Under the pieces are notes generated by a model that searched no databases, was not told the origin of the DNA, and saw only the letters and a program-made list of their open reading frames with translations. Below, piece by piece: positions 1 through 64,000 of a DNA stretch of 64,000 bases (position 1 is the first letter of the stretch; each line of letters begins with the position of its first letter). Made by a program: the position numbers and the translations under genes. This DNA comes from Phormidium sp. FACHB-1136 (lineage in GTDB: Bacteria > Cyanobacteriota > Cyanobacteriia > Phormidesmidales > Phormidesmidaceae), in contig NZ_JACJRS010000001.1 in NCBI RefSeq assembly GCF_014697375.1, forward strand, positions 124,001 to 188,000, read 5' to 3'.

Positions 1-38
1 AACGGCAGTGTGACCCAAAGTAAAGAAATTAGCACCAT
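1..38 (-). CDS. Start of a further Mrp/NDH-1-like membrane subunit (partial)
   Basis: An ATG at 38 on the minus strand opens a frame reading MVLISLLWVTLP that runs off the window edge. An AGGA motif lies about seven bases upstream. The frame follows the MrpD-like gene after 58 bases on the same strand, and its first residues resemble the start of that neighbour (WITLP). A second MrpD-like subunit is common in cyanobacterial mrp operons. Only about 12 residues are visible, so the identity is inferred from context. Confidence 0.4.
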   Translation of the reverse strand, partial: MVLISLLWVTLP

Positions 39-96
39 CGCCAAATCCTTTCGGCCATGGATAAATCGAGTAATGAAAACATATCCGCAGCAGCCC

Positions 97-1548
97 TTAC
101 CACGACCATGACCAAGCCATCCAAAATACGAGAACTAACATCACGCTCATAGCGCCAATGAGATGTTCAAAGTTTTCCATCACCCTGGGTATTCTTAACG
201 GCATCGTTCGTATCCATTGCCCCCAGATTAACCAGCCTGCACCAATTACTCCCAAGGCTTTGAGAGCATTGAACCAGGTGAGTGTTTGCGGCAGGTAGGC
301 AAAATTCAGACCCACTAAAGCCGTCAGCAGTAGCAACAGTGCCACTCCTAATCCAGGATTTTTGATGAAGGCTTGGGAGTCATGGCTACGGTGAGGTAAA
401 AAGATGAATTTGGCATAGAGAATTGCGGTTCCCACGGCAGCGAGATTGAGCACCCAGCTTTGCCAGGGCAAAACCGCCTTGAGTGTTAACATTTTGGTGC
501 TAAATCCAAGGAACAACGGAAACCCTGAAATCGAGAGACTAGCTAGGGTAATGGGGAGCCAAAGCCGAGTGTCGATGGGATTTTGGCGCAGGATGGGGAG
601 GTCGCGACTAGGCAAGTTACCCACCCCAAGGAAGAGGGCCGCTTTACCAAGGCCATGGGCCAAGGCATAGGGGCCAGCCACGCTGGGAGCGACTAAAATC
701 CAGCCCAACTGCGACAGGGTGCTACAAGCCAGCACGCGCTTGGTATCGCGGTCAAAGAGGGCATAGAGCACCCCCAGAAACGCCGCCGCCATGCCAAACA
801 ACCTCACGAGGGGAAGCAACTCCTCCATCATGAGGGCACAGCGCACCAGGGGAAACACCCCGGCCTTGACGACCACCCCAGACAGCAGAGCTGATACCGG
901 GCTTTCCGACTCCGCATGGGTGAGGGGGAGCCACAACCCCGACACAAAAATCCCCCCTTTGGCTAGCAGTCCCACCACAATCAAAACCAGCGCTTCAAGG
1001 GGGGCATTGAGCAGCCCAGAAAAGGCAAAGGACTGATTGGTTTGGTAGACCAAAATGGCTCCTACCAAGTAAAACAGCATAGCCGTATTGCTAATAAATA
1101 GGTAGCGTAGAGCCACCCATAGCGTGCGGTCTTGACGGGGGTAAGCTACCAGAAGAAAGGCGGCAATTCCAATCACCTCCAGAGCCACGTATAGGCTCAT
1201 AAAATCAGCACAGATAAAGGCCGAGTTTAGACTGCCGTGGAGGACAATAGCTTGGGTGTAGAAAAATGACGTTTTTGGGGTGCGCCAACAATAGAGAATA
1301 ACCGCCGCTGTAACCAGAGTATTTGTGAGAATAAAAAAGGCACTTAGGTTATCAACGAGAAGGAGTACGCCAAAGCTATCCAGCAAGCTTAAACTCAGGG
1401 AAACCGGATACAGAAACACCCCTAGGGTGTAGGCCAAAGAAACCAGCGTTACCCCCAAGGCTAGGACACGGTCGGCCTTGGGCAGCAGATAAATGCTAAA
1501 CCCAGCTAACAGGGGCAGGGTAATCCAGATAACGGTAAATATCGTCAT
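97..1548 (-). CDS. mrpD: Mrp-type Na+/H+ antiporter subunit D (NuoM/N-like)
   Basis: A 483-residue integral membrane protein of the proton-conducting NADH dehydrogenase subunit family (Proton_antipo_M). It is almost entirely hydrophobic, with about 14 predicted helices. Conserved pieces include the DNLSAFF segment near residue 66 and the LTHAESESPVSALLSG loop near residue 210, typical of MrpD/NuoM-like antiporter subunits. The ATG overlaps the stop of the preceding mrpC-like gene by four bases, so the two are translationally coupled. MrpC pairing argues for a multisubunit Na+/H+ antiporter rather than NDH-1 proper. In cyanobacteria such subunits are sometimes named NdhD5/NdhD6. It should act in the plasma or thylakoid membrane in Na+ and pH homeostasis. 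Confidence 0.85.
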   Translation of the reverse strand: MTIFTVIWITLPLLAGFSIYLLPKADRVLALGVTLVSLAYTLGVFLYPVSLSLSLLDSFGVLLLVDNLSAFFILTNTLVTAAVILYCWRTPKTSFFYTQAIVLHGSLNSAFICADFMSLYVALEVIGIAAFLLVAYPRQDRTLWVALRYLFISNTAMLFYLVGAILVYQTNQSFAFSGLLNAPLEALVLIVVGLLAKGGIFVSGLWLPLTHAESESPVSALLSGVVVKAGVFPLVRCALMMEELLPLVRLFGMAAAFLGVLYALFDRDTKRVLACSTLSQLGWILVAPSVAGPYALAHGLGKAALFLGVGNLPSRDLPILRQNPIDTRLWLPITLASLSISGFPLFLGFSTKMLTLKAVLPWQSWVLNLAAVGTAILYAKFIFLPHRSHDSQAFIKNPGLGVALLLLLTALVGLNFAYLPQTLTWFNALKALGVIGAGWLIWGQWIRTMPLRIPRVMENFEHLIGAMSVMLVLVFWMAWSWSW

Positions 1549-1901
1549 GGCTCGTACCCCTTTTCGATGACACGAGTTTCTAGGGTGGGGTTATCCCGCG
1601 CTAATTTCATTACCCCCACGAGCATCAAAGCCTGAATCGAAAAGCCGATCACAATGGCCGTTAAGATAACCGCCTGAGGTACCGGGTCAGCGTAGGAGGA
1701 CTTGGGCATTTCGGTAAGGATGGGGGTATACACTCCGGTTCTAGCTGCCACTAGGACAAATAGAGCGATGACCCCAGTGCTCATCACATCCATGGCGATA
1801 ATTTTCATCACCAGATTTTCTTTGAAGATGATGCCTAAGAAACCCATTAAAATGGTGGCATAGACACAGGCATAAAGTATAGTATCTCCCCCTAGTTGCA
1901 T
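1545..1901 (-). CDS. mrpC: Mrp-type Na+/H+ antiporter subunit C (NuoK-like)
   Basis: A 118-residue protein with three hydrophobic helices, the size and topology of the MrpC/MnhC/NuoK family. The central segment reads MDVMSTGVIALFVL and the third helix starts at DPVPQAVILTAIVIGFS; the DPxPQAxxLTAIVI stretch is a hallmark of MrpC. It precedes mrpD with an ATGA overlap, the usual C-D order of mrp operons. The 58-base gap to the ligand-gated channel homologue upstream leaves room for co-transcription with it. MrpA, B, E, F and G are not visible and may lie beyond the window start. Confidence 0.85.
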   Translation of the reverse strand: MQLGGDTILYACVYATILMGFLGIIFKENLVMKIIAMDVMSTGVIALFVLVAARTGVYTPILTEMPKSSYADPVPQAVILTAIVIGFSIQALMLVGVMKLARDNPTLETRVIEKGYEP

Positions 1902-1959
1902 GTTGGTTTAGCTTCCTTCAATTACGGCTTTGACAACGTCTAGATTACGGCTTGTCTTT

Positions 1960-3039
1960 TTAAGCTTGGGTAACAAGCCAGATTAACCCCGTAGCCATGA
2001 CAATAATTTGCAGACTTAGCAAAATCGAATCAGCCCACATCACCCGTTTTGTCCAAATCTCCTCGTTTTTATCGACCCAGTAGGCCGTGATAATCACCTC
2101 TAGGATAGATATAAAAATTAAGATATAGGCGATTACATAGACTTGATCCATCAGTACCAGATAGCCGAGATCAGGCAAGCTGTCGGCGTAGGTTTCCTGG
2201 AGAAAAACGGTGGTTAAAAGGGCCGTTACCGGAAGCGCTACCCGTGAATCGATGTGCTGAGGGGCCAGCAGTAGAGCCGCACAGCTTGAGGCCAGGACAA
2301 TCAGTAAAGGTAGCAGCAATTTCCAAACAAAGAAGCTCCAGGGGCGGGCAATGTTGAGGGAATAGCACAGCACCGAATGTTCCGACTGGCTCGGCAGACG
2401 GGGATCACCAAAGTTAGTGTCGTAGGTTCTCACCAGGCTCTCGATGGCTGACCCCACAATCGACCAACCGGGAATCGTTAGGAACTGGGAATAGCCCGAT
2501 GCTTGGTCATCCGCAACATAGACCAGTTGATCCGTGGTGTAGGCCGAGTTCTCCATAAAGATGCTGAGGTTGTACTGATCGAGGGGATAGTGTTTGAGGT
2601 CAAAGGATTGGAGGAATCGCCCTTCTACCCGTGAGATTTGGTAAAAACTACCATTGGGCAACCGTTCCGGTTCAGGGTGGGCAGGGACAGACATCATCGA
2701 CCAATCACTAATGCTGTTGGTGACTTCTAAATAGGTAATGGGGTCGATGGCTCCTTTCCACTTAAACCACACATAGAAATCGGCATAAAACGAATTAGTC
2801 GCCAGGTCGATATCGTAAACACTGATAGCGAAAATTCCGGTTTCTACCCGTTCAACCTCGGCAGAAGGGGCGGTTGGTTCACTCAGGGAGTTCTGGGGCA
2901 GAAATGACCCTTGGCTTAACCCAATTCCGGCAATACCTAGGACAATCCCTAAACCCAGAATCAAGACTGTGACCAGCCGTTTGGGAAAGGTTCCCGCCGA
3001 CTCAGACCAACGCCGGAACTGAAGCAGATGCATCGCCAA
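1960..3039 (-). CDS. Prokaryotic pentameric ligand-gated ion channel homologue (Cys-loop receptor superfamily)
   Basis: The 359 residues have the architecture of GLIC/ELIC-type channels. There is an N-terminal hydrophobic signal or anchor (about 21-43), then an extracellular beta-rich region (about 65-230). A Pro-loop YPLDQYNL at 151-158 sits where eukaryotic receptors have the Cys-loop. Four membrane helices follow. M1 begins after ARPWSFF (about 235-258). M2 (about 265-285) contains the VALPVTALLTTVF pore-type pattern. M3 spans about 293-318 and M4 about 335-356. The loop lacks the two cysteines, as in known bacterial members. It lies directly upstream of mrpC on the same strand. The ligand and ion selectivity cannot be read from the sequence. 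Confidence 0.75.
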   Translation of the reverse strand: MAMHLLQFRRWSESAGTFPKRLVTVLILGLGIVLGIAGIGLSQGSFLPQNSLSEPTAPSAEVERVETGIFAISVYDIDLATNSFYADFYVWFKWKGAIDPITYLEVTNSISDWSMMSVPAHPEPERLPNGSFYQISRVEGRFLQSFDLKHYPLDQYNLSIFMENSAYTTDQLVYVADDQASGYSQFLTIPGWSIVGSAIESLVRTYDTNFGDPRLPSQSEHSVLCYSLNIARPWSFFVWKLLLPLLIVLASSCAALLLAPQHIDSRVALPVTALLTTVFLQETYADSLPDLGYLVLMDQVYVIAYILIFISILEVIITAYWVDKNEEIWTKRVMWADSILLSLQIIVMATGLIWLVTQA

Positions 3040-3125
3040 TGTCTAGAAAAGATGGGGTCAGTTTAGCGCCCCTTCCACCCTTAATTCCAGTGCCTTTCAA
3101 GCTTTTTGCGCTATCCGTAACCGCT

Positions 3126-3246
3126 TGGGGGATCCCCCTAAATCCCCCTTACAAAGGGGGACTTTGAATCCAATTCTCCTTCCTTTTAGGGAGGGGAATG
3201 TTGCATTCGATTCCCCCCTTCACAAGGGGGGCTAGGGGGGATCCAT
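3126..3246. repeat. Dispersed G/C-tract hairpin repeat, copy 1
   Basis: Tandem short inverted repeats of the pattern TCCCCCTTACAAAGGGGGA occur here, with a final arm ending GGGGGGCTAGGGGGGATC. The same unit recurs at 4753-4862. It occupies the gap downstream of the cation/proton antiporter gene, and the other copy lies upstream of that gene. It may also act as a transcription barrier. Confidence 0.7.
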
Positions 3247-3252
3247 CCTGGT

Positions 3253-4668
3253 TTAAGCGGCGGGATCGGCCTTGGCGGCGGTTTCTCCCTCAGAACCCTT
3301 GAAGGCGATGCGCAGGAAGGGTGGGGCCAGGAAGGTGGTGGCGATCACCATGATGATGATGGCGGCTTCTAGGGGTTTGGACAGCACGCCGCTGGCAGAA
3401 CCGATGCCCGCAAACACCAGGCCCACCTCTCCACGGGGTACCATGCCGATGCCGATGGCCAGTTTGTTAAGCTGAGCTTGACCAAAAGTCGTCCAGCCCG
3501 TGATCACCTTGCCGAGGATGGCCACGGCCAGGAGGAAGAGGGCAATGACCAGACCTTCGCGGTTGGCGGGAATGGCGGGGTTGAGTACGCCCAGGTCGGC
3601 CTTGGCCCCCACGGTAACGAAGAAGATCGGTACCAGGATGTCGGCGATGGGCATGATCTGGAGGTCGAGTTCCTTGCGCTTGTCGGTTTCATCCAGCACC
3701 AGGCCAGCGGCGAAGGCTCCCAGGATGGCCTCTAGGTGGATAACGTTGGCGAAGAAGGCCATCAAAAAGGCGAAGGTAAGGGCGGGGATCACCAGGTTGC
3801 CGCGAGTTTGCAGTTTGTCGGCAATGGCGATGAAGGAACTGTTGAAGAATTTACCCAGGAAGATGGCCCCTAACAGGAACCCGGTGGCGCTAACGATCAG
3901 GTAGATGACGTTCATCACATCCACTTCGCCCGTTTTGGCCAAGCTGGCGACTACGGCGAGGACGATAATGCCCAGCACGTCGTCAATTACCGCTGCGCCG
4001 ACAATGATTTGGCCCTCGGCGGATTTGAGTTGGCCAATTTCCGACAGCACCTTGGAGGTAATGCCGATGCTGGTGGCGGTCAACGCGGCCCCGGCAAAAA
4101 TGGCGGGAATGGTGGGCACATGGAACAGCACCATCAGCCCCGCTGTACCGAGGGCAAAGGGAGCGGCCACACCCACACAGGCCACAATCGCCGCCTGGTA
4201 GCCCACCTTTTGCAGTTCCCGCAGGTCAGATTCTAGGCCGATTTCAAACAGCAGAATAATCACGCCCAGTTCTGCCAAGACCGAGACCACCTCGCTCTGG
4301 CTTTTGAAGACCTCGGTGACAGCCTCAGGAGACAGCCCGCCGATCCACTGCAACAGGCTCATCAGTTGAGAATCCGCCGCCATGGCCCCGCTTTCGGGGA
4401 AAACAATCAGGTTCAGGGCGGAGGTGCCCACAACTACCCCGGCCACCAACTCCCCCAACACCGGGGGCAGGTCTACCAGACGAGACAGTTCGCCACCGAG
4501 CTTACTGGCGATGTAGATCACCACCAGGCTGAGCAGCACTCCGGCCAGCACAATCGGCCCGGTTTCGGCTTCGGCCTCGGTCGCCGCCGCCAGCAGGGGC
4601 GACAGGGTGGGCAGGAGGAGCGTATCGGCCCAGGGTAGCCCAGACAGGCTGGATAGAATCTCAGTCAT
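3253..4668 (-). CDS. CPA2-family cation/proton antiporter (NapA/NhaS3-like)
   Basis: A 471-residue membrane protein of the monovalent cation:proton antiporter-2 family. About 12-13 helices are predicted after a short N-terminal leader. The family signature lies mid-protein: ALTATSIGITSKVL followed by GAAVIDDVLG, whose paired aspartates are the ion-binding pair of electrogenic NapA-type exchangers. An early helix carries LGELVAGVVVG. No TrkA-N domain follows, unlike KefB/KefC. BicA lies next upstream on the same strand, and Na+/H+ antiporter genes are often linked to bicA in cyanobacteria because BicA uptake is Na+-dependent. Na+ extrusion is therefore the likely role. The gene is bracketed by two copies of one repeat family. 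Confidence 0.85.
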   Translation of the reverse strand: MTEILSSLSGLPWADTLLLPTLSPLLAAATEAEAETGPIVLAGVLLSLVVIYIASKLGGELSRLVDLPPVLGELVAGVVVGTSALNLIVFPESGAMAADSQLMSLLQWIGGLSPEAVTEVFKSQSEVVSVLAELGVIILLFEIGLESDLRELQKVGYQAAIVACVGVAAPFALGTAGLMVLFHVPTIPAIFAGAALTATSIGITSKVLSEIGQLKSAEGQIIVGAAVIDDVLGIIVLAVVASLAKTGEVDVMNVIYLIVSATGFLLGAIFLGKFFNSSFIAIADKLQTRGNLVIPALTFAFLMAFFANVIHLEAILGAFAAGLVLDETDKRKELDLQIMPIADILVPIFFVTVGAKADLGVLNPAIPANREGLVIALFLLAVAILGKVITGWTTFGQAQLNKLAIGIGMVPRGEVGLVFAGIGSASGVLSKPLEAAIIIMVIATTFLAPPFLRIAFKGSEGETAAKADPAA

Positions 4669-4727
4669 CGGTGTGGATACCTCTTAACACAGTGGTTGAA
4701 AACTTTAGCGCTGGCCCACCCTTAGGC

Positions 4728-4750
4728 TTCTCTCTCCGTGGGAGAGAGGT
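4728..4750. repeat. Short CTCTCTCC/GGGAGAGAG hairpin repeat fragment
   Basis: A small inverted repeat of CTCTCTCC and GGGAGAGAG resembles the hairpin units of the larger family at 19526-19616 and 40650-40840. It lies just beside the G/C-tract repeat upstream of the antiporter gene. Confidence 0.4.
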
Positions 4751-4752
4751 GA

Positions 4753-4862
4753 GATCCCCCTAAATCCCCCTTAATAAGGGGGACTTTGATTCCGGTTCCC
4801 CCCTTAATAAGGGGGAATTTGCTTCCGGTTCCCCCCTTCCCAAGGGGGGCTAGGGGGGATCT
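4753..4862. repeat. Dispersed G/C-tract hairpin repeat, copy 2
   Basis: Three successive hairpins of the type CCCCCTTAATAAGGGGG are followed by a terminal GGGGGGCTAGGGGGGATC arm. The layout and much of the sequence match the copy at 3126-3246. It fills the gap between the BicA gene end and the antiporter start. Confidence 0.7.
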
Positions 4863-4879
4863 ACCCTCGGATAGCTGGC

Positions 4880-6592
4880 CTAGACTAGGCGGGGCACTTC
4901 TGATCCGGCGGTGTCGCTGGTGTAGTCGATGCCGTCGATGGCTGCAAGCACCTTGAGGGAAGCCTTCAGGGCTTCGGCGCGGGTTTGGACGAGGTGTTCA
5001 GCCGGGACAAACCGCAGCACACCCAGTTTCTCCAGGCGTTTCAGGGTTTTGCCCTTGGCACCGACTAGGAACACCTGCCGTCCGGCGTCCGCTGCATCTT
5101 GGATGGCATTTTCCAGGGCCAGGGCAGCGGTGACGCCGAGGTGGGGTACGTCCTGCAAGTCCACAATCAGCACATCGTGGTCTTCCATGGCGGTATGTTC
5201 TTGGGAAATGGCCCGTGCCACGCCGAAGATCATGGGGCCATCCAGGTGGAAGAGCAGAATCCGGCCCTTGGCCCGATCCATGAGGGCGTTTTCTTCGTCA
5301 TTGAGGGGAAACTCGCCGTCGAAGTCGGTGATGGTTTTCACGCCCTCCGATTGCAGGCTGCTGAGGCGGTCAATGGTAAGCATATTGGCGATGAACACGC
5401 CCACACCCACGGCCACAATCAAGTCCACAAATACAGTCAGGAACATCACCCCATACATGATGGCGGTGCCCTTCCAGGACACATGGTGCGCCCGCTTCAG
5501 GAAGCTCCAGTCTAAAATGTCGAAACCGACCTTGACGGCAATCCCCGCCAGCACCGCCAGGGGAATCACCTTCGTTAACGGAGCTGCCCAAAGGACGACC
5601 ACCAGCAGAATCGCGGCTCGAATCAGACCAGACAACGCCGTAGTACCGCCCGCCTGAATGTTCACCACCGTGCCCATGGTGGCCCCGGCACCGGGCATCC
5701 CGCCAAACAGACCGGACATCAGGTTGCCGATCCCTTGGCCAATCAGTTCCTTGTTGGGGTCGCTTTGGGTACGGGTAATGCTGTCGGCAATCATCGCCGT
5801 CAGCAGGGCATCAATACAGCCCAGCATCCCCAGCACCAGACCATCCACCAGCATCACCCGCAGTTGGTCGGCACTAAAGATGGGCCGTTGCAGGGTGGGC
5901 AATCCGGTGGGGATTTCGCCAATCAAGCGCAGGTCAGCATTGGCAAACACCGTCAGGGCCAGCACCGTACCCGCCACCAGCACCAACAACTGGGGCGGCA
6001 CCCAGCGCTTCAACTGCTTCGGCATCAAAAACAGCACCGCCAGGGAGAACACCCCCAACGCCACCTCCGCCGGATCGAGGGTGGTGATGAGTTCCGGCAG
6101 GCTGGTGAGGGTGCCTACAACCCCGTTTTTCGGCGTGGCATGGCCCAAAAATGGCCCCAGTTGCAGGATAATTAGAATCACCCCAATCCCCGACATAAAC
6201 CCAGAAATCACCGGGTAGGGCATGAGGGTGACATAGCGCCCCAGCTTGAGAAATCCAAAGATAATTTGGAAGAAACCCGCCAGCATGGCGACCGTAAAGG
6301 CCATGGCCAAGCCGTTTTCGGGGTTAGCCGCCACCAGTTGAGCGATGACGGCAGTAAACACCACCGTCATCGGCCCCGTAGGTTCGGAAATTAGCGTCGG
6401 CGTGCCCCCAAACAACGCCGCAAAAAAGCCCACAATCACGGCACCATAGAGACCCGACGCAGGCCCAGCCCCCGAGGCCACCCCAAAGGCCAGGGCCATC
6501 GGCAACGCAATCACCGCAGCGGTGACGCCCCCAAATAAGTCGCCCCGCCAGTGGCGGAAGCTGATCCGATTCGTGATGTCCATCGCCATCAC
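4880..6592 (-). CDS. bicA: SulP-family bicarbonate transporter, BicA-like, with STAS domain
   Basis: A 570-residue SulP (SLC26) transporter. The N-terminus carries the family pattern GDLFGGVTAAVIALPMALAFG, and 12-14 helices run to about residue 420. A cytoplasmic STAS domain follows (about 440-545) with the VDLQDVPHLGVTAALALE core. Length and sequence fit BicA, the low-affinity, high-flux Na+/HCO3- symporter of the cyanobacterial CO2-concentrating mechanism, rather than a sulfate transporter. The CPA2 antiporter lies downstream on the same strand, consistent with recycling of the co-imported Na+. The start could be either of two nearby ATGs (6592 or 6586). A sulfate transporter of the same family is the main alternative. 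Confidence 0.88.
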   Translation of the reverse strand: MMAMDITNRISFRHWRGDLFGGVTAAVIALPMALAFGVASGAGPASGLYGAVIVGFFAALFGGTPTLISEPTGPMTVVFTAVIAQLVAANPENGLAMAFTVAMLAGFFQIIFGFLKLGRYVTLMPYPVISGFMSGIGVILIILQLGPFLGHATPKNGVVGTLTSLPELITTLDPAEVALGVFSLAVLFLMPKQLKRWVPPQLLVLVAGTVLALTVFANADLRLIGEIPTGLPTLQRPIFSADQLRVMLVDGLVLGMLGCIDALLTAMIADSITRTQSDPNKELIGQGIGNLMSGLFGGMPGAGATMGTVVNIQAGGTTALSGLIRAAILLVVVLWAAPLTKVIPLAVLAGIAVKVGFDILDWSFLKRAHHVSWKGTAIMYGVMFLTVFVDLIVAVGVGVFIANMLTIDRLSSLQSEGVKTITDFDGEFPLNDEENALMDRAKGRILLFHLDGPMIFGVARAISQEHTAMEDHDVLIVDLQDVPHLGVTAALALENAIQDAADAGRQVFLVGAKGKTLKRLEKLGVLRFVPAEHLVQTRAEALKASLKVLAAIDGIDYTSDTAGSEVPRLV

Positions 6593-6736
6593 CTAAATCC
6601 TTTTATTGAAGTTAATAAATCCTAAGAGCTTTTGCATCGACAAAAGTCTATGAACAAAACGATAGCATTTCCGTTCGGTAAAGCACACCACATTTATGAT
6701 TGATTTTTCTGATGTGGGTGAAAAGCTTAGATAACC

Positions 6737-7132
6737 CTAGCGTTGCTGCTGTTCGAGGTGGTGGCGGATGGCCTTGAGTTCCTCCAGAATTTGGCGCAGC
6801 AGATCGGTGGTTACAGTTTCGGGGGCGGGCTGCACTTGAATCACGGGCTGAAGCCCCAAGATCTCCTCCGCAAAGCGGCGCACCTCCTGGGGCCGAAACA
6901 CCAGGGGGTCGTCCTTATGTTGGCGCAGTTCGGGGTTGAGTTTGGTGGCGTCGTAGGGCGGGTTGAGCAGTTCGGGGTCGGTGTTGGTGTAGCGGTAGAC
7001 CGAGGCCCGCGAACGGTTGAGTGCACGCTGCACATCGTCAATGGAAAGACCCGGTTCTGGCGAAGGAAAGGCACTACCCATGGGGCCGGGGAACTCGGAC
7101 AGTGGGCTGTGGGAAAAGTCGGAAACACTCAT
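6737..7132 (-). CDS. Small putative DNA-binding protein (conserved cyanobacterial type)
   Basis: A 131-residue soluble protein. Residues about 30-55 (LSIDDVQRALNRSRASVYRY) look like a helix-turn-helix of the MerR/resolvase kind. A segment with DPLVFRPQEVRRFAEEIL and a C-terminal amphipathic helix rich in E, L and Q (possible coiled coil) follow. I recognise it only as a type found in cyanobacterial genomes, without a known function. It lies between bicA and the divergent ClC gene, so regulation of one of them is possible but unproven. Confidence 0.6.
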   Translation of the reverse strand: MSVSDFSHSPLSEFPGPMGSAFPSPEPGLSIDDVQRALNRSRASVYRYTNTDPELLNPPYDATKLNPELRQHKDDPLVFRPQEVRRFAEEILGLQPVIQVQPAPETVTTDLLRQILEELKAIRHHLEQQQR

Positions 7133-7360
7133 GGCGGCGGCTAAGGAAACCCTAGGGAGCTATTCTGGTGACGCGATATCCGTTGGTTACTCTATCAGGT
7201 TCGGCATCGAGTGCAGATCAACCTCAGCCCGCATCCCAACGCCCCGATTCGTCCCCCGGCAAACCGTAGGAGCGCGGTTTCCTCCTTTAGCTAAACACGC
7301 AGGTCATTCACCAGGATTTAGTATGGGTCAGGGAAAGTTGGTCACGTACACCGATCTGTC

Positions 7361-9967
7361 ATGTTGCAAAAGCGCCTAGAGCCGTTTCTGAGTCGAAAGC
7401 GCGTAGCCGTGGTAGAAGCCTGCGTGATTGGGCTGGTGTCGGGGCTGGCGGCGGTGCTGCTGAAGCAGGGGGTGGAATGGCTGACCCTGTGGCGCACCCA
7501 TAGCACCTTACCGCTCTGGCTGGCGCTGCCACTGATTGGCTTGGGCGGCGGCTACCTATCGGGCTGGCTGGTGGAGCGGCTGGCCCCGGAGGCGTCGGGC
7601 AGCGGTATCCCCCAGGTGAAGGCGGCGCTGGGGTTTGCCAAAATGCCCCTAAATTTGCGGGTGGCCCTCGTTAAATTGGGCAGTACGCTGCTGGCCCTGG
7701 GGTCGGGGTTATCCTTGGGGCGGCAGGGGCCAACGGTACAGATTGGGGCGGCCTTGGCGGCGCAGCTTAGTCGGTGGGTGCCCACCTCACCGGAGTATCG
7801 GCGGCAGCTCATTTCGGCGGGGGCGGCGGCGGGGCTGGCGGCGGGGTTTAATGCGCCCATTGCCGGGGTGCTGTTTGTGGTAGAGGAACTACTCCAGGAC
7901 TTCTCTGACCTGACGCTGGGCAGCGCCATTTTGGCCTCGTTTATTGGGGCAGTGGTATCGCGGCTGCTGGGGGGGCAGGGGCTAAACCTAGCGATGGAAG
8001 CCAAGCCTGTTAGCCTATCGGTCTATGACCTGCCGTTTTTAGTGGTGTTAGGACTGCTGGCCGGACTGCTGGGGTCGCTGTTTCGGCGGGGAATCTTCGG
8101 CAGTTTGGCCTTTTTTCGGCAGTTCAAAACCCTCGGATTGCCGGGACGCATTGGCCTCGCGGGGTTGATTACGGGCCTGGTGGGGGTGTTTGTGCCCGTG
8201 GCGGCGGTAGATAACACGGGTCTGCAAGAATTTTTGGTGACGGGATCGGCGGGCTGGCAGTTGATTGCCGTGGCCTTTGTGGTCAAGTTTTTGTTGACGT
8301 TGTTGGCCTACGGGTCGGGGGCGGCGGGGGGAATTTTTGCCCCTTCCCTGGTGCTAGGGGCAGCACTGGGGTGTTTGGTGAGCTTCTTAGCCCAAGCCGC
8401 CTACACGGGCTTTGGGGCTTGGCCCATGCCAGAAGCCCTGGGCAGTACCACCACCTACGCCCTCACCGGAATGGGCGCATTTTTTAGTGCGGTGACGGGG
8501 GTGCCGATCACCGCCATCGTCATTGTGTTTGAGATGACCGCCAACTTTAACCTGGTGTTGCCCCTGATGATTGGATCTGGCATCGCCTACCTGATTGCCG
8601 ACCGGGCCAATAAGGGATCTATCTATAACCGCCTGCTGGAAATGAAGGGCATCCACCTGGAACCCATAGCCCAGGCCAACAATCCCTGGGCACACCTCAC
8701 AGCGGCTGACTTGATGCAGCGGCGGGTAGAAACCCTCTCCAGCCAGATCACCCTGCCGGAAGTCGTCCAAGCCTTTTCCCGATCTCACCATCGCGGCTTT
8801 CCGGTGCTAGAGGAGGGGCGACTGGTGGGCATCGTCACCCAAAGCGACCTGGGCGAGGCCACCAGCCAGGGACTTGAACCCTACCTCACCCTAAAGGACT
8901 TGATGACGCCCCACCCCGTCACCGTGTCCCCCGATGCCCCCCTGCCCAGGGTGCTACACCTGCTGAACCGCCTCAAGCTCAGCCGCCTGCCCGTCACCGA
9001 GGGCAACAAACTGGTGGGAATCATCACCCGCGCCGACATCATCCGGGCCGAATCGGATCAAGTCAGTGGCGACCTGCCAGAGCTTGGCCCCCAGGCCGAA
9101 CCCTCCTACGTGGTCTTCCAACAGCGGGCTCCAGCCACGGGACAGGGTCGCTTATTGGTGCCCCTCGCCGATCCCCAAACCGCCCCCGACCTGATTAAAA
9201 TCGCCGCCGCCATTGCCCACGGTCTGCACTACGAATTGGAGTGCGTCCACGTGGTGCGGGTGCCGCGCAGTGTCGCCCCCGCCGAAGCCAAGGTAGACTT
9301 GCAAACGGCGGAACCCCTGCGCCAACTGGCTCTCTCCTACGCCGAACACAGTGGCCTATCGGTGCATTTCCAAGTCCGCGCCGCCCACGAAATTGGCCGC
9401 ACCCTGCTGGAAATCATCCGCGACCGCCACATCGACCTCGTCCTGATGGGCTGGTACAACCCCACCCTCACCCCCGGTCGCGTCATCAACAGCGTGGTGG
9501 ATACCCTGATCCGCCAAGCCCCTTGCCAAGTGCTCGTCGTCCGTCCAGGCCGCAACCTCACCTTCAACCACTGGCTGCTGCCTACCGCAGGCGGCCCCAA
9601 TGCCCAAAGCGCCCACCGCCTGCTGCCAGGATTGATCACCCTCGGCAAAACCCCCGACATTCACCTCTGCACCATCTGCCATCCAGAACAAGGGAAATGT
9701 CTCACCCCCCAGTACCTCTCAACCCTCGCCGATGACCTAGAGGTTGCCCTGCATCGCCCCGTCCGCACCCATGTGGTGACGCACACCTCCGTCTCCGAGG
9801 CCATCCTCGACCTCTCCCACCAGTGCCAAAGCGACGCCATTCTGCTAGGGGCTTCCCGCGAAAACCTGCTCAGCCAAGTGCTGAAGGGCAACGTGCCCCT
9901 AGAAATTGCCCAACAAACTGACATCACCATCATCCTGCTGCGCCAGGTGGAGGATGAGAGCGAGTGA
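7361..9967 (+). CDS. ClC-type chloride channel/transporter with CBS pair and two USP domains
   Basis: An 868-residue protein. The ClC membrane domain (about 15-425) has the selectivity motifs GSGIP (80-84), GRQGP (120-124) and GIFAP (324-328), plus the VEEL segment (174-177) that carries the proton glutamate in exchangers. The second motif normally reads G(K/R)EGP; here the gating glutamate is glutamine (Q122, codon CAG). Two CBS domains follow (about 448-570), then two universal-stress-protein-like domains (about 594-720 and 735-866). CBS and USP domains usually bind adenine nucleotides, so ion flux may be tied to energy status. It is divergent from the small DNA-binding gene. Confidence 0.9.
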   Translation: MLQKRLEPFLSRKRVAVVEACVIGLVSGLAAVLLKQGVEWLTLWRTHSTLPLWLALPLIGLGGGYLSGWLVERLAPEASGSGIPQVKAALGFAKMPLNLRVALVKLGSTLLALGSGLSLGRQGPTVQIGAALAAQLSRWVPTSPEYRRQLISAGAAAGLAAGFNAPIAGVLFVVEELLQDFSDLTLGSAILASFIGAVVSRLLGGQGLNLAMEAKPVSLSVYDLPFLVVLGLLAGLLGSLFRRGIFGSLAFFRQFKTLGLPGRIGLAGLITGLVGVFVPVAAVDNTGLQEFLVTGSAGWQLIAVAFVVKFLLTLLAYGSGAAGGIFAPSLVLGAALGCLVSFLAQAAYTGFGAWPMPEALGSTTTYALTGMGAFFSAVTGVPITAIVIVFEMTANFNLVLPLMIGSGIAYLIADRANKGSIYNRLLEMKGIHLEPIAQANNPWAHLTAADLMQRRVETLSSQITLPEVVQAFSRSHHRGFPVLEEGRLVGIVTQSDLGEATSQGLEPYLTLKDLMTPHPVTVSPDAPLPRVLHLLNRLKLSRLPVTEGNKLVGIITRADIIRAESDQVSGDLPELGPQAEPSYVVFQQRAPATGQGRLLVPLADPQTAPDLIKIAAAIAHGLHYELECVHVVRVPRSVAPAEAKVDLQTAEPLRQLALSYAEHSGLSVHFQVRAAHEIGRTLLEIIRDRHIDLVLMGWYNPTLTPGRVINSVVDTLIRQAPCQVLVVRPGRNLTFNHWLLPTAGGPNAQSAHRLLPGLITLGKTPDIHLCTICHPEQGKCLTPQYLSTLADDLEVALHRPVRTHVVTHTSVSEAILDLSHQCQSDAILLGASRENLLSQVLKGNVPLEIAQQTDITIILLRQVEDESE

Positions 9968-9996
9968 ACGCCGCAGATCTGGCTTCTATGCTAATC

Positions 9997-10109
9997 GGTA
10001 GTCCTCTTTCCTACAGGATAGAGAATAATCAGGTATCCCTAAAGACCTTACGGCAGTAGACCGCTGCTTCTAGCTGATTTTTCTCTGAACCGTAAATTAA
10101 TGTACTGCC
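9997..10109 (+). repeat. 113-bp dispersed element with GGTAGT/ACTGCC ends, copy 1
   Basis: It starts GGTAGTCCTC and ends TGTACTGCC, giving imperfect terminal inverted repeats. It aligns over its full 113 bp with the sequence at 48064-48279 (minus) once the MITE nested there is removed. A partial third copy lies at 51598-51690 next to an IS1 transposase remnant. It is non-coding and lies in the 307-base gap between the ClC and CAP genes. It may be an IS1-derived non-autonomous element. Confidence 0.7.
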
Positions 10110-10234
10110 GTCCAATCGTCAGCGGGGACTTGACGATGTGATCACCCGAAAGTTCTGTTCCAGTGCCGTTTTTACGTAATTTTGCTTAGTTAATCAGACT
10201 GATCGGGCGGGAACCATAACCCCAGAACATCAGC

Positions 10235-10248
10235 TTAGCCATGGCTAA
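10235..10248. promoter_or_regulatory. 14-bp perfect palindrome upstream of the CAP-protein gene
   Basis: TTAGCCATGGCTAA is a perfect palindrome 26 bases before the ATG at 10275. It is enclosed by ACCCC (about 10218) and GGGGT (about 10262), so the leader RNA could fold into a two-layer stem. It could be an operator or an RNA structure; the sequence does not decide. Confidence 0.3.
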
Positions 10249-10274
10249 ATGCTAGGCGCTATAGGGGTAGGATC

Positions 10275-11213
10275 ATGAAAAAGACTGGCTGGTTAGCCTT
10301 GGGCATAGCTCTGATATCGGTGCTGACTGTGCCCCCCCAAGTCGCGGAGGCTAACCCTAGTCGCACCGCCAGTGGTGCCCTTAGCAATGGGTCGGCCTAC
10401 GAAGTGTGGCGCATGGATCGTTCCAATCAACATTTTCAACTGCGGGTATGGCGTGGCAACCGCCGCGCCCCTGCCTCTCCCAACTGCACCTATAGCTTTG
10501 CATCCAGGAGCGACGCCCTCACCTTTTGGGAACAGATTGCCAACCTAACGGGTTGTCCCTACCAATCCGGTGGGGGAACCACCCCAAATAGCAGCACAAC
10601 CACCGCAACGACAACCATATCCTCTCGCGGCCAAACTCCTACCGCAATCACCACGACACCGGGATCTACCTCGAATTCCCCTGGGCAAGCGACACCCCCA
10701 ACCACCTGCAACGCCCAGGAGCAGGAACAGGCCGCTGTGGCACATCTCAACTGGATGCGCCAAAACCCAGCCGCCGCAGGGCGACAACTGGGCCTAAACC
10801 TCAGTCATGTCAGACCACAGCCACCGCTGAGGGTGCATCCTATCCTCACCCAAGTGGCCCGTGAGCGGGCCGTAGATCTGGGCGAACGTCGCTACTTTGG
10901 CCATGTTGATCCCGATGGCCGTGGCCCTAATATCAAGGTTGTTGAAGCGGGTTATCCTCTGCCCAGACATTGGCTTCAAAGACCTAGCAGTAACTTTATT
11001 GAATCCTTAGTCGCGGGGCGGGCTACGGGCCAAGCCGCCATGGATGCGCTGATCATTGATGCCGGGATCAACCCACCGGGGCACCGCATTCACCTGTTAG
11101 CAATGAGCGATTTCTTCCAACGTCATACCGATATTGGCGTTGGCTTTGCCTGCGTACCCGGCAGTCCCTATCGCTACTACATGGCAGTGTTGACAGCCTA
11201 TCCCGAACCTTAA
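10275..11213 (+). CDS. Secreted CAP-domain (SCP/PR-1-like) protein
   Basis: The 312 residues begin with a Sec signal peptide (MKKTGWLALGIALISVLTV, cleavage near AEA at 24-26). A small N-terminal domain has two cysteines. A Ser/Thr/Pro-rich linker spans about 98-145. A C-terminal CAP domain follows (about 150-310), with LNWMRQNPAAAGRQ at its start and FGHVDPDGRGP. Bacterial CAP proteins are extracytoplasmic and their biochemical role is mostly unknown. It stands alone between the ClC gene and the rbc operon, with its own leader containing a palindrome. Confidence 0.85.
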   Translation: MKKTGWLALGIALISVLTVPPQVAEANPSRTASGALSNGSAYEVWRMDRSNQHFQLRVWRGNRRAPASPNCTYSFASRSDALTFWEQIANLTGCPYQSGGGTTPNSSTTTATTTISSRGQTPTAITTTPGSTSNSPGQATPPTTCNAQEQEQAAVAHLNWMRQNPAAAGRQLGLNLSHVRPQPPLRVHPILTQVARERAVDLGERRYFGHVDPDGRGPNIKVVEAGYPLPRHWLQRPSSNFIESLVAGRATGQAAMDALIIDAGINPPGHRIHLLAMSDFFQRHTDIGVGFACVPGSPYRYYMAVLTAYPEP

Positions 11214-11253
11214 TCTTTCCTTCACGGGCGTTACATAATTAAAAGATGAATAG

Positions 11254-11367
11254 GGGGACGCCGCCAACCTGCTGGGCAAAGGCGATTTGCTCTACCTCAA
11301 AGGGGCGCAGCTTCTACGACTCCAGAGCCTCTATGCCCCAGATATTCACGCCCTAGACCTCCAGTAA
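11254..11367 (+). pseudogene. Coding remnant resembling the C-terminus of an FtsK/HerA-type ATPase
   Basis: A 37-codon open stretch without a start codon begins right after an in-frame TAG and ends at a TAA. It reads GDAANLLGKGDLLYLKG then RLQSLYAP. The NLLGKGDLL pattern and the following RLQS/RVQ segment recall the end of the motor domain of FtsK-like translocases. No other part of such a gene is nearby, so this would be a leftover of a deletion. The match is from memory and short. Confidence 0.35.
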
Positions 11368-11473
11368 TGTCCCCCTTTCCTCTGTGAAGACATGACCGGG
11401 TAGGTGGTCTCCGGCCTGTCGCAGAAACAGCCCGGATGGCTATTTTCCATTGGGGTTGGGATCTCCTGAAACC

Positions 11474-11511
11474 AACAAAAGGCCGGAGGAGTTCTCCCCC
11501 GACCTTTTGTT
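11474..11511 (-). terminator. Probable terminator of the rbcL-rbcX-rbcS operon
   Basis: An inverted repeat AACAAAAGG ... CCTTTTGTT with inner GGAG/CTCC pairing lies 48 bases beyond the rbcS stop. On the minus strand the stem is followed by GG and a T-rich stretch. It suits the end of the highly expressed rbc transcript. Confidence 0.6.
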
Positions 11512-11558
11512 GTCTCTATTTTGAATCAGGAATTGTCCTCCTAATTCAGAAACAGATC

Positions 11559-11900
11559 CTAGTAGCGGTAGGTGCTAGCACCGGGCTTGTGCACGATGAA
11601 GCTAGCGATCTGACACTGCTTGACGTTGTCGAAACCAACCACGCGGATAAAGCAGTTGGAGTACTCGGAGCGGCAAGCCTGTACTTCGCTCAGCACTTCC
11701 TGGGTAGAGGTGGCGTTGAACATGGGCAGCTTCCACATCGTCCAGTAGTAGGCTTCGGGGTTGGAGTCTTCGTTGAACTCCACAGCCGGGAAGTAGCCCA
11801 TTTTCAGAATGTAGGCGATTTGCCGCTCGATCTGAGCATCGGTCAGAGGGGGCAGGTAGGACATCGTTTCGTAACGACGCTCTTTAGGCAGAGTTTTCAT
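11559..11900 (-). CDS. rbcS: RuBisCO small subunit
   Basis: A 113-residue small subunit of form IB RuBisCO, beginning [19 protein letters not shown]. The family blocks [20 protein letters not shown] and [10 protein letters not shown] are present. The chosen ATG at 11900 is preceded by GAGGA at good spacing; an in-frame extension up to 11984 adds unrelated residues and is rejected. Eight small subunits cap the large-subunit octamer in the carboxysome. It is the last gene of the rbcL-rbcX-rbcS operon and is followed by a hairpin terminator. Confidence 0.97.
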
Positions 11901-12003
11901 AGTTCCTCGCTGGGTTACTAATCTGCGATCAGACAAGGCTGACCGCGAGTGAACAAAAGAGTGAACGGCGATGGTTCGATCCATCCGTTGTAAAACCTGG
12001 AAC

Positions 12004-12432
12004 CTACTCTAGGGAACGCTCTCCATCGCTGGCCGATTCCTGGGACACCTCAAGGGTGCTGAGGGTTTCGGACTGATCGAGATGGTCGGCATCACCCAAT
12101 TGAGTCAGGCGCTCTAAATGCTGGCGGCGGTGTTCCATATTGGCTTGCTGAAGGTTGGCGATCACCATTTCCGGCAAAAACTCGCAGATTTCCTCTGCAA
12201 TGTGCTGCCGAACCGTCATGATGCGCATGGCCAGGTCGGGCTTTTCCGCCATTAGGGCCGTCAGGTAGGTTTCCCCATCCTGGAGGGCTTCCTTGGTCGA
12301 AAACGTATTCAGCCAATAGGCTTGGGCGGGGTTGGTTTCCTTAAGCTGACTCAGCACCGTTTTCACGGCCTGGAAGGTCAGATAGCTGGTCAGCACCTTG
12401 GCGGTGTCCTTGGCCGCTTGCTTAAGGTCCAT
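12004..12432 (-). CDS. rbcX: RuBisCO assembly chaperone RbcX
   Basis: A 142-residue protein starting [20 protein letters not shown], the conserved RbcX N-terminus. The helical dimer segments with [12 protein letters not shown] and [13 protein letters not shown] follow. RbcX dimers bind the C-terminal tail of RbcL and help assemble the L8 core. The last ~30 residues, rich in S and E, are variable in the family. It sits between rbcL and rbcS, the order typical of beta-cyanobacteria, with gaps of about 195 and 103 bases. Confidence 0.97.
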
Positions 12433-12627
12433 CGGCGTCTCCTCGAAGGGTTGACCTAGACCCCGCCCGGTGGGTGGGTAGCCCTGATTGAAGCCCGAAA
12501 TCCAGATAGATTCGGTAACTTAAGCCGCAATCTTAAGTTTTTTTAAGATGCTGACCCTTGGAACTTCCCACGCCCCGCCGTCGGTAGAGATAAGCCGAAA
12601 CCTATCCCCACCGCCGCCAAAGCACGA

Positions 12628-14058
12628 TTAGAGGGTGTCAACGGTGTCGAACTCGAACTTGATTTCCTTCCACAGTTCGCAGGCGGCAGCCAGTTCGGGA
12701 GACCACTTGCAAGCTTCGCGGATGATGTCGCCACCTTCACGAGCCAGGTCACGGCCTTCGTTACGGGCCTGAACACAAGCTTCCAGAGCGACGCGGTTGG
12801 CGGTGGCACCGGGCGCGTTACCCCAGGGGTGACCGAGGGTACCACCACCGAACTGAAGCACGGAGTCGTCGCCGAAGATTTCCACCAGCGCGGGCATGTG
12901 CCACACGTGGATACCGCCGGAGGCCACAGCCATGACGCCGCCCATGGAGGCCCAATCTTGGGTGAAGTACACACCGCGAGAGGGGTCGCGCTCGACGTAG
13001 TTTTCGCGCAGCAGGTCTACGAAACCGAGGGTGCCAGCGCGGTCACCTTCCAGCTTGCCCACCACGGTTCCGGTATGGATGTGGTCACCACCGGACATCC
13101 GCAGACACTTGGCCAGAACGCGGAAGTGGATCCCGTGGTTCTTCTGACGGTCGATCACAGCGTGCATGGCGCGGTGAATGTGCAGCAGAACGCCGTTGTC
13201 GCGGCACCAGTGGGACAGGGTGGTGTTGGCGGTGAAGCCAGCGGTGAGGAAGTCATGCATGACGATGGGCATGTTGAGTTCTTTGGCGTACTCAGCCCGC
13301 TTCAGCATTTCTTCGCAGGTGGAGGCGGTCACGTTCAGGTAGTGACCTTTGATTTCCCCGGTTTCAGCCTGGGACTTGTGGATGGCATCGGCCACAAACA
13401 GGAAGCGGTCGCGCCAGCGCTGGAAGGGCTGGGAGTTGATGTTTTCGTCATCTTTGGTGAAGTCTAGACCACCGCGTAGGGCTTCATAGACAGCACGGCC
13501 ATAGTTCTTGGCGGACAGACCCAGCTTGGGCTTGATGGTACAACCCAGCAGAGGACGACCGTACTTGTTCAGGCGGTCGCGCTCCACTTGGATACCGTGG
13601 GGAGGGCCTTGGAAGGTCTTCAGGTAGGCGACGGGAATCCGCAGGTCTTCCAGACGCAGGGCGCGTAGGGCCTTGAAGCCGAACACGTTCCCCACCAGGG
13701 AGGTCAGCAGGTTGGTGACGGAACCTTCCTCGAACAGGTCGAGGGGGTAGGCCACATAGCAAATGTATTGGTTATCTTCGCCCGGTACTGGCTCGATGTC
13801 GTAGCAACGACCCTTGTACCGATCCATGTCGGTCAGGAGGTCGGTCCACACCGTGGTCCAGGTACCCGTAGAGGATTCAGCGGCGACCGCAGCAGCGCAC
13901 TCTTCGGGAGGTACACCGGGCTGAGGGGTCATCCGGAATGCCGCCAAAATATCGGTATCTTTGGGGGTGTAGTCGGGGGTGTAATAGGTCAGCTTATAGT
14001 CCTTGACCCCGGCGCTATAGCCCGCTTTTGACTGAGTCGTTGTCTGAGAGTAAGACAT
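12628..14058 (-). CDS. rbcL: RuBisCO large subunit, form IB
   Basis: A 476-residue large subunit with the expected active-site blocks: TIKPKLG (catalytic Lys at 176), [14 protein letters not shown] (carbamylated Lys at 202) and [10 protein letters not shown] in the barrel. It starts [23 protein letters not shown], the cyanobacterial form IB N-terminus. A strong GGAAGGGAG ribosome-binding site lies just before the ATG. It fixes CO2 to ribulose-1,5-bisphosphate in the carboxysome. The first gene of the rbcL-rbcX-rbcS operon, it is divergent from cpcG across a 638-base region. A probable RbcR regulator is encoded at 23951-24979. Confidence 0.99.
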
Positions 14059-14696
14059 ATCTCCCTTCCTGTGAATCTAAGAAATCTCTCACGCGAACCC
14101 CGGCGGCCCAGTCGCAGACACGGTAATCCCCGCAAGATACGGAGGGAACCTATGCCCAGCCCAAGAACCAGCCCGACGTCCAAAACAATGAGATGGCAGC
14201 AAACAGAAGGCAACTACCAAAACAGTTGCCTGCCAAGCGCTTTAGGTATTTTTCATTACCTCATGCTCTAGCATATTACCAGCGATTGGATAAGTTTAAT
14301 TTTGGAAGATCTGTATATATTCATAACTTTAGGTTATGGTCGGTTTAGACATTCCTGAACGTCTGTTTTACGGTTTTCGATGCGGGGTGAATGGCGTCTC
14401 CAAAGTGTGATATAGACGCTAAGGCATCTTCGCGGCGCTAAACGCTGATCTCGACGGGGTGTCGTTGATCAGGGTTGGGGATTTGGAGGGTGAGGCGGCG
14501 ATCTAGGGTCTAGGGTCTGGCACTGTCGCCCCTGGGTTCCCCCAGGCTCATAGGACTCAAGCCCTTAGGGAATAACCACTCTGGCGAATGTTAAGGACTG
14601 TGTTGATTTTCTCAGGTTGGCCCAGTAGGCGACAGACGTTCCCGTATGATCGTTTCCAAAGTTTGTAAATTTTCCTAAGATTCTGGAGATTCAAAC
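14059..14696. promoter_or_regulatory. Divergent rbcL/cpcG control region
   Basis: A 638-base non-coding region between two highly expressed, divergent photosynthesis genes. On the rbcL side a GGCAACT/AGTTGCC stem-loop (14209-14230) would fall in the leader RNA. The stretch about 14270-14350 is AT-rich with TATATATT- and TTATGG-like segments, the most likely place for the rbcL promoter. Another inverted repeat with CCTGGG lies near 14536. No credible ORF was seen. LysR-type RbcR sites are expected but I cannot assign one. Confidence 0.5.
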
Positions 14697-15458
14697 GTGT
14701 CTCTTCCGTTACTAAACTATTCTCCGTCCAGCCAAAACCAGCGGGTTGCTGACATCGACGTGGGCGGCGACCGTCAGCCCCGGATTTTCTCCACCGACGA
14801 TGTCTACAGCGGCACCGGAATGGATGCCCTGATCGAGGCGGCCTATCGGCAGATGTTCTTCCATGCCTTCAAGTGTGATCGTCAGATCTTCCTGGAGTCT
14901 CAACTGCGGAACGGACAAATCACCGTGCGCGACTTCATCCGGGGTCTGGCCCTCTCCCCCACCTTCTACAACAGCTTCTTTGCCAAAAACAGCAACTACA
15001 AGTTTGTTGAGCACTGCGTCCAGAAAATCCTGGGCCGCGAAGTGTACAACGAGCGCGAAAAGATCGCTTGGTCTATTGTGGTCGCCAACAAGGGCATTCA
15101 GGGCATCGTCGATGCGCTGCTCGACAGCGAAGAGTACCTGACCAATTTCGGTTACAACACCGTGCCCTATCAGCGTCGTCGGGTGCTGCCCGGTAAGGGT
15201 GAAGGCGATCTGCCTATCCACATCAGCAACCCCCGCTACGATGCTTACCACCGCAACCAACTGGGCTTCCCCCAAATCATTTGGCAGTCCCAGGTCAAGC
15301 GGTTTGTACCCCAAGACAAGCAGGCCACCGCTGGCAACCCCAGCCTCTTCCTGTCTATGGCCCGCAACATCGGCGCAACCGGTGCGGCTCCGGCCCGTGT
15401 CTCCATCGGCGATATCAACATTGCTACTGCGGTGCCCTACCGCAAGCTGTCTAGCTAG
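14697..15458 (+). CDS. cpcG: Phycobilisome rod-core linker polypeptide
   Basis: A 253-residue linker starting [17 protein letters not shown], the CpcG N-terminus. One PBS-linker (Pfam00427-type) domain spans about 20-190, with [15 protein letters not shown] and [18 protein letters not shown]. CpcG joins phycocyanin rods to the allophycocyanin core on the thylakoid surface. The start is a GTG with GGAGA about seven bases before it. No other cpc gene is adjacent, as is usual for cpcG loci. The C-terminus lacks the hydrophobic segment of the CpcG2/CpcL type, so the conventional CpcG1-like form is likely. Confidence 0.93.
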
Positions 15459-15482
15459 GCGCTAACGGCCATCGGTTTCATG

Positions 15483-15514
15483 GAGAGAGTCGTCGATGGG
15501 CGGCTCTCTTTTTG
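15483..15514 (+). terminator. Rho-independent terminator of cpcG
   Basis: AGAGAG and CG pair with CG and CTCTCT around a short loop and are followed directly by a T run. It lies 25 bases after the cpcG stop. Confidence 0.75.
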
Positions 15515-15595
15515 TTTGGGTAAGAGGGGAGTCCGGTAGGGGCGAGGTATTCTCGCCCTGTATTCTCACCCTTGGGAGTCGGGCGATCTAAGGCT

Positions 15596-15623
15596 AAAAA
15601 AATCCCCCGGTTTTCCGAGGGAT
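15596..15623 (-). terminator. Rho-independent terminator of the TPR-protein gene
   Basis: On the minus strand TCCCTCGG, an AAAA loop and CCGGGGGA are followed by at least seven Ts. It lies about 100 bases downstream of the gene ending at 15727 and faces the cpcG terminator. Confidence 0.75.
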
Positions 15624-15726
15624 AAGCTTTGGTGTATCTACCATTCACCTGATGGCCTAGACGGCTTGCAATCAAAAAGGTTGCCTTGGTGGGGCACGTT
15701 TCCTAAGCCTAAGAATTGCGTGGACG

Positions 15727-16452
15727 TTAGTTAGGCAGGGGTTCGCCGCCATTCAGTCCTTGGAGGAAGGCGGCTTGTTCTCGCAGGGAGTCGGCCCAAT
15801 TCGTATCGCCTTCCGCTTCAACCAAATCGGCGGCTCTCTCGAAGTCGGCCACCACAGACTGTCGAGCGGATTCAGGAATGTCCTCTGGGCCTTCCATCGT
15901 CTCGCCTTGCTCGGTATAGACCTGGCTGAGGGTGGCTTGGGCACGACCTAGGTAGGCTAGGGCCTGGTTTGGATCAATAGCAATGGCAGCGGTGTAGGCG
16001 GCGATGGCGTCGCTGTAGCGTCCTTCACTGGTGAGGGCGTCGGCCTTGGCTAGGGCCATTTCATACTCGGTGGCGGGCCGTACCACCAGGTTAAAATCGC
16101 CGCCGTTGCCGGAATAGGAACGGGCCACAACCCGGTAGGTGCCGTTGGCAGGGAGTTCGGCCACAATGCGGGAGTTGAGGCTACCGCCAAAGTCATCGTT
16201 GAAGGCGATTTCTTCCCCGGTGGCGGTTTGCAGGGACAGCACCGTATCAAAGTCTTCACTTTCCAGGATGATCGTCACCGCCTGCCCAGCTTGGCCTGCA
16301 AAGGTATGGACAGATTCCGCTGGAACAATGGTGCCCCCGGTTTCGATGATGGCTTGTTGTGCCCGTGCTGGCAACGAGGCCACCCCTATCCCCAGACCTG
16401 TGGTTAAGGCCATGAGGGTCATGAATGAGCCAATGGGTCGCAGCGAAGCCAT
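15727..16452 (-). CDS. Secreted protein with PPC-like and TPR domains
   Basis: The 241 residues have a signal peptide (about 1-31, ending PARAQQ). A beta-sandwich of the pre-peptidase C-terminal type follows (about 38-128), with LESEDFDTVLSL and GTYRVVARSY. TPR-like helices then run from about 130 to 190, including YSDAIAAYTAAIAIDPNQA. The C-terminal ~50 residues are acidic and helical. Such proteins are common in cyanobacterial periplasm but their partners are unknown. Its ATG lies about 150 bases from the divergent small gene at 16604. No enzyme motif is present. Confidence 0.75.
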   Translation of the reverse strand: MASLRPIGSFMTLMALTTGLGIGVASLPARAQQAIIETGGTIVPAESVHTFAGQAGQAVTIILESEDFDTVLSLQTATGEEIAFNDDFGGSLNSRIVAELPANGTYRVVARSYSGNGGDFNLVVRPATEYEMALAKADALTSEGRYSDAIAAYTAAIAIDPNQALAYLGRAQATLSQVYTEQGETMEGPEDIPESARQSVVADFERAADLVEAEGDTNWADSLREQAAFLQGLNGGEPLPN

Positions 16453-16603
16453 GGTGCCTCCGGGGGTAAGTCGTGTCCCTGCACCTTAACACAGGCGATT
16501 AGGGGGCATCGCCCCATTGGGACAAAGCGTAAGGTGGCCTCAGCTATGCTAAAAATAACGCACCGTCAGCTAGTCAAGTTTCCTTTGCCGTGACTTTCCA
16601 TGG

Positions 16604-16897
16604 ATGCCCATGCTATCCCCTAGCCTTACGCTGATTTTTAGCCTTGCGATGGTGGCTCCAGCCCTAGCGTTGCCGCAGCCGGAGGACACCCCAGAGGAAA
16701 TTCTGCGTACCGAAATCATTACCGAGGCACGCTCTCCTCTCACCGGGGAACCCCTGTCCGCCACCGAATATGCCATCTTAATGGAGCAACTCCAGGATCC
16801 CAACCGCAATCCCCAGGTCAGCCCGGAGGTCGCCCAACTAATCGGACTCTTGCAGTTTCGACGGGTGGTTAAGCCCATCCTCCCATTTATTCGCTGA
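16604..16897 (+). CDS. Small secreted protein, conserved in cyanobacteria, function unknown
   Basis: The 97 residues start with a hydrophobic signal peptide (about 1-23, ALALPQP near the cut). A short acidic-helical body follows with ILRTEIITEARSPLTGEPL and LSATEYAILMEQLQ. No catalytic motif or cysteine pair is present. I recognise the pattern as a short exported protein of cyanobacteria without assigned function. A possible earlier start was not favoured because the signal peptide begins here. Confidence 0.65.
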   Translation: MPMLSPSLTLIFSLAMVAPALALPQPEDTPEEILRTEIITEARSPLTGEPLSATEYAILMEQLQDPNRNPQVSPEVAQLIGLLQFRRVVKPILPFIR

Positions 16898-17173
16898 GGG
16901 CAGAAAAAATACAAGAACGAAAACTCGACAGCGGTATCAAAAATTTCCCGCAGGAAATCGCTAAGTTTTGTTAATCTATTCCGCAGATAGTAAACTTACG
17001 CCAATCTGAGGGTTGAAACGCCCCCTGAAAACGGTCGTCGGGGTTCAAGGCTGATCCCAGAACGTCGGGTTGCGGGGTAAACTCCTAACAGCGCACGGTA
17101 CTGACAGCACGGGCACAAGGTTAGGGCATCGGGCACCTCAGGCTGCGTCATCATCACCTGTGGACTTTAAAAC

Positions 17174-19474
17174 ATGGCTGTAACCGTTGATCCTGGGCAA
17201 ATTGACCGCATCGTCTGGAACCAGCACCACGATCCCTTTGAGGTGTTAGGCCCGCACATGGTGCAGCAGGACGGCAAAACCGTCTGGGCTGTCCGTGCCT
17301 ATCTGCCCCAGGCCGAGCAAGCTTGGGTGGTGCTGCCGGAGGAGCACAAGGAAGTGCCCATGGAGAGCTTCCACAATCCCCACTTCTTTGAATGCATTTT
17401 GGAAGTGAAGGATTTGGCCAACTACCAGCTCAAATACGTCAGCGGTGGCCATGTCCAAGTCACCTACGATCCCTACGCCTTCAAAACCCGCGCCATTACC
17501 GACTTCGACATTCACCTCTTTGGCGAGGGCAACCACCACCGCATTTACGAAAAACTCGGTGCCCACTACACGGAAGTTGAAGGCGTGACCGGGGTGTACT
17601 TTGCCGTATGGGCACCCAACGCCCGCAACGTTTCTGTCCTAGGCGACTTTAACTATTGGGATGGCCGCAAACACCAGATGCGCCGCCTCTCCAACGGTAT
17701 TTGGGATTTGTTCATCCCCGAACTGGAGGTGGGTGCCCACTATAAATACGAAATCAAAAACTACGATGGCCACATCTACGAGAAGTCTGACCCCTACGGC
17801 TTCCAGCAGGAGACTCGGCCCAAAACGGCCTCCATCGTCACCGACCTCGACAGCTATGCTTGGCAGGATGACGACTGGATGGAGAAGCGGCGTCAAACCG
17901 ATCCGCTAACCCAGCCCGTTTCAATTTATGAGGTTCACCTCGGCTCTTGGCTGCACGAGTCTTCTGCGACCCCGGCCCTGCTGCCCGATGGCACCCCGGA
18001 ACCCGTGGTCACCGTGGCCGAACTCAAGCCCGGTGCGCGGTTTTTGACCTACCGAGAACTGGCGGCGCGGCTGATCCCCTACGTGAAGGAACTGGGCTTC
18101 ACCCACATTGAATTACTCCCGGTGGCCGAGCACCCCTTCGATGGCTCCTGGGGCTACCAGGTCACGGGTTACTACGCCGTTACCTCCCGCTACGGCACCC
18201 CCGAAGACTTCATGTACTTTGTCGATCAGTGCCACGCTAACGGCATTGGGGTGATTGTGGACTGGGTTCCTGGCCACTTCCCCAAGGATGGCCACGGGCT
18301 GGCTTTCTTCGACGGCACCCACCTCTATGAGCACGCCGACCCCCGCAAGGGCGAACACAAGGAATGGGGCACCCTGGTCTTCAACTATGGCCGCAACGAG
18401 GTGCGTAACTTCCTGGTGGCCAACGCCATTTTCTGGTTCGAGAAGTACCACATCGACGGAATTCGGGTGGATGCGGTGGCCTCCATGCTCTACCTCAACT
18501 ACTTCCGCAAGGATGGAGAATGGGTCGCCAACGAGTATGGCGGCTGCGAGCACATCGAAGCCGCAGACTTCCTGCGCCAGGTGAACCATCTGCTGTTCAC
18601 CTACTTCCCCGGTGTGCTTTCCATTGCCGAGGAATCCACCGCTTGGCCGATGGTGTCTTGGCCCACCTACGTCGGTGGTCTGGGCTTTAATCTGAAGTGG
18701 AACATGGGCTGGATGCACGACATGTTGGACTACTTCAACATGGATCCCTGGTTCCGCCAGTTCCACCAAAACAACGTCACCTTCAGCATTTGGTACGCCT
18801 TCACCGAGAACTTCATGCTGGCCCTCTCCCACGATGAGGTTGTCCACGGCAAGAGCAACATGCTGGGCAAAATGCCCGGTGATGAATGGCAGAAGTTCGC
18901 CAACCTGCGCTGCCTCTACACCTACATGTTCACCCACCCCGGCAAAAAGACGCTCTTTATGAGCATGGAATTTGGCCAGTGGAGCGAGTGGAACGTGTGG
19001 GGCGACCTGGAATGGCACCTGCTGCAATACGAGCCGCACCAAAGCCTGAAGCAGTTTATGACCAAGCTCAACGAGTTCTACCGCAGCGAACCCGCCCTAT
19101 TCACCCAAGACTTCGACCAGGCCGGATTTGAGTGGATCGATTGCAGCGACAACCGCCACAGCGTGGTGTCCTTCCTGCGCCGCGACAAGGGCACCGGGGA
19201 CTTTGTGGTGGTGGTGTGTAACTTTACCCCCCAGCCCCACAGCCACTACCGCATCGGCGTTCCCGAAAAGGGCTACTACAAGGAACTCTTCAACAGCGAT
19301 GCCCGCGACTTTGGCGGCAGCAACATGGGCAACCTCGGCGGCAAATGGTCGGATGACTGGGCCTTCCACAACCGCCCCTTCTCGCTAGATCTCACCCTAC
19401 CCCCCCTAGGTGTGATTGTGCTGAAGCTCGACCAGGAAGAAACCCAAAAGGCCCTGGCTGGCACTCAAGAGTAG
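17174..19474 (+). CDS. glgB: 1,4-alpha-glucan branching enzyme
   Basis: A 766-residue GH13 branching enzyme. The N-terminal N1 and CBM48 domains (about 20-230) include [23 protein letters not shown]. The catalytic barrel then carries D433 (IRVDAVAS), E486 (IAEES) and D554 ([10 protein letters not shown]). The C-terminal all-beta domain ends near 755. It introduces alpha-1,6 branches into glycogen in the cytosol. Length and the full N1 domain match cyanobacterial GlgB. The GH57 gene at 21200 is a likely partner in alpha-glucan metabolism. Confidence 0.97.
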
Positions 19475-19525
19475 CCTAGGCCAACCTCAATTCGGGGTAA
19501 GCTCAGTGGCCCGATGCCCCGGAAG

Positions 19526-19616
19526 CCCTCACCCCCCAGCCCCCTCTCCCACGGGGAGAGGGGGAGCTAGACTTTCAAAGTCCCTCTCCCCAAGGGAGAG
19601 GGATTTAGGGTGTAGC
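19526..19616. repeat. CCCTCTCCC/GGGAGAGGG hairpin repeat, intergenic copy
   Basis: Two hairpins of the CCCTCTCCC...GGGAGAGGG type are joined by CTTTCAAAGT and end GGGATTTAGGGTG. The same unit appears, in frame, inside the DUF4350 gene at 40650-40840, and a fragment lies near 62838. Here it lies in the gap after glgB and could act as a terminator-like structure. Confidence 0.7.
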
Positions 19617-19693
19617 TTGCTTCCCGTAAGGGTGGGCCAGCATCGGATGGCGCTAGTTATGATGGCGGTAGATTCGTTGGGGATGCGCCCACT

Positions 19694-20332
19694 ATGTTTG
19701 CGTTGGTTTCGCCCGAAAGCATCCAGTTGCCAGCGGGGGCGGTGGTGCGGTTGCCAGCCACCTGGTCAGAGTATCAGCGCCTGTGTGAACAGAGAGGCGA
19801 TGGCACCCTGCCGCGATTAAAATACCGTCCTGGAGAAGTGCTGCTGATGGCTCCCTTGCCTGTGCACGGGCGCGATGCCAACCTGATCGCCGATATTGTG
19901 AAAGCCCTGCTCGACCATCAGGAACAAGACTACGACGCCTTCACCCCGGTCACGATGACGCTACCCGAAATCAGCGGCCTAGAGCCAGACTACTGCTTTT
20001 ACATTCAGAATTGGCAGGCCATATCGGGCAAAACCCGCATTGATTGGCAGCAAGATCCACCCCCGGATTTAGTGATTGAAGTTGACGTGACCAGCTTTTC
20101 GGATGTGCAGGATTACCTGCCCTTTCGGGTGCCGGAAATCTGGCTCTACAAGCAGCAGCAGCTTTTGATGTATCAGTTTCAGCCAGAGGGCTATCAACGG
20201 GTTAGCCACAGCCAGTTTTTCCCAGACTTTGATCTGCCTGGGATCCTCACCCGCTGTGTGCAAATCGCCTACGACCGCAACTCCAGTGCCGCCATCCGCG
20301 ATCTCAAACAGTGGCTCGTGGCCCAGGGTTAG
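19694..20332 (+). CDS. Uma2-family (DUF820) putative nuclease
   Basis: A 212-residue protein of the Uma2/DUF820 family, a PD-(D/E)xK-fold group greatly expanded in cyanobacteria. Visible pieces are RPGEVLLMAPLP near 45-56, GLEPDYCFYI near 98 and PPDLVIEVDVTS near 124-135; the D and ExD residues of the last two form the nuclease-like core. Substrate and biological role are unknown for the family. No partner gene or toxin-antitoxin context is visible. Confidence 0.82.
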   Translation: MFALVSPESIQLPAGAVVRLPATWSEYQRLCEQRGDGTLPRLKYRPGEVLLMAPLPVHGRDANLIADIVKALLDHQEQDYDAFTPVTMTLPEISGLEPDYCFYIQNWQAISGKTRIDWQQDPPPDLVIEVDVTSFSDVQDYLPFRVPEIWLYKQQQLLMYQFQPEGYQRVSHSQFFPDFDLPGILTRCVQIAYDRNSSAAIRDLKQWLVAQG

Positions 20333-20470
20333 TGAGTTGATGGAGTCCGTCAGTAGGTTGGAGTCTTGCAATGGGAAGACCAATGGAGAGACTGTCTGCA
20401 ATTCTGGTGGCAAGAGCTAGAAATTCTCTAACCTGGGAATGCTAGGGATAGCAATCATGGGGTCTCAGCG

Positions 20471-21022
20471 GTGAATGGAACAGCATTGGGTGCGGCAGTC
20501 CTAACGGTGGTGGCGCTGGTCGTCGGAGGATATCGCGTAGGCGACCGCTCCCTGGCCTTTCGCAGCATCAAACCGGGGGAACCCCTCCCTGGAACCGCTT
20601 ATCGGTATACCTTCCAACTCAAAGAGGTGATGTACCCCGACGGCACCCTCGAAAAAAGTTCGGCGGTCTTTCTCACCAACGATCAGGGCCAAGCCTATCA
20701 ACTCCCTGGCAACTTTGTTTTTCGGGAAAGCCCTGGCGAGTTTATCTGCGATCAATGCGTGGCCTTGCTGCAAGAGGGAGAAGACACCTACGTGGTGACG
20801 CGCTCTCCGGCGGCGGGGAACCCTGGCACCTACGAGCACCGGGTGGTTAACCTCAGTGAACCCGGCCCCGCCCCGGATAGGATCTACCCCAGTTGCGGGG
20901 AGGTCTATCGGCAAGGGGAAGATTTGGTGTTTCCTCACCTAGCCTCCTCCTGTCCCGGCTTGTGGGCCATAGTAACCCCCCAACCCTGGGAATACAGCCA
21001 CGTTCCCCTCAATGGCCCCTAG
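20471..21022 (+). CDS. Hypothetical protein with N-terminal membrane anchor
   Basis: A 183-residue protein with a GTG start and one hydrophobic segment (about 5-20, ALGAAVLTVVALVVGG), so probably anchored with the rest in the periplasm. The body is beta-rich and has a CDQC pair (about residue 94) and further cysteines near the end. I do not recognise a family. ATGs just before it are out of frame, supporting the GTG. Codon use resembles the neighbours. Confidence 0.55.
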   Translation: MNGTALGAAVLTVVALVVGGYRVGDRSLAFRSIKPGEPLPGTAYRYTFQLKEVMYPDGTLEKSSAVFLTNDQGQAYQLPGNFVFRESPGEFICDQCVALLQEGEDTYVVTRSPAAGNPGTYEHRVVNLSEPGPAPDRIYPSCGEVYRQGEDLVFPHLASSCPGLWAIVTPQPWEYSHVPLNGP

Positions 21023-21199
21023 CACCCTAGCGAATCCCTGAGCCAGTCACCACATTACCCGTCACCACCCTGACCAGTAGCCACCATTACAATTCGTGGG
21101 GGTAGATCGGTTCGCCCTAGTAAAGAAGGCCCAACGGGTGCAACACTAAAAGCAGCCTTCAGGCAGGCGCATACCCACCACTGTCCTCACGATTTGCCT

Positions 21200-22705
21200 A
21201 TGACCAGCGCCACGCTACCCTCAACGCCCATCCCGCCCCTTCAGGATGGACTGCCCATTCTTTCCGGCTGGGATGCCGACCTTGACGCCGCCCTCGCCTC
21301 GGATGCGCCCATTTTTCTGCCCCGCACCAACCTGGCGTTGGATCAGGTGTCTGCTGGGTTTGCCATTGCCCTGCATATGCACCAGCCCACCATCCCTGCC
21401 GGGGCTAAGGGGGAGTTGATCAACCACCTGCAATACATGTTTGAGCACCCCTACGAGGGCGACAACCACAACGCTGGCCCCTTTGCCTATTGCTATGCCC
21501 GCCTGGGGGATTTTATTCCTGAGTTGGTGAACCAGGGCTGCAACCCCAGGGTGATGCTCGACTATTCCGGTACGCTGCTGTGGGGCTTGCAGCACATGGG
21601 CCGTCAGGATATTTTGGAAAAACTGCGCCGCCTCGCCTGCGATCCCGCCTACCAGCCCTACGTGGAATGGCTGGGCACCTGCTGGGGCCATGCGGTGGTA
21701 CCTTCCACGCCCATTCCCGATCTAAAGCTGCACATTCGGGCATGGCAACACCATTTCGCGGCGATTTTTGGCCTAGAAGCCCTCAGCCGAGTGCGGGGCT
21801 TTTCGCCGCCGGAGATGCACCTGCCCAACCATCCCGACGTACTCTACGCCTTTGTTAAAACCCTGAAAGACTGCGGCTATCGCTGGCTGTTGGTGCAGGA
21901 ACACACCATCGAAACCCCAGAGGGCCACGGCATCGCCCAGCCCCACTTGCCTCACCGCCTGGTGGCCCGCAATGCCCAGGGAGAAACGGCGGAAATCACG
22001 GTTCTGATCAAAACCCAGGGATCCGACACCAAACTCGTCGCCCAAATGCAGCCCTATTGGGAAGCCAAAACCCTGCGGCCCCAGCCCCTTGGTGCCGCCA
22101 CCGTGCCCCCCTTGGTAACGCAAATTAGCGACGGCGAAAACGGCGGCGTGATGATGAACGAATTCCCCAGCGCCTTCATGCGCTCCTGGCACGAAATGCG
22201 AGACCAGGGCGGCGGACGACGCGGCGTGGTGGCCTTCAACGGCACGGAATATCTGGAACTCTTGGCGGCATCGGGCCTTGGCCCCGAACAATTCCCGGTT
22301 TGTCAGGCGGTGGGGCAGCATCGCCTCTGGCAGAAAATGGGCGATCAAACTGGAACCGAAGCCATGGCAGCGGCGATTCAGGCGCTTCATGCTGAAGATA
22401 ACCGTTTTTCCATGGAGGGCGGTTCCTGGACGAACGACCGTAGTTGGGTACAGGGCTACGAAAACGTCATGGGGCCAATGGAACGCCTCAGCGCCCAGTT
22501 TCACCGCACCATGGCCCGTCAAGCCTCGGCCCCCGACGGCAACGACCCCCTGGAACGTCAGTATCGCTACCGCAACGCCTTACTACACCACCTATTGCTG
22601 CAAACGAGCTGCTTCCGCTACTGGGGCCAAGGGGCCTGGACCCAATACGCCGAGGAAATTTATCAGCGTGGACAGGCCATCCTAACCCACAACTTTTCCT
22701 TGTAG
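21200..22705 (+). CDS. Glycoside hydrolase family 57 protein (alpha-glucan active)
   Basis: A 501-residue protein from the ATG at 21200; an in-frame TTG two codons earlier is less likely. The GH57 signature appears as IALHMHQPTIP at the N-terminus, followed by WGTCWGHAV-like and SPPEMHLPNHPD motifs, the latter in the glutamate-containing region. GH57 includes alpha-amylases, branching enzymes and 4-alpha-glucanotransferases, and the exact activity cannot be set from sequence alone. Proximity to glgB suggests glycogen metabolism. It is cytosolic, without a signal peptide. Confidence 0.85.
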   Translation: MTSATLPSTPIPPLQDGLPILSGWDADLDAALASDAPIFLPRTNLALDQVSAGFAIALHMHQPTIPAGAKGELINHLQYMFEHPYEGDNHNAGPFAYCYARLGDFIPELVNQGCNPRVMLDYSGTLLWGLQHMGRQDILEKLRRLACDPAYQPYVEWLGTCWGHAVVPSTPIPDLKLHIRAWQHHFAAIFGLEALSRVRGFSPPEMHLPNHPDVLYAFVKTLKDCGYRWLLVQEHTIETPEGHGIAQPHLPHRLVARNAQGETAEITVLIKTQGSDTKLVAQMQPYWEAKTLRPQPLGAATVPPLVTQISDGENGGVMMNEFPSAFMRSWHEMRDQGGGRRGVVAFNGTEYLELLAASGLGPEQFPVCQAVGQHRLWQKMGDQTGTEAMAAAIQALHAEDNRFSMEGGSWTNDRSWVQGYENVMGPMERLSAQFHRTMARQASAPDGNDPLERQYRYRNALLHHLLLQTSCFRYWGQGAWTQYAEEIYQRGQAILTHNFSL

Positions 22706-23092
22706 ATTACTCGTCGTAGGACTAAGAGGATCTAGGTTGACATCATTCATCAACGCTTCAGTCTTCCGTAAAATTACGGTCAGAATACCCCGGTATCGCC
22801 AAGGGATAGTTTACAATGCAGTTACCCAAGATTTTTCTTTAGATCTTGTCCTAGACAGCGGCCATCCCTCCGCATCCTAGAATGTCAGATTGGGCTTCAG
22901 GTTGATCGACGATTGTTTTCCGATGGGCTACTGCTCCTGGGCAGATAATCCCATGGAGGCCGCAGTCAGTTCTAAGTGATAGTCCGATCCAAGCGATAGT
23001 TGGTGGTCGTGGTTCCCCTAGCAGCTCAGTTGCGGGGGTTCTGGCTACGTCCCTTTACCGATGTCTTCAGTCCCCACCTGTACTGTCCCCCT
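22706..23092. other. Non-coding gap before the Crp/Fnr regulator
   Basis: A 387-base stretch. A TTGACA-like hexamer lies near 22737. In-frame upstream codons from 23000 could extend the regulator but encode residues unlike the family. No RNA gene or repeat was recognised. Confidence 0.3.
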
Positions 23093-23818
23093 ATGCTGCT
23101 ATCCACCCATACTGATAACGCCCGTCCCTTTCTCACCTGGCAGCGGATTACTGACTGGGCTCAGGAGCACTATCGATCCAGATCCTTCAACAAGGATGAG
23201 CGGATTCCGACCCGCGCCGGATTGCTGTATTTGGTGGAACGGGGATCCGTGCGCCTCGTGGGCACCAGTCAACTGCTGAGCGAAGCGGAGACCGACCTAA
23301 AAAACGATGGTGACGATGAAAGCCTAGGGAACATGGCTCTGGCAGGTAATGAAGAAGCCTTCCTCGGCTTTGTGGGGGCTGGTCAGCCCTTTGAAATTGT
23401 GGCCCAGTCGCCCTTTAGCCTCCAGAGCTTTGCCCATGTGGACAACACCACCGTCATCTGGCTCTACTGGAGCGACCTCGACAACTGGCCCCACTTCCGC
23501 CGCGAAGTGCTCGATGCCTTTCGCTATCAGCACCAGCGCAAACTGCTCTGGCTCAGCACCCTGGGCCAACGCCGCACCATTGATCGACTGCTGGGGTTTG
23601 TCACCCTGCTGATTGAAGAATTTGGCGAACCCTGCGAATCGGGCTATTACCTGCCCTGGGCGCTCACCCACGCTCAGATCGGCAGCGCCATCGGCTCCAC
23701 CCGCGTCACCGTCACCCGACTGATGGGCAAACTGCGCCAGCGCAAACTCATCCATATCTACAAAGACGGTTTAATCGCCATCCCGGCTAACCAAATGACC
23801 TTCCGCCAAGAAGCCTAG
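23093..23818 (+). CDS. Crp/Fnr-family transcriptional regulator
   Basis: A 241-residue regulator from the ATG at 23093. A degenerate cNMP-binding-like beta-barrel (about 10-130) contains LLYLVERGSVRLVG. A long helix follows, then a winged HTH with LTHAQIGSAIGSTRVTVTRLMGKLRQRKLI (about 195-225). The Crp phosphate-binding-cassette residues are not evident, so cAMP binding is doubtful. NtcA is the best-known cyanobacterial member, but the sequence is not close enough to call it that. It is transcribed convergently with rbcR. Confidence 0.75.
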   Translation: MLLSTHTDNARPFLTWQRITDWAQEHYRSRSFNKDERIPTRAGLLYLVERGSVRLVGTSQLLSEAETDLKNDGDDESLGNMALAGNEEAFLGFVGAGQPFEIVAQSPFSLQSFAHVDNTTVIWLYWSDLDNWPHFRREVLDAFRYQHQRKLLWLSTLGQRRTIDRLLGFVTLLIEEFGEPCESGYYLPWALTHAQIGSAIGSTRVTVTRLMGKLRQRKLIHIYKDGLIAIPANQMTFRQEA

Positions 23819-23950
23819 GGCAACGGCTAGAAAGCCCCGGCCTCTGTAGGCAGTAAAAGCAGCCACAGGATTCGCTAGCCTACAACTCCAGGTGATGAGG
23901 GCTGGCATATTGGTGGGCGGCGAGGACATCGAACAAAGGCATCGGGCCGT

Positions 23951-24979
23951 TTAGGGCGAGGGCGGGGAGCTAGCGGCAACGCCATTGCTGTAAAGTTCCC
24001 CTAGGGCCGGGGATTTGCTGCCGTTCTTGTCGCTGTTGATGGCTTTAAAGTTGAGGGGCAGGTTGGTGAACTGGGGCAAAATTTCCTCGGTGAACGCGGC
24101 GGCGGCCTTAGAGCGGTAACGGTTGGGGTTGAAAATCACCGACAGGGTACGATTGACCACCACCGAGTCGATCTTAGCCCGATGCAGAACGCCCATTTGC
24201 AACTCTTTTTCGATGGCGGAATTGGACACAAAGGCCACCCCCAGCCCCGACTGTACGGCGGTTTTAATTGCCTCAATGGAATTGAGCTCCATCTCCACCT
24301 TGAGTCGGCGGGTTTCGATGCCGCAGCGGGTTAGCACCTGATCGATCACCTTGCGGATGGTGGATTGGGAATCGAGGGCAATAAAGTGAAGTTTGTAAAG
24401 ATCCTCCCGCTGGATCACCTCTTGGCTGGCCAGGGGATGATGCATCGGCATAATGAGCGAAAGCTCGTCCTCGGCGTAGGGCACTCGTTCTAACGAGTCT
24501 TGTAATTCGGGAGGAACTTCGCCACCAATAATCGCCAGATCAATCTGCCCATTGGCCACACTCCAGGAGGTACGGCGGGTGGAGTGGACATGGAGTTGCA
24601 CCGCCACATCGGCATACTTTTGGCGAAACAGCCCGATCATCCGGGGCAGCAGGTAGGTGCCTGTGGTTTGGCTAGCCCCGATAATCAGAGTGCCCCCCTG
24701 TAGGTTTTGTAAATCTTCAATCGCCCGACAGGTTTCTTGGCATAGGCTAAGAATACGATCACCGTAGCTGAGCAGCAAATGTCCCGCCTCAGTGAGCTGA
24801 GCCCGTCGTCCGCCGCGATCAAACAGGGGAACATCCAACTGGCGCTCTAGGTTTTGCACCTGAAGGCTGACCGCAGGCTGGGACACGTAGAGACTATCTG
24901 CCGCTCGCTTAAAACTGCCCTCCGCCGCAATGGCTTTGAGGATGCGCAGTTGGTCGAGGGTAAAAGGAAGGTCAGACAT
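23951..24979 (-). CDS. rbcR: LysR-type regulator of RuBisCO genes, RbcR
   Basis: A LysR-type regulator of about 342 residues. Its winged HTH reads [19 protein letters not shown] then [19 protein letters not shown], followed by [20 protein letters not shown] and the substrate-binding domain. This wording closely matches the cyanobacterial and red-plastid RbcR/Ycf30 group. RbcR controls RuBisCO and CO2-concentrating genes, with metabolites as effectors. An alternative ATG at 24985 adds two residues. The C-terminal ~25 residues (after [11 protein letters not shown]) are variable. It lies 10 kb from the rbc operon. Confidence 0.88.
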
Positions 24980-25180
24980 GGGCATTAACCCTAACGTCAG
25001 TAGTGCTGGAAAGCCAAGGAACAGAAATGGTCGAGCAGACGGGAGACAGAGATGTATCGATGACTTTATCGATACCCCAGGGTGTCCCCAGGGGATGGCT
25101 GGGGCGATCAGGTTGCCATCCTTAGATTACTTGTTTCGGGACACTCCCAGAAAAAAATTGGCAGGATACCCCCAGGATTT

Positions 25181-26020
25181 ATGAAACGGCAGGTTATTCA
25201 GAACTTCCTGAACTTACCCGGTCTATCGGGCATTGGCCTGATCGACGGGCGCAATCGTCCCTTTTTCTTTGGCCCCGATATCCAGCTCAATACGGGTCAA
25301 CAGGATGCCCTCGCCCAGGGCATTCAACAGGTGATTGAGACGATCCCCGCTGGGTTTGACACCTTCTCCTTTCGCTTTACCCACCAGGTCGTTCATATCT
25401 ATAAGCTCGACCAAGGGCTAATTTTGCTGGTGCTAATGGCCGACCAAATGCCCCTCAAAACCTACCGTTCCGCCATCCACCAACTCACCGCCACCCTAAT
25501 GGAGGATCCCCACAATGTGGTGCCCACCTTTCGCATGTTAGCGGGCTGCGTCACCCTCAGCAGCAGTTCCATGATGCCCGCTGCCCCCAGTGGCGTCCCA
25601 GGGCAGGCCATCCCCACGCTGGCTTGGGAAACCCCAGCCCCAGCCCCAGCCCCAGCCCCAGCCCCAGCCCCAGCCACGGTTAGCATGGCGGATTTAGTGG
25701 CGGCCATGAACCACCTCAGCGAGGGGGCGACGCAGTACCTCGGCAAAATTATTGTGACCAACACCTGGAAACAGGCTCGCCCTGATCATCCCTGGCTGGA
25801 ACAGTTTGAACTCCAAAAGGATGGACATTTCGCCCTGCCTAGCCAGACGAACCCCGCCACGCCCGTGACGCCTGAACAACATCAGTGGGTGCGCGACTGG
25901 GTGAGAGCCTTCATGGTGCGAGGGAGCCGTACCTTTCGCAATTTTCAGGATTTACTGGCCGATGGTCTACTCTCCCCCCATGAGGTGGCCCTGCTGGTGG
26001 GAGACAAGGCCTCCCAATAA
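25181..26020 (+). CDS. Conserved cyanobacterial protein with proline-alanine linker
   Basis: A 279-residue protein from the ATG at 25181, which has an AGGA site; the upstream in-frame extension is rejected. The N-terminal ~110 residues (LPGLSGIGLIDGRNRPFFFG, later QGLILLVLMADQM) look like a roadblock/LC7-type alpha-beta domain. A low-complexity APAPAPAPAPAPAPA linker follows (about 150-165). The C-terminal helical domain is about 100 residues (MADLVAAMNHLSEGATQYLG, WVRDWVRAFMV). I do not know its function. The linker is coded by a pure CCAGCC hexanucleotide repeat. Confidence 0.65.
   Translation: MKRQVIQNFLNLPGLSGIGLIDGRNRPFFFGPDIQLNTGQQDALAQGIQQVIETIPAGFDTFSFRFTHQVVHIYKLDQGLILLVLMADQMPLKTYRSAIHQLTATLMEDPHNVVPTFRMLAGCVTLSSSSMMPAAPSGVPGQAIPTLAWETPAPAPAPAPAPAPATVSMADLVAAMNHLSEGATQYLGKIIVTNTWKQARPDHPWLEQFELQKDGHFALPSQTNPATPVTPEQHQWVRDWVRAFMVRGSRTFRNFQDLLADGLLSPHEVALLVGDKASQ
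25635..25673 (+). repeat. CCAGCC hexanucleotide tandem repeat coding a PA linker
   Basis: More than six perfect CCAGCC units in a row encode alternating Pro and Ala. Perfect short repeats like this can change copy number by slippage, which would alter linker length without a frameshift. Confidence 0.8.
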
Positions 26021-26129
26021 TGCGCCACTTCTCACCTCAAACTAGAACGATTCTGAATCCTTGCAGTATTGTAAAGGAGCCGCCTCTGTAGGTTCTATCG
26101 TTCCCCGTTGCTGGAGTGAAGCAGTTCCC

Positions 26130-26615
26130 ATGGTTAAAACCGTTCGCCTAGAGCCCATCGCCCAAGAGACTTCCATTGAAACCAACAGCAACCTACTCTC
26201 GGTGCTACTCAATAAGGATTTGGATGTCTTAAAGGAATGCGGTGGCCGAGGCATGTGCGCCACCTGTCACATCTACGTGCAGTCAGGCATGGAGGCGCTG
26301 ACCCCCATCAACCGCCGTGAGCAACGCACCCTGGAGGTGATTACCTCCTGCAAGCCCAACTCGCGGCTGGCCTGTCAATCCCGCGTGGTTGGCAATGGGG
26401 TGGTGGTGGAACTTCCTCCTGGTATGTACGTCAACTCCCTCCAGGACATTGAAGCGCTAATTGGCCGTCGGGCCGAGCAAGACCTGCTGCACCCCATTAC
26501 CGGGGAAGTGCTGGTGGAAACGGGCAAGCTGATTACCCGATCTGTCCTCAAGCAACTAGAGGAAACCGCCAGCTTCAAGGTAGGCGAGTTCTTCACCCAA
26601 AGCTCAGACTCCTAG
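26130..26615 (+). CDS. [2Fe-2S] ferredoxin-like protein with C-terminal extension
   Basis: A 161-residue protein from the ATG at 26130. A plant/bacterial-type ferredoxin fold has cluster ligands in ECGGRGMCATCH (three cysteines) and a fourth in LACQSRVV. It then carries a ~65-residue extension beginning PPGMYVNSLQDIEALIGRRA, which ordinary PetF ferredoxins lack. This long form is widespread in cyanobacteria and its redox partner is not established. The longer frame upstream lacks family residues and is rejected. Confidence 0.85.
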   Translation: MVKTVRLEPIAQETSIETNSNLLSVLLNKDLDVLKECGGRGMCATCHIYVQSGMEALTPINRREQRTLEVITSCKPNSRLACQSRVVGNGVVVELPPGMYVNSLQDIEALIGRRAEQDLLHPITGEVLVETGKLITRSVLKQLEETASFKVGEFFTQSSDS

Positions 26616-26741
26616 GCATTGCCCTGGCATCAGGTTGCATTAGATACCAGCTTCCTAGACGCATCTGCTATGGTAAGGCAAAGGCTCTGTTGAGCCGCCC
26701 CGTTGAGCCGCCCCGTTGAGTAGTTCTAACGACCGCCCCCT

Positions 26742-27824
26742 ATGGACGCCGCTCTTCCGTTAACCAGTCGCCATGAGCAGGTGCTTCAGGCCACGGTGCG
26801 CCACTACATCGCCACGGCGGAGCCCGTGGGATCCCGCGCCATTGTGCAGGAATATAACCTTAAGGTGAGTGCAGCCACGGTGCGCAACACCATGGGTCGG
26901 CTCGAAAAATACGGCCTGCTCTACCAACCCCACACCTCGGCGGGGCGGGTGCCCTCCGACTTTGGCTATCGGCTCTATGTGGATCGCCTCATGCAGCCTT
27001 CGGGCTCTCTGGGACAGCGGGTGGATGCCCTGCTGTCTGAGGAACTGGGGATAGGTTGGAGCCTAGAGGCACTGCTCAAGGAGGCCACCCAAATTCTGGC
27101 CCAGGTCAGCGGCTACCTGGCCTTGATTACCGTCCCCCAGGCCAGTACGGCCCTGATTCGCCACATCCAACTGGTGCAGGTGGATGTGGGCAAGGTGCTA
27201 CTGTTGGTCTTGCTCGATTCCCTCACCACCCAGTCCGTGGTGCTGCAACTGCCGGAGGCCATTACCTCGGCCCTGGGGGAAGATGCCAGTCGTCGCGAAC
27301 TGGATATTCTCTCTAACTTTCTCACCCAACACCTGCGGGGGCGTCCCCTGGCGGAGGTGGCGGGCCTAGATTGGAGCCACCTCGACCACGACTTTCAGCG
27401 CTACGGAGCTACCTTAGAACAAGCCTTACGCAATCTGGCTCGCCGTTCCCAGGGAACGGGTACTACCCAACTGGTCGTCAGTGGCTTGGCAGAAGTACTG
27501 CGCCAGCCCGAATTTGCCGATGCCCAGCGCATCCAAGCCATTGTGCGCCTGCTCGAAGAAGAACAAGCTCAACTGTGGCCCCTGTTCTTCGCCCAACCAC
27601 CTGCCACTGCCGCTCCCCTCGCCTCCAACGTGCGCGTTTGGATTGGATCGGAAAACCCCATCGAGCCGATGCAGGGTTGTGCCCTAGTGGTCTCGAACTA
27701 CGCCAAACAGGAAACCTCCCTCGGCACCGTGGGCGTGTTGGGGCCAACCCGCATGGTCTACGAAAATGCCGTGGCTGTCGTGCAGGCTACCGCTGACTAT
27801 CTCTCCAATGCTTTGGGGCAATAG
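26742..27824 (+). CDS. hrcA: Heat-inducible transcription repressor HrcA
   Basis: A 360-residue repressor. The N-terminal winged HTH has SRHEQVLQATVRHYIATAEP, VGSRAI and VSAATVRNTMGRLEKYGLL, then TSAGRVPSDFGYRLYVD, all family hallmarks. The long helical/GAF-like domain ends with GPTRMVYENAVAVV. HrcA binds CIRCE operators and represses groE-type chaperone genes. I see no CIRCE element or chaperone gene in this window, so it acts in trans. Confidence 0.95.
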   Translation: MDAALPLTSRHEQVLQATVRHYIATAEPVGSRAIVQEYNLKVSAATVRNTMGRLEKYGLLYQPHTSAGRVPSDFGYRLYVDRLMQPSGSLGQRVDALLSEELGIGWSLEALLKEATQILAQVSGYLALITVPQASTALIRHIQLVQVDVGKVLLLVLLDSLTTQSVVLQLPEAITSALGEDASRRELDILSNFLTQHLRGRPLAEVAGLDWSHLDHDFQRYGATLEQALRNLARRSQGTGTTQLVVSGLAEVLRQPEFADAQRIQAIVRLLEEEQAQLWPLFFAQPPATAAPLASNVRVWIGSENPIEPMQGCALVVSNYAKQETSLGTVGVLGPTRMVYENAVAVVQATADYLSNALGQ

Positions 27825-27875
27825 GCTCTGGCCATTCTCCGCGTTTTCGGGTCATAGTAAACGTGGGTGCTAAGG

Positions 27876-28439
27876 ATGGAAATTACTGTGATCATCACTG
27901 AGATTTTGGCAATTTTATCCATTGCGGCGGCCACGGGGCTACGGGTGGCCCTGCCGCTACTGGTGATTGGGCTGATGTCTGGGGAGCAACTGTGGGCCAA
28001 TGTGCCCTTGCTATCAAAACTGCCCCCGGCCCTCTGCATTGGGTTGCTGATGAGTTGGTCAACGGCGGAGCTGATGCTGTCGAAGGACACCTACAAGCAG
28101 CGTGTCTTCCAAATTGCTGAACTTATCCTCAGCCCTGGGGTCGCCGCCCTAGCCGCCATCGCCGTAGCACGCACCCTTAACCTGGCCCCCTGGATTAGCG
28201 TGATTGGGACGGTGGTGAGTGCCCTACTCGCCCTAGCGATTCAACTGTTGCAGGTGGGCTGGTTCTATCGCCCCAAGCGGCCTCCAGGATGGTTGTTTTT
28301 TGTGATTGACGGGCTATGTGTGATGCTGGCCTTCCTCACCTTCGATGCCCCCCGCCAGGGCGGCATCATTGCCCTGCTGCTGCTGTGGCTGGTGATTCGC
28401 ACCTCCTACGTCTGGAAAAACTGGTCAAAGGGACGGTAG
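27876..28439 (+). CDS. DUF4126-type membrane protein
   Basis: A 187-residue integral membrane protein from the ATG at 27876; a GTG at 27867 would add three residues. Five or so hydrophobic helices are visible, starting IITEILAILSIAAATGLRVALPLLV, with GLRVALPLLVIGL typical of DUF4126. The C-terminus is basic (VWKNWSKGR). Function is unknown. It follows hrcA by about 50 bases on the same strand and may share its transcript. Confidence 0.7.
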   Translation: MEITVIITEILAILSIAAATGLRVALPLLVIGLMSGEQLWANVPLLSKLPPALCIGLLMSWSTAELMLSKDTYKQRVFQIAELILSPGVAALAAIAVARTLNLAPWISVIGTVVSALLALAIQLLQVGWFYRPKRPPGWLFFVIDGLCVMLAFLTFDAPRQGGIIALLLLWLVIRTSYVWKNWSKGR

Positions 28440-28569
28440 ATAAGCGCCTTCACCACCAGCCGCCAGAACTAACCTTAGAGAGACGGACGTGGTCTACATC
28501 CCATGATCAGAGGAGTATCAGAGGGGTACAAATCAGAGGGTTGCCGTGATCAGGCCGACCTGACAGGAA

Positions 28570-29733
28570 CTACAAAATGCCGACAAAATGCAGGGGGCCA
28601 TGGCCGCTCACCAGTTCCAGCAGTAGGGCCAAAAAGCCCACCATCGCCAGACGCCCATTCCACACTTCGGCGAAGGGCGTCAGCCCCCAGGCAGAGCGTT
28701 CGGGGGGATAGATCTTCACCCGCTTTTCGGGCTGCACCACATCCGAGAACAGTTTGCGAGGGGAATCCAGCGCCTCCACCACCATCTCCGCCATGTCGTT
28801 GACGAACTGGGGATGGGTGTTGAGGGCAGGCACCCGATGGAAGCCGTGGATGCCTGCTTCTTCGGCAATTTCGCGGTACTCGATGTCGATCTCTTGCAGG
28901 GTTTCGATGTGCTCGGAGACAAAGCTAATCGGCACCACCACCAGGTCTTTGACGCCCTGCTGGGCCAGGTTTTCGATGGCGTCTTCGGTGTAGGGTTGCA
29001 GCCATTCCACCGGGCCAACGCGGCTTTGGTAGGCCAGGGTGTGGGGGTTGGGGCGATTGAGGGAGCGCATGATTAGCTCGGTGCAGTGCTCAATTTCCCG
29101 TTGGTAGGGGTCGCCCGCTTCTTCTACATAGCTGACCGGGACACCGTGGGCGCTAAAGAAAATGTGGGCTTGATCGGGGTTTTCCAGCTTGTCGAGTTCC
29201 TGAGCGATCAGGTCGGCCATGGCTCCGGTATAGCCCGGACGAGCATACCAGGAGGGAATCACCGTGTAATTAATCCGATTGAGGGAGGGGTCTTCCAGCC
29301 AAATTTTCTCTAGCAGCCGGAAGCTGGAGCCGCTGGTGCTGATGGAAAACTGCGGATACAGGGGCAGGACGACCAACCGCTCGATGCCGTCACGCTTGAT
29401 TTGGGCCACCGCTTCCTCGGTGAAGGGATACCAGTAGCGCATCCCGATGTAGATGTTGGCCTCTTCACCCTTGGCGGCTAGGGCGGATTTGAGGGCCTCG
29501 GCCTGCTGTTCGGTGATGCGGCGCAGGGGCGAGCCACCGCCAATCTGCTGGTAGTTTTCCTGGGATTTTTGGGCGCGGGAGCTGGAAATCAACCAGGCCA
29601 GGGGACGCTGCAACCAGGGGAAGGGCAGCCGAATGATTTCTGGATCGGCAAAGAGGTTGAATAAAAAGGGACGAACATCCTCTAGCTGTTCTGGCCCGCC
29701 CAAATTTAGCAGTAAGACCCCTACGCGACCCAT
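28570..29733 (-). CDS. hemH: Ferrochelatase with C-terminal CAB-like membrane domain
   Basis: A 387-residue enzyme. It starts [19 protein letters not shown] and contains [19 protein letters not shown], the ferrochelatase signature with its metal-binding histidine. After about residue 340 comes a hydrophobic tail with [20 protein letters not shown], a chlorophyll-a/b-binding-like (CAB) helix. This is the usual form in cyanobacteria and plastids and links heme synthesis with pigment binding and enzyme dimerisation. It inserts Fe2+ into protoporphyrin IX. It is convergent with the DUF4126 gene. Confidence 0.96.
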
Positions 29734-30056
29734 GGCACTGTGCTGTTTTCTAAACGGCGAATAATCTTTTATTATCGTAACAATTTGCCGCCGATAGCTG
29801 CGGCGGATTCCCCAGGCTGGCGGGGAGGGTTTTGGTGGAATCGTTAGCCTTGGCCCAGCCTTAATGCTAACTGTTCCTAATACTACCCATTTTACAGGGT
29901 CAGTTGATCATCCAATCACGAATCCGCTGAGTCTCAGGAAATGGCCGCGTCCCTGCTAGCCCACCCTGATGGGAAGCCCGCTACACCCCCAGCCTCTCTC
30001 CCAGGCTGTTATGGATTGAAGGGGCAACGCGATACTTACCTTAAAGCGCACCGGAT
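29734..30056. other. Non-coding gap between hemH and the recombinase gene
   Basis: A 323-base gap. The hemH side is AT-rich (TTTTATTATCG), fitting a divergent promoter area. A GCCGC/GCGGC hairpin lies near 29800. No att-like duplication, ORF or RNA gene was found. Confidence 0.3.
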
Positions 30057-31232
30057 ATGGGATCCACAGATAGTCTAGATACGGCCATTGCGAAGCTGAA
30101 CGAGCGCCTCAAGGCCGCTCGGCTGGGCCTAGTGGTGGAGCGACGGGGAGATCGCCTTGCCCTGCGAGGGACACTCCCCCCTCGTCCTGACAGTGGCCGT
30201 ACCAAATCCCACCAGCAGCGCATTCCCCTGGGGTTGCCCGCCACCAAAGCGGGGTTAAAGCAGATTGAGCAGGACGCTAAGGTGATCGCCGCTCGGTTAA
30301 TTGAGCGCACCTTTGCCTGGGCTGATTATCTGCCCACCGAAACCTCCGCCGATCCCGACCATCAACCCATCGCCGACTTAATGGATCAGTTTCAGGCCCA
30401 CTGGTTCCATCGTCCGGGGGAAGATATCGCGGCCCAGGCGGCATTGAAAAGTACCTGGACGAAAGCCTACGCTCCCTACCTAAATAAGCTACTGGCCCAG
30501 GTGAACGACCATCCTCGTCAGTCCCTCGGTCAGGCCATTGTGGCGACGCTGGAAGCCCTACCCCGACAGGCCCGCAGTCGCCAGGTGGGATGCACGGCAT
30601 TAAAAGCCTTTGCGGATTTTCACAAAATCCCCCTACCCGTTGACCTAGAGACCCTGTGGGGCACCTACGGCAGCAGCAAGGCCCAACGCCGCCATCTGCC
30701 CACCGATGAGGACATTCTCACTTGGCACGACCTGATCCCCAATCCGGCTTGGCGCACGGTCTACGGGCTGATGGCGGCCTACGGGTTGCGGAACCATGAG
30801 GTGTTTTTCTGTGATCGCAGTCTCCTCGCCACAGGCGACCCCGAAGCCCGCCTCACTGTCCTCGAAACCACCAAAACCGGACTCCATGACGTGTGGCCCT
30901 TCTACCCCGAATGGGTGGAACGCTTTGAACTGCGCCAGGGTGACTTGCCGCCGATCAACACCGATCTGGCGACGACCACCCTGCAACGGGTGGGGCAACA
31001 GGTGGCCCTCCAGTTCAAACGCTACGGGGTACCCTTCTCGCCCTACGATCTGCGCCATGCCTGGGCCGTCCGCACCATCCACTTTGGCCTGCCCGACACT
31101 GTGGCCGCCCGGATGATGGGTCATTCCGTCGCCATTCACACCCGCACCTACCACCGCTGGATTACCCTGCGCGACCAACGCCAAGCCGTCCAAACGGCCC
31201 TAGGTGGTCGCACCTGGTCGGCCCCTGAGTAA
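30057..31232 (+). CDS. Tyrosine recombinase (integrase/excisase-like)
   Basis: A 391-residue protein with a C-terminal tyrosine recombinase domain. Catalytic-type residues are R245 (YGLRNHEV), K273 (TTKTGLH), R333 (YDLRHAW), H356 (MMGHS) and Y365 (RTYHRW). The His of the usual HxxR box is tyrosine here (Y330). The N-terminal ~200 residues would be the core-binding half. The sequence style recalls cyanobacterial element-excision recombinases such as XisA, but I cannot assign a target site. It opens the accessory region that extends to about 35 kb. Confidence 0.8.
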   Translation: MGSTDSLDTAIAKLNERLKAARLGLVVERRGDRLALRGTLPPRPDSGRTKSHQQRIPLGLPATKAGLKQIEQDAKVIAARLIERTFAWADYLPTETSADPDHQPIADLMDQFQAHWFHRPGEDIAAQAALKSTWTKAYAPYLNKLLAQVNDHPRQSLGQAIVATLEALPRQARSRQVGCTALKAFADFHKIPLPVDLETLWGTYGSSKAQRRHLPTDEDILTWHDLIPNPAWRTVYGLMAAYGLRNHEVFFCDRSLLATGDPEARLTVLETTKTGLHDVWPFYPEWVERFELRQGDLPPINTDLATTTLQRVGQQVALQFKRYGVPFSPYDLRHAWAVRTIHFGLPDTVAARMMGHSVAIHTRTYHRWITLRDQRQAVQTALGGRTWSAPE

Positions 31233-31238
31233 TCGAGG

Positions 31239-32567
31239 CTAGATGGTTTTCCCAGATAGGCGGCGGTAGGCGGTGGTCAGGGCCGTGGCATCGCCCACGT
31301 TGCCGGGGAATAGCACCACGGGTAGGCCAGGGAATTGGGGATGATCCGCCGGGGTGCGCACCACGGAAACCCCCGGCAGAATTTGCCCCAATAGTCGCGC
31401 CGTGGTGAGGGCGAGGCCCGTGCTGAGGGTGTCGTTGGAGGTGATGCCGCCCTTGCTGATTAAAAAACCGATATCCAGGGGCAGTTTTTGGATGACATCC
31501 ATCAGCAGTCGGGACACCTCTAGGCCAAAGTCTAGGCGGGCCTGGACAGTGTCGAAGCTGAGTTCTTGGCGACTGGTGTAGACCACGGGCACTAGGCCAT
31601 CGCGGTGGGCAGCATTCACCTGCTTAATCAGATTGAACAGCAGGATCTCACGGCCATCCTCGTCGCCATCGCGCAGTTCGGCCACGTTAACCTCTAGGCC
31701 CATTACACCGGGGGCTTGTAGCAGGTGTTCCAGTTGCTCGGTGGTTTTTTTGACGTGGGAGCCAACGATGATCGCCCCTGGCTTACCGTCCCGCACGTAG
31801 GATCGCATGTGGTCGGCGTCGATGGGCTGGGGGGGCAGGGCGGCGAGGGCGGTGAGGATGCTGGCGGCACTGCGGAACAAAAACCGTTTTCCTTGGGCGG
31901 CGGCGGCAAGCACATCCTGGGCAAAGCAATCCAGGTCGGCCTGCCCTTCGCCATCCACCACGCCGCAGACGTTGCCTTTCAGAGCCATCAGCCGATCCAG
32001 ACAACCGCCGCGAATATCGCTGAGGGTGAAGCGCTCCACATCCTGGGCCACAATGCCGCCATCGGTCTTTTCGGCCACATAGTCGGGCAGGTAGCTGGTG
32101 CTGTAGCCAAAGACGGAATCCTTGGCAAACTCGGTTTCGTGGACGGGCACGGGGTCGCCATCCACCATTAAATAGTGGCGGCTGTCGCGGGTGATGCGGC
32201 CCCCTTCAAAAAAGGCGGGCACCAAAAAGTGAGCATCGAAGGGGCCAAGCTCTGCCGCCATCACATCGGTTTCGATGGGGTAGTGGCCGCGCAGGGTGGA
32301 ATCGGATCGGCTGACCACCAAAAATTCCTGCACTCCCTCTAGGGCGATGGCCTGCTTCAGGTTTTGGCACACCTCACGGGTGACGGCCTCGGCGGCGGCG
32401 GGGCTGAGGGCACGGGTGTTGGTCAGCACAAAGAAAATGGGGGACTCGTCCCGCAATCCCTGGCGTAGGGTGTCCACATCCCACCGCATCAGCAACAGGC
32501 AGCTATGCACCGTCTGGGATCCGGTGGGGTCGTCGTCTAGAACAATAATTTTGGGCTGAGCCATCAC
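31239..32567 (-). CDS. Four-carbon acid sugar kinase family protein (DUF1537)
   Basis: A 442-residue protein. It starts PKIIVLDDDPTGSQTVHS, with the DDDPTG signature of four-carbon acid sugar kinases, and has SRSDSTLRGHYP near 87-98. The C-terminal nucleotide-binding half carries LISKGGITSNDTL. Known members phosphorylate threonate, erythronate or related acids at ATP cost. No decarboxylase, isomerase or transporter partner is nearby, so the substrate is open. It is convergent with the recombinase, seven bases apart. Confidence 0.85.
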   Translation of the reverse strand: MMAQPKIIVLDDDPTGSQTVHSCLLLMRWDVDTLRQGLRDESPIFFVLTNTRALSPAAAEAVTREVCQNLKQAIALEGVQEFLVVSRSDSTLRGHYPIETDVMAAELGPFDAHFLVPAFFEGGRITRDSRHYLMVDGDPVPVHETEFAKDSVFGYSTSYLPDYVAEKTDGGIVAQDVERFTLSDIRGGCLDRLMALKGNVCGVVDGEGQADLDCFAQDVLAAAAQGKRFLFRSAASILTALAALPPQPIDADHMRSYVRDGKPGAIIVGSHVKKTTEQLEHLLQAPGVMGLEVNVAELRDGDEDGREILLFNLIKQVNAAHRDGLVPVVYTSRQELSFDTVQARLDFGLEVSRLLMDVIQKLPLDIGFLISKGGITSNDTLSTGLALTTARLLGQILPGVSVVRTPADHPQFPGLPVVLFPGNVGDATALTTAYRRLSGKTI

Positions 32568-32686
32568 CGCTGGCCTCGACAGATGGGCAAAAGTGCATCA
32601 AACACCACTATCTCGCATTGGGGTATCCACCGCCAAGCCCGACACACCTGGATCAATTTAGGAAATTATGGGGAAGTCGCTCACTG

Positions 32687-32785
32687 CTACACGTAGGTCT
32701 GCTCCGTGCGGTAAGAGTAGTGCTTCAGCCGAATGGCATCACGCACTTGGTAAAACAGTCGTTTGGGCGGGGAGTCGATGCATTC
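32687..32785 (-). pseudogene. N-terminal remnant of an integron-type tyrosine recombinase
   Basis: A minus-strand open stretch without a start codon reads PPKRLFYQVRDAIRLKHYS then YRTEQTYV before a stop. The pattern QVRDAIRLKHYSYRTEQTYV is the SAM-like N-terminal block of IntI-type integrases. The rest of the gene is absent and in-frame stops lie on both sides, so this is a fossil. It lies between the DUF1537 gene and the IS630 fragment. Confidence 0.6.
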
Positions 32786-32869
32786 ATGGGTAAGCCTGTA
32801 CTATTTCCAGGGAAATCTTAAGTTACAGTGCTCCCAGGGTTTCGGGTGTTTATACTGAAGCTTTCCACC

Positions 32870-33304
32870 TAATACCAATACAAGTCGCCTAGGGCACGGG
32901 AGAGGTCATCGAGGAATTGCTGGAAATGGGTCTGATTCAGATGGGGGTGGGTTTGGCTCCAATGCCATCCACTCACCGGGTCAACCACCCCATAGAGCCA
33001 GAAGGCTTCCCGAGGCCAATCCACTTTGGCGATGGGTTTGACACCCTTGGCGGTGATCCCTCGACCCGTCTCGGTTTTGCGCCCAATCCGGCTTTCGTCC
33101 TGTACCAGATACCGAATCGTGGGCAGGTTCAGCAGCGATGGCAGGGCCATCAGGGCGAGACTGAGGTTTTTTTAAACGTCGCTATCGCCTCTGGAGACGG
33201 CCTTACGCTCCGGGGACGGGGCACCTTGAGTTTGGCTTGAAGCTTATTTCGCACCAACTGCCGCACCGTCTCGTAGTGCAGGCTCAGACCACACTCCTGC
33301 TCCA
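32870..33304 (-). mobile_element. IS630-family remnant with internal and terminal deletions
   Basis: It begins with the 13-14 bp end TAATACCAATACAA of the complete IS at 50438-51597, then jumps to internal transposase sequence equivalent to about 50771 there. It runs with high identity to about 33304, where it stops abruptly inside a foreign gene. The first-half transposase tail and part of the DDE half remain (32869-33150 reads LPTIRYLVQDESRIG...WYG-type sequence). Most of the DDE C-terminus, the N-terminus and the other end are missing. It is not mobile on its own. Confidence 0.8.
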
Positions 33305-33447
33305 AGTTTGGCTTCAGTTACCCAAATGGACTGAATAGCTGAGTCAGTGTCGAACTCTAAGCTTTCTACGAGTTTGTCTGCGAGCAGTGCTCTCGACTCG
33401 CTGGGGAGGGACAATATTTCTTCGGTCAGTTGCTCAATTGAACGCAT
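33305..33447 (-). pseudogene. Truncated addiction-module antitoxin
   Basis: A 5' gene part starts MRSIEQLTEEILSLPSESRA and continues LLADKLVESL up to WVTEAK, the N-terminus of the small 'addiction module' antitoxins paired with RelE/ParE toxins. At WVTEAK the reading frame passes into the IS630 remnant, so the DNA ends of the two coincide and the C-terminal quarter is lost. No toxin gene is left next to it. Confidence 0.65.
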
Positions 33448-33470
33448 CAGTCCCTCCTAAGTTATTCATA

Positions 33471-33557
33471 TCAAACGAGGACTTCTTGCTGCTTTTCGGT
33501 GGGGAGTTGGCGTAGGTGATCGAGGAGGGCTTGTTCGAGGTGGGCGGTGCTGAGCAT
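33471..33557 (-). pseudogene. Broken DUF2281-type antitoxin fragment
   Basis: A 28-codon frame reads MLSTAHLEQALLDHLRQLPT then EKQQEVLV and stops. The LPxEKQQEVLxFxxFL pattern is the N-terminus of DUF2281 antitoxin-like proteins, normally over 60 residues. The remainder is absent. It fits the decay of toxin-antitoxin loci across this region. Confidence 0.45.
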
Positions 33558-33905
33558 GGTGGGGATCTCGGCAGAGATAGGTCTAGCTTAAAACAGTTTG
33601 CCTTGGGTGGGGGTGTTGTTGCCGCAGAGGTTGCCTGGAGTGGTGTATTTGCCAAATAAAATGACCATGCCTCTTTACCCTAGCGGTAACAGCGGGGAAT
33701 CAGGGATTTCTAGCAATAGGGGACTGATTGTCCAGCTATTAGGCAGAGCTAATCGCGTTGTTTCAGCCGCCGAAGTCTCGTCTGCTGTCCTACAGCACTA
33801 ACGTGCCCACTAGCTAGGGTGCGGCGTAGGGAAAATGTAAATCGTCTCGTCTAGACATTACCTTGCTTTCCTGGACTGCTGTAGTGCTGAAGGTTTTAAC
33901 TTATT

Positions 33906-34289
33906 CTACTGGCCTCGTCGAATGGGGAGTTTGCGGACACGCACAGAGTCGTCGTTAATGCTAACGGCTGAGCCTTCTGTCAGATCTATTTCGATTGTAG
34001 GCAAAACGTCTAGAAGTCTTTGGGCAACTACGTCAGGTTTGGCGGAAGATAGGCGTAGTGTAATCAGGCTGGGCTGTCCGTAATTGCCGAGGGCTACCAG
34101 CATGGAAAAATCTAAGTCTTGTGTTAAGACGACTTTGCCTTCTATTCTGGCGAGTTCTAGAATCTCTGCGTCAGCAGCTGTTGCGGGTAATAGGTCTGTG
34201 GTGCGGGTTATACTGTAGCCCTTTGACTTCAAGGCTGCGATGGTTAACGGCGAGATGTGAACATCGGCTAGCAGGTGTAGTTTAGTCAT
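33906..34289 (-). CDS. DUF5615 PIN-like toxin
   Basis: A 127-residue protein of the DUF5615 (Mut7-C/PIN-like) family. It starts KLHLLADVHISPLTIAALKS and has the VVLTQDLDFSMLV core with acidic metal-type residues. Its ATG overlaps the stop of the DUF433 gene by four bases, the standard antitoxin-toxin order. Members are presumed RNases neutralised by the DUF433 partner. This pair looks intact. Confidence 0.8.
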   Translation of the reverse strand: MTKLHLLADVHISPLTIAALKSKGYSITRTTDLLPATAADAEILELARIEGKVVLTQDLDFSMLVALGNYGQPSLITLRLSSAKPDVVAQRLLDVLPTIEIDLTEGSAVSINDDSVRVRKLPIRRGQ

Positions 34290-34519
34290 GCTGGGCTGGA
34301 GCTAACGATGCGATCTGAGACAGCCCAGGCGGCGTAATTTAGGGCCTGACGAATATCTTCTTCTTCCAGCTCTGGATAAGCGTCTAGAATTTCCTGAATG
34401 GATAGCTGACTGGCCAATAGTTTGAGGACAAACCCCACGGTGATTCGCATTCCTCGAATGGTGGGTTGCCCAAGACAGACTTGTGGATTAATGGTGATAC
34501 GGTCTAGCTCTCCACTCAT
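34286..34519 (-). CDS. DUF433 antitoxin
   Basis: A 77-residue DUF433 protein. It has NPQVCLGQPTIRGMRITVGF followed by LDAYPELEEEDIRQALNYAAW, both family signatures (a small HTH-like fold). It is the upstream gene of a two-gene operon with the DUF5615 toxin at 33906-34289 and should neutralise it and autoregulate. Confidence 0.85.
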   Translation of the reverse strand: MSGELDRITINPQVCLGQPTIRGMRITVGFVLKLLASQLSIQEILDAYPELEEEDIRQALNYAAWAVSDRIVSSSPA

Positions 34520-34635
34520 TTTAGAACTCCTGAATTAGGATTAAAGTTATCTTTTTTAGGTAGAAAATGACCCTTAAGCCTTCGATGCGCCATAGCATAG
34601 TCTAACGCATCCTGCTAACTCAGATGGGATCAAGT

Positions 34636-34833
34636 TTAGTGTTGTTCTTGGCGGATTTTTTCTACGTCGCGCCAGAGGTCTTGGCGGGTAACATTCTGAA
34701 GTCTAGATTCTCGTTCTTGGGTGTAGTTGCCGATTCCCCAGCCCATGTCTTGCAGGAAGCGGATGGTTGTTACTTCGCCTAGGTGGTCGAATAATACTTG
34801 GTAGCCTTTTTCTCGGATTTCAAGGGATGTCAT
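34636..34833 (-). CDS. Small protein of unknown function (65 aa)
   Basis: A 65-residue protein reading MTSLEIREKGYQVLFDHLGE then TTIRFLQDMGWGIGNYTQER. It is soluble, helical and charged. A purine-rich GGAGAG-type site precedes the ATG. I recognise it as a short cyanobacterial type often near toxin-antitoxin genes, but no partner is visible here. Confidence 0.55.
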   Translation of the reverse strand: MTSLEIREKGYQVLFDHLGEVTTIRFLQDMGWGIGNYTQERESRLQNVTRQDLWRDVEKIRQEQH

Positions 34834-35016
34834 GGTTGGGCTCTCCTTCGCTTTAAAGGATGGACGTTAGCCAATTCACAGGGTTTTCAAAGGGCCACCT
34901 ATCTTTTTCTAGAGTAGCTGAGGGAAAGCCATAAAGCGTGGCACAATTTAAACGCACAACAACCCACAAAATCCTATTGAATGATAGGATGCCTTTTTAT
35001 TTTAGCAATTAATAAA

Positions 35017-35055
35017 ATATCCTATGAACTCCTATACAAGAGACTCATAGGATAT
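35017..35055 (-). terminator. Terminator of the cell-wall hydrolase genes
   Basis: On the minus strand ATATCCTATGA and TCATAGGATAT form a perfect 11-bp stem followed by TTTTATT. It starts 23 bases after the amidase stop. A weaker ATCCTAT/ATAGGAT hairpin follows at 34971-34990. Confidence 0.7.
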
Positions 35056-35077
35056 GCACTTCACAACAAAATCAACA

Positions 35078-35836
35078 CTAGCTTTCTGTCACTTTAGCGT
35101 GTTCCTCAAATATGAAATGTTCATTTCGGTTTGCCTTACTACTATCTGGCCATTTTACCCAATAGTGCCTTTCTTCACGACGAATGTCTAAAACAGGATA
35201 GTCACCAATCTCTATACTTGCCAGTTCTTCCTTGGGTAGCTCTGACGATTGCAGGGTTGACGGTTTTAGGATGGTTGTCTGTGTAATCTTAAGGATGCCA
35301 GGTTGTGGCGTAGAGGTATCTTCAGGTTCTCCAATCAAACCAACCTTGATTGCCTCTGCCATTTTTTCGGCATCAAAGAGATTCATATCAGCTTGGGAGT
35401 CTACAAAACAGCACTCTATCAAAATAGCAGGCATTGAGGTATTTTTGAGAACGAAAAAATTTCCATTTTTGACTCCTTTATCTTTAAATCCTAATTTGAC
35501 TATCTCGGAAAGAACTGATTGAGCAATTGCTCTTCCAGTATTACTAGCTACGTAGACTTCTGCGCCTCTGGGGTTAGGTGTCGGAGAAAAAGCGTTAAAG
35601 TGAATAGAGACAAAGACATCAACCTGATTGTTGTTGGCTTTTTTAACTCTTTGACGAAGAGAATCACTAACGCTGGAAGCTTGACTGGGCGTACAGTTTA
35701 TTATGCTATGACCTGCTGAAGAAAGCTTTTGTGATAGTCGAGATCCCACTGCTTTGGTTAGGTCATCTTCCTTCTTTATGCCGACTGCGCCAGTATCAGG
35801 AGGACAATTATGCCCAATATCAATTCCAAATTTCAT
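35078..35836 (-). CDS. N-acetylmuramoyl-L-alanine amidase (Amidase_3) with C-terminal SH3-like domain
   Basis: A 252-residue zinc amidase. Ligand and catalytic residues are visible: H9 (DIGHN), E23 (KKEDD), H79 (SIHFNAF) and E141 (ILIECCF). A ~70-residue C-terminal domain begins near TTILKPSTLQSSELP; the same type of domain sits in the middle of the hydrolase encoded just upstream (QSSELDETEK). It cleaves the amide bond between MurNAc and the stem peptide. No signal peptide is seen, so export or release must be unconventional or by lysis. The gene and its neighbour are AT-rich compared with the chromosome around them. Confidence 0.85.
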   Translation of the reverse strand: MKFGIDIGHNCPPDTGAVGIKKEDDLTKAVGSRLSQKLSSAGHSIINCTPSQASSVSDSLRQRVKKANNNQVDVFVSIHFNAFSPTPNPRGAEVYVASNTGRAIAQSVLSEIVKLGFKDKGVKNGNFFVLKNTSMPAILIECCFVDSQADMNLFDAEKMAEAIKVGLIGEPEDTSTPQPGILKITQTTILKPSTLQSSELPKEELASIEIGDYPVLDIRREERHYWVKWPDSSKANRNEHFIFEEHAKVTES

Positions 35837-35862
35837 GGCCAGAATCCTTATGTATTACAGAA

Positions 35863-35961
35863 GGGCACCTCGATCAATTGCCTTATTGCGAATCTGAAGA
35901 GCCTGGAACCATTGGAGTCTCGTGCCCATTCTCAATAAGATTTGTATTTTTCGAGGTGCCC
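35863..35961. mobile_element. 99-bp MITE-like element, copy A
   Basis: It has terminal inverted repeats GGGCACCTCGA. The 4-bp sequence AGAA directly flanks both ends as a target duplication. It is almost identical to copy C (48561-48659) and clearly related to copy B (48155-48253). It lies between the two cell-wall hydrolase genes and carries no ORF. Confidence 0.9.
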
Positions 35962-36003
35962 AGAAAGTATTGGAACTTTGGTACACATTCAAGGGAAAAA
36001 TGA

Positions 36004-37194
36004 TTAATAATCCCAAATTCGTTGTGTTCTTAAGTCAAGATGGATAAAACCCTTACGAGCACCACGACCAAATCCACCTTCCCATTTCCCTGCGTTGTAC
36101 CATTCTTGTTCAAACCGAGATTCCAAATCCGAGATAGAACCTTGGGCTGGACGTAAATCTACTGCATAACCAAACGGGTGATTAGCTCCACTTCCTCCCA
36201 CTCGTCTTTCTACATCTTTTGGGCGATACCAAGAATTAACTAGTAGCGCAGATCCCCACCATTCGCGCACTTCATCTAGCCTACGGGCCAGCTTGATCAC
36301 ATTTTTTTTGTGCGTAGGATCTGTAACGATACGTTCTCTACTGTGTGCACTGACTTCGCCTACAGTAAAGTAACGACTAACAGGAGATGACCATTTGTCC
36401 CATTGAACTTGATCCCATTGAGGCAGCGTTTCTAATAGAGCTTGCGGTTGTGAAGTCGGTTCTGGTGCTTCTGTCCAGGGTAGCTGCCAATGTTCAAGAA
36501 AGATATACCAACTTCCTGCATCATGACTCAAGTTAACTAAGGCATGCCCTCCTAATTCTGTCTCCAAGCTATATTCACTGAAATCTTCAATGAAATAGTA
36601 TTTCCCTTTGGAAACAAAAGCCTTTTCAGTCTCATCTAGTTCGCTAGACTGCTTATTCCACTCTTTTTTTAGCCAAGTATCATTCAGAGCTATAATTTTT
36701 TTAGGGCTTGAGAGTACTGCCTCTTTGCTATATTGAGCTAGTAAATCCTTCGCTTCAGGAAATACGCTTTTAATCTTGCTGACATAACTTGGATCGGCAG
36801 CATAACCTTTATCCCAAATATGCTGCAAATACCCTTCAGGGTTATCACTATATCCTTCCCATCCTTTATAGGGAGAATTAGGTCGATCAACAAATCGCCA
36901 ATATCCAATTGCAGCATGTTCTGCTGTTTTCCATTTGCACCAATGTTCTCCGTTAGGTTCAGTTGGAGTTTTTAACCAAATTTTATGGGTAATTTTATCT
37001 GTATATTTATCGTCAATATTATCTCTCCATTTGAGTCCACCAGGATTTCCAGCCTCTTGAAACAGATGACTTGTACCTCTTGCTGACTCAACAATTCCCT
37101 GTGCTAGTTGAACAACCCGTAAGCTACGAGAAGGATCGGGTATCTTATCAATTGTTGCAACAGCCTGGACATAATTTTCCCATGAGAAGATCAT
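36004..37194 (-). CDS. Peptidoglycan hydrolase: glucosaminidase plus M15-type peptidase
   Basis: A 396-residue multi-domain protein. The N-terminal glucosaminidase-like domain (about 20-155) has QGIVESARGTSHLFQEAGNP and KWKTAEHAAIGYWRFVD. A middle SH3-like domain (about 175-250) shares the QSSEL...WYIFLEHW style with the amidase next door. The C-terminal peptidase M15 domain (about 265-396) has the zinc motif HPFGYAVD and HLDLR. It should cut glycan strands and peptide stems. There is no signal peptide. It probably forms an operon with the amidase, now separated by a MITE. Confidence 0.8.
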   Translation of the reverse strand: MIFSWENYVQAVATIDKIPDPSRSLRVVQLAQGIVESARGTSHLFQEAGNPGGLKWRDNIDDKYTDKITHKIWLKTPTEPNGEHWCKWKTAEHAAIGYWRFVDRPNSPYKGWEGYSDNPEGYLQHIWDKGYAADPSYVSKIKSVFPEAKDLLAQYSKEAVLSSPKKIIALNDTWLKKEWNKQSSELDETEKAFVSKGKYYFIEDFSEYSLETELGGHALVNLSHDAGSWYIFLEHWQLPWTEAPEPTSQPQALLETLPQWDQVQWDKWSSPVSRYFTVGEVSAHSRERIVTDPTHKKNVIKLARRLDEVREWWGSALLVNSWYRPKDVERRVGGSGANHPFGYAVDLRPAQGSISDLESRFEQEWYNAGKWEGGFGRGARKGFIHLDLRTQRIWDY

Positions 37195-37481
37195 AGCTTT
37201 CCTCCTAATAAAACGAAGCCAATGTTGAAAAATAACTTATTTCTTCATCTTCAGCCTCATTCTCAGAGCGTGAGAAGAACCCTAAGCTTTAAGCTAAATA
37301 AAGCTTTTATAGAAATGCCTTGAACTAAAAAGACTTGGTCAGATGAAGGTGAGATTGTAGGTGACCATGCCAAGTATAGATACTCGGTGGGTAAGGTGCC
37401 TTGCAATGTAAAAATACTTCATGTTTAGTACGGAATTATTCATGAATGAATTGCTATCTCCGCCCATAGCCCCAGGCCCCC

Positions 37482-38804
37482 TCACAACCTACTCTGACTC
37501 TTAATCCTCAAATAACTTTCCACCAACGGTTCCACAATTTGGTGGGCGGGGGCATCTAGCACCAAAACCCCTCGTTTTTTTAGGCGGGCAAAGGCCGTTT
37601 CGCGTTGGCTCAGCAAATCTAGGGCCACGGCGCGTTGGTAGGCGGCATCCACTTCTGTCGTGGGTTGGTGGGCTTGGCGGTCGATGGCGGGGTCGCGCAG
37701 GGTGATGCAGAAGGGCAGGTGGCGGGGGCGTAGGCGGGCCAGGGCCGAGAGCAATTCTGCGCTGGCGGTTTCGTCCACCAGGTCGGTAATGATGACCACC
37801 AGCGAGCGGCGGTGCTGCTGTTGGGCGGCGTGGGTGGCGGCGGCCAGGTAGTCGGATTCCTCCAGCACGGGTTCGATGGGGGTGAGCCGTTCGATCATCT
37901 GCTGAAAATTGGCCCGTCCGCCCTTGGGGGGAAGCCAGGTGTGGAGGGTGCGGTCAAACACGCCCAGGCCCACCCGATCCCCCCGGCTCACCCCCGCCAG
38001 CGCCAGGGAGAGAGCCGCATTCATGCCCCAATCAAACCGGGTGAGGCCCTGCACCTGGGCGGTCATCAGCCGACCGCGATCGAGCAGAATCAGCAGGGTT
38101 TGTTCCCGCTCTGGCTCTAGCACCCGCACCAGGGGCTGGCTAAGGCGGGCGGTGGCCTTCCAGTCGATGAAGCGTAGGTCGTCGCCGATGCCGTATTCCC
38201 GCAGTTCGGCAAATTCGGTGCCCACCCCCAGCCGTCGCTTTTGCTTCAGGGTGCCCGTGGCCTGGAGGGCGAGCTTCACCGAAAGCTGGTGCAGGCCGAT
38301 CAGATCGGGGTAGACGGCCACGGTGTCGGCGGCGGGGATCGTCCAATCGGCCCAGGCCAAACCCAGGGGGCCAAGCTGCTGGACTTGTACATCGCCCCAG
38401 GGGTATTCGCCGCGCCGTTTGGGGTGGACGGTGAAGGTGAGGGTTTCTGGCTCGCGGGCCTGGAGGGTGACGGTGAGCGGCATGGGGGTGCCGTCGAAGT
38501 CGGTGGGGTAGTTGTCGAACAGGCGTAGGCGGGTGCGGTGGGGCGCTTCGGCCTGAAGGGTGATGGGGTTGTCTCGGCCAATGGAGAGGCGATGGAGGCG
38601 ATCCCGCGTGATGGTGGCCCGCCGCGACTTCACCCGCCAGCCGTCCCACAGCATCGCGAACAGGACAAGGCCATCGAAGAGTCCTAGCGCGAGCAGGGCC
38701 AGCCCTAGACGATTTGGCCCCTCAAAAAAGTTGGCCAACAGCGTTGCCACCAACCCGCCCCCCAGCAGCAGGCCGTAGGTTTTGCCCGTGGGAACGATGG
38801 CCAT
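37482..38804 (-). CDS. DUF58 domain protein
   Basis: A 440-residue protein with two N-terminal membrane helices (about 10-55) and the DUF58 block FAELREYGIGDDLRFIDWKATARL near residues 199-222. A von Willebrand-like segment follows (LLILLDRGRLM). DUF58 proteins act with MoxR ATPases in complex maturation, often at the membrane. It is the last gene of the DUF4129-DUF4350-MoxR-DUF58 operon; its ATG overlaps the MoxR stop (TGATG). Confidence 0.88.
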   Translation of the reverse strand: MAIVPTGKTYGLLLGGGLVATLLANFFEGPNRLGLALLALGLFDGLVLFAMLWDGWRVKSRRATITRDRLHRLSIGRDNPITLQAEAPHRTRLRLFDNYPTDFDGTPMPLTVTLQAREPETLTFTVHPKRRGEYPWGDVQVQQLGPLGLAWADWTIPAADTVAVYPDLIGLHQLSVKLALQATGTLKQKRRLGVGTEFAELREYGIGDDLRFIDWKATARLSQPLVRVLEPEREQTLLILLDRGRLMTAQVQGLTRFDWGMNAALSLALAGVSRGDRVGLGVFDRTLHTWLPPKGGRANFQQMIERLTPIEPVLEESDYLAAATHAAQQQHRRSLVVIITDLVDETASAELLSALARLRPRHLPFCITLRDPAIDRQAHQPTTEVDAAYQRAVALDLLSQRETAFARLKKRGVLVLDAPAHQIVEPLVESYLRIKSQSRL

Positions 38805-39754
38805 CAGCGGGGCACCGCCACGGCATCCAGCACGCCCTGGATTACCCGATCTGTGGTGAGGCCATCCAGTTGGGCTTCGGCCCCCAGCACCAGGCGATGG
38901 CGCAGCAGGGCCGGGGCGACGGCTTTGACGTTATCCGGCGTGACGTACTCCTGGCCGTTGATCCAGGCGTGGGCCTTGCTGGCGGCCAGCCACTGCACCG
39001 TGGATCGGGGGGAGGTGCCCAGTTCTAAGTCGGGGTGCTGGCGGGTTTTGTGGGCCAGGGCCAGCAGGTAATCCAAAATCGACTCCTGCACGGGAACCGC
39101 CTTGGCCTCCTTCCGCGCCGCCAAAACGTGATTGGCGCTAACGATGGGCTTCAGTTGGCCGATGTCGAGCCGCTTGGCCTCAAATCCGGCCTGGGCGTTG
39201 AGGAGCATCTGCTTTTCGGCGGCGGGGGCGGGATAATCGACCACCAGCTTAAAGAGAAATCGGTCGAGCTGGGCCTCTGGCAGGGGATAGGTGCCCTCAA
39301 ACTCCAGGGGGTTCTGAGTCGCCACCACCCAAAACAGGTCGGGCAGGGGATGGCTAGTGCCGTCCAGGGTGACTTGCTGTTCCTCCATCGCCTCCAGCAG
39401 GGCCGATTGGGTTTTGGGCGGGGTGCGGTTGATTTCGTCCGCTAGCAAAACCTGGGTAAACACCGGGCCGCGCTTGAGGGTGAAGGTGCGGTTCGTGAGG
39501 TCAAAGACGTTGGTGCCGGAAATGTCGGAGGGCAGGATATCCGGCGTGAGCTGAATACGGGCGAAATCCGACTGAATTAGCCGCGACAGCACCCGTACCA
39601 GCAGGGTTTTCCCTGTCCCCGGCACCCCCTCTAAAATGACGTGCCCCCCCGCCAGCAACGCCACCAAAAGCTGCTGCACCAGGGCTTCTTGCCCCACCAC
39701 CACGCTACCGAGGGTTTTGCCGATGCGTGTGATCGCCGCCTGAAGGTCGCTCAT
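38804..39754 (-). CDS. MoxR-family AAA+ ATPase
   Basis: A 316-residue AAA+ ATPase. It has Walker A GVPGTGKT, Walker B LLADEINRTPPKTQSALLEAM and sensor-type WVVATQNPLEFEGTYPLPEAQLDRF, all diagnostic for MoxR. It is a chaperone-like ATPase expected to work with the DUF58 protein. Start and stop overlap both neighbours, so the four genes are coupled. Confidence 0.95.
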   Translation of the reverse strand: MSDLQAAITRIGKTLGSVVVGQEALVQQLLVALLAGGHVILEGVPGTGKTLLVRVLSRLIQSDFARIQLTPDILPSDISGTNVFDLTNRTFTLKRGPVFTQVLLADEINRTPPKTQSALLEAMEEQQVTLDGTSHPLPDLFWVVATQNPLEFEGTYPLPEAQLDRFLFKLVVDYPAPAAEKQMLLNAQAGFEAKRLDIGQLKPIVSANHVLAARKEAKAVPVQESILDYLLALAHKTRQHPDLELGTSPRSTVQWLAASKAHAWINGQEYVTPDNVKAVAPALLRHRLVLGAEAQLDGLTTDRVIQGVLDAVAVPR

Positions 39755-41190
39755 GGTCGTTGGGAGTCTCCGGAGGAAAGGGGCTGTAGGGATTGTACCC
39801 GCTGGAGCCAGTCTCGCAGTTGGGTTTCGGTGTGTGGGGTGGGCGGATTGAGTAGGTCGGCCAGTTCCCCAGAGCTACGGCGGTACTGCTGCACCCAGGC
39901 CGCTTGCAGTTGCTCGGTGGGGACGGGGATTTCCCCCAATCCCAGCGCCTTTTGTAGGGTAATGCGCTCCGCCTGACTGAGGGTTTGCACCACAAAATCG
40001 TGGCTATTCGCCTTGTGCAACACCCCCGCCAGTGCTTGGATGTAGGCTTTACTGTTGTCGATTTGGGGCGTTTGCAGCCTGCGCCGCTGCCCCAGCCGAC
40101 GGTTAAAGGCCAGCAACGCCAGCAGCGTCACCGCCAGGGCTTGCAAGGCCAAAATCAGCAAGGGCGTTTGACCCAGGTAGGCCAGCCAGTTGTCGCCCCC
40201 CGCCTCAGAGGTCACAGCGTCGGCATCACGATAGCCGTGCAGGTACTCGTCAACCCACACCCGCCCGCCCTCGCCAGTCACCAACTCCGTCAAAAACGCC
40301 AGATTTCCCGGCTGATTCAGGTAGGCATTGGCCCCTAGGTGCGGGGTCGTGATGGCCATAAAGGATTGACCCTCTAAATACTCCTGCTCCCAGGCCACGG
40401 CACCGTACTCATCTTGCAAAAGCACCCGCTCCGAATAGGCCACATCGTAGCGGCGGCGGGTATCGATCTGCACAGCGCCCTGGTCACTGGTCAGCACTTG
40501 CGAAAAAGGCGCTGCCGTTGCCGGAGCTTTCCAGCCCAGCACCACCAACCGATGCCCCGCATCCAGCCAGTCCGGCATCCATGGAATGAGGCCGTACACA
40601 TTCTGCTGGTCGATAAATCCGGGCAGTATAGCCACTAGGGTTTCTGGGCCAAGGCCCTCACCCCCAGCCCCTCTCCCCAAGGGAGAGGGGGGCCGGACAG
40701 CGACCTCTTCAAAGTCCCTCTCCCCCTGGGAGAGGGATTTAGGGTGAGGGGAAATCTCGGTATTGGGGAGGTTTGGCTCACCATTGGCTCCGTTTTGGCC
40801 CTCACCCCCAGCCCCTCTCCCCAAGGGAGAGGGGGGCCGGAATGGGTATGAATTTGCAAAGGAATCAGGGTAAGGGGGGCGATCCAGATTCAATGTCGTT
40901 GTGGTGCCTTCGGAGCTAGGGGGGATCGGCTTGGGCTGGGGTTTCTTTTCTGCCCTGCCCACCTGCTCCAGCAAATCCTCCACTGGGCGCTGCCACCGCT
41001 GCACGGGTATGCCCTGCTGTTCTAGGGACTTGTACCAAGCGCTATAGCCCGCTGGCCCCCGGTGCCAGGTGGAGCCGCTATCGAGCCGACTGGTGGCCGG
41101 AGCACCGAGCAGCAGCAACCCCAGCAGGAACACTAGGGCCACAGACCCCAAAATTATCGTCCGTCGATTCCAGGTCAAGGCCGTTTTCAC
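39751..41190 (-). CDS. DUF4350 domain protein with in-frame repeat insertions
   Basis: A 479-residue protein with an N-terminal helix (about 12-30), a periplasmic DUF4350-type domain and a C-terminal helix near 345-365, followed by a cytoplasmic tail. Residues about 104-181 contain RPPSPLGRGAGGEG twice, separated by PHPKSLSQGERDF. This is a translation of the hairpin repeat family also found at 19526-19616, here kept in frame. Without it the protein is about 400 residues, nearer the family size. The ATG overlaps the DUF4129 stop (ATGA). Confidence 0.8.
   Translation of the reverse strand: MKTALTWNRRTIILGSVALVFLLGLLLLGAPATSRLDSGSTWHRGPAGYSAWYKSLEQQGIPVQRWQRPVEDLLEQVGRAEKKPQPKPIPPSSEGTTTTLNLDRPPYPDSFANSYPFRPPSPLGRGAGGEGQNGANGEPNLPNTEISPHPKSLSQGERDFEEVAVRPPSPLGRGAGGEGLGPETLVAILPGFIDQQNVYGLIPWMPDWLDAGHRLVVLGWKAPATAAPFSQVLTSDQGAVQIDTRRRYDVAYSERVLLQDEYGAVAWEQEYLEGQSFMAITTPHLGANAYLNQPGNLAFLTELVTGEGGRVWVDEYLHGYRDADAVTSEAGGDNWLAYLGQTPLLILALQALAVTLLALLAFNRRLGQRRRLQTPQIDNSKAYIQALAGVLHKANSHDFVVQTLSQAERITLQKALGLGEIPVPTEQLQAAWVQQYRRSSGELADLLNPPTPHTETQLRDWLQRVQSLQPLSSGDSQRP
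40650..40840. repeat. CCCTCTCCC/GGGAGAGGG hairpin repeats inserted inside the DUF4350 gene
   Basis: Three hairpin units of the CCCTCTCCC...GGGAGAGGG type, with the linker GGGATTTAGGGTGAGGG, lie within the coding sequence. They are the same family as 19526-19616. All frames stay open on the gene's strand, adding roughly 78 residues. Confidence 0.8.
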
Positions 41191-41774
41191 GATTGGGCAA
41201 TCTCCTGGTAGGCGCGGCGGCAGCGCTGGTAGGTTTCCTCCGTGGCTTGGCCGTCGCCAAAGGTGAGGCGTTCGTGGGTGCGAATCAGCAGTTCGTAGGG
41301 GCGGTTCGACGCATCCACCAGTTGGGCTAGGTATTCGCCATCGGTGCGGCTGGGGCGGTAAATGACGGTTTCGGTATCGTTGAGCCGCGCCAAACCCGCC
41401 ATATAAAGCGCCTTACAAGCCGCCGCATAATCGCCCTGCTGAGCCAACCGCTGGGCTTCCTTCCACCAGTAGGCCGCTTGCCTCAGGGCTTCTTCGCGAA
41501 TGGCCTGACTTTGCCGAATCCCCGGTGCTTTAGGACGGTTCAGATACGCCATCACCCCCTGATACAGCAACCACGCCAGCCACAGGGCCAGCCCCGCCAC
41601 CATCAGCCAAAACAGCCCACGGGCCAAGGGTTCTAGCCAAGCCCAGCTTTGGATTTCTGGGCCATCGATATTAATGCGCGAAAATTGGTAATCAAACCAT
41701 TCCCCCGTGCGCTGAACGGTTTGGCGAATTTGCCAGGACAAGGAATTGGTACGGTGGGAGAAATCCGGGGGCAT
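41187..41774 (-). CDS. DUF4129 domain protein
   Basis: A protein of 195 residues from the ATG at 41774; an upstream ATG at 41807 adds eleven. A membrane helix at about residues 56-78 (LFWLMVAGLALWLAWLLYQGVM) is followed by a cytoplasmic DUF4129 domain with QAAYWWKEAQRLAQQGDYAA and RTDGEYLAQL. Such proteins often carry a transglutaminase domain, absent here. It heads the MoxR-linked operon. Confidence 0.78.
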   Translation of the reverse strand: MPPDFSHRTNSLSWQIRQTVQRTGEWFDYQFSRINIDGPEIQSWAWLEPLARGLFWLMVAGLALWLAWLLYQGVMAYLNRPKAPGIRQSQAIREEALRQAAYWWKEAQRLAQQGDYAAACKALYMAGLARLNDTETVIYRPSRTDGEYLAQLVDASNRPYELLIRTHERLTFGDGQATEETYQRCRRAYQEIAQS

Positions 41775-41873
41775 GGCAACAAAACACCCAGCGCAAACTG
41801 GCCCCATTATGCCCCACTCCCTAGCGAATACCCAGGCCAGCCCCTAGGGCAAATCCCTTCCCCACGCAGATCC

Positions 41874-42431
41874 ATGACAGACCTTGCCCTTCGCCTTGCC
41901 ACCGCCGCAGATGTTCCGGCCCTCGCCAGCCTTTACCGCGAAACCGTCCTTACCCACGCGCCCCAACACTACAGCCCTGTCCAAACCCAAGCCTGGGCGG
42001 CTTTTGGGGCAAATACCCCTGCGTTTCGTCGTTTTATCCTAGAAGCGACCACCTACGTTGCAGAAATCAAGGGAGCCGACACCACTGCCGAGATGGGCAT
42101 TAATCCAGATTCACCGCTAATCCTCGGCTTTGGCGGACTGGCGACAGATGGGCACATCACCGCGCTTTACGTGCGCCACAATTGTCTCGGTCAAGGCATT
42201 GGGTCGCACCTGCTGACCACCCTGCTGAAAAAAGCCCATCAGGAAAATATGCCCCGCCTCTACGCCGAAGCCAGTGCCTTTAGTCTGGGCCTATTCCAAA
42301 AGTTTGGCTTTCGCCACTACGCTACCGACCGAGTAGAACGGGGTGGGGTCGAGTTTGAACGCTATCTAGTGGAGAAACTGACTCAGCCCTCGGCGGCGAC
42401 ACCAGAGTCGCTAAGCAGTCGTCGGGATTGA
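41874..42431 (+). CDS. GNAT-family N-acetyltransferase
   Basis: A 185-residue GNAT protein from the ATG at 41874; the frame extends upstream without family residues. The acetyl-CoA site reads LYVRHNCLGQGIGSHLL (Q/R-x-x-G-x-G/A), and the C-terminal block is ALPR-like: YAEASAFSLGLFQKFGF. The substrate is unknown. It is divergent from the DUF4129 operon and followed closely by the CobW-type gene. Confidence 0.8.
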   Translation: MTDLALRLATAADVPALASLYRETVLTHAPQHYSPVQTQAWAAFGANTPAFRRFILEATTYVAEIKGADTTAEMGINPDSPLILGFGGLATDGHITALYVRHNCLGQGIGSHLLTTLLKKAHQENMPRLYAEASAFSLGLFQKFGFRHYATDRVERGGVEFERYLVEKLTQPSAATPESLSSRRD

Positions 42432-42470
42432 TCGCTAGTATGGAGAATGTTCTCCCTTGTGCGACTCGCC

Positions 42471-43619
42471 ATGTCTACCGTTGCTCCGCCCCTGTCATCC
42501 GCCACGCTGGATGACACCAAACATGGATTGCCCGTCACCATCATCACGGGTTTCCTCGGCAGTGGAAAAACCACCCTGCTAAACCATATTCTGACCAACC
42601 AAGAGGGTCTAAAAACCGCCGTTTTGGTGAACGAATTTGGGGAAATTGGTATTGATAACGACCTGCTTATCACCGCCGACACGGGCGATGATACCATGGT
42701 AGAACTTAGCAACGGCTGTATTTGCTGCACCATCAACAACGACCTAATGGAAGCCGTCTACAAGGTATTAGAACGTCAGGACAAAATCGATTATCTAGTC
42801 GTAGAAACCACGGGCTTGGCCGATCCACTGCCTATTGCCCTGACATTTTTAGGCACAGAATTACGGGATCTCACCCGCTTAGATTCCATCGTGACGGTGG
42901 TGGATGCTGAGAACTACAGCCTGGATTTGTTCAACAGCCAAGCGGCCCACAACCAAATTGCCTACGGCGATATCATTCTGCTGAATAAAGCTGACCTAGT
43001 GGACGATGCCGACCTCGATCTGCTGGAGGTGAAAATTCGCGACGTGAAAGAAGGGGCGCGAATTCTACGCACTGTGAAATCCCAGGTGCCCCTGCCGCTG
43101 ATCCTGAGTGTGGGTCTGTTTGAAACCGACAAATACTTCGCCCCCAGCGATGATCACGACCACGACCACGATCACGATCACCATGATCACCACGGGCATG
43201 ACCACGACGATCACAGCCATTGCGACCACGACCATGGCCACTGTGAGCATGACCACGACCACGGGCACGACCACGGGCACTACGCTTCCGACCACCTGGC
43301 CATTGATGGCTTTACCTCCCTTTCCTTTGCCAGTGATCGCCCCTTTGCCATTCGCAAGTTTCAGCACTTTTTAGACAACCAACTGCCCGAAGCCGTCTTT
43401 CGGGCCAAGGGCATTCTCTGGTTCGATGAAAGTCCCAAACGCCACATTTTCCACCTCAGTGGTAAGCGCTTTTCCCTAGATGATGACGATTGGAAAGGCG
43501 CACCCAAAAACCAACTGGTGCTGATTGGCCAAAACCTCGACCACGACACCCTGCGAGAACAACTCAACCACTGCCTCTGTATGCCCACTGCCAACCGAGG
43601 CAAGGGTTTCGGGCGGTAG
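42471..43619 (+). CDS. CobW/COG0523 GTPase with His/Asp-rich metal loop
   Basis: The start used is the ATG at 42471; another in-frame ATG at 42447 lacks good spacing. The sequence has Walker A GFLGSGKTTL, the metal motif GCICC, and NKAD. A His/Asp-rich loop about 45 residues long (encoded at about 43150-43285) follows, then the CobW C-terminal domain. COG0523 proteins insert or ration metals (Zn, Co, Fe) and the His loop would hold many ions. It lies just upstream of phoX, whose product is a metalloenzyme, so metal supply to it is possible but inferred. Zur control cannot be judged. Confidence 0.88.
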   Translation: MSTVAPPLSSATLDDTKHGLPVTIITGFLGSGKTTLLNHILTNQEGLKTAVLVNEFGEIGIDNDLLITADTGDDTMVELSNGCICCTINNDLMEAVYKVLERQDKIDYLVVETTGLADPLPIALTFLGTELRDLTRLDSIVTVVDAENYSLDLFNSQAAHNQIAYGDIILLNKADLVDDADLDLLEVKIRDVKEGARILRTVKSQVPLPLILSVGLFETDKYFAPSDDHDHDHDHDHHDHHGHDHDDHSHCDHDHGHCEHDHDHGHDHGHYASDHLAIDGFTSLSFASDRPFAIRKFQHFLDNQLPEAVFRAKGILWFDESPKRHIFHLSGKRFSLDDDDWKGAPKNQLVLIGQNLDHDTLREQLNHCLCMPTANRGKGFGR

Positions 43620-43628
43620 GTACTACCA

Positions 43629-43667
43629 ACCCAAACCAGGGTTCTTCACACACTTCCTGGTTTGGGT
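43629..43667 (+). terminator. Hairpin after the CobW-type gene
   Basis: ACCCAAACCAGG and CCTGGTTTGGGT form a perfect 12-bp stem with a 15-base loop, ten bases after the stop codon. There is no T run, so termination is likely but not certain. Confidence 0.5.
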
Positions 43668-43681
43668 GATCTCTATGCCAT

Positions 43682-43733
43682 CTTTACCAAGGCTTAAGTT
43701 CTCGCTAATCGAGGGTTAAAGGCATCCTTACCT
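43682..43733 (+). promoter_or_regulatory. Probable Pho box upstream of phoX
   Basis: Five 8-bp units spaced by 3 bp (11-bp period) are CTTTACCA, CTTAAGTT, GCTAATCG, GTTAAAGG and CCTTACCT. The cyanobacterial PhoB/SphR site consists of tandem PyTTAAPyPyT-like units with this spacing. Matches are imperfect. It lies 55 bases before the phoX ATG. Confidence 0.55.
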
Positions 43734-43787
43734 AGGCTCTGTAGGATAAGCTCCGTCACACTACGCGGGTTTCCATCTGGCTGAGCC

Positions 43788-46016
43788 ATGGCGAAAAACA
43801 ATTCTTTCTTTTCCAGCATCAAGAACGCGATCCACTCCGAAGACGCGGTCTACAACACCTCGAATAACGACTCCTTTGATCAAGTCCTGGAGCGGGCTAG
43901 GGTCAGCCGTCGCGGGTTCCTGAAGGGCGGTTCTTCCCTGGCGGCGGCTTCGGTGCTCGGTATGGGCTTGGCCCTGGGCACCGATAGCCTAAAAAAAGGG
44001 GGATCCCAGGCGGTTGCCTCGACGCGGAGTCTGAGCTTTTCCCCGGTAGCTAAAAATATCGCTGACACCCTGACCGTACCTCCCGGCTATACGGCACAGG
44101 TGCTGCTGGCCACGGGCGATCCCCTCAAGGCCAACGTCACTCCCTATAAAAACGACGGTACGGATAACGACTTTGACGTGCGGGCGGGCGACCACCACGA
44201 CGCCATGCACTACTTTGGCCTGAATCGGGCAGGCAACGGCTGGGACCCCAACGGCACCGACCGGGCGCTGCTGGCCATTAACCACGAAGTTTGCGAAGAC
44301 GTGGGTTTTGTCCACCCCAATGGCCCCACGGACTACGGCCCGGAGAACACCAATGCCCGCCCCACGGTGGAAATTGACAAGGAAGTAGCGGCCCACGGCG
44401 TCACCATCGTGGAAATTGTGAAGCAGGGCAACACCTACGAAATCAATCGCAACTCCCGCTTTAACACCCGCGTCACCGCTGCCACCCGCTGCCAAATCAC
44501 TGGCCCCGCCCGCCGCAGCGCCATGATGGTGACGGCCTTTTCCCCCAGTGGCGAACAAACTCGCGGCACCCTCAACAACTGCGCCAACGGCTACACCCCC
44601 TGGGGCACCTACCTCACCTGTGAGGAAAACTGGGCCGGATACTTCCACCGCCGCGAGGAGGACAGTGCCCGTACCGCCAATGAAGTGGCTTCCTTTAAGC
44701 GCTATGGCATTGGCAACGCCACCTCTGGTCGCTACAACTGGTCGCGCCCTGGGGCCAACGACCGCACGGATATGTACCGTCGCTGGGATACCAGCAAGAC
44801 CGGAGCCCGCCCTCAGCAGGACTTCCGCAACGTGGCCAATACCTTTGGCTGGGTGGTGGAAATCGACCCCTTCAACCCCAATGCCATGCCCCAAAAGCGT
44901 ACCGCCATCGGGCGGTTTGCCCACGAGGGCTGCTGGGCGGCTCCGGCGGTGGCAGGGCAATCCCTGACCTTCTACTCCGGCGACGATGCCCGCAACGAGT
45001 ACATCTTCAAGTTTGTCTCCGCCGCCAAGTGGGATCCCCGCGATGCCAACCGGGGTATGGCCGCTGGGGATAAGTACCTGAACGAAGGCACCCTCTACGC
45101 CGCCAAATTCAACGACGACGGCAGCGGCGAGTGGTTGCCCCTCACCCTCAGCAATCCGGCCATCGCCAACTACGCCGACTACGATTTTGCCGACGAAGCC
45201 GACGTGCTAATCAATGCCCGTATCGCCGCCGATGCCGCTGGGGCCACCAAGATGGATCGGCCTGAGTGGGGTGGTGTCAGTCCGGTGAATGGGGAAGTCT
45301 ACTTCACCCTCACCAACAACGTCTCCAGCAGCAGCGGGCGCGGTGTACGTACCGCCCTGGATGCCGCCAACCCCCGCTACTTCGCCGACGACAAAGACGG
45401 CAAGGTGAGTTCCGGCAACGTCAACGGCCACATCATCCGCTGGCGGGAAGCGGGCGACAACCACACCGCCACCCGTTTCACCTGGGATGTGTACCTATTC
45501 GGTGCCCGTTCCACGGCGGATGCCAACGTCAACCTGTCTGGCCTCACCGAAGAAAACGCCTTCTCCAGCCCCGATGGCCTGTGGTTTAGCGAAGCGGTGC
45601 CCGGTCTGCTGTGGCTGCAAACCGATGACGGCTACATGACCAACACCAGCAACTGCATGATGCTAGCAGCGCTGCCCGGTCGGGTGGGCGATGGTGGCCC
45701 CAAGACGGTGCTGAACAAGTCGGTGCCCATCAACAACAACGCCGACCAAGCGGTGCAAACCTACGTGGGCCAAGAGGCTAGTCCCACGGTGCTGCGGCGC
45801 TTCCTCGTGGGGCCACGGGATTGCGAAATCACCGGAATCACCGAAAGCCCCGACGGCAAGGCTATTTTCGTCAACATCCAGCATCCCGGCGAAAATAGCA
45901 CCTCCGCCTACGACCCCACCCAGTTCACGAGCCACTGGCCCGATGGTGGCAATGCCCGCCCCCGTTCGGCCACGGTGATCATCACCCGCAACGACGGCGG
46001 CACCATTGCGGTGTAG
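43788..46016 (+). CDS. phoX: PhoX-family alkaline phosphatase (DUF839), Tat-exported
   Basis: A 742-residue protein of the PhoX/DUF839 family. The N-terminus has a twin-arginine signal SRRGFLKGG at 40-48 with a hydrophobic stretch after it, as expected for a folded metalloprotein. Family blocks include LLAINHEVCEDVGF, GTLNNCANGYTPWGTYLTCEENW and DGLWFS. PhoX hydrolyses phosphate esters outside the cytoplasm under P limitation, using Fe and Ca. A Pho-box-like array precedes it and a perfect hairpin follows. Length fits the cyanobacterial members. Confidence 0.92.
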   Translation: MAKNNSFFSSIKNAIHSEDAVYNTSNNDSFDQVLERARVSRRGFLKGGSSLAAASVLGMGLALGTDSLKKGGSQAVASTRSLSFSPVAKNIADTLTVPPGYTAQVLLATGDPLKANVTPYKNDGTDNDFDVRAGDHHDAMHYFGLNRAGNGWDPNGTDRALLAINHEVCEDVGFVHPNGPTDYGPENTNARPTVEIDKEVAAHGVTIVEIVKQGNTYEINRNSRFNTRVTAATRCQITGPARRSAMMVTAFSPSGEQTRGTLNNCANGYTPWGTYLTCEENWAGYFHRREEDSARTANEVASFKRYGIGNATSGRYNWSRPGANDRTDMYRRWDTSKTGARPQQDFRNVANTFGWVVEIDPFNPNAMPQKRTAIGRFAHEGCWAAPAVAGQSLTFYSGDDARNEYIFKFVSAAKWDPRDANRGMAAGDKYLNEGTLYAAKFNDDGSGEWLPLTLSNPAIANYADYDFADEADVLINARIAADAAGATKMDRPEWGGVSPVNGEVYFTLTNNVSSSSGRGVRTALDAANPRYFADDKDGKVSSGNVNGHIIRWREAGDNHTATRFTWDVYLFGARSTADANVNLSGLTEENAFSSPDGLWFSEAVPGLLWLQTDDGYMTNTSNCMMLAALPGRVGDGGPKTVLNKSVPINNNADQAVQTYVGQEASPTVLRRFLVGPRDCEITGITESPDGKAIFVNIQHPGENSTSAYDPTQFTSHWPDGGNARPRSATVIITRNDGGTIAV

Positions 46017-46064
46017 GGTCATCCGATCAACGCAATTTCTGGGTTATCAGAATCTAGATAGATC

Positions 46065-46097
46065 AGAACCCAGGGTTCTTTGAGAACCCTGGGTTCT
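46065..46097 (+). terminator. Perfect hairpin downstream of phoX
   Basis: AGAACCCAGGGTTCT and AGAACCCTGGGTTCT form a perfect 15-bp stem with a TTG loop, 48 bases after the phoX stop. The following sequence is TG-rich rather than a clean T run. Confidence 0.6.
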
Positions 46098-46156
46098 TGT
46101 GATATTGGTTCCTCATCAGAATGAGACAAGCTATAAACTGAAAGCCTAACTTTAGT

Positions 46157-47638
46157 AGAATGGCACTGACATAAGAGGGCAAAAAAGGCTTCAAGCGCTT
46201 GATCTGTAAGAATCAAAGCGTCGAAGCCCATAACTATGCCTCTATGATGCCGAATCGTGCGGAAGTCCTCAAGGAGAAATACCAGAACAGTACCGGTTTA
46301 GCGTTTGCCAAGATTCTACCGGAAGCTGAGATCCAGTCTGTGCTGGACGAGCAAGGAATCGCCTATCGCCAAGTGCTCTACACCCCGATGGTGGTGCTGT
46401 GGAGTTGGATCTCTCAAGTGCTCGACGTTGATGGCAGTCTCAGCCATGCCGTCAAGGGAGTAGTGACCTGGATGAGTCTGGCGGGATTGGATCCGCCGTC
46501 AGCGGATACCGGGGGCTATAGTAAAGCGCGTAAGCGCCTGAGTGAGTCAATTTTTCCGCCCCTATTACAGCGAGTGGCGAGGGCGTTGCAGCGGCAGGTG
46601 ACGCCCGCTCAACAGTGGTGTGGTCGTCCGGTGAAGGCCTTTGACGCGACGACGGTCTTGATGAGTGATACCGAGGCTAATCAAGCGGCGTATCCCCAAC
46701 ACAGCCATCAGAAACCCGGTTGTGGCTTTCCTATTCTCAAGCTACAAGTGTGGTTTCGCGTGATGACTGGAGCAGTCTTGGAGGTTGCCATGGCTCCCTT
46801 TCGGGTGAGTGAATGGCGTTTAGCCCGCCAACTTTATCAGAAGCTGCGCCCGGAGGATGTGGTGGTGGCCGACTCGGCCTATGGCACCTATGTGGATCTG
46901 GCCTGGGTCGCCCTGAGGGGAGCCGATGCCGTCTTTCGCAAGCATCATCAGCGCCGTTGTGATTTCAGGCGGGGCAAGAAATTAGGGATTGGCGACCACA
47001 TCGTCCGCTGGCACCGCCCCAAGCAATGCCCCAAACCGCTCTCGCCTGAGGAGTTTGAGGCCCTGGCTGACTCGATTGAGGTGCGCGAAGTCTATATCTC
47101 TATTCAAGTGCCTGGGTTTCGTCCCACCAACTTTGTGGTGGTGACCACCCTGAAAGACCCCAAGCGCTATCGCAAAGCCAAATTGGCCGAACTCTATCGG
47201 CTCCGTTGGCAGGCCACCGAAGTCAATCTCAGACATCTCAAAACCACCTTAGCCATGGAGATGATTGCCGCCAAAACGCCCGCTATGGTGACCAAAAGTA
47301 TTTGGGTTCATCTGTTGACCTACAATCTGCTACGGACGCTCATGTGGGATGCGGTGGCCAACTCCGAGGTCGCGGCTTTACGGGTCTCCCTACAGGGCGC
47401 TCGGCAACAATGCAATCCCTTTCGACCCGAGTTTCTCCATCTGGCTCCATCCCAACAACAGCGAGGCTATCAGGCTTTGTTAAGCGCTGTGCGACAGCTG
47501 ATTGTTCCGTTTCGCCCGAACCGTTCAGAACCCCGAGTCGTGAAACGTCGTCCCAAACCGTTCCCGAGAATGCAAGAACCTCGCTCAGTCCTGAAAGCTA
47601 AGCTGGCCGCTTGATAGGGCTTACGTCAGTGCCATTCT
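46157..47638 (+). mobile_element. Complete IS4-family insertion sequence
   Basis: Terminal inverted repeats AGAATGGCACTGACATAAG (left) and AGAATGGCACTGACGTAAG (right, complement) enclose one transposase gene. The 8-bp target duplication ACTTTAGT lies at 46149-46156 and 47639-47646. Length is 1,482 bp. The intact duplication and gene suggest a recent insertion. Confidence 0.93.
46244..47614 (+). CDS. IS4-family transposase
   Basis: A 456-residue transposase from the ATG pair at 46244. The DDE residues lie in FDATTVLMSDT, VVADSAYGTY and the YRLRWQATEVNLRHLK block, which is the YREK region of IS4-type enzymes. The frame is open and full length. It lies inside the element with clean inverted repeats. 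An earlier TTG start at 46199 is unlikely. Confidence 0.92.
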   Translation: MMPNRAEVLKEKYQNSTGLAFAKILPEAEIQSVLDEQGIAYRQVLYTPMVVLWSWISQVLDVDGSLSHAVKGVVTWMSLAGLDPPSADTGGYSKARKRLSESIFPPLLQRVARALQRQVTPAQQWCGRPVKAFDATTVLMSDTEANQAAYPQHSHQKPGCGFPILKLQVWFRVMTGAVLEVAMAPFRVSEWRLARQLYQKLRPEDVVVADSAYGTYVDLAWVALRGADAVFRKHHQRRCDFRRGKKLGIGDHIVRWHRPKQCPKPLSPEEFEALADSIEVREVYISIQVPGFRPTNFVVVTTLKDPKRYRKAKLAELYRLRWQATEVNLRHLKTTLAMEMIAAKTPAMVTKSIWVHLLTYNLLRTLMWDAVANSEVAALRVSLQGARQQCNPFRPEFLHLAPSQQQRGYQALLSAVRQLIVPFRPNRSEPRVVKRRPKPFPRMQEPRSVLKAKLAA

Positions 47639-47689
47639 ACTTTAGTAGGTTTTCCAGGTTCTCAAGCTTAAGCTGCAATCGGGCTGTTC

Positions 47690-48022
47690 CTAGCTTCGGT
47701 TCTTACGAGGAATTGTAAAGACTGCTCCCTCTAATTGTTGTGTTAGCCTCACCTGGCAACCGAGGCGAGATGTTTTAGATAGTCCATAAGCTAAGTCAAG
47801 CATATCATTTTCGTCATCCGAGATTCCTCCTGTCATAGGGAAGTGAGGTTCATCTACAATGACATGACAAGTTGTACAAGCAATTGCGCCTTCACAAGCA
47901 AATTCCAAATTAGCAAGTTCAGGATATTTAAATTTTAAATTTAGGAGTGTCTCACCCTCTTCTCCGCTAAGTGAAACCGTTGATCCATCAGATAGTACAA
48001 ACTCAATGTTCACGGTGCTCAT
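47690..48022 (-). CDS. Adrenodoxin-type [2Fe-2S] ferredoxin
   Basis: A 110-residue ferredoxin from the ATG at 48022, preceded by AAGGAGACAAGAA. The cluster block is ACEGAIACTTCHVIVDE, with the last cysteine in RLGCQVRL. EENDMLDLAYGL-type wording (DDENDMLDLAYGL) is typical of ISC-Fdx/adrenodoxin rather than plant-type PetF. Such ferredoxins serve Fe-S assembly or P450-like oxygenases; no such partner is in the window. The longer frame to 48112 reads through a repeat element. The gene seems originally coupled to the EF-P-like gene upstream. Confidence 0.85.
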   Translation of the reverse strand: MSTVNIEFVLSDGSTVSLSGEEGETLLNLKFKYPELANLEFACEGAIACTTCHVIVDEPHFPMTGGISDDENDMLDLAYGLSKTSRLGCQVRLTQQLEGAVFTIPRKNRS

Positions 48023-48063
48023 TTCTTGTCTCCTTGCCTGGGCAAATTTTGTTAGCGGGATGT

Positions 48064-48279
48064 GGTAGTGCATTAATCTACGGGCCAGAGAAAAATCAAC
48101 CAGAAACAGCAATCTACTGCCGTAAGGTCTTCAGGGTCGCCTGATTATTCTCTAGGGCACCTCGATTAATTGCCTTATTGCGAGTTTCTGGAGCCTGAAA
48201 CCGTTAGCCTCTCGTAGGCGTTCTCAATAAAATCCGTATTTTCCGAGGTGCCCTCTAGCCTGTACGAAATAGGACTACC
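48064..48279 (-). repeat. 113-bp GGTAGT/ACTACC element, copy 2, split by a nested MITE
   Basis: On the minus strand it starts GGTAGTCCTATTTCG and ends GCACTACC. After removing the MITE (48155-48253) and one TCTA copy it is exactly 113 bp and aligns with 9997-10109. The TAG of its GGTAGT end serves as stop codon of the EF-P-like frame. A direct repeat CCTGGGCAA lies at 48037-48045 and 48278-48286. Confidence 0.75.
48155..48253. mobile_element. 99-bp MITE-like element, copy B (nested)
   Basis: It has terminal inverted repeats GGGCACCTCGA/TCCGAGGTGCCC and is flanked on both sides by TCTA. It is more diverged in its interior than copies A and C. It sits inside the 113-bp element copy 2, so it inserted later than that element. 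Confidence 0.9.
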
Positions 48280-48758
48280 TGGGCAATAAAATTTTGTAAA
48301 TCTCATTATCTAACATCAGCACCCTAAACTTTTCAACTTGTGGAATCAATGCAAGAATTTCTTTTACAACTTTTTCAACTGGAAAAGCTTGACCATCCGT
48401 TGTAAAAAGTGAATCTCCGTCATCATACACATAGTCAAATTCTTCTTCTGTAACATCAAAGGTTGTAAATTCAAAATCAGCATTTACAGATAGATTTTTT
48501 TGTGAATTGGTATTTATATTTTCTAAAACCAACTTCACGGTTGAGCCACCACTACCTTGTGGGCACCTCGATTAATTGCCTTATTGCGAATCTGAAGAGC
48601 CTGGAACCATTGGAGTCTCGTGCCCATTCTCAATAAGATTTGTATTTTTCGAGGTGCCCTTGTATAACAAAATCCTTTTCTTTTACTTCATAGATATCGC
48701 CGTCACACTCAACAATATTCCTAATACTTAATTCATTTGCCACAAGTTTTTTTGTCAT
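48275..48758 (-). pseudogene. EF-P-like two-domain protein gene interrupted by MITE copy C
   Basis: The 5' part (48660-48758) reads MTKKLVANELSIRNIVECDG then DIYEVKEKDFVIQ. The 3' part (48275-48559) continues GSGGSTVKLVLENINTN and ends IYKILLPR. Removing the MITE and one TTGT copy joins them in frame to 126 residues. The pattern follows EF-P: a KOW-like domain I, a domain II with YVYDDGDSLF (EF-P: YxYxDGDxxxF) and FRVLMLDNEIYKILLP (EF-P: VxVLFYNGEPIxVELP). Domain III is absent, and the lysine normally modified at the loop tip is serine. AAGG precedes the ATG. The gene is AT-rich. Family assignment is from visible pattern only. Confidence 0.65.
48561..48659. mobile_element. 99-bp MITE-like element, copy C (inside the EF-P-like gene)
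   Basis: It has terminal inverted repeats GGGCACCTCGA and CGAGGTGCCC and is flanked on both sides by TTGT. It is nearly identical to copy A 12.6 kb away. As inserted it ends the EF-P-like frame after nine residues read from the element. Confidence 0.92.
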
Positions 48759-48877
48759 AACCTTATTCCCCAATAAATATTATTTATTTTAGCTCTAGCC
48801 CTCGTTGCCTGTCAATCCGCTGCACTGGGGTGTTAGCTGAGAAACGCACCGATCATACGCAACCTCACCTCACGACG

Positions 48878-48910
48878 AGATCCCTGGGTTTTTAAAGGAT
48901 CCAGGGATCT
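48878..48910. other. Inverted repeat AGATCCCTGG/CCAGGGATCT
   Basis: A 10-bp perfect stem with a 13-base loop lies between the EF-P-like gene and the divergent FAD oxidoreductase gene. It is upstream of both, so it is more likely a leader structure or repeat than a terminator. Confidence 0.4.
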
Positions 48911-49011
48911 TGCTGTTCAATCTCGCGTTTCTCCATCCCTCTGACCGAGCGGTAGCCTTCTCGCCCCCAGCTACCTACACTAAAAGGACTGCTTTTAACC
49001 AATCCGCGTCT

Positions 49012-50376
49012 ATGACCATTGCTAGCGCCCCTTCGCCCATCAACTGGGACACCTTCGCACGCTCCTTGGGCAACATTGAGGTGGTGCGGGATCCCAGCCA
49101 GCTTGAGAAATTATCGAAGGACTACTACCACTTCAGTCCGGTGCTCCAGGGGCAGTTGGCGGGCTATGTTGCCGATCTGGTGGTGCGGCCCAAAACGGAA
49201 GCCGAGGTGATCCAGGTGGCCCAGCGCTGCGTGGTGGATCGGGTGCCGCTGACGGTGCGGGGGGCAGGTACGGGTAACTATGGCCAGTGCATTCCCCTGG
49301 CGGCTGGGGTGGTGTTGGACATGAGCGCCATGAACCAGGTGAAGTGGGTGAAGCCGGGGATGGCCTGTGTGGAGCCGGGGGCCAAGTTGGCGGCGATTGA
49401 TCGGGCGGCACGGGAAACAGGTTGGGAACTGCGGATGGCCCCTTCTACCTACCGAACGGCCACCATGGGCGGATTTATTGCGGGCGGCAGCGGCGGCATG
49501 GGGTCGATTACCTACGGCCAACTGCGAGATCGGGGCAACCTCAATGCCGTGCGGGTGGTGACGATGGAGGACAGTCCCCGCGTGATTGAGCTGCGGGGCG
49601 ATGCGGTGCAGCAGGTGAACCACGCCTACGGCACCAATGGCATCATCACCGAGTTGGAAATTCCCCTGGGGCCAGCCTACCCCTGGGCCGAGGCCATTGT
49701 GGTGTTTGACGATTTTATGACAGCAGCTCGGTTTAGCCAGGTTTTAGGGGAATCGGACGGGCTGATCAAAAAGCTCATCACCGTGTTTGCTTGGCCTGTA
49801 CCCAGCTACTTTGGGGCGCTTCAGGCCCATCTACCGGAGGGCAAGGCGGCGGCCTTTGTGATGATTGCGGAACCGTCTCTGGAACTTTTTGGAGAACTGG
49901 TGAAAGAATTGGACGGCACCATAACTTGCCAAAAATCTGCCCAGGAAGCGAGGAAAGGTACCCTACTGGTGGAATTTACCTGGAACCACACCACCCTCCA
50001 TGCCCGCAGTGTTGACCCCACATTGACCTACCTGCAAACGATCTTTCCCTACGACGCCGAGCTAAAAGGCGTCGAACATTTCTATCACCACTTTGGCGAT
50101 GAGGTGTTGATGCATTTGGAATTTCTGCGCATCGGGGGGCGGGTTTGTCCGGCGGCATTGCAACTTGTCCGCTACACCACCGAAAATCGCCTCAACGAAA
50201 TCATCCGCTACCACGAAGACCATGGAGCCTTCATCGCCAACCCCCACACCTACCTACTCGAAGATGGCGGCATGAAACAGGTGGATCAGGCCCAGGTGAA
50301 CTTCAAGGCCCAGGTAGATCCCTACGGTCTGCTGAACCCCGGCAAAATGCGCGGCTGGCTAGAACGACAGCCATGA
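49012..50376 (+). CDS. FAD-binding oxidase (GlcD/VAO family)
   Basis: A 454-residue flavoprotein from the ATG at 49012; the frame extends upstream without family residues. The FAD-binding PCMH domain has DLVVRPKTEAEVIQVAQRC, LTVRGAGTGNYGQC, MGGFIAGGSGGMGS and YGTNGIITELEI. The C-terminal half is the substrate domain ending DPYGLLNPGKMRGW. It resembles glycolate/lactate oxidase-type GlcD proteins found across cyanobacteria, but the substrate is not known. Confidence 0.85.
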   Translation: MTIASAPSPINWDTFARSLGNIEVVRDPSQLEKLSKDYYHFSPVLQGQLAGYVADLVVRPKTEAEVIQVAQRCVVDRVPLTVRGAGTGNYGQCIPLAAGVVLDMSAMNQVKWVKPGMACVEPGAKLAAIDRAARETGWELRMAPSTYRTATMGGFIAGGSGGMGSITYGQLRDRGNLNAVRVVTMEDSPRVIELRGDAVQQVNHAYGTNGIITELEIPLGPAYPWAEAIVVFDDFMTAARFSQVLGESDGLIKKLITVFAWPVPSYFGALQAHLPEGKAAAFVMIAEPSLELFGELVKELDGTITCQKSAQEARKGTLLVEFTWNHTTLHARSVDPTLTYLQTIFPYDAELKGVEHFYHHFGDEVLMHLEFLRIGGRVCPAALQLVRYTTENRLNEIIRYHEDHGAFIANPHTYLLEDGGMKQVDQAQVNFKAQVDPYGLLNPGKMRGWLERQP

Positions 50377-50469
50377 CAGCGATGACGCTATGCTTTCATA
50401 GCTATTGCTATGAATTTACTCCTGCAAATTGGTAACGTAATACCAATACAAAATGAAGCTGAGCACAAT

Positions 50470-51036
50470 TCAGGCTGCTTTCTGGAATTTCGCTTGGAGT
50501 AGGGCATCGAGAATGAAGTCATACCCCGTGATGGACTGCACTTGCTCCGGGGTTAGACGGGCGAGTTCCTCCTCCACCCGCTGTTGAAGCGCGTTGAGGG
50601 AGGGGAAGTTCTCGCCTTTCCAGGTGGCTTTGAGGTGCGGCCAGAAGCGTTCTATGGGGTTGAGTTCGGGACAATGGGGTGGTTGGAAGAGGGGAATGAT
50701 GTTTTCGGGCCACTGGATGGCCTTGGCTCGATGGGCCGGGGCCCGGTCGAGTTGCATCACCACCACCGAGTCGCCTAGGGCACGGGAGAGGTCATCGAGG
50801 AATTGTTGGAAATGGGTCTGATTCAGATGGGGGTGGGTTTGGCTCCAGTGCCATCCACTCACCGGGTCAACCACCCCATAGAGCCAGAAGGCTTCCCGAG
50901 GCCAATCCACCTTGGCGATGGGTTTGACACCCTTGGCGGTGATCCCTCGCCCCGTCTCGGTTTTGCACCCAATCCGGCTTTCGTCCTGCACCAGATACCG
51001 AATCGTGGGCAGGTTCAGCATCGATTGCAGGGCCAT
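50470..51036 (-). CDS. IS630 transposase, DDE half (OrfB)
   Basis: A 188-residue catalytic half. DDE residues lie in LVQDESRIG, VVMQLDRAPAHRAK and ELNPIERFW. Its ATG overlaps the TGA of the upstream frame (TGATG). Full-length enzyme would come from a -1 frameshift on an A8 run just before (about 51053-51060). Reinitiation at the overlap is the alternative. Confidence 0.9.
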   Translation of the reverse strand: MALQSMLNLPTIRYLVQDESRIGCKTETGRGITAKGVKPIAKVDWPREAFWLYGVVDPVSGWHWSQTHPHLNQTHFQQFLDDLSRALGDSVVVMQLDRAPAHRAKAIQWPENIIPLFQPPHCPELNPIERFWPHLKATWKGENFPSLNALQQRVEEELARLTPEQVQSITGYDFILDALLQAKFQKAA

Positions 51037-51560
51037 CAGGGCGAGACTGAGTTTTTTTTAAACGTCGCTATCGCCTCTGGAGACGGCTTTACGCTCTGGG
51101 GACGGGGCACTTTGAGTTTGGCTTGCAGTTTGTTGCGCACAAACTGTCGTACCGTCTCATACTGCACCGTCAGACCACACTCCTGCTCCAGCCACACCAC
51201 AATTGCCCCATAACGGCGAAAGCCCTCCTCCGACGCCAGACGTTGGTTCAGTTTCTCCAGCACCTCCCCCCGAATCTGGGGCTCCGCTCCGGGTGCTTTC
51301 TTTTCCTCCAGCAGTGCGGCTAAGCCCCCTTGACGATACAACAACAGCCAGCGGCTAATCGTCGCAGGGCTGCGCCCCAACCGCTCACCAATCTCCTGCC
51401 GATACCGGATTTGCTTCGTCTTGATCCACCACAGCATCTGCAACCGCTCTTTGCGAAATCCCGTTTTCGCCTGCTTCAGGCTTTTCTCCAGAAAGGTTTC
51501 GCTTTCACCAACCTCAATCACGAAGGGACGGGCCATCCTTTCTACCCTCTCGAACGTCAT
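51036..51560 (-). CDS. IS630 transposase, HTH half (OrfA)
   Basis: A 174-residue DNA-binding half. A homeodomain-like HTH contains RYRQEIGERLGRSPATISRW and a second helical segment GLAALLEEKKAPGAEP. It ends after an AAAAAAAAC run with IATFKKNSVSP. It overlaps the DDE half by one base, consistent with frameshift expression. Confidence 0.88.
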   Translation of the reverse strand: MTFERVERMARPFVIEVGESETFLEKSLKQAKTGFRKERLQMLWWIKTKQIRYRQEIGERLGRSPATISRWLLLYRQGGLAALLEEKKAPGAEPQIRGEVLEKLNQRLASEEGFRRYGAIVVWLEQECGLTVQYETVRQFVRNKLQAKLKVPRPQSVKPSPEAIATFKKNSVSP

Positions 51561-51597
51561 CCCCTATTATGCTCAACTTCATGTCGGATTGGTATTA

Positions 51598-51690
51598 CGG
51601 GAGTAGATCACTGTTTCGGGCTAATTTTTCTCTGACCTGTAGATTAATGCGCTATCATTTTTCTCTGCCCCGTAGACTAATGCACTACCG
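51598..51690 (+). repeat. Partial GGTAGT-family repeat, copy 3, with internal duplication
   Basis: Two successive units of TTTTTCTCTGxCCxGTAGAxTAATGC (about 51626 and 51659) are seen. The second ends GCACTACC, the same end as copy 2. It lies between the right end of the IS630 element and an IS1 transposase remnant, so the repeat may be an IS1 terminus. Confidence 0.6.
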
Positions 51691-51707
51691 GGAGTCTCTC
51701 CCAGGGG

Positions 51708-51885
51708 TCCATCGCCAATGTGACAAAGTTTACACGGATTATTGGGACGCCTATGTCACGGTCGTTCCCAGCAAACGTCATGAGGCGGTGGGCACAGAGA
51801 GTGGCTTGACCCGTTACATCGAGTGCTTGAACAACCCGTTCTGCGAATCACGACATTTAGCGTGCGAACGTACAGTTTGAGAGAA
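51708..51885 (+). pseudogene. IS1-family transposase remnant
   Basis: The plus strand reads KVYTDYWDAYVTVVPSKRHE then AVGTESGLTRYIECLNN, the C-terminal DDE part of IS1 transposases. After NNPF the frame shifts; the next frame gives LRITTFSVRTYSLR, a decayed version of the family's LRxRxSRLVRKTLSF block. The gene's 5' half is missing. The remnant ends against the 3' end of tRNA-Ala. Confidence 0.75.
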
Positions 51886-51958
51886 TGGAGAATAGGAGAT
51901 TCGAACTCCTGACCTCTGCGGTGCGATCGCAGCGCTCTACCAACTGAGCTAATTCCCC
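51886..51958 (-). tRNA. tRNA-Ala (CGC)
   Basis: A 73-nt cloverleaf. The acceptor GGGGAAT pairs with ATTCTCC and has the G3:U70 pair that marks alanine. The anticodon loop is ATCGCAC with CGC, the T arm has GTTCGAA, and CCA is not encoded. The octamer GCGATCGC, the cyanobacterial HIP1 word, lies in the anticodon arm. Confidence 0.95.
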
Positions 51959-52087
51959 GATGGATTGAACTTATCCTACCAAAACTCCGTGGGTTCAGGC
52001 GGGGGGAGCCGAGGAAATTCCGTTTTCTCCATCAAAACAGTAGTCGGCTAGGGCGGTCTCTGCTACACTAGCCAAAGACTATTCCTT

Positions 52088-52177
52088 GGAAGCGTGGCTG
52101 AGTGGTCGAAAGCGCCTCCCTGCTAAGGAGGTAGGGGAGTAAACCTTCCCTCGTGGGTTCAAATCCCACCGCTTCCG
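52088..52177 (+). tRNA. tRNA-Ser (GCT)
   Basis: A 90-nt class II tRNA with a long variable arm (GGGGAG...CTTCCCTC type). The acceptor GGAAGCG pairs with CGCTTCC, the anticodon loop CTGCTAA carries GCT, and the T loop has GTTCAAAT. It reads serine AGC/AGU codons. Confidence 0.96.
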
Positions 52178-52289
52178 TATATCTAATCAATATTGTGTTG
52201 TTTCCGTATCTGTGGAGCAAGGGGATTAAGCCCCTTGCCTGGACGAGCGGTAGACAAAATTGTCGGTTCTACGCCGTGAATGCCCTGTC

Positions 52290-53456
52290 CTAGATGTGTT
52301 GCTCTAGGAGTTCCACAATGGTGCGGTGCTCGGCGGGCAGATCGGCGGGGACATCTTGGCGGGTGTCAGTGATCAGCCAGTCGAGGGCAGCGGCTTTCAT
52401 GTCGATGGAGGCTCCGGTTTTATCAACGCAGTAGCGGCCAAACACTAGCTTATCCACCAGACGCACACCGGGGCCAATGCGGGAGTATTCAAAAATCACG
52501 CTCTTGTCTACGATGGATCCGCTGCAAATTTCGCAGTTGTTGCCGATGGCGCTGGGGCCAATGATGGTGGCTCCGTCTTCAATGTGGGTCATGCCACCGA
52601 TGTAGACGGGGCCTTCGACGTGGATGTTGTCCCAGTTAGCCTTCACGTTTAGGCCCACATAGACGCCGGGGCGAATTTCTTGCCCTGGGATATCCACCAG
52701 GTTGACTACCCCGGTGAGCACGTCCTGGATGGCGCGCCAGTAGTCGGGCACTTTTCCAATGTCTACCCATTCAAATTCCATGGGAATGCCGTAGAAGGGG
52801 GCGTTGTTGGCCACTAGGCGGGGCATGAGATCGCCGCCAATGTCGAAGGGTACGCCGGAGGGGATATAGTCGAACACCGCTGGCTCGAAGATGTAGATCC
52901 CGGTGTTAATTTCGGTGCTGAGGGCTTCTTCCACGGAGGGTTTTTCCTGGAAGGATTTGATCCGTCCGGTTTCGTCGGTGACCACCACCCCGTAGCTGGG
53001 TACCTGCTTGAGGGGCACGGTTTTGGTGATGATGGTGGCGATGGATCCTTTCTCCCGGTGGCGGCGCACCGCTTCGGTGAGGTCGAGGTCAATCAGGGCA
53101 TCGCCGCAGAGCACCACGAAGGTGCCGTCAAAGAAGGGGGAGAAGTCTTGAATTTTGCGCATTCCGCCCGCCGAACCAATGGCATCGCCCACCAGTTGGC
53201 CATCGTCTTCGATGCGTCCCTCAAAGGAATAGGCGATTTCTACCCCAAACCGTTGGCCATCCCGGAAGTAGCCTTCAATTTCGTTGGCCAGGTGGCTGAC
53301 GTTGACCATCACCTGGTTAAACCCATGCTGCCGTAAGAGTTCTAGCAAAAACTCCATCACTGGCTTTTGCATAATTGGAATCATCGGCTTGGGAATGGTG
53401 TAGGTGATAGGACGCACCCGAGTCCCTTTCCCAGCCGCCAGAATCATCGCTTTCAT
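52290..53456 (-). CDS. NDP-sugar pyrophosphorylase (nucleotidyltransferase with left-handed beta-helix)
   Basis: A 388-residue enzyme. The N-terminal nucleotidyltransferase domain has LAAGKGTRVRPITYTIPKPM, VVLCGDALIDLDL and EWVDIGKVPDYW. The C-terminal hexapeptide-repeat beta-helix starts near VYVGLNVKAN. It resembles glucose-1-phosphate thymidylyl- or mannose-1-phosphate guanylyltransferases of cyanobacteria. The exact sugar and nucleotide cannot be set. Confidence 0.85.
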   Translation of the reverse strand: MKAMILAAGKGTRVRPITYTIPKPMIPIMQKPVMEFLLELLRQHGFNQVMVNVSHLANEIEGYFRDGQRFGVEIAYSFEGRIEDDGQLVGDAIGSAGGMRKIQDFSPFFDGTFVVLCGDALIDLDLTEAVRRHREKGSIATIITKTVPLKQVPSYGVVVTDETGRIKSFQEKPSVEEALSTEINTGIYIFEPAVFDYIPSGVPFDIGGDLMPRLVANNAPFYGIPMEFEWVDIGKVPDYWRAIQDVLTGVVNLVDIPGQEIRPGVYVGLNVKANWDNIHVEGPVYIGGMTHIEDGATIIGPSAIGNNCEICSGSIVDKSVIFEYSRIGPGVRLVDKLVFGRYCVDKTGASIDMKAAALDWLITDTRQDVPADLPAEHRTIVELLEQHI

Positions 53457-53764
53457 AAAAATTACAGTCCTTAAACTTTACGGCGAAACTTTACGGCAAA
53501 ACGATTGACAGGAACGGAGCCCTTAGGACGATACCTTCTGAAGTCATTTAGTCTAGAGGGCAGCTATGGCATGAGTAAATCCGCAACTGCCCCCCTAAAC
53601 TGTCAGAAAAATTACCTAAAGCGTCCACCTATGCTATCAACACAGAAAAATAGCTTTCCGAATAACCTGGCAAACTTCAGAAAGTTCTCATAAAGGGATA
53701 AAGCGCATACGTCCCCGGCGGCCTAACGGTGGGCCATGGAGTGCCACAACTATCCTCTTTGGGA

Positions 53765-54637
53765 CTAATCGGGCAGGATAAAGGGTTCGAGTCCCGCTTC
53801 CTCGACGCTGAGGGGAGATCGGTTGAGGTTGCGTACCCGCAGGTCGCGGTAGAACACCTGTTGGGAAAGCTCTACCTTGGACTGGGCCGAGAGAAACAGC
53901 AGGCCCCAAAACACTCCCACCCGTTCGTGGGTATCGGCTTCGGCGGCGGTGGCAAAGTGATGGGCGGTTTTCAACTCCTCTGGCTGAAAGTCGGGCCAAG
54001 CTTGGATCAACTGCTCAAAATCTAGCCAGCAGGGATGGTCGTCCTCTAGGGTATCCCAGTAGGCATCGAGGAACTGCTCTAGGGCGGCGGCGATTTCCGA
54101 GAGGTTTTCCTGGTGGGCCAGTTGGGCAATGGCGCGTACGGCTTGGCGTTTGGCCTGGGGTTTGGCGCGGCGCATCCGGCTGCGGGGCTGGTGTTCGGCC
54201 ATCACCTCGGCCATGGCTTCGAGTTGTTGGATAAGCTCGGTTAGCGTGACTCGCCGCCGTTTGGGGGGTACCGCCACCGCCCGCCGATGGAGATGGCGCT
54301 CTAGGTTGCGGGGCAGGGGCACGGTTGCCAGATCTTCCTCCGGCCAGAATCCGTCCTCCTCAAGGGCCTCGTCCTCCTCGACCTCGCTGCGCACCATGGA
54401 ATCGGCCTTCAGCAACACTAGCATGGAGGCATAGAGAAAGGCTTGGCCCGACTCGGAGAGGTTGGCTTCGTAGGGGGTGCGGCCTTGCTGGGCGAGGGAT
54501 TCGGCCTGGTCGTGCAGACTGGTGAGAAACCGATCCATCACGTCGATCACCTTCACATCCCAGGGGTCGATTTCGCCCCGTTCGGCCAGGTCAATGAGGA
54601 AGGCGATGGCGGTTTGGGCAAGGGAGGAGGAGGCCAT
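53765..54637 (-). CDS. scpA: Segregation and condensation protein A
   Basis: A 290-residue kleisin. The N-terminus has IAFLIDLAERGEIDPWDVKV and IDVMDRFL, the ScpA hallmark. A long charged middle follows, then the C-terminal winged-helix part (VFWGLLFLSAQSKVELSQQ). ScpA bridges SMC heads with ScpB. scpB is not adjacent. Confidence 0.88.
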   Translation of the reverse strand: MASSSLAQTAIAFLIDLAERGEIDPWDVKVIDVMDRFLTSLHDQAESLAQQGRTPYEANLSESGQAFLYASMLVLLKADSMVRSEVEEDEALEEDGFWPEEDLATVPLPRNLERHLHRRAVAVPPKRRRVTLTELIQQLEAMAEVMAEHQPRSRMRRAKPQAKRQAVRAIAQLAHQENLSEIAAALEQFLDAYWDTLEDDHPCWLDFEQLIQAWPDFQPEELKTAHHFATAAEADTHERVGVFWGLLFLSAQSKVELSQQVFYRDLRVRNLNRSPLSVEEAGLEPFILPD

Positions 54638-54747
54638 AGAGTCAAGTATTTTGCATGGGGCGGCACTAGAAAAGTCCAGGAATCGTAACTCAGACTTCAG
54701 GATCTAACCACAGACGCTCCAGCGATCCCCAAGTCTCTGGGTCTATC

Positions 54748-55092
54748 CTAGCTTTGTCCCTCGGCCTTGGGGGCAGAGGCCGGTAGCAAAAGGCTCTGTT
54801 CCTCCAGTTCCACCCGGTAGCGCTCCACGTCTTGTTCGAGTTCTTGGATGCGCAGTTCCCGCTGTTTGGCCTGTTGCCCCACGGAAAAATAGCTCTGCAC
54901 CTGTGCCCAGACGCTAAACACCCAGGCCAGCACCGCCCCAATGCCCATGGCCATCATCAACTCCACACAGAGGGGGGCTTCCACATCTAGCCCCTTGGCA
55001 ATGTGGATGAGCACGGGTTCGGTGTTTTCGATGCCAAACAAAACCAGGGCCAGAGCAATGACAAAAATGACAACGAAATTAATTTGTTTCAT
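54748..55092 (-). CDS. LapA-domain (DUF1049) membrane protein
   Basis: A 114-residue protein with two helices (about 5-22 and 42-65) around a short loop containing NTEPVLIHIAKG. A coiled-coil-like tail follows (RELRIQELEQDVERYRVELE). This is the LapA/DUF1049 pattern; in other bacteria such proteins are linked to LPS assembly. It is transcribed after the DUF3153 gene. Confidence 0.78.
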   Translation of the reverse strand: MKQINFVVIFVIALALVLFGIENTEPVLIHIAKGLDVEAPLCVELMMAMGIGAVLAWVFSVWAQVQSYFSVGQQAKQRELRIQELEQDVERYRVELEEQSLLLPASAPKAEGQS

Positions 55093-55135
55093 AGCCTTGC
55101 GTTGTAAGGGTTCACTGTGTCTAGGTCTATCTTAC

Positions 55136-55933
55136 TCATCGGGGTGGCCCCAGCCAGCGATAGCGCATCCCATAGCCCATCAGCACGACGACCGTCAGGA
55201 TCACGCCCCCCAGTCCAATCCAGTTGGGTAGCCAAAAGCGTACATCGATATGGCTCTTGTCCCCTAGGGGTAGGATCCACTGGGATCCACTGGGGTCGGT
55301 TTGGGTAGGGGCAAGGCTGTCCGTTTCGACCGCGCTGATGCCCCAAGGCACCTGCACCCTAAAGGCCACGGGATCGGGTAGGAGAACGTCGCCGCCGAGG
55401 GTCGCATCCGAGGGGAATTCCACCCCACGCAAATCCAGGTCGTACCGCAACCACACCTGGCTGAATAGCCCCCAGTTGCGCTCTTGGGTTTCGAGATGAA
55501 AGGGCACCGTTCCTAGGGCGGGCAGGGTAACCGCCGTGGCGACAGGGGCTTCCTTGATCGCCCCAGGGAGTGAACCAACGTTTTCCCCAGGCGACGGATC
55601 TGCCAAAACCTGGTTAAAGCGTGCCGTCAAATCCGCCGGGGTGCTGAAGGGCACCGTGATCTCGATGGTGGTTGGGGTTTGGCGCAGGTGACCCCCCAGT
55701 TGCCGTACCGGGGTGCGAATCTGCTGAAGCCAAGGACGAAGGGCATCGCTGGCAAAGGCCAGGTTGCGCTCGCCGAGGGCGATGGTCTGGATCCACTGGC
55801 CGTGGTGGTGGTGGTCAAACCGGAGGGTGAGGTCGGCCTGAAAGCAGCCATTCAGCAAAAGCGCTAGGCCCATCACCAGCCCAAGCCCCAGGTTGCGGAT
55901 GCCCCTCGCCCCCCTCACCATTCTGCCTGACAT
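55136..55933 (-). CDS. DUF3153-type lipoprotein
   Basis: A 265-residue protein with a lipoprotein signal (LLLNGCFQA, lipidated Cys near 30). A beta-rich domain follows, including ADLTLRFDHHHHGQWIQ with four consecutive histidines. A C-terminal membrane helix near 238-257 precedes a short basic tail. It matches the cyanobacterial DUF3153 type; function is unknown. It lies three bases downstream of the M23 gene, so co-transcription is likely. Confidence 0.75.
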   Translation of the reverse strand: MSGRMVRGARGIRNLGLGLVMGLALLLNGCFQADLTLRFDHHHHGQWIQTIALGERNLAFASDALRPWLQQIRTPVRQLGGHLRQTPTTIEITVPFSTPADLTARFNQVLADPSPGENVGSLPGAIKEAPVATAVTLPALGTVPFHLETQERNWGLFSQVWLRYDLDLRGVEFPSDATLGGDVLLPDPVAFRVQVPWGISAVETDSLAPTQTDPSGSQWILPLGDKSHIDVRFWLPNWIGLGGVILTVVVLMGYGMRYRWLGPPR

Positions 55934-55936
55934 CGC

Positions 55937-56575
55937 CTATCGAGTCGCTTGCTGACTGAGGTACATGGCCTGGAGCACCAAGGCTGGATCGACCCAGTTG
56001 CCTTGGTATTTCATGCCCCAGTGCAGGTGGGGGCCAGTGGTACGGCCCGTCATCCCCACCCGGCCAATGCGGGCTCCAGCGGGAACAGTTTGCCCTGGGC
56101 GCAGTTGAATGCCGCCCTCGCGATCAATCAACATCTGGCTTTGGCCGCTGCCCTCCACTCGGCCATGCATGTGGCAATAGATATGAGTCCATTCCCCAGA
56201 TTGGATGGCAATGGAGGTACCGCAGGCTCCATCGTCCTCGACCCAGAGCACTTCCCCGGCCCACCAGTTGCGGATGTAGCTGCCGTTGGGGGCCGCTAGG
56301 TCTAGGCCGTAGTGGAAGCGCTGGGAACCGCTGTAGGGATCGCGCCGATAACCAAAGGGAGAGGTGTAGGTCTGGAAATTTTCTACCGGAAAAGACGCCT
56401 GGGTCCACAGCATGGCGGAACTGCCCAGGGCCACCTGTTGGGCCTGTACCGTCTGACGAGGGGGGAGGGTCACCGTGGCTGTGGCTAGGGCAGTACCCAG
56501 CAGGGCCAGCAGCAAACGGGAGGGCAAGTGCCGAATGGGGGAAGACTGAATCGGGAAGGGCCACTTCATACGCAT
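55937..56575 (-). CDS. M23-family metallopeptidase (LytM domain)
   Basis: A 212-residue exported protein. It has a signal peptide (about 15-45, ending VQAQQ) and a LytM domain with FHYGLDLAAP (HxxxD), HIYCHMHG and PHLHWGMKY, the complete zinc and catalytic set. It would cut peptide cross-links in peptidoglycan or activate amidases. It heads a three-gene minus-strand group. Confidence 0.9.
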   Translation of the reverse strand: MRMKWPFPIQSSPIRHLPSRLLLALLGTALATATVTLPPRQTVQAQQVALGSSAMLWTQASFPVENFQTYTSPFGYRRDPYSGSQRFHYGLDLAAPNGSYIRNWWAGEVLWVEDDGACGTSIAIQSGEWTHIYCHMHGRVEGSGQSQMLIDREGGIQLRPGQTVPAGARIGRVGMTGRTTGPHLHWGMKYQGNWVDPALVLQAMYLSQQATR

Positions 56576-56796
56576 ACAACTGAGTGGGAGCAGCGAACAT
56601 CCCCCGAATGGGTGGATATCGCCCTAAGCTTATCCCAGATTTCCGTAGGCGAATACTCTTTTTGCTGAAGAATAATCGCCCCCCTAGCCCTGGCACGGGG
56701 CCGATCTATCGCCGCCCTTGATGAATTCAACGGTTGCAGCCGCAGGGATATCTTTACAATAGGAGAACCGTTTACCCCTCACCGAAGGACTCTGTT

Positions 56797-57036
56797 ATGC
56801 AAACCCTCGCCCTAACCTCCGTCAATGTTGAACAGGTGCTGGATGAGCTGCGGCCCTACTTGCTGGCCGATGGCGGCAACGTGGAACTGGTGGAAATCGA
56901 TGGCCCGATTGTAAAACTGCGCCTGCAAGGAGCCTGTGGATCGTGCCCTAGCTCTGCCATGACTCTCCGCATGGGAATCGAGCGTCGTCTGCGGGAATTT
57001 ATTCCCGAAATCGCCGAAATCGAGCAGGTATTCTAG
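56797..57036 (+). CDS. nfu: Nfu-type iron-sulfur scaffold protein
   Basis: A 79-residue NifU C-terminal domain from the ATG at 56797, which has GAAGGAC upstream. It contains [20 protein letters not shown] and the cluster motif GACGSCPSS (CxxC). Free-standing Nfu is the main Fe-S scaffold in cyanobacteria, supplying photosystem I among others. The longer frame from 56734 is rejected. Confidence 0.94.
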
Positions 57037-57101
57037 GGATCGCTCAAGTTTAGATTTCCCGATTTTGACGATCCAATTTCGATTGTCCGCCCCCCCATCC
57101 C

Positions 57102-58418
57102 ATGCCCCATCCCATGCCCCCATCCCAGTCTGCCCAAGTGATTGTCGTCGGGGCCGGAGCAGCGGGGGTGTTTGGGGCGATTGCCTGCGCCGAAGCGGCC
57201 CCCTCGGCCACCGTTCACCTATTTGAGGCGGGGCGGGAACCCCTGGCCAAGGTACGAATTTCTGGCGGCGGGCGCTGCAATGTCACCCACGCCTGTTTCG
57301 ATCCGGCGGTGCTGGTCAACCACTATCCCCGAGGGAGCCGTGCCCTGCGTGGCCCCTTCAGTCAGTTTCAGCCCAGGGACACCATCGCCTGGTTTCAGCG
57401 GCTGGGCATTGCCCTGAAAACCGAGGCCGATGGCCGCATGTTCCCCACCACGGACGATTCCGCCACCATCGTCGAGGGGCTACTGGGGGAGGTGCGGCGG
57501 CTGGGCATTGTGCTCCATCGAGGGATAGCCGTGACGGGTATCCCCCAGGCTGAAGACGGCTTTACCGTAGCGGTGAAGGGCGGAACCTCCTGGCGGTGTG
57601 ATCGCCTGCTGTTGGCCACGGGCAGCAGCAACCTGGGCTATCGACTGGCCCAGTCCCTCGGCCATACCCTGGTGCCCCCGGTACCGTCGCTGTTTACCTT
57701 CACCGTCAGGGATCCCGAACTGCACGCCTTAGCAGGGGTATCGGTGGAAGATGTAGCCCTGATCTTACCCTTGGACGACGGCAAGCCCCTGAAGCAGCGC
57801 GGCCCCCTGCTGCTCACCCACTGGGGACTGAGTGGCCCCGCCATCCTCAAACTGTCGGCCTTTGGGGCGGTGGGTCTGCATCGCCAGCGCTATCGGGCCA
57901 ATCTCGGTGTTAACTGGTTGCCCGATTTCAGCCAAGACCAAGTGCGGCAAACCCTGCTGAATTTGAAACAGACCCAAGGGAAGCGGCTGGTGATTAGCTT
58001 TTCACCTTTTCCAGCCCTATCCCGGCGGCTGTGGCTCTATCTGCTTCAGCAGCGAGTGGGGCTAGACCGCGACCTCACCTGGGCCAACCTCAGCAAAGGG
58101 CAGTTGCAAGCCTTGGTCACGGAACTCACCCAGGGTCGTTACGCCATCGATGGTCAGGGGGTGTTTAAGGACGAGTTTGTCACCTGTGGTGGGGTGGCGC
58201 TGAAGGAGGTGGACTTCAAAACCATGGAAAGTCGCCGCTGTCCAGGACTTCACTTTGCCGGGGAAATTCTCGATATCGACGGCATTACGGGCGGGTTTAA
58301 TTTCCAAAACGCCTGGACGACGGGATGGTTGGCGGGGCGAGCTATGGCCGCGTTAGGGAACAAAACTTCCGCACCCGGTCAAACTCTGGATCCTGCCAAG
58401 AGTAGGCGAAATGGCTAA
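57102..58418 (+). CDS. HI0933/YhiN-family flavoprotein
   Basis: A 438-residue FAD/NAD(P)-binding protein. The Rossmann motif is VIVVGAGAAGVFGAIACAE, then KVRISGGGRCNVTH, and GEILDIDGITGGFNFQNAWTTG near the C-terminus. These are hallmarks of the YhiN/BaiN-like group; the physiological reaction is not settled. Its last 77 bases overlap the 3' end of the convergent GHL10 gene. Confidence 0.9.
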   Translation: MPHPMPPSQSAQVIVVGAGAAGVFGAIACAEAAPSATVHLFEAGREPLAKVRISGGGRCNVTHACFDPAVLVNHYPRGSRALRGPFSQFQPRDTIAWFQRLGIALKTEADGRMFPTTDDSATIVEGLLGEVRRLGIVLHRGIAVTGIPQAEDGFTVAVKGGTSWRCDRLLLATGSSNLGYRLAQSLGHTLVPPVPSLFTFTVRDPELHALAGVSVEDVALILPLDDGKPLKQRGPLLLTHWGLSGPAILKLSAFGAVGLHRQRYRANLGVNWLPDFSQDQVRQTLLNLKQTQGKRLVISFSPFPALSRRLWLYLLQQRVGLDRDLTWANLSKGQLQALVTELTQGRYAIDGQGVFKDEFVTCGGVALKEVDFKTMESRRCPGLHFAGEILDIDGITGGFNFQNAWTTGWLAGRAMAALGNKTSAPGQTLDPAKSRRNG

Positions 58419-59970
58419 CGGCGTTGATTTCTGGCAAGGCCCGTCGCATGGCCTCCATTTGGGTTTCTAAGGCGGGGCGGTTGTGGGTGGGCTGGCCCCA
58501 GGTTCCGGCGATAGCGGGCATAATCAGCGGTCGTGAATTGGCTGGAGCCATGGAAATCACCCGCCGAATGCCGTCTAAAATGCAGCCCGTGTGGCCACAG
58601 ACCGCATAGGCCATGGGATGCCAAGCCATGGTGGTAGGAAAGCGTTCCCAGTATTGCAGGCGGGAATCGTAGCCCCCGGTGCCAACGGTTTGGTTACCAT
58701 CGGGGAAAAAGACCGCCCCGGAGGGCACCCCACCGCGACGGGATTGCTCCTCCGCCATTTTCACAAAGTCCACCACCCCCTGCACCGCATGGGCCACCGC
58801 CAGTTGCCACAGTTCCCGCTGAAATTGGGGCCGCAGGGCGTCTGCAGAAGACTGCGGTTGATTGGGTTGACGGGGAGTGGGCGGGCGGGTTTGCCAGAGG
58901 GGTTCGGCCTCATGGGGGTAGAGGGTCCGCACATCCTCAATGTCGCGATTTTCGAGCCCCCCTCGGCTGATGTAGCGCCGCATCAGTTCCCGCCCCTGTT
59001 GGTTGCTCGCCCGTTGCAAGAAGGCTTCCCGCGAGGCTGGGCCGTAGATCCACAGGTCATCTACGCTGTCTACAACCGAGTTGGCCCCCACTCCCCTGGG
59101 ATAGCGCACATAGTCGAACAGAACGCTATCGGGTCGCCGTCGCAAAATGGCCGTCAGCATCCGGGCATAGTCGGCCTGGGCTTGGGGATGGTAGGGATCG
59201 ATAAAGACTTCATCGGGGTTGCTCGATTCCCCGGCCTTGGCAAAGGCTTGGGTGGTTTGCCCCCGTCCGTTAAGGGCCAGCACCTGTTGCCGATCCTGCC
59301 GCAGGGCATAGTGGTAGCCAAAATTCAGGGTAAAGACCCAGGCATCCACCCGTAGCCCCCGATAGCGCCCTTTCTCGATGGCCTCTGCTAGCAAATCCCG
59401 CCGCTCGTAGCCGGGAGACTGCACCACTGACGGCCAAACCGTGGGGTTGTCGGCCTGGGGCAAGAGCACCTGCCCACCGTAGAAGGCTTCCACATAGACT
59501 TCGTTGTAGCCCAGGTTAACGATGCGATCCATGACCGCCTCCAGCACTCCGGGCTGAAGGTCGCAGGGGTAGAGCCGTAGCCAGACCGCCTGCCGCTGGG
59601 GCCACTGCTGGCTTCGACAACGGCGCAGGTTCTCGGCCTGTTGGCGCACCATAGCCTGATACTGCGGCTGGGCCGTGGCGTTGCCGCTAAAGGCCGCCCG
59701 TCGCAATTCTTCCTTGGCCTCCGCCTCCGCCTGGGTGACTTGGCAGTAGGCATTTAGCGCCTGGGCTGGACGGGGCAGCCCCAACCCCGCCAACCCTGTG
59801 GCCAGAAGCAGACCCTGGATCGCCAGCCTGTACATCCGCTGCCCACCCCAGAACCGGGATATCCAGCCCCGATCTTGCCCCCTTGACACGAACCCTAAAC
59901 CCTTGGCGACCAACGGTTGCTTGACCATGCTTACCCGATTAATCCGTAACGTTGGCTGAAACAGATGCAT
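58342..59970 (-). CDS. GHL10-type (family 10-like) glycosyl hydrolase, secreted
   Basis: A 542-residue protein; an internal ATG at the QRMYRLAIQG segment (about residue 46) may be the true start, giving a signal peptide ending PAQA. The barrel contains VYVEAFYGGQVLL, VDAWVFTLNFGYHY, VFIDPYHPQAQADY and LFDYVRYPRG, as in glycoside-hydrolase-like family 10/DUF4015 proteins. Substrate is unknown; a cell-surface or cell-wall glycan is likely. It converges on the YhiN-like gene with a 77-bp overlap. Confidence 0.85.
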   Translation of the reverse strand: MHLFQPTLRINRVSMVKQPLVAKGLGFVSRGQDRGWISRFWGGQRMYRLAIQGLLLATGLAGLGLPRPAQALNAYCQVTQAEAEAKEELRRAAFSGNATAQPQYQAMVRQQAENLRRCRSQQWPQRQAVWLRLYPCDLQPGVLEAVMDRIVNLGYNEVYVEAFYGGQVLLPQADNPTVWPSVVQSPGYERRDLLAEAIEKGRYRGLRVDAWVFTLNFGYHYALRQDRQQVLALNGRGQTTQAFAKAGESSNPDEVFIDPYHPQAQADYARMLTAILRRRPDSVLFDYVRYPRGVGANSVVDSVDDLWIYGPASREAFLQRASNQQGRELMRRYISRGGLENRDIEDVRTLYPHEAEPLWQTRPPTPRQPNQPQSSADALRPQFQRELWQLAVAHAVQGVVDFVKMAEEQSRRGGVPSGAVFFPDGNQTVGTGGYDSRLQYWERFPTTMAWHPMAYAVCGHTGCILDGIRRVISMAPANSRPLIMPAIAGTWGQPTHNRPALETQMEAMRRALPEINAVSHFAYSWQDPEFDRVRKFCSLTRP

Positions 59971-60018
59971 GTTCGGTGGAATACTTCGTGGACTGTTCTG
60001 TTCCCATGGGGCGCTATG

Positions 60019-60429
60019 TTACTGGAATTCATCGGGGTTGGCATCCTCCCGGTCAAGGGAACTGGGGCCAGCGCCCTCCCTTTCAACACAGGGGATCGCC
60101 TCTGTCTCTGTAGACGCATCCAGGCCGGGATAGTTCGCCAGCAGGGATCGCAGTTTCATGCGCTGAATGTAGGGCCAGCCACCATGCACCTCAATGTCAC
60201 GCAGCAGGGTGTAGAGGGTGTGGCGATTATTGGGCAGGGCATCCCGAAACTGAGTTTCACAGATCTCACGGTGGCGCTGTTCCAAAAGGCGAAGTAAGGC
60301 CAACAGGGCCACACTATCTCCATCACGCACCTGGGCCGCCCGATCAATCGCCGTGGCAATCGCTTGCAAATCCTGGGGCACAATCTCCACCGCCCCTGTC
60401 AATGACTCAATGGAAACGGGTTCAGTCAT
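60019..60429 (-). CDS. Conserved cyanobacterial hypothetical protein
   Basis: A 136-residue soluble protein with a helical body (DLQAIATAIDRAAQVRDGDS, LLALLRLLEQRHREI) and then HTLYTLLRDIEVHGGWPYIQ. The C-terminal 25 residues are acidic and disordered-looking. No catalytic motif is present. I do not recognise its function. Confidence 0.6.
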   Translation of the reverse strand: MTEPVSIESLTGAVEIVPQDLQAIATAIDRAAQVRDGDSVALLALLRLLEQRHREICETQFRDALPNNRHTLYTLLRDIEVHGGWPYIQRMKLRSLLANYPGLDASTETEAIPCVEREGAGPSSLDREDANPDEFQ

Positions 60430-60810
60430 AGGGTCAAGCCTAGGGTTCGTTAAATAGCTTAATGCTTGGCATTCTGTTCCACCGCAGCGTTACGGATCTT
60501 TACACGATGTTAAGAAATAGCCCCCCCGGCAACCACCGCCCCAGGGGGCTTCCAGTCACCTAGGAACAGCGTTGACCAATGATAGGAGAATTCTGAGAAA
60601 GAAGCCTGAAGCCATGTAGAATGCTTACTTGAGGTTCTACGACTGGGGATTGTACAGCACTTAACAGGACGATGGTCGCTCCCGAAGCGTCTGTTCCTTG
60701 GTTTGCAGGCAGCCTGCCTATGGTGCGGGGTCAGCCCTCTAGCTGTTCAACAATCTCTAAGGCAGTAAGTGGCTCCTACGTTTTTATTAAATGCTGATTT
60801 GAGGTAGACA
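60430..60810. promoter_or_regulatory. psbO upstream region
   Basis: A 381-base gap. An AGCCCCC/GGGGGCT hairpin lies at 60519-60550. AT-rich sequence near 60615-60660 and 60780-60800 suits the psbO promoter and leader. No ORF or RNA gene was recognised. Confidence 0.35.
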
Positions 60811-61632
60811 ATGAGGTATCGCGCCTTTATCGTTGCGCTGTTGGCCATTTGCCTAAGCGTGATCACGGCCTGTAGTGAGGCTCCCACCGCCACTAGCACT
60901 GTGCCCCTAACCTATGACCAAATCCGAAATACGGGCCTAGCCAACAAGTGCCCCCAGCTCTCCGAAATGACCCGAGGTAGCCTTCCCCTAGAGGCGGGCA
61001 AGAAGTATGAAATCGTGGGCATGTGCATTGAGCCCACCGCCTACTTTGTGAAGGAAGAGCCCACCTCCAAGCGTCAGGAAGCCACCTACGTTCCCGGTAA
61101 AGTGCTCACCCGCTACACATCCAGTCTGGATCAGGTGCGGGGGGATCTCACCGTTGAAGGCGACGGTAGCCTGATCTTCAGCGAAACAGGCGGCATTGAC
61201 TTCCAGGCCATCACCGTCCAGTTGCCCGGTGGCCAACAGGAACCCTTCCTGTTCACGGTGAAAGGTCTAGTGGCCCAATCTCAGCCCGGTCTGGGTGCCC
61301 TCACCACCTCCACCGACTTTGAAGGCGATTATAAGGTGCCCTCCTACCGCACCTCCAACTTCCTCGATCCCAAGGCTCGCGGTTTGACCACCGGCTATGA
61401 CACCGCCGTTGCCCTGCCCGCCAGTGGCGACGAGTATGTAGCAGAAACCGTTAAAGCCTTCGATATCGGCGTTGGCCACATGTCCTTACGGATTTCTAAG
61501 ATCGACGGCAGCACGGGCGAAATTGGCGGCACCTTCGAGGCCGAACAACCCTCCGACACCGACATGGGCACCGCTGAGCCCGTGGACATTAAGGTGCAAG
61601 GCGTCTTCTATGCTCGCCTAGAGGAAGTCTAG
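60811..61632 (+). CDS. psbO: Photosystem II manganese-stabilizing protein PsbO
   Basis: A 273-residue extrinsic PSII subunit. The signal peptide ends near SVITAC (Cys21). The mature part starts with LTYDQIRNTGLANKCPQL. The conserved disulfide pair C47/C72 (NKCPQ, GMCIEP) and the barrel segments GGIDFQAITVQLPGG and GDYKVPSYRTSNFLDPK are present. It shields and stabilises the Mn4CaO5 cluster on the lumen side. A strong terminator follows. Confidence 0.98.
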   Translation: MRYRAFIVALLAICLSVITACSEAPTATSTVPLTYDQIRNTGLANKCPQLSEMTRGSLPLEAGKKYEIVGMCIEPTAYFVKEEPTSKRQEATYVPGKVLTRYTSSLDQVRGDLTVEGDGSLIFSETGGIDFQAITVQLPGGQQEPFLFTVKGLVAQSQPGLGALTTSTDFEGDYKVPSYRTSNFLDPKARGLTTGYDTAVALPASGDEYVAETVKAFDIGVGHMSLRISKIDGSTGEIGGTFEAEQPSDTDMGTAEPVDIKVQGVFYARLEEV

Positions 61633-61699
61633 GGAACCGGACTGACGCCTAACAGCAACAGAGCGGATCCGTATTCAACGGGCCAAATTTGAATAGGCA

Positions 61700-61730
61700 A
61701 GGAGGGATCCCGTTGGATCCCTCCTTTTTT
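61700..61730 (+). terminator. Rho-independent terminator of psbO
   Basis: AGGAGGGATCC and GGATCCCTCCT form a perfect 11-bp stem with loop CGTT, followed by a T run. It starts 68 bases after the psbO stop. Confidence 0.92.
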
Positions 61731-61881
61731 AATGCCATAGCGCTTTTAGTACCATGGCGCTGCCGATCTCACCCATAGGAACCCACGCGCGCGCTACCTT
61801 TCGCCAACGATTGAGAAAAGTCTACTTTAGAAACAAAAAAGTTGCTAAAGTAGAGGAGTCCTTTGATAGCTCGGCCCAACC

Positions 61882-62805
61882 ATGACGGCATCCTTGCTCA
61901 GCACCAAGGGAATTACCCTGCACCAAATGGAAGTTTTTGAGGCGGTGGCACGGCATCGTAACTACACCAAAGCCGCCGCCGAACTGTATCTCACCCAGCC
62001 CACGGTCTCCATTCAGATCAAGCAATTGTCGAAAACGGTAGGATTGCCCCTCGTGGAAACCATCGGTCGGCAGTTGCACCTCACGGCGGCGGGTGAGGCA
62101 TTGCTGAATACGTGTCACCAGGTGTTGCGGCAACTTCAGCATTTAGATCAAACCCTGCTGGCCTTTCAGGGGGTAGAGGCGGGCACCGTCAAGCTAGCCA
62201 CGGTGGAAAGCGGCAAGTGCCTCTTGGTGGAGCAGTTTAAGCCCTTCCTAGAGCAATATCCCGGTCTGGAGGTGTCGTTGCATGTGGGCAGTGATGCCGA
62301 ACTCCAGGAACGACTCCGCCAAAACGAAGACGATTTTTACCTCTTTAGCCTGCCCCCCACCTCCATTAACCTGGCCACGGTGCCCTATGCCCAGTCGCCC
62401 TTGCGGGTCGTCGCCTCCACCAGCCACCCCCTAGCCCAGCGCAAAACCCTCACCCTCACCGACCTCGCCCAGGCCAACTGGATCCTCCGAGAGCCAGAAT
62501 CCAGCACCCGCCAGCGCCTAGAGGCGGTCTTTAAAGCCCACGGCCTCACCCTGCGCAGCAACCTAGAGCTAAGCTGCAATGAATCGATCAAAGCCAGTGT
62601 GATGGCCAATCTGGGACTGGCTCTCCTGCCCGCCTTTTGCATCACCGCCCTCGATGCCAACCTCACGGTTCTCTCGGTGCCAGAACTGACCCTCCAGGGG
62701 CAGTGGCAGTTGGCCTATCGCCAAGACAAAGCCTTTTCCCCCGCCGCCAGAGCCTTCTTAGACCGCTGGATCGAATCCTCCCCCTCCCTGGCCATCGGTG
62801 CTTAG
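61882..62805 (+). CDS. LysR-type transcriptional regulator (CbbR/CmpR-like)
   Basis: A 307-residue LysR regulator. The HTH reads LHQMEVFEAVARHRNYTKAA then ELYLTQPTVSIQIKQLSKTV, and an effector-binding domain follows with VKLATVESGKCLLVEQ. The N-terminal wording is like CbbR-type regulators, but the effector domain differs from RbcR at 23951. Targets are unknown. The gene follows the psbO terminator and has its own upstream region. Confidence 0.82.
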   Translation: MTASLLSTKGITLHQMEVFEAVARHRNYTKAAAELYLTQPTVSIQIKQLSKTVGLPLVETIGRQLHLTAAGEALLNTCHQVLRQLQHLDQTLLAFQGVEAGTVKLATVESGKCLLVEQFKPFLEQYPGLEVSLHVGSDAELQERLRQNEDDFYLFSLPPTSINLATVPYAQSPLRVVASTSHPLAQRKTLTLTDLAQANWILREPESSTRQRLEAVFKAHGLTLRSNLELSCNESIKASVMANLGLALLPAFCITALDANLTVLSVPELTLQGQWQLAYRQDKAFSPAARAFLDRWIESSPSLAIGA

Positions 62806-62837
62806 GGCTACGAAAGATCAAAGTTCATCGACCCAGG

Positions 62838-62861
62838 GGAGATGGATTTAGGGTGAGGGCT
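62838..62861. repeat. Fragment of the CCCTCTCCC/GGGAGAGGG repeat family
   Basis: GATGGATTTAGGGTGAGGGCT matches the tail of the repeat units at 19526-19616 and 40650-40840. Only the tail remains. Confidence 0.5.
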
Positions 62862-63015
62862 CAAGGGCAAGCCGGAAAACGAATAGGTTGCCAGAGAGGA
62901 GACCAACGAAGAACTGTGACCGAGCCAACTGGACTGGCGAAACGTCCTTACATTGATACCTAATGACACATCACAGGCTTACTCAAAATATGTCGGTTGA
63001 TATGCCAGTTAAAAA

Positions 63016-63087
63016 TGGGTCGCCTGGGATTCGAACCCAGGACCAATCGGTTAAAAGCCGAGTGCTCTACCGCTGAGCTAGCGACCC
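63016..63087 (-). tRNA. tRNA-Lys (TTT)
   Basis: A 72-nt cloverleaf. The acceptor GGGTCGC pairs with GCGACCC, the anticodon loop CTTTTAA carries TTT, the T arm is CCTGG-GTTCGAA-TCCCAGG, and CCA is not encoded. Confidence 0.96.
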
Positions 63088-63335
63088 GTAGGGAATGTGC
63101 CGTCAGAATTAAATCTCAAGCACGGTTACCAATAGTAGCATAGCTTTATCGGCAAAGCGATAGTTTTTGGGGATATTTTTTGTTGTTTAGGTAGGATCCA
63201 AAACCCAAGGCTACCTGGGAAAGCCGTTTAACGAGCGGAACCTGTTGGACGGTGGAAGCATGGCTTGTTGTACAACAATACCGGTAGAACTCAATCCTGT
63301 CTCCCAAGATCAGCCCTGTCTCCCAAGGTCAGCTT

Positions 63336-63599
63336 ATGCCCCCAGAAAAAACCACCGATGGCTCGAAATGGGCGCTAGAACGGCTCCTAGGGGCCATGCC
63401 CGCCAACATAGCTCACTCCTTTAGCGAGGAGCAGCGGTTAGCCCTACAATCGGCGTTGGTTGCCAACACGCGCAAACGGCATCCCATTGATTTGCGCTGG
63501 TCGATCCCAATTCTGCGACGACGATTCTATTTAGTGTTTCTCATGGGTGAAGAGGAACGCTCTAAGGCCCGGAGGCGGAATCCGTCAACCCCGTCTTAG
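63336..63599 (+). CDS. Small cyanobacterial hypothetical protein
   Basis: An 87-residue protein. It reads MPPEKTTDGSKWALERLLGA then SFSEEQRLALQSALVA, with a basic/hydrophobic C-terminal part (RWSIPILRRRFYLVFLMGEE) that may touch the membrane. I recognise it only as a short cyanobacterial conserved type. It precedes hemB on the same strand by about 160 bases. Confidence 0.6.
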   Translation: MPPEKTTDGSKWALERLLGAMPANIAHSFSEEQRLALQSALVANTRKRHPIDLRWSIPILRRRFYLVFLMGEEERSKARRRNPSTPS

Positions 63600-63757
63600 C
63601 CCCGCCCTAACCCCTTCTGGCCTCTGTTTTGCCTATCTTTTGCGACTACCCCCCAGGTTACAGAACGTAACCAATGGCTTGTTTTCGTTCCCCAATAGCG
63701 GTTTAGTTTTAGATATCTTTACGTTTCTGTCGCTGCCGGATCTGGCACCTCACACCC

Positions 63758-64000
63758 ATGTTCCCCACCCATCGTCCCCGTCGTCTGCGTCAGCATCCTC
63801 AACTTCGCCGCATGGTGCAAGAGAATATCGTCACCCAGGCGGATTTGATCTATCCGCTGTTTGCGGTGCCGGGGGAAAGCGTGGCCAAGGAAGTCTCGTC
63901 CATGCCGGGGGTCTACCAACTTTCGGTGGATAAGATCGTCGAAGAAGCCAAGGAAGTCTACGATTTGGGCATTCCCGCCATTATTTTGTTTGGCATTCCC
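63758..64000 (+). CDS. hemB: Delta-aminolevulinic acid dehydratase (partial, 5' end)
   Basis: The first 81 codons, cut by the window end. It reads [20 protein letters not shown] then [15 protein letters not shown] and [28 protein letters not shown], the porphobilinogen synthase N-terminus. It condenses two ALA molecules to porphobilinogen in heme and chlorophyll synthesis. Confidence 0.96.

Follow-up and report, generated by a model that had tools for sequence, protein, structure and literature searches.

The window, a stretch of 64,000 nucleotides from Phormidium sp. FACHB-1136, contains a minus-strand gene related to translation elongation factor P (EF-P) that is split in two by a MITE. We interpret this gene as a horizontally acquired and repurposed EF-P scaffold that the MITE inactivated recently, a reading that we hold with reasonable confidence. 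As no uninterrupted orthologue was found, we infer its former function from its anatomy. What we describe is probably a recently killed relative of EF-P, foreign and repurposed, rather than a working new factor.

The 5′ half of the gene (48664..48758, minus strand) begins with an ATG at 48758 and encodes residues 1 to about 32, which represent the first strands of a KOW-like domain I. The 3′ half (48275..48560, minus strand, including the stop codon at 48275-48277) encodes the rest of domain I, with the loop QGSGGS, followed by an OB-like domain II, and ends at the boundary between domains II and III. Between them lies the MITE (48561..48659), 99 bp in length, with the terminal inverted repeats GGGCACCTCGA...TCGAGGTGCCC and a target-site duplication, TTGT, on its left (48557..48560) and right (48660..48663). 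The initial annotation held that two same-strand halves flank a 99-bp element and that the removal of 103 bp restores a frame of 126 codons, which both the coordinates and the translation confirmed. Excising the MITE together with one TTGT (99 + 4 bases) results in a single frame of 126 codons plus a stop, and excising 99 bp alone results in a frameshifted product of 35 residues. Left uncorrected, translation from the ATG ends at a stop codon after 42 residues. In its present state the gene is therefore broken: what remains is a 42-residue fragment and an orphan 3′ half. The MITE inserted into an open 126-codon gene with a 4-bp duplication, and recent inactivation by this element is the best reading of the locus.

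Because of the duplication, the same codon flanks the MITE on either side, and the ends of the MITE are inverted repeats. This would be compatible with ribosomes hopping over a MITE hairpin from a CAA to the duplicated CAA and so producing one protein. The repeated CAA follows from the duplication alone and is therefore no sign of bypassing, and neither an orthologue nor conservation points to it. We consider hopping vanishingly improbable and, as it is without evidence, rejected it.

The inserted element is short, has terminal inverted repeats and a target duplication, and is present in multiple copies, as expected of a MITE. Forty-one matches were found across the genome; with scores obtained for 40 of 80 first-look candidates, the true number may be higher. 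Four of the matches, counting the in-gene copy, are 100% identical. Of 31 copies that were fetched, 29 were parsable, and an exact 4-bp target duplication flanks 24 of them. Such a duplication is thus typical of the family, and a difference of 103 bp is what would be expected. L164 is an exception among the four identical copies in having no target duplication. A second family copy, 82% identical, is located 21 bp past the stop codon of the EF-P-like gene (48155..48253, duplication TCTA), and a further copy in the window (35863-35961, duplication AGAA) is 99% identical to the in-gene copy. The end pattern GGGCACCTCGAWWAAT, with at most one mismatch, occurs at 119 genome sites, 58 forward and 61 reverse, whereas a reversed control pattern occurs at none.

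Open frames near MITE-type ends are fragmentary. One transposase-like open frame near such ends, a candidate for the parent of the MITE, matched no family in a Pfam and NCBIfam search. Several contigs of the same genome (C13, C41, C48, C63 and C227, and likewise C105, C120, C187 and C197) start equally far from an end of MITE type, at 263-278 or 92-107, and these shared distances suggest that the assembly breaks at a parent element present in multiple copies. The family resembles the MITEs of IS elements with 4-bp duplications in being short, in lacking a transposase gene, in its matching terminal repeats and in its many copies. Its duplications, too, are mostly exact and of 4 bp, and what sets it apart is that the frame of its candidate parent matches no Pfam or NCBIfam model.

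Rejoining the two halves allowed the EF-P relationship proposed in the initial annotation to be evaluated by profile searches, and it held up. Pfam EFP_N (PF08207) matched residues 7-60 of the rejoined protein with 30.6 bits (cut-off 23), which identifies domain I; the 5′ half alone scored 12.4 bits, under the cut-off. NCBIfam efp (TIGR00038) matched residues 7-101 with an E-value of 9.2 × 10−12, at a score (45 bits) below its curated cut-off of 185.8. The NCBIfam EfpL model matched residues 7-125 (E-value of 1.1 × 10−7, 32 bits, cut-off 216). The best match among solved structures was a translation elongation factor P (E-value of 3.1 × 10−5). With a custom EF-P profile of 103 rows, comprising 102 from fetched loci (96 distinct) and E. 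coli Efp and leaving out the rejoined protein itself, the joined frame scored 44.7 bits, the halves 8.6 and 25.0, and the 99-bp join 8.4. The best of 300 composition shuffles, 259 of which returned a score, reached 5.8 bits.

These scores also bear on whether the halves are two unrelated short genes or resemble EF-P by chance. Taken singly, the halves have weak matches or none, as unrelated genes would. Conversely, the profile match runs without a gap over the junction and is lost on the 99-bp join, the target duplication is exact and shuffled sequences score far lower. Considering the joined score of 44.7 bits against 5.8 for the best shuffle, we rejected both chance similarity and unrelated genes as highly improbable.

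As judged from these profiles, the predicted product is homologous to domain I of EF-P and, more weakly, to domain II. With a mainly cyanobacterial profile, domain II on its own reached 10.7 bits and the 3′ half 11.2, both below the 11.7 of the best whole-protein shuffle. An alphaproteobacterial profile gave 14.1 bits for domain II, slightly more than the 12.6 of the best among 500 shuffles. No OB-domain match of the rejoined protein was listed in Pfam at an E-value limit of 10, where the filters of HMMER remove most matches above 0.1 in both Pfam and NCBIfam searches. We assign domain II because the alignment is continuous, to residue 101 with efp and to residue 125 with the EfpL model; domain II also contains a YxDGD motif. 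This makes the family call for domain II plausible. Domain III is absent, and a search of all six frames of 48020-48277, both with the second MITE and after its removal, found no remnant of it. The initial annotation had described a protein of domains I and II only. The presence of domain I and the absence of domain III agree with that description, while domain II is weaker than it stated, being close to shuffle scores. A single-sequence structure model of the 93-residue 3′ half (pLDDT 68; the other four models 40-48) had no PDB match at an E-value of 0.001 and is uninformative either way. The protein also matches a phage family of unknown function, phrog_18481 (E-value of 0.001), and neither it nor the neighbouring ferredoxin described below had a match in PADLOC.

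We compared the loop that is modified in EF-P with the 102 EF-P rows, which are cyanobacterial and alphaproteobacterial only. The alignment is gapless, with the seven residues IQGSGGS opposite, for example, KPGKGGA or KPGKGSA. Thus, the rejoined protein has Ser at the loop tip, where all 102 rows (96 distinct) have Lys, and Gln at position −2, where all 102 have Pro. Both the basic, usually modified tip residue by which EF-Ps are recognised and the proline typical of their lysine types are missing. This bears out the initial annotation, which had read the modified lysine as replaced (QGSGGS). EfpL/YeiP proteins are recognised by a loop of more than seven residues with Arg at the tip, and this protein has a seven-residue loop with Ser. 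The net charge of its domain I is −5.2, compared with −0.1 to +4.9 in the 102 rows, +1.8 in E. coli YeiP and +2.5 in E. coli Efp.

The initial annotation further suggested that a two-domain, lysine-free EF-P relative was an unfamiliar type. The lack of lysine is familiar: a survey of 1166 three-domain EF-Ps lists K at the tip of 81.11%, R at that of 14.75% and one of A, M, N or Q in the remainder, so roughly 19% carry Arg, Asn, Met, Gln or Ala instead of Lys (PMC6544042). A Ser tip is not listed in the accessible text of that survey. Among the papers listed in our literature searches, we came across no two-domain bacterial EF-P relative. As far as their accessible text tells, both surveys (PMC6544042, PMC11611912) admitted three-domain proteins only, so two-domain relatives would have been missed.

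The product might alternatively have been a ribosomal paralogue, a two-domain EF-P that acted in the manner of IF5A or, on special motifs, of unmodified EfpL. In favour of this possibility, E. coli EfpL works with an unmodified tip (PMC11611912). Domains I and II together are the architecture of a/eIF5A, which likewise counts for it. Against it, the tip residue is not basic, the charge of domain I lies outside the range of the EF-P rows and E. coli EfpL, and no a/eIF5A family was listed for the rejoined protein in Pfam or NCBIfam at an E-value limit of 10. We regard a ribosomal role as quite improbable.

Several indirect signs suggest that the interrupted stretch was a gene. Its GC content by codon position is 0.47/0.24/0.24, and the chance of a random 126-codon open frame at the same base composition is about 5 × 10−5. 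The other five frames contain 4 to 17 stops. AAGG stands immediately upstream of the ATG, and a promoter-like site, TTGACA-18-TAAAAT (48786..48815, minus strand), matches 11 of 12 consensus positions 27 nt before it. When the 90 nt upstream were shuffled base by base 5000 times, a promoter score of 11/12 was reached in 3 cases. A scan of the region found three promoter-like sites of all grades where 2.2 are expected, so the weaker sites carry no meaning.

The same signs are relevant to a decayed fragment, in which a foreign full-length EF-P was transferred, lost domain III and drifted before the MITE struck an already dead gene. The missing domain III, the transposase genes nearby, a very long branch in the tree and the lack of an orthologue in any search would all fit such a history. 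Yet at no more than 26% identity to the aligned EF-Ps, the frame is still free of stops over 126 codons at 32% GC. Its codon-position composition is like that of a coding gene and a near-consensus promoter is still in place. Moreover, its end coincides with a domain border and no remnant of domain III lies downstream. We therefore consider a decayed fragment fairly unlikely.

Next to the case for a recently inactivated gene stands the question of how widespread its relatives are. No uninterrupted orthologue was identified in the genome contig collection (genome_contigs), plasmids and phages (tblastn, E-value of 1), nor in viral contigs, whether queried with the rejoined protein or with a three-sequence alignment. 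The initial annotation had proposed looking for uninterrupted orthologues in other cyanobacteria, and none turned up in 63 genomes of the order or 386 of the phylum. In the order, 34 genomes including our own matched at an E-value of 0.01, and in the phylum 20, again including our own, matched at 0.001. Genomes elsewhere likewise contained no uninterrupted orthologue: 11 matched at 0.01 among 24 genomes with related ferredoxins (drawn from 39 loci), 70 at 10−4 among 347 genomes from the class to which G468 belongs (a genome that contains an alphaproteobacterial locus), and five at 0.001 among the six genomes of one order in that class. All matches listed outside our own genome were EF-P-like frames of 148-377 aa from stop to stop, the shortest (148 aa) being located at a contig end. 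Peptide-pattern scans are sensitive to close relatives only, so more distant two-domain homologues may exist.

EF-P itself is near-universal in bacteria, as illustrated by EFP_N matches in 290 of 292 genomes of the phylum. Of these, 288 matched once and two (G308 and G310) twice, representing possible EF-P paralogues. The two genomes with no EFP_N match (G083 and G109) may reflect gaps in assembly; G083 is rated 96% complete. The interrupted gene was itself missed by this phylum-wide search, so other broken copies would be missed too. A normal EF-P of 185 residues with the loop PGKGSA is encoded elsewhere in the same genome.

The interrupted gene is AT-rich and is accompanied by a ferredoxin gene (47690..48022, minus strand). 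The latter encodes an intact ISC-type [2Fe-2S] ferredoxin of 110 aa (fdx_isc 69.2 bits, below the cut-off of 132.1). GC content is 32% in the EF-P-like gene and 41% in the ferredoxin gene, compared with 62% and 59% in the flanking genes at 43788-46016 and 49018-50376. An IS4-family transposase gene (46199..47614, plus strand; NF033592, 186.6 bits) borders the AT-rich pair on the left, and a gene for a GlcD-like FAD-linked oxidase (49018..50376, plus strand) borders it on the right. Beyond the pair, an IS630-family transposase gene is split over two minus-strand frames (50470-51560), with the profile match coming from its 3′ part, and a tRNA gene lies on the minus strand at 51886-51958. A second AT-rich patch in the window (35078-37194) adjoins a MITE copy and contains genes for an N-acetylmuramoyl-L-alanine amidase (Amidase_3) and a glucosaminidase/peptidase M15. 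Cell-wall lytic enzymes of these kinds also occur in phages.

Fifty-six of 60 genomes in the order, our own included, contain the GlcD-like gene, which provides a reference point for the pair. At 29 other loci of this gene, with flanks of up to 1.5 kb that were in some cases cut by contig ends, neither member of the pair was found next to it. In the closest relative, whose GlcD-like protein is 90% identical, homology resumes only at 48969. The ferredoxin was found in one of 60 genomes of the order, our own, and in two of 386 genomes of the phylum: our own and a weak match with 32% identity, in G083. Its relatives in the genome contigs number 39 and are 38-50% identical. Thirty-seven of these have titles that we take to be alphaproteobacterial, and the other two belong to a SAR202 genome and an unplaced proteobacterial genome. 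None of the 39 loci has an EF-P-like neighbour within flanks of up to 5 kb on each side. The ferredoxin also matched 284 plasmid records, with less than 60% identity, and three phage records, and had no match in viral contigs.

For the EF-P-like protein, we sampled the cyanobacterial phylum and the class of G468. Its best score was 40.2 bits in Alphaproteobacteria (347 genomes) versus 28.7 in the cyanobacterial phylum outside our own genome (386 genomes), and the five best alphaproteobacterial matches were to genomes of 0.8-1.3 Mb. In a phylogenetic tree, the protein was located on an end branch of length 5.95 and the nearest rows were alphaproteobacterial, but no starred set contained it. Grouping with the cyanobacterial EF-Ps was not rejected (AU p 0.087, or 0.052 with E. 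coli Efp added), and neither was grouping with E. coli YeiP (AU p 0.22). No aligned EF-P is more than 26% identical to it. Together, composition and distribution suggest with fair confidence that the EF-P-like gene and the ferredoxin gene are foreign as a pair, and we lean slightly towards an alphaproteobacterial donor.

From these observations, we propose the following history for the inactivated scaffold. Horizontal transfer would have brought the gene in, either along with the ISC-type ferredoxin gene or to a site beside it, and until recently it would have been intact and transcribed from a promoter of its own. The product was probably a repurposed KOW/OB scaffold acting outside polyproline rescue, and the translation work would be left to the genome's normal EF-P. 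We think that it was no polyproline-rescue factor because its KOW domain is acidic, domain III is gone and there is no basic tip on the loop, which in EF-P reaches the peptidyl-transferase centre; in EF-P, domain III contacts the tRNA and the small subunit. Its likeliest earlier role, at which we can only guess, would be contact with other proteins, or a weak one with RNA, at a place other than the ribosomal E site.

A broader and more speculative possibility, which we think would sooner prove wrong than right, is that two-domain, acidic, lysine-free EF-P derivatives form a non-ribosomal KOW/OB family in unsampled bacteria. Such proteins would perhaps be associated with an ISC-type ferredoxin, and the window would hold one freshly inactivated member. 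A single disrupted orphan is a lead and no demonstrated new factor. Its interest lies in the loss of the tip residue, the proline at −2 and domain III, which are the usual markers of EF-P function. Provided that the gene remained open and coding up to the MITE insertion, it would exemplify a rare event, the departure of a bacterial EF-P scaffold from translation.

Compared with EF-P (TIGR00038, PF08207), the rejoined protein shares the KOW-like domain I, a loop of equal length (seven residues) and the YxDGD motif in domain II. It differs in having no domain III, Ser rather than Lys at the tip, Gln rather than Pro at −2 and an acidic domain I, with no more than 28% identity among the matches listed and 45 bits against a cut-off of 185.8. 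EfpL, as described in the accessible text of PMC11611912, has three domains, an extended loop and Arg at the tip, in contrast to the seven-residue loop and Ser found here. EfpL/YeiP and this protein are alike in that each is a diverged paralogue in a genome that also encodes a normal EF-P, and the EfpL model covers residues 7-125. The protein shares its two-domain layout with a/eIF5A and HEX-1, although no eIF5A model was listed for it. HEX-1, the fungal Woronin body protein, is a repurposed relative of eIF5A that left translation; it derives from eIF5A, whereas the protein described here would derive from bacterial EF-P. If the proposed family does exist, it would represent a bacterial counterpart of the conversion of eIF5A to HEX-1.
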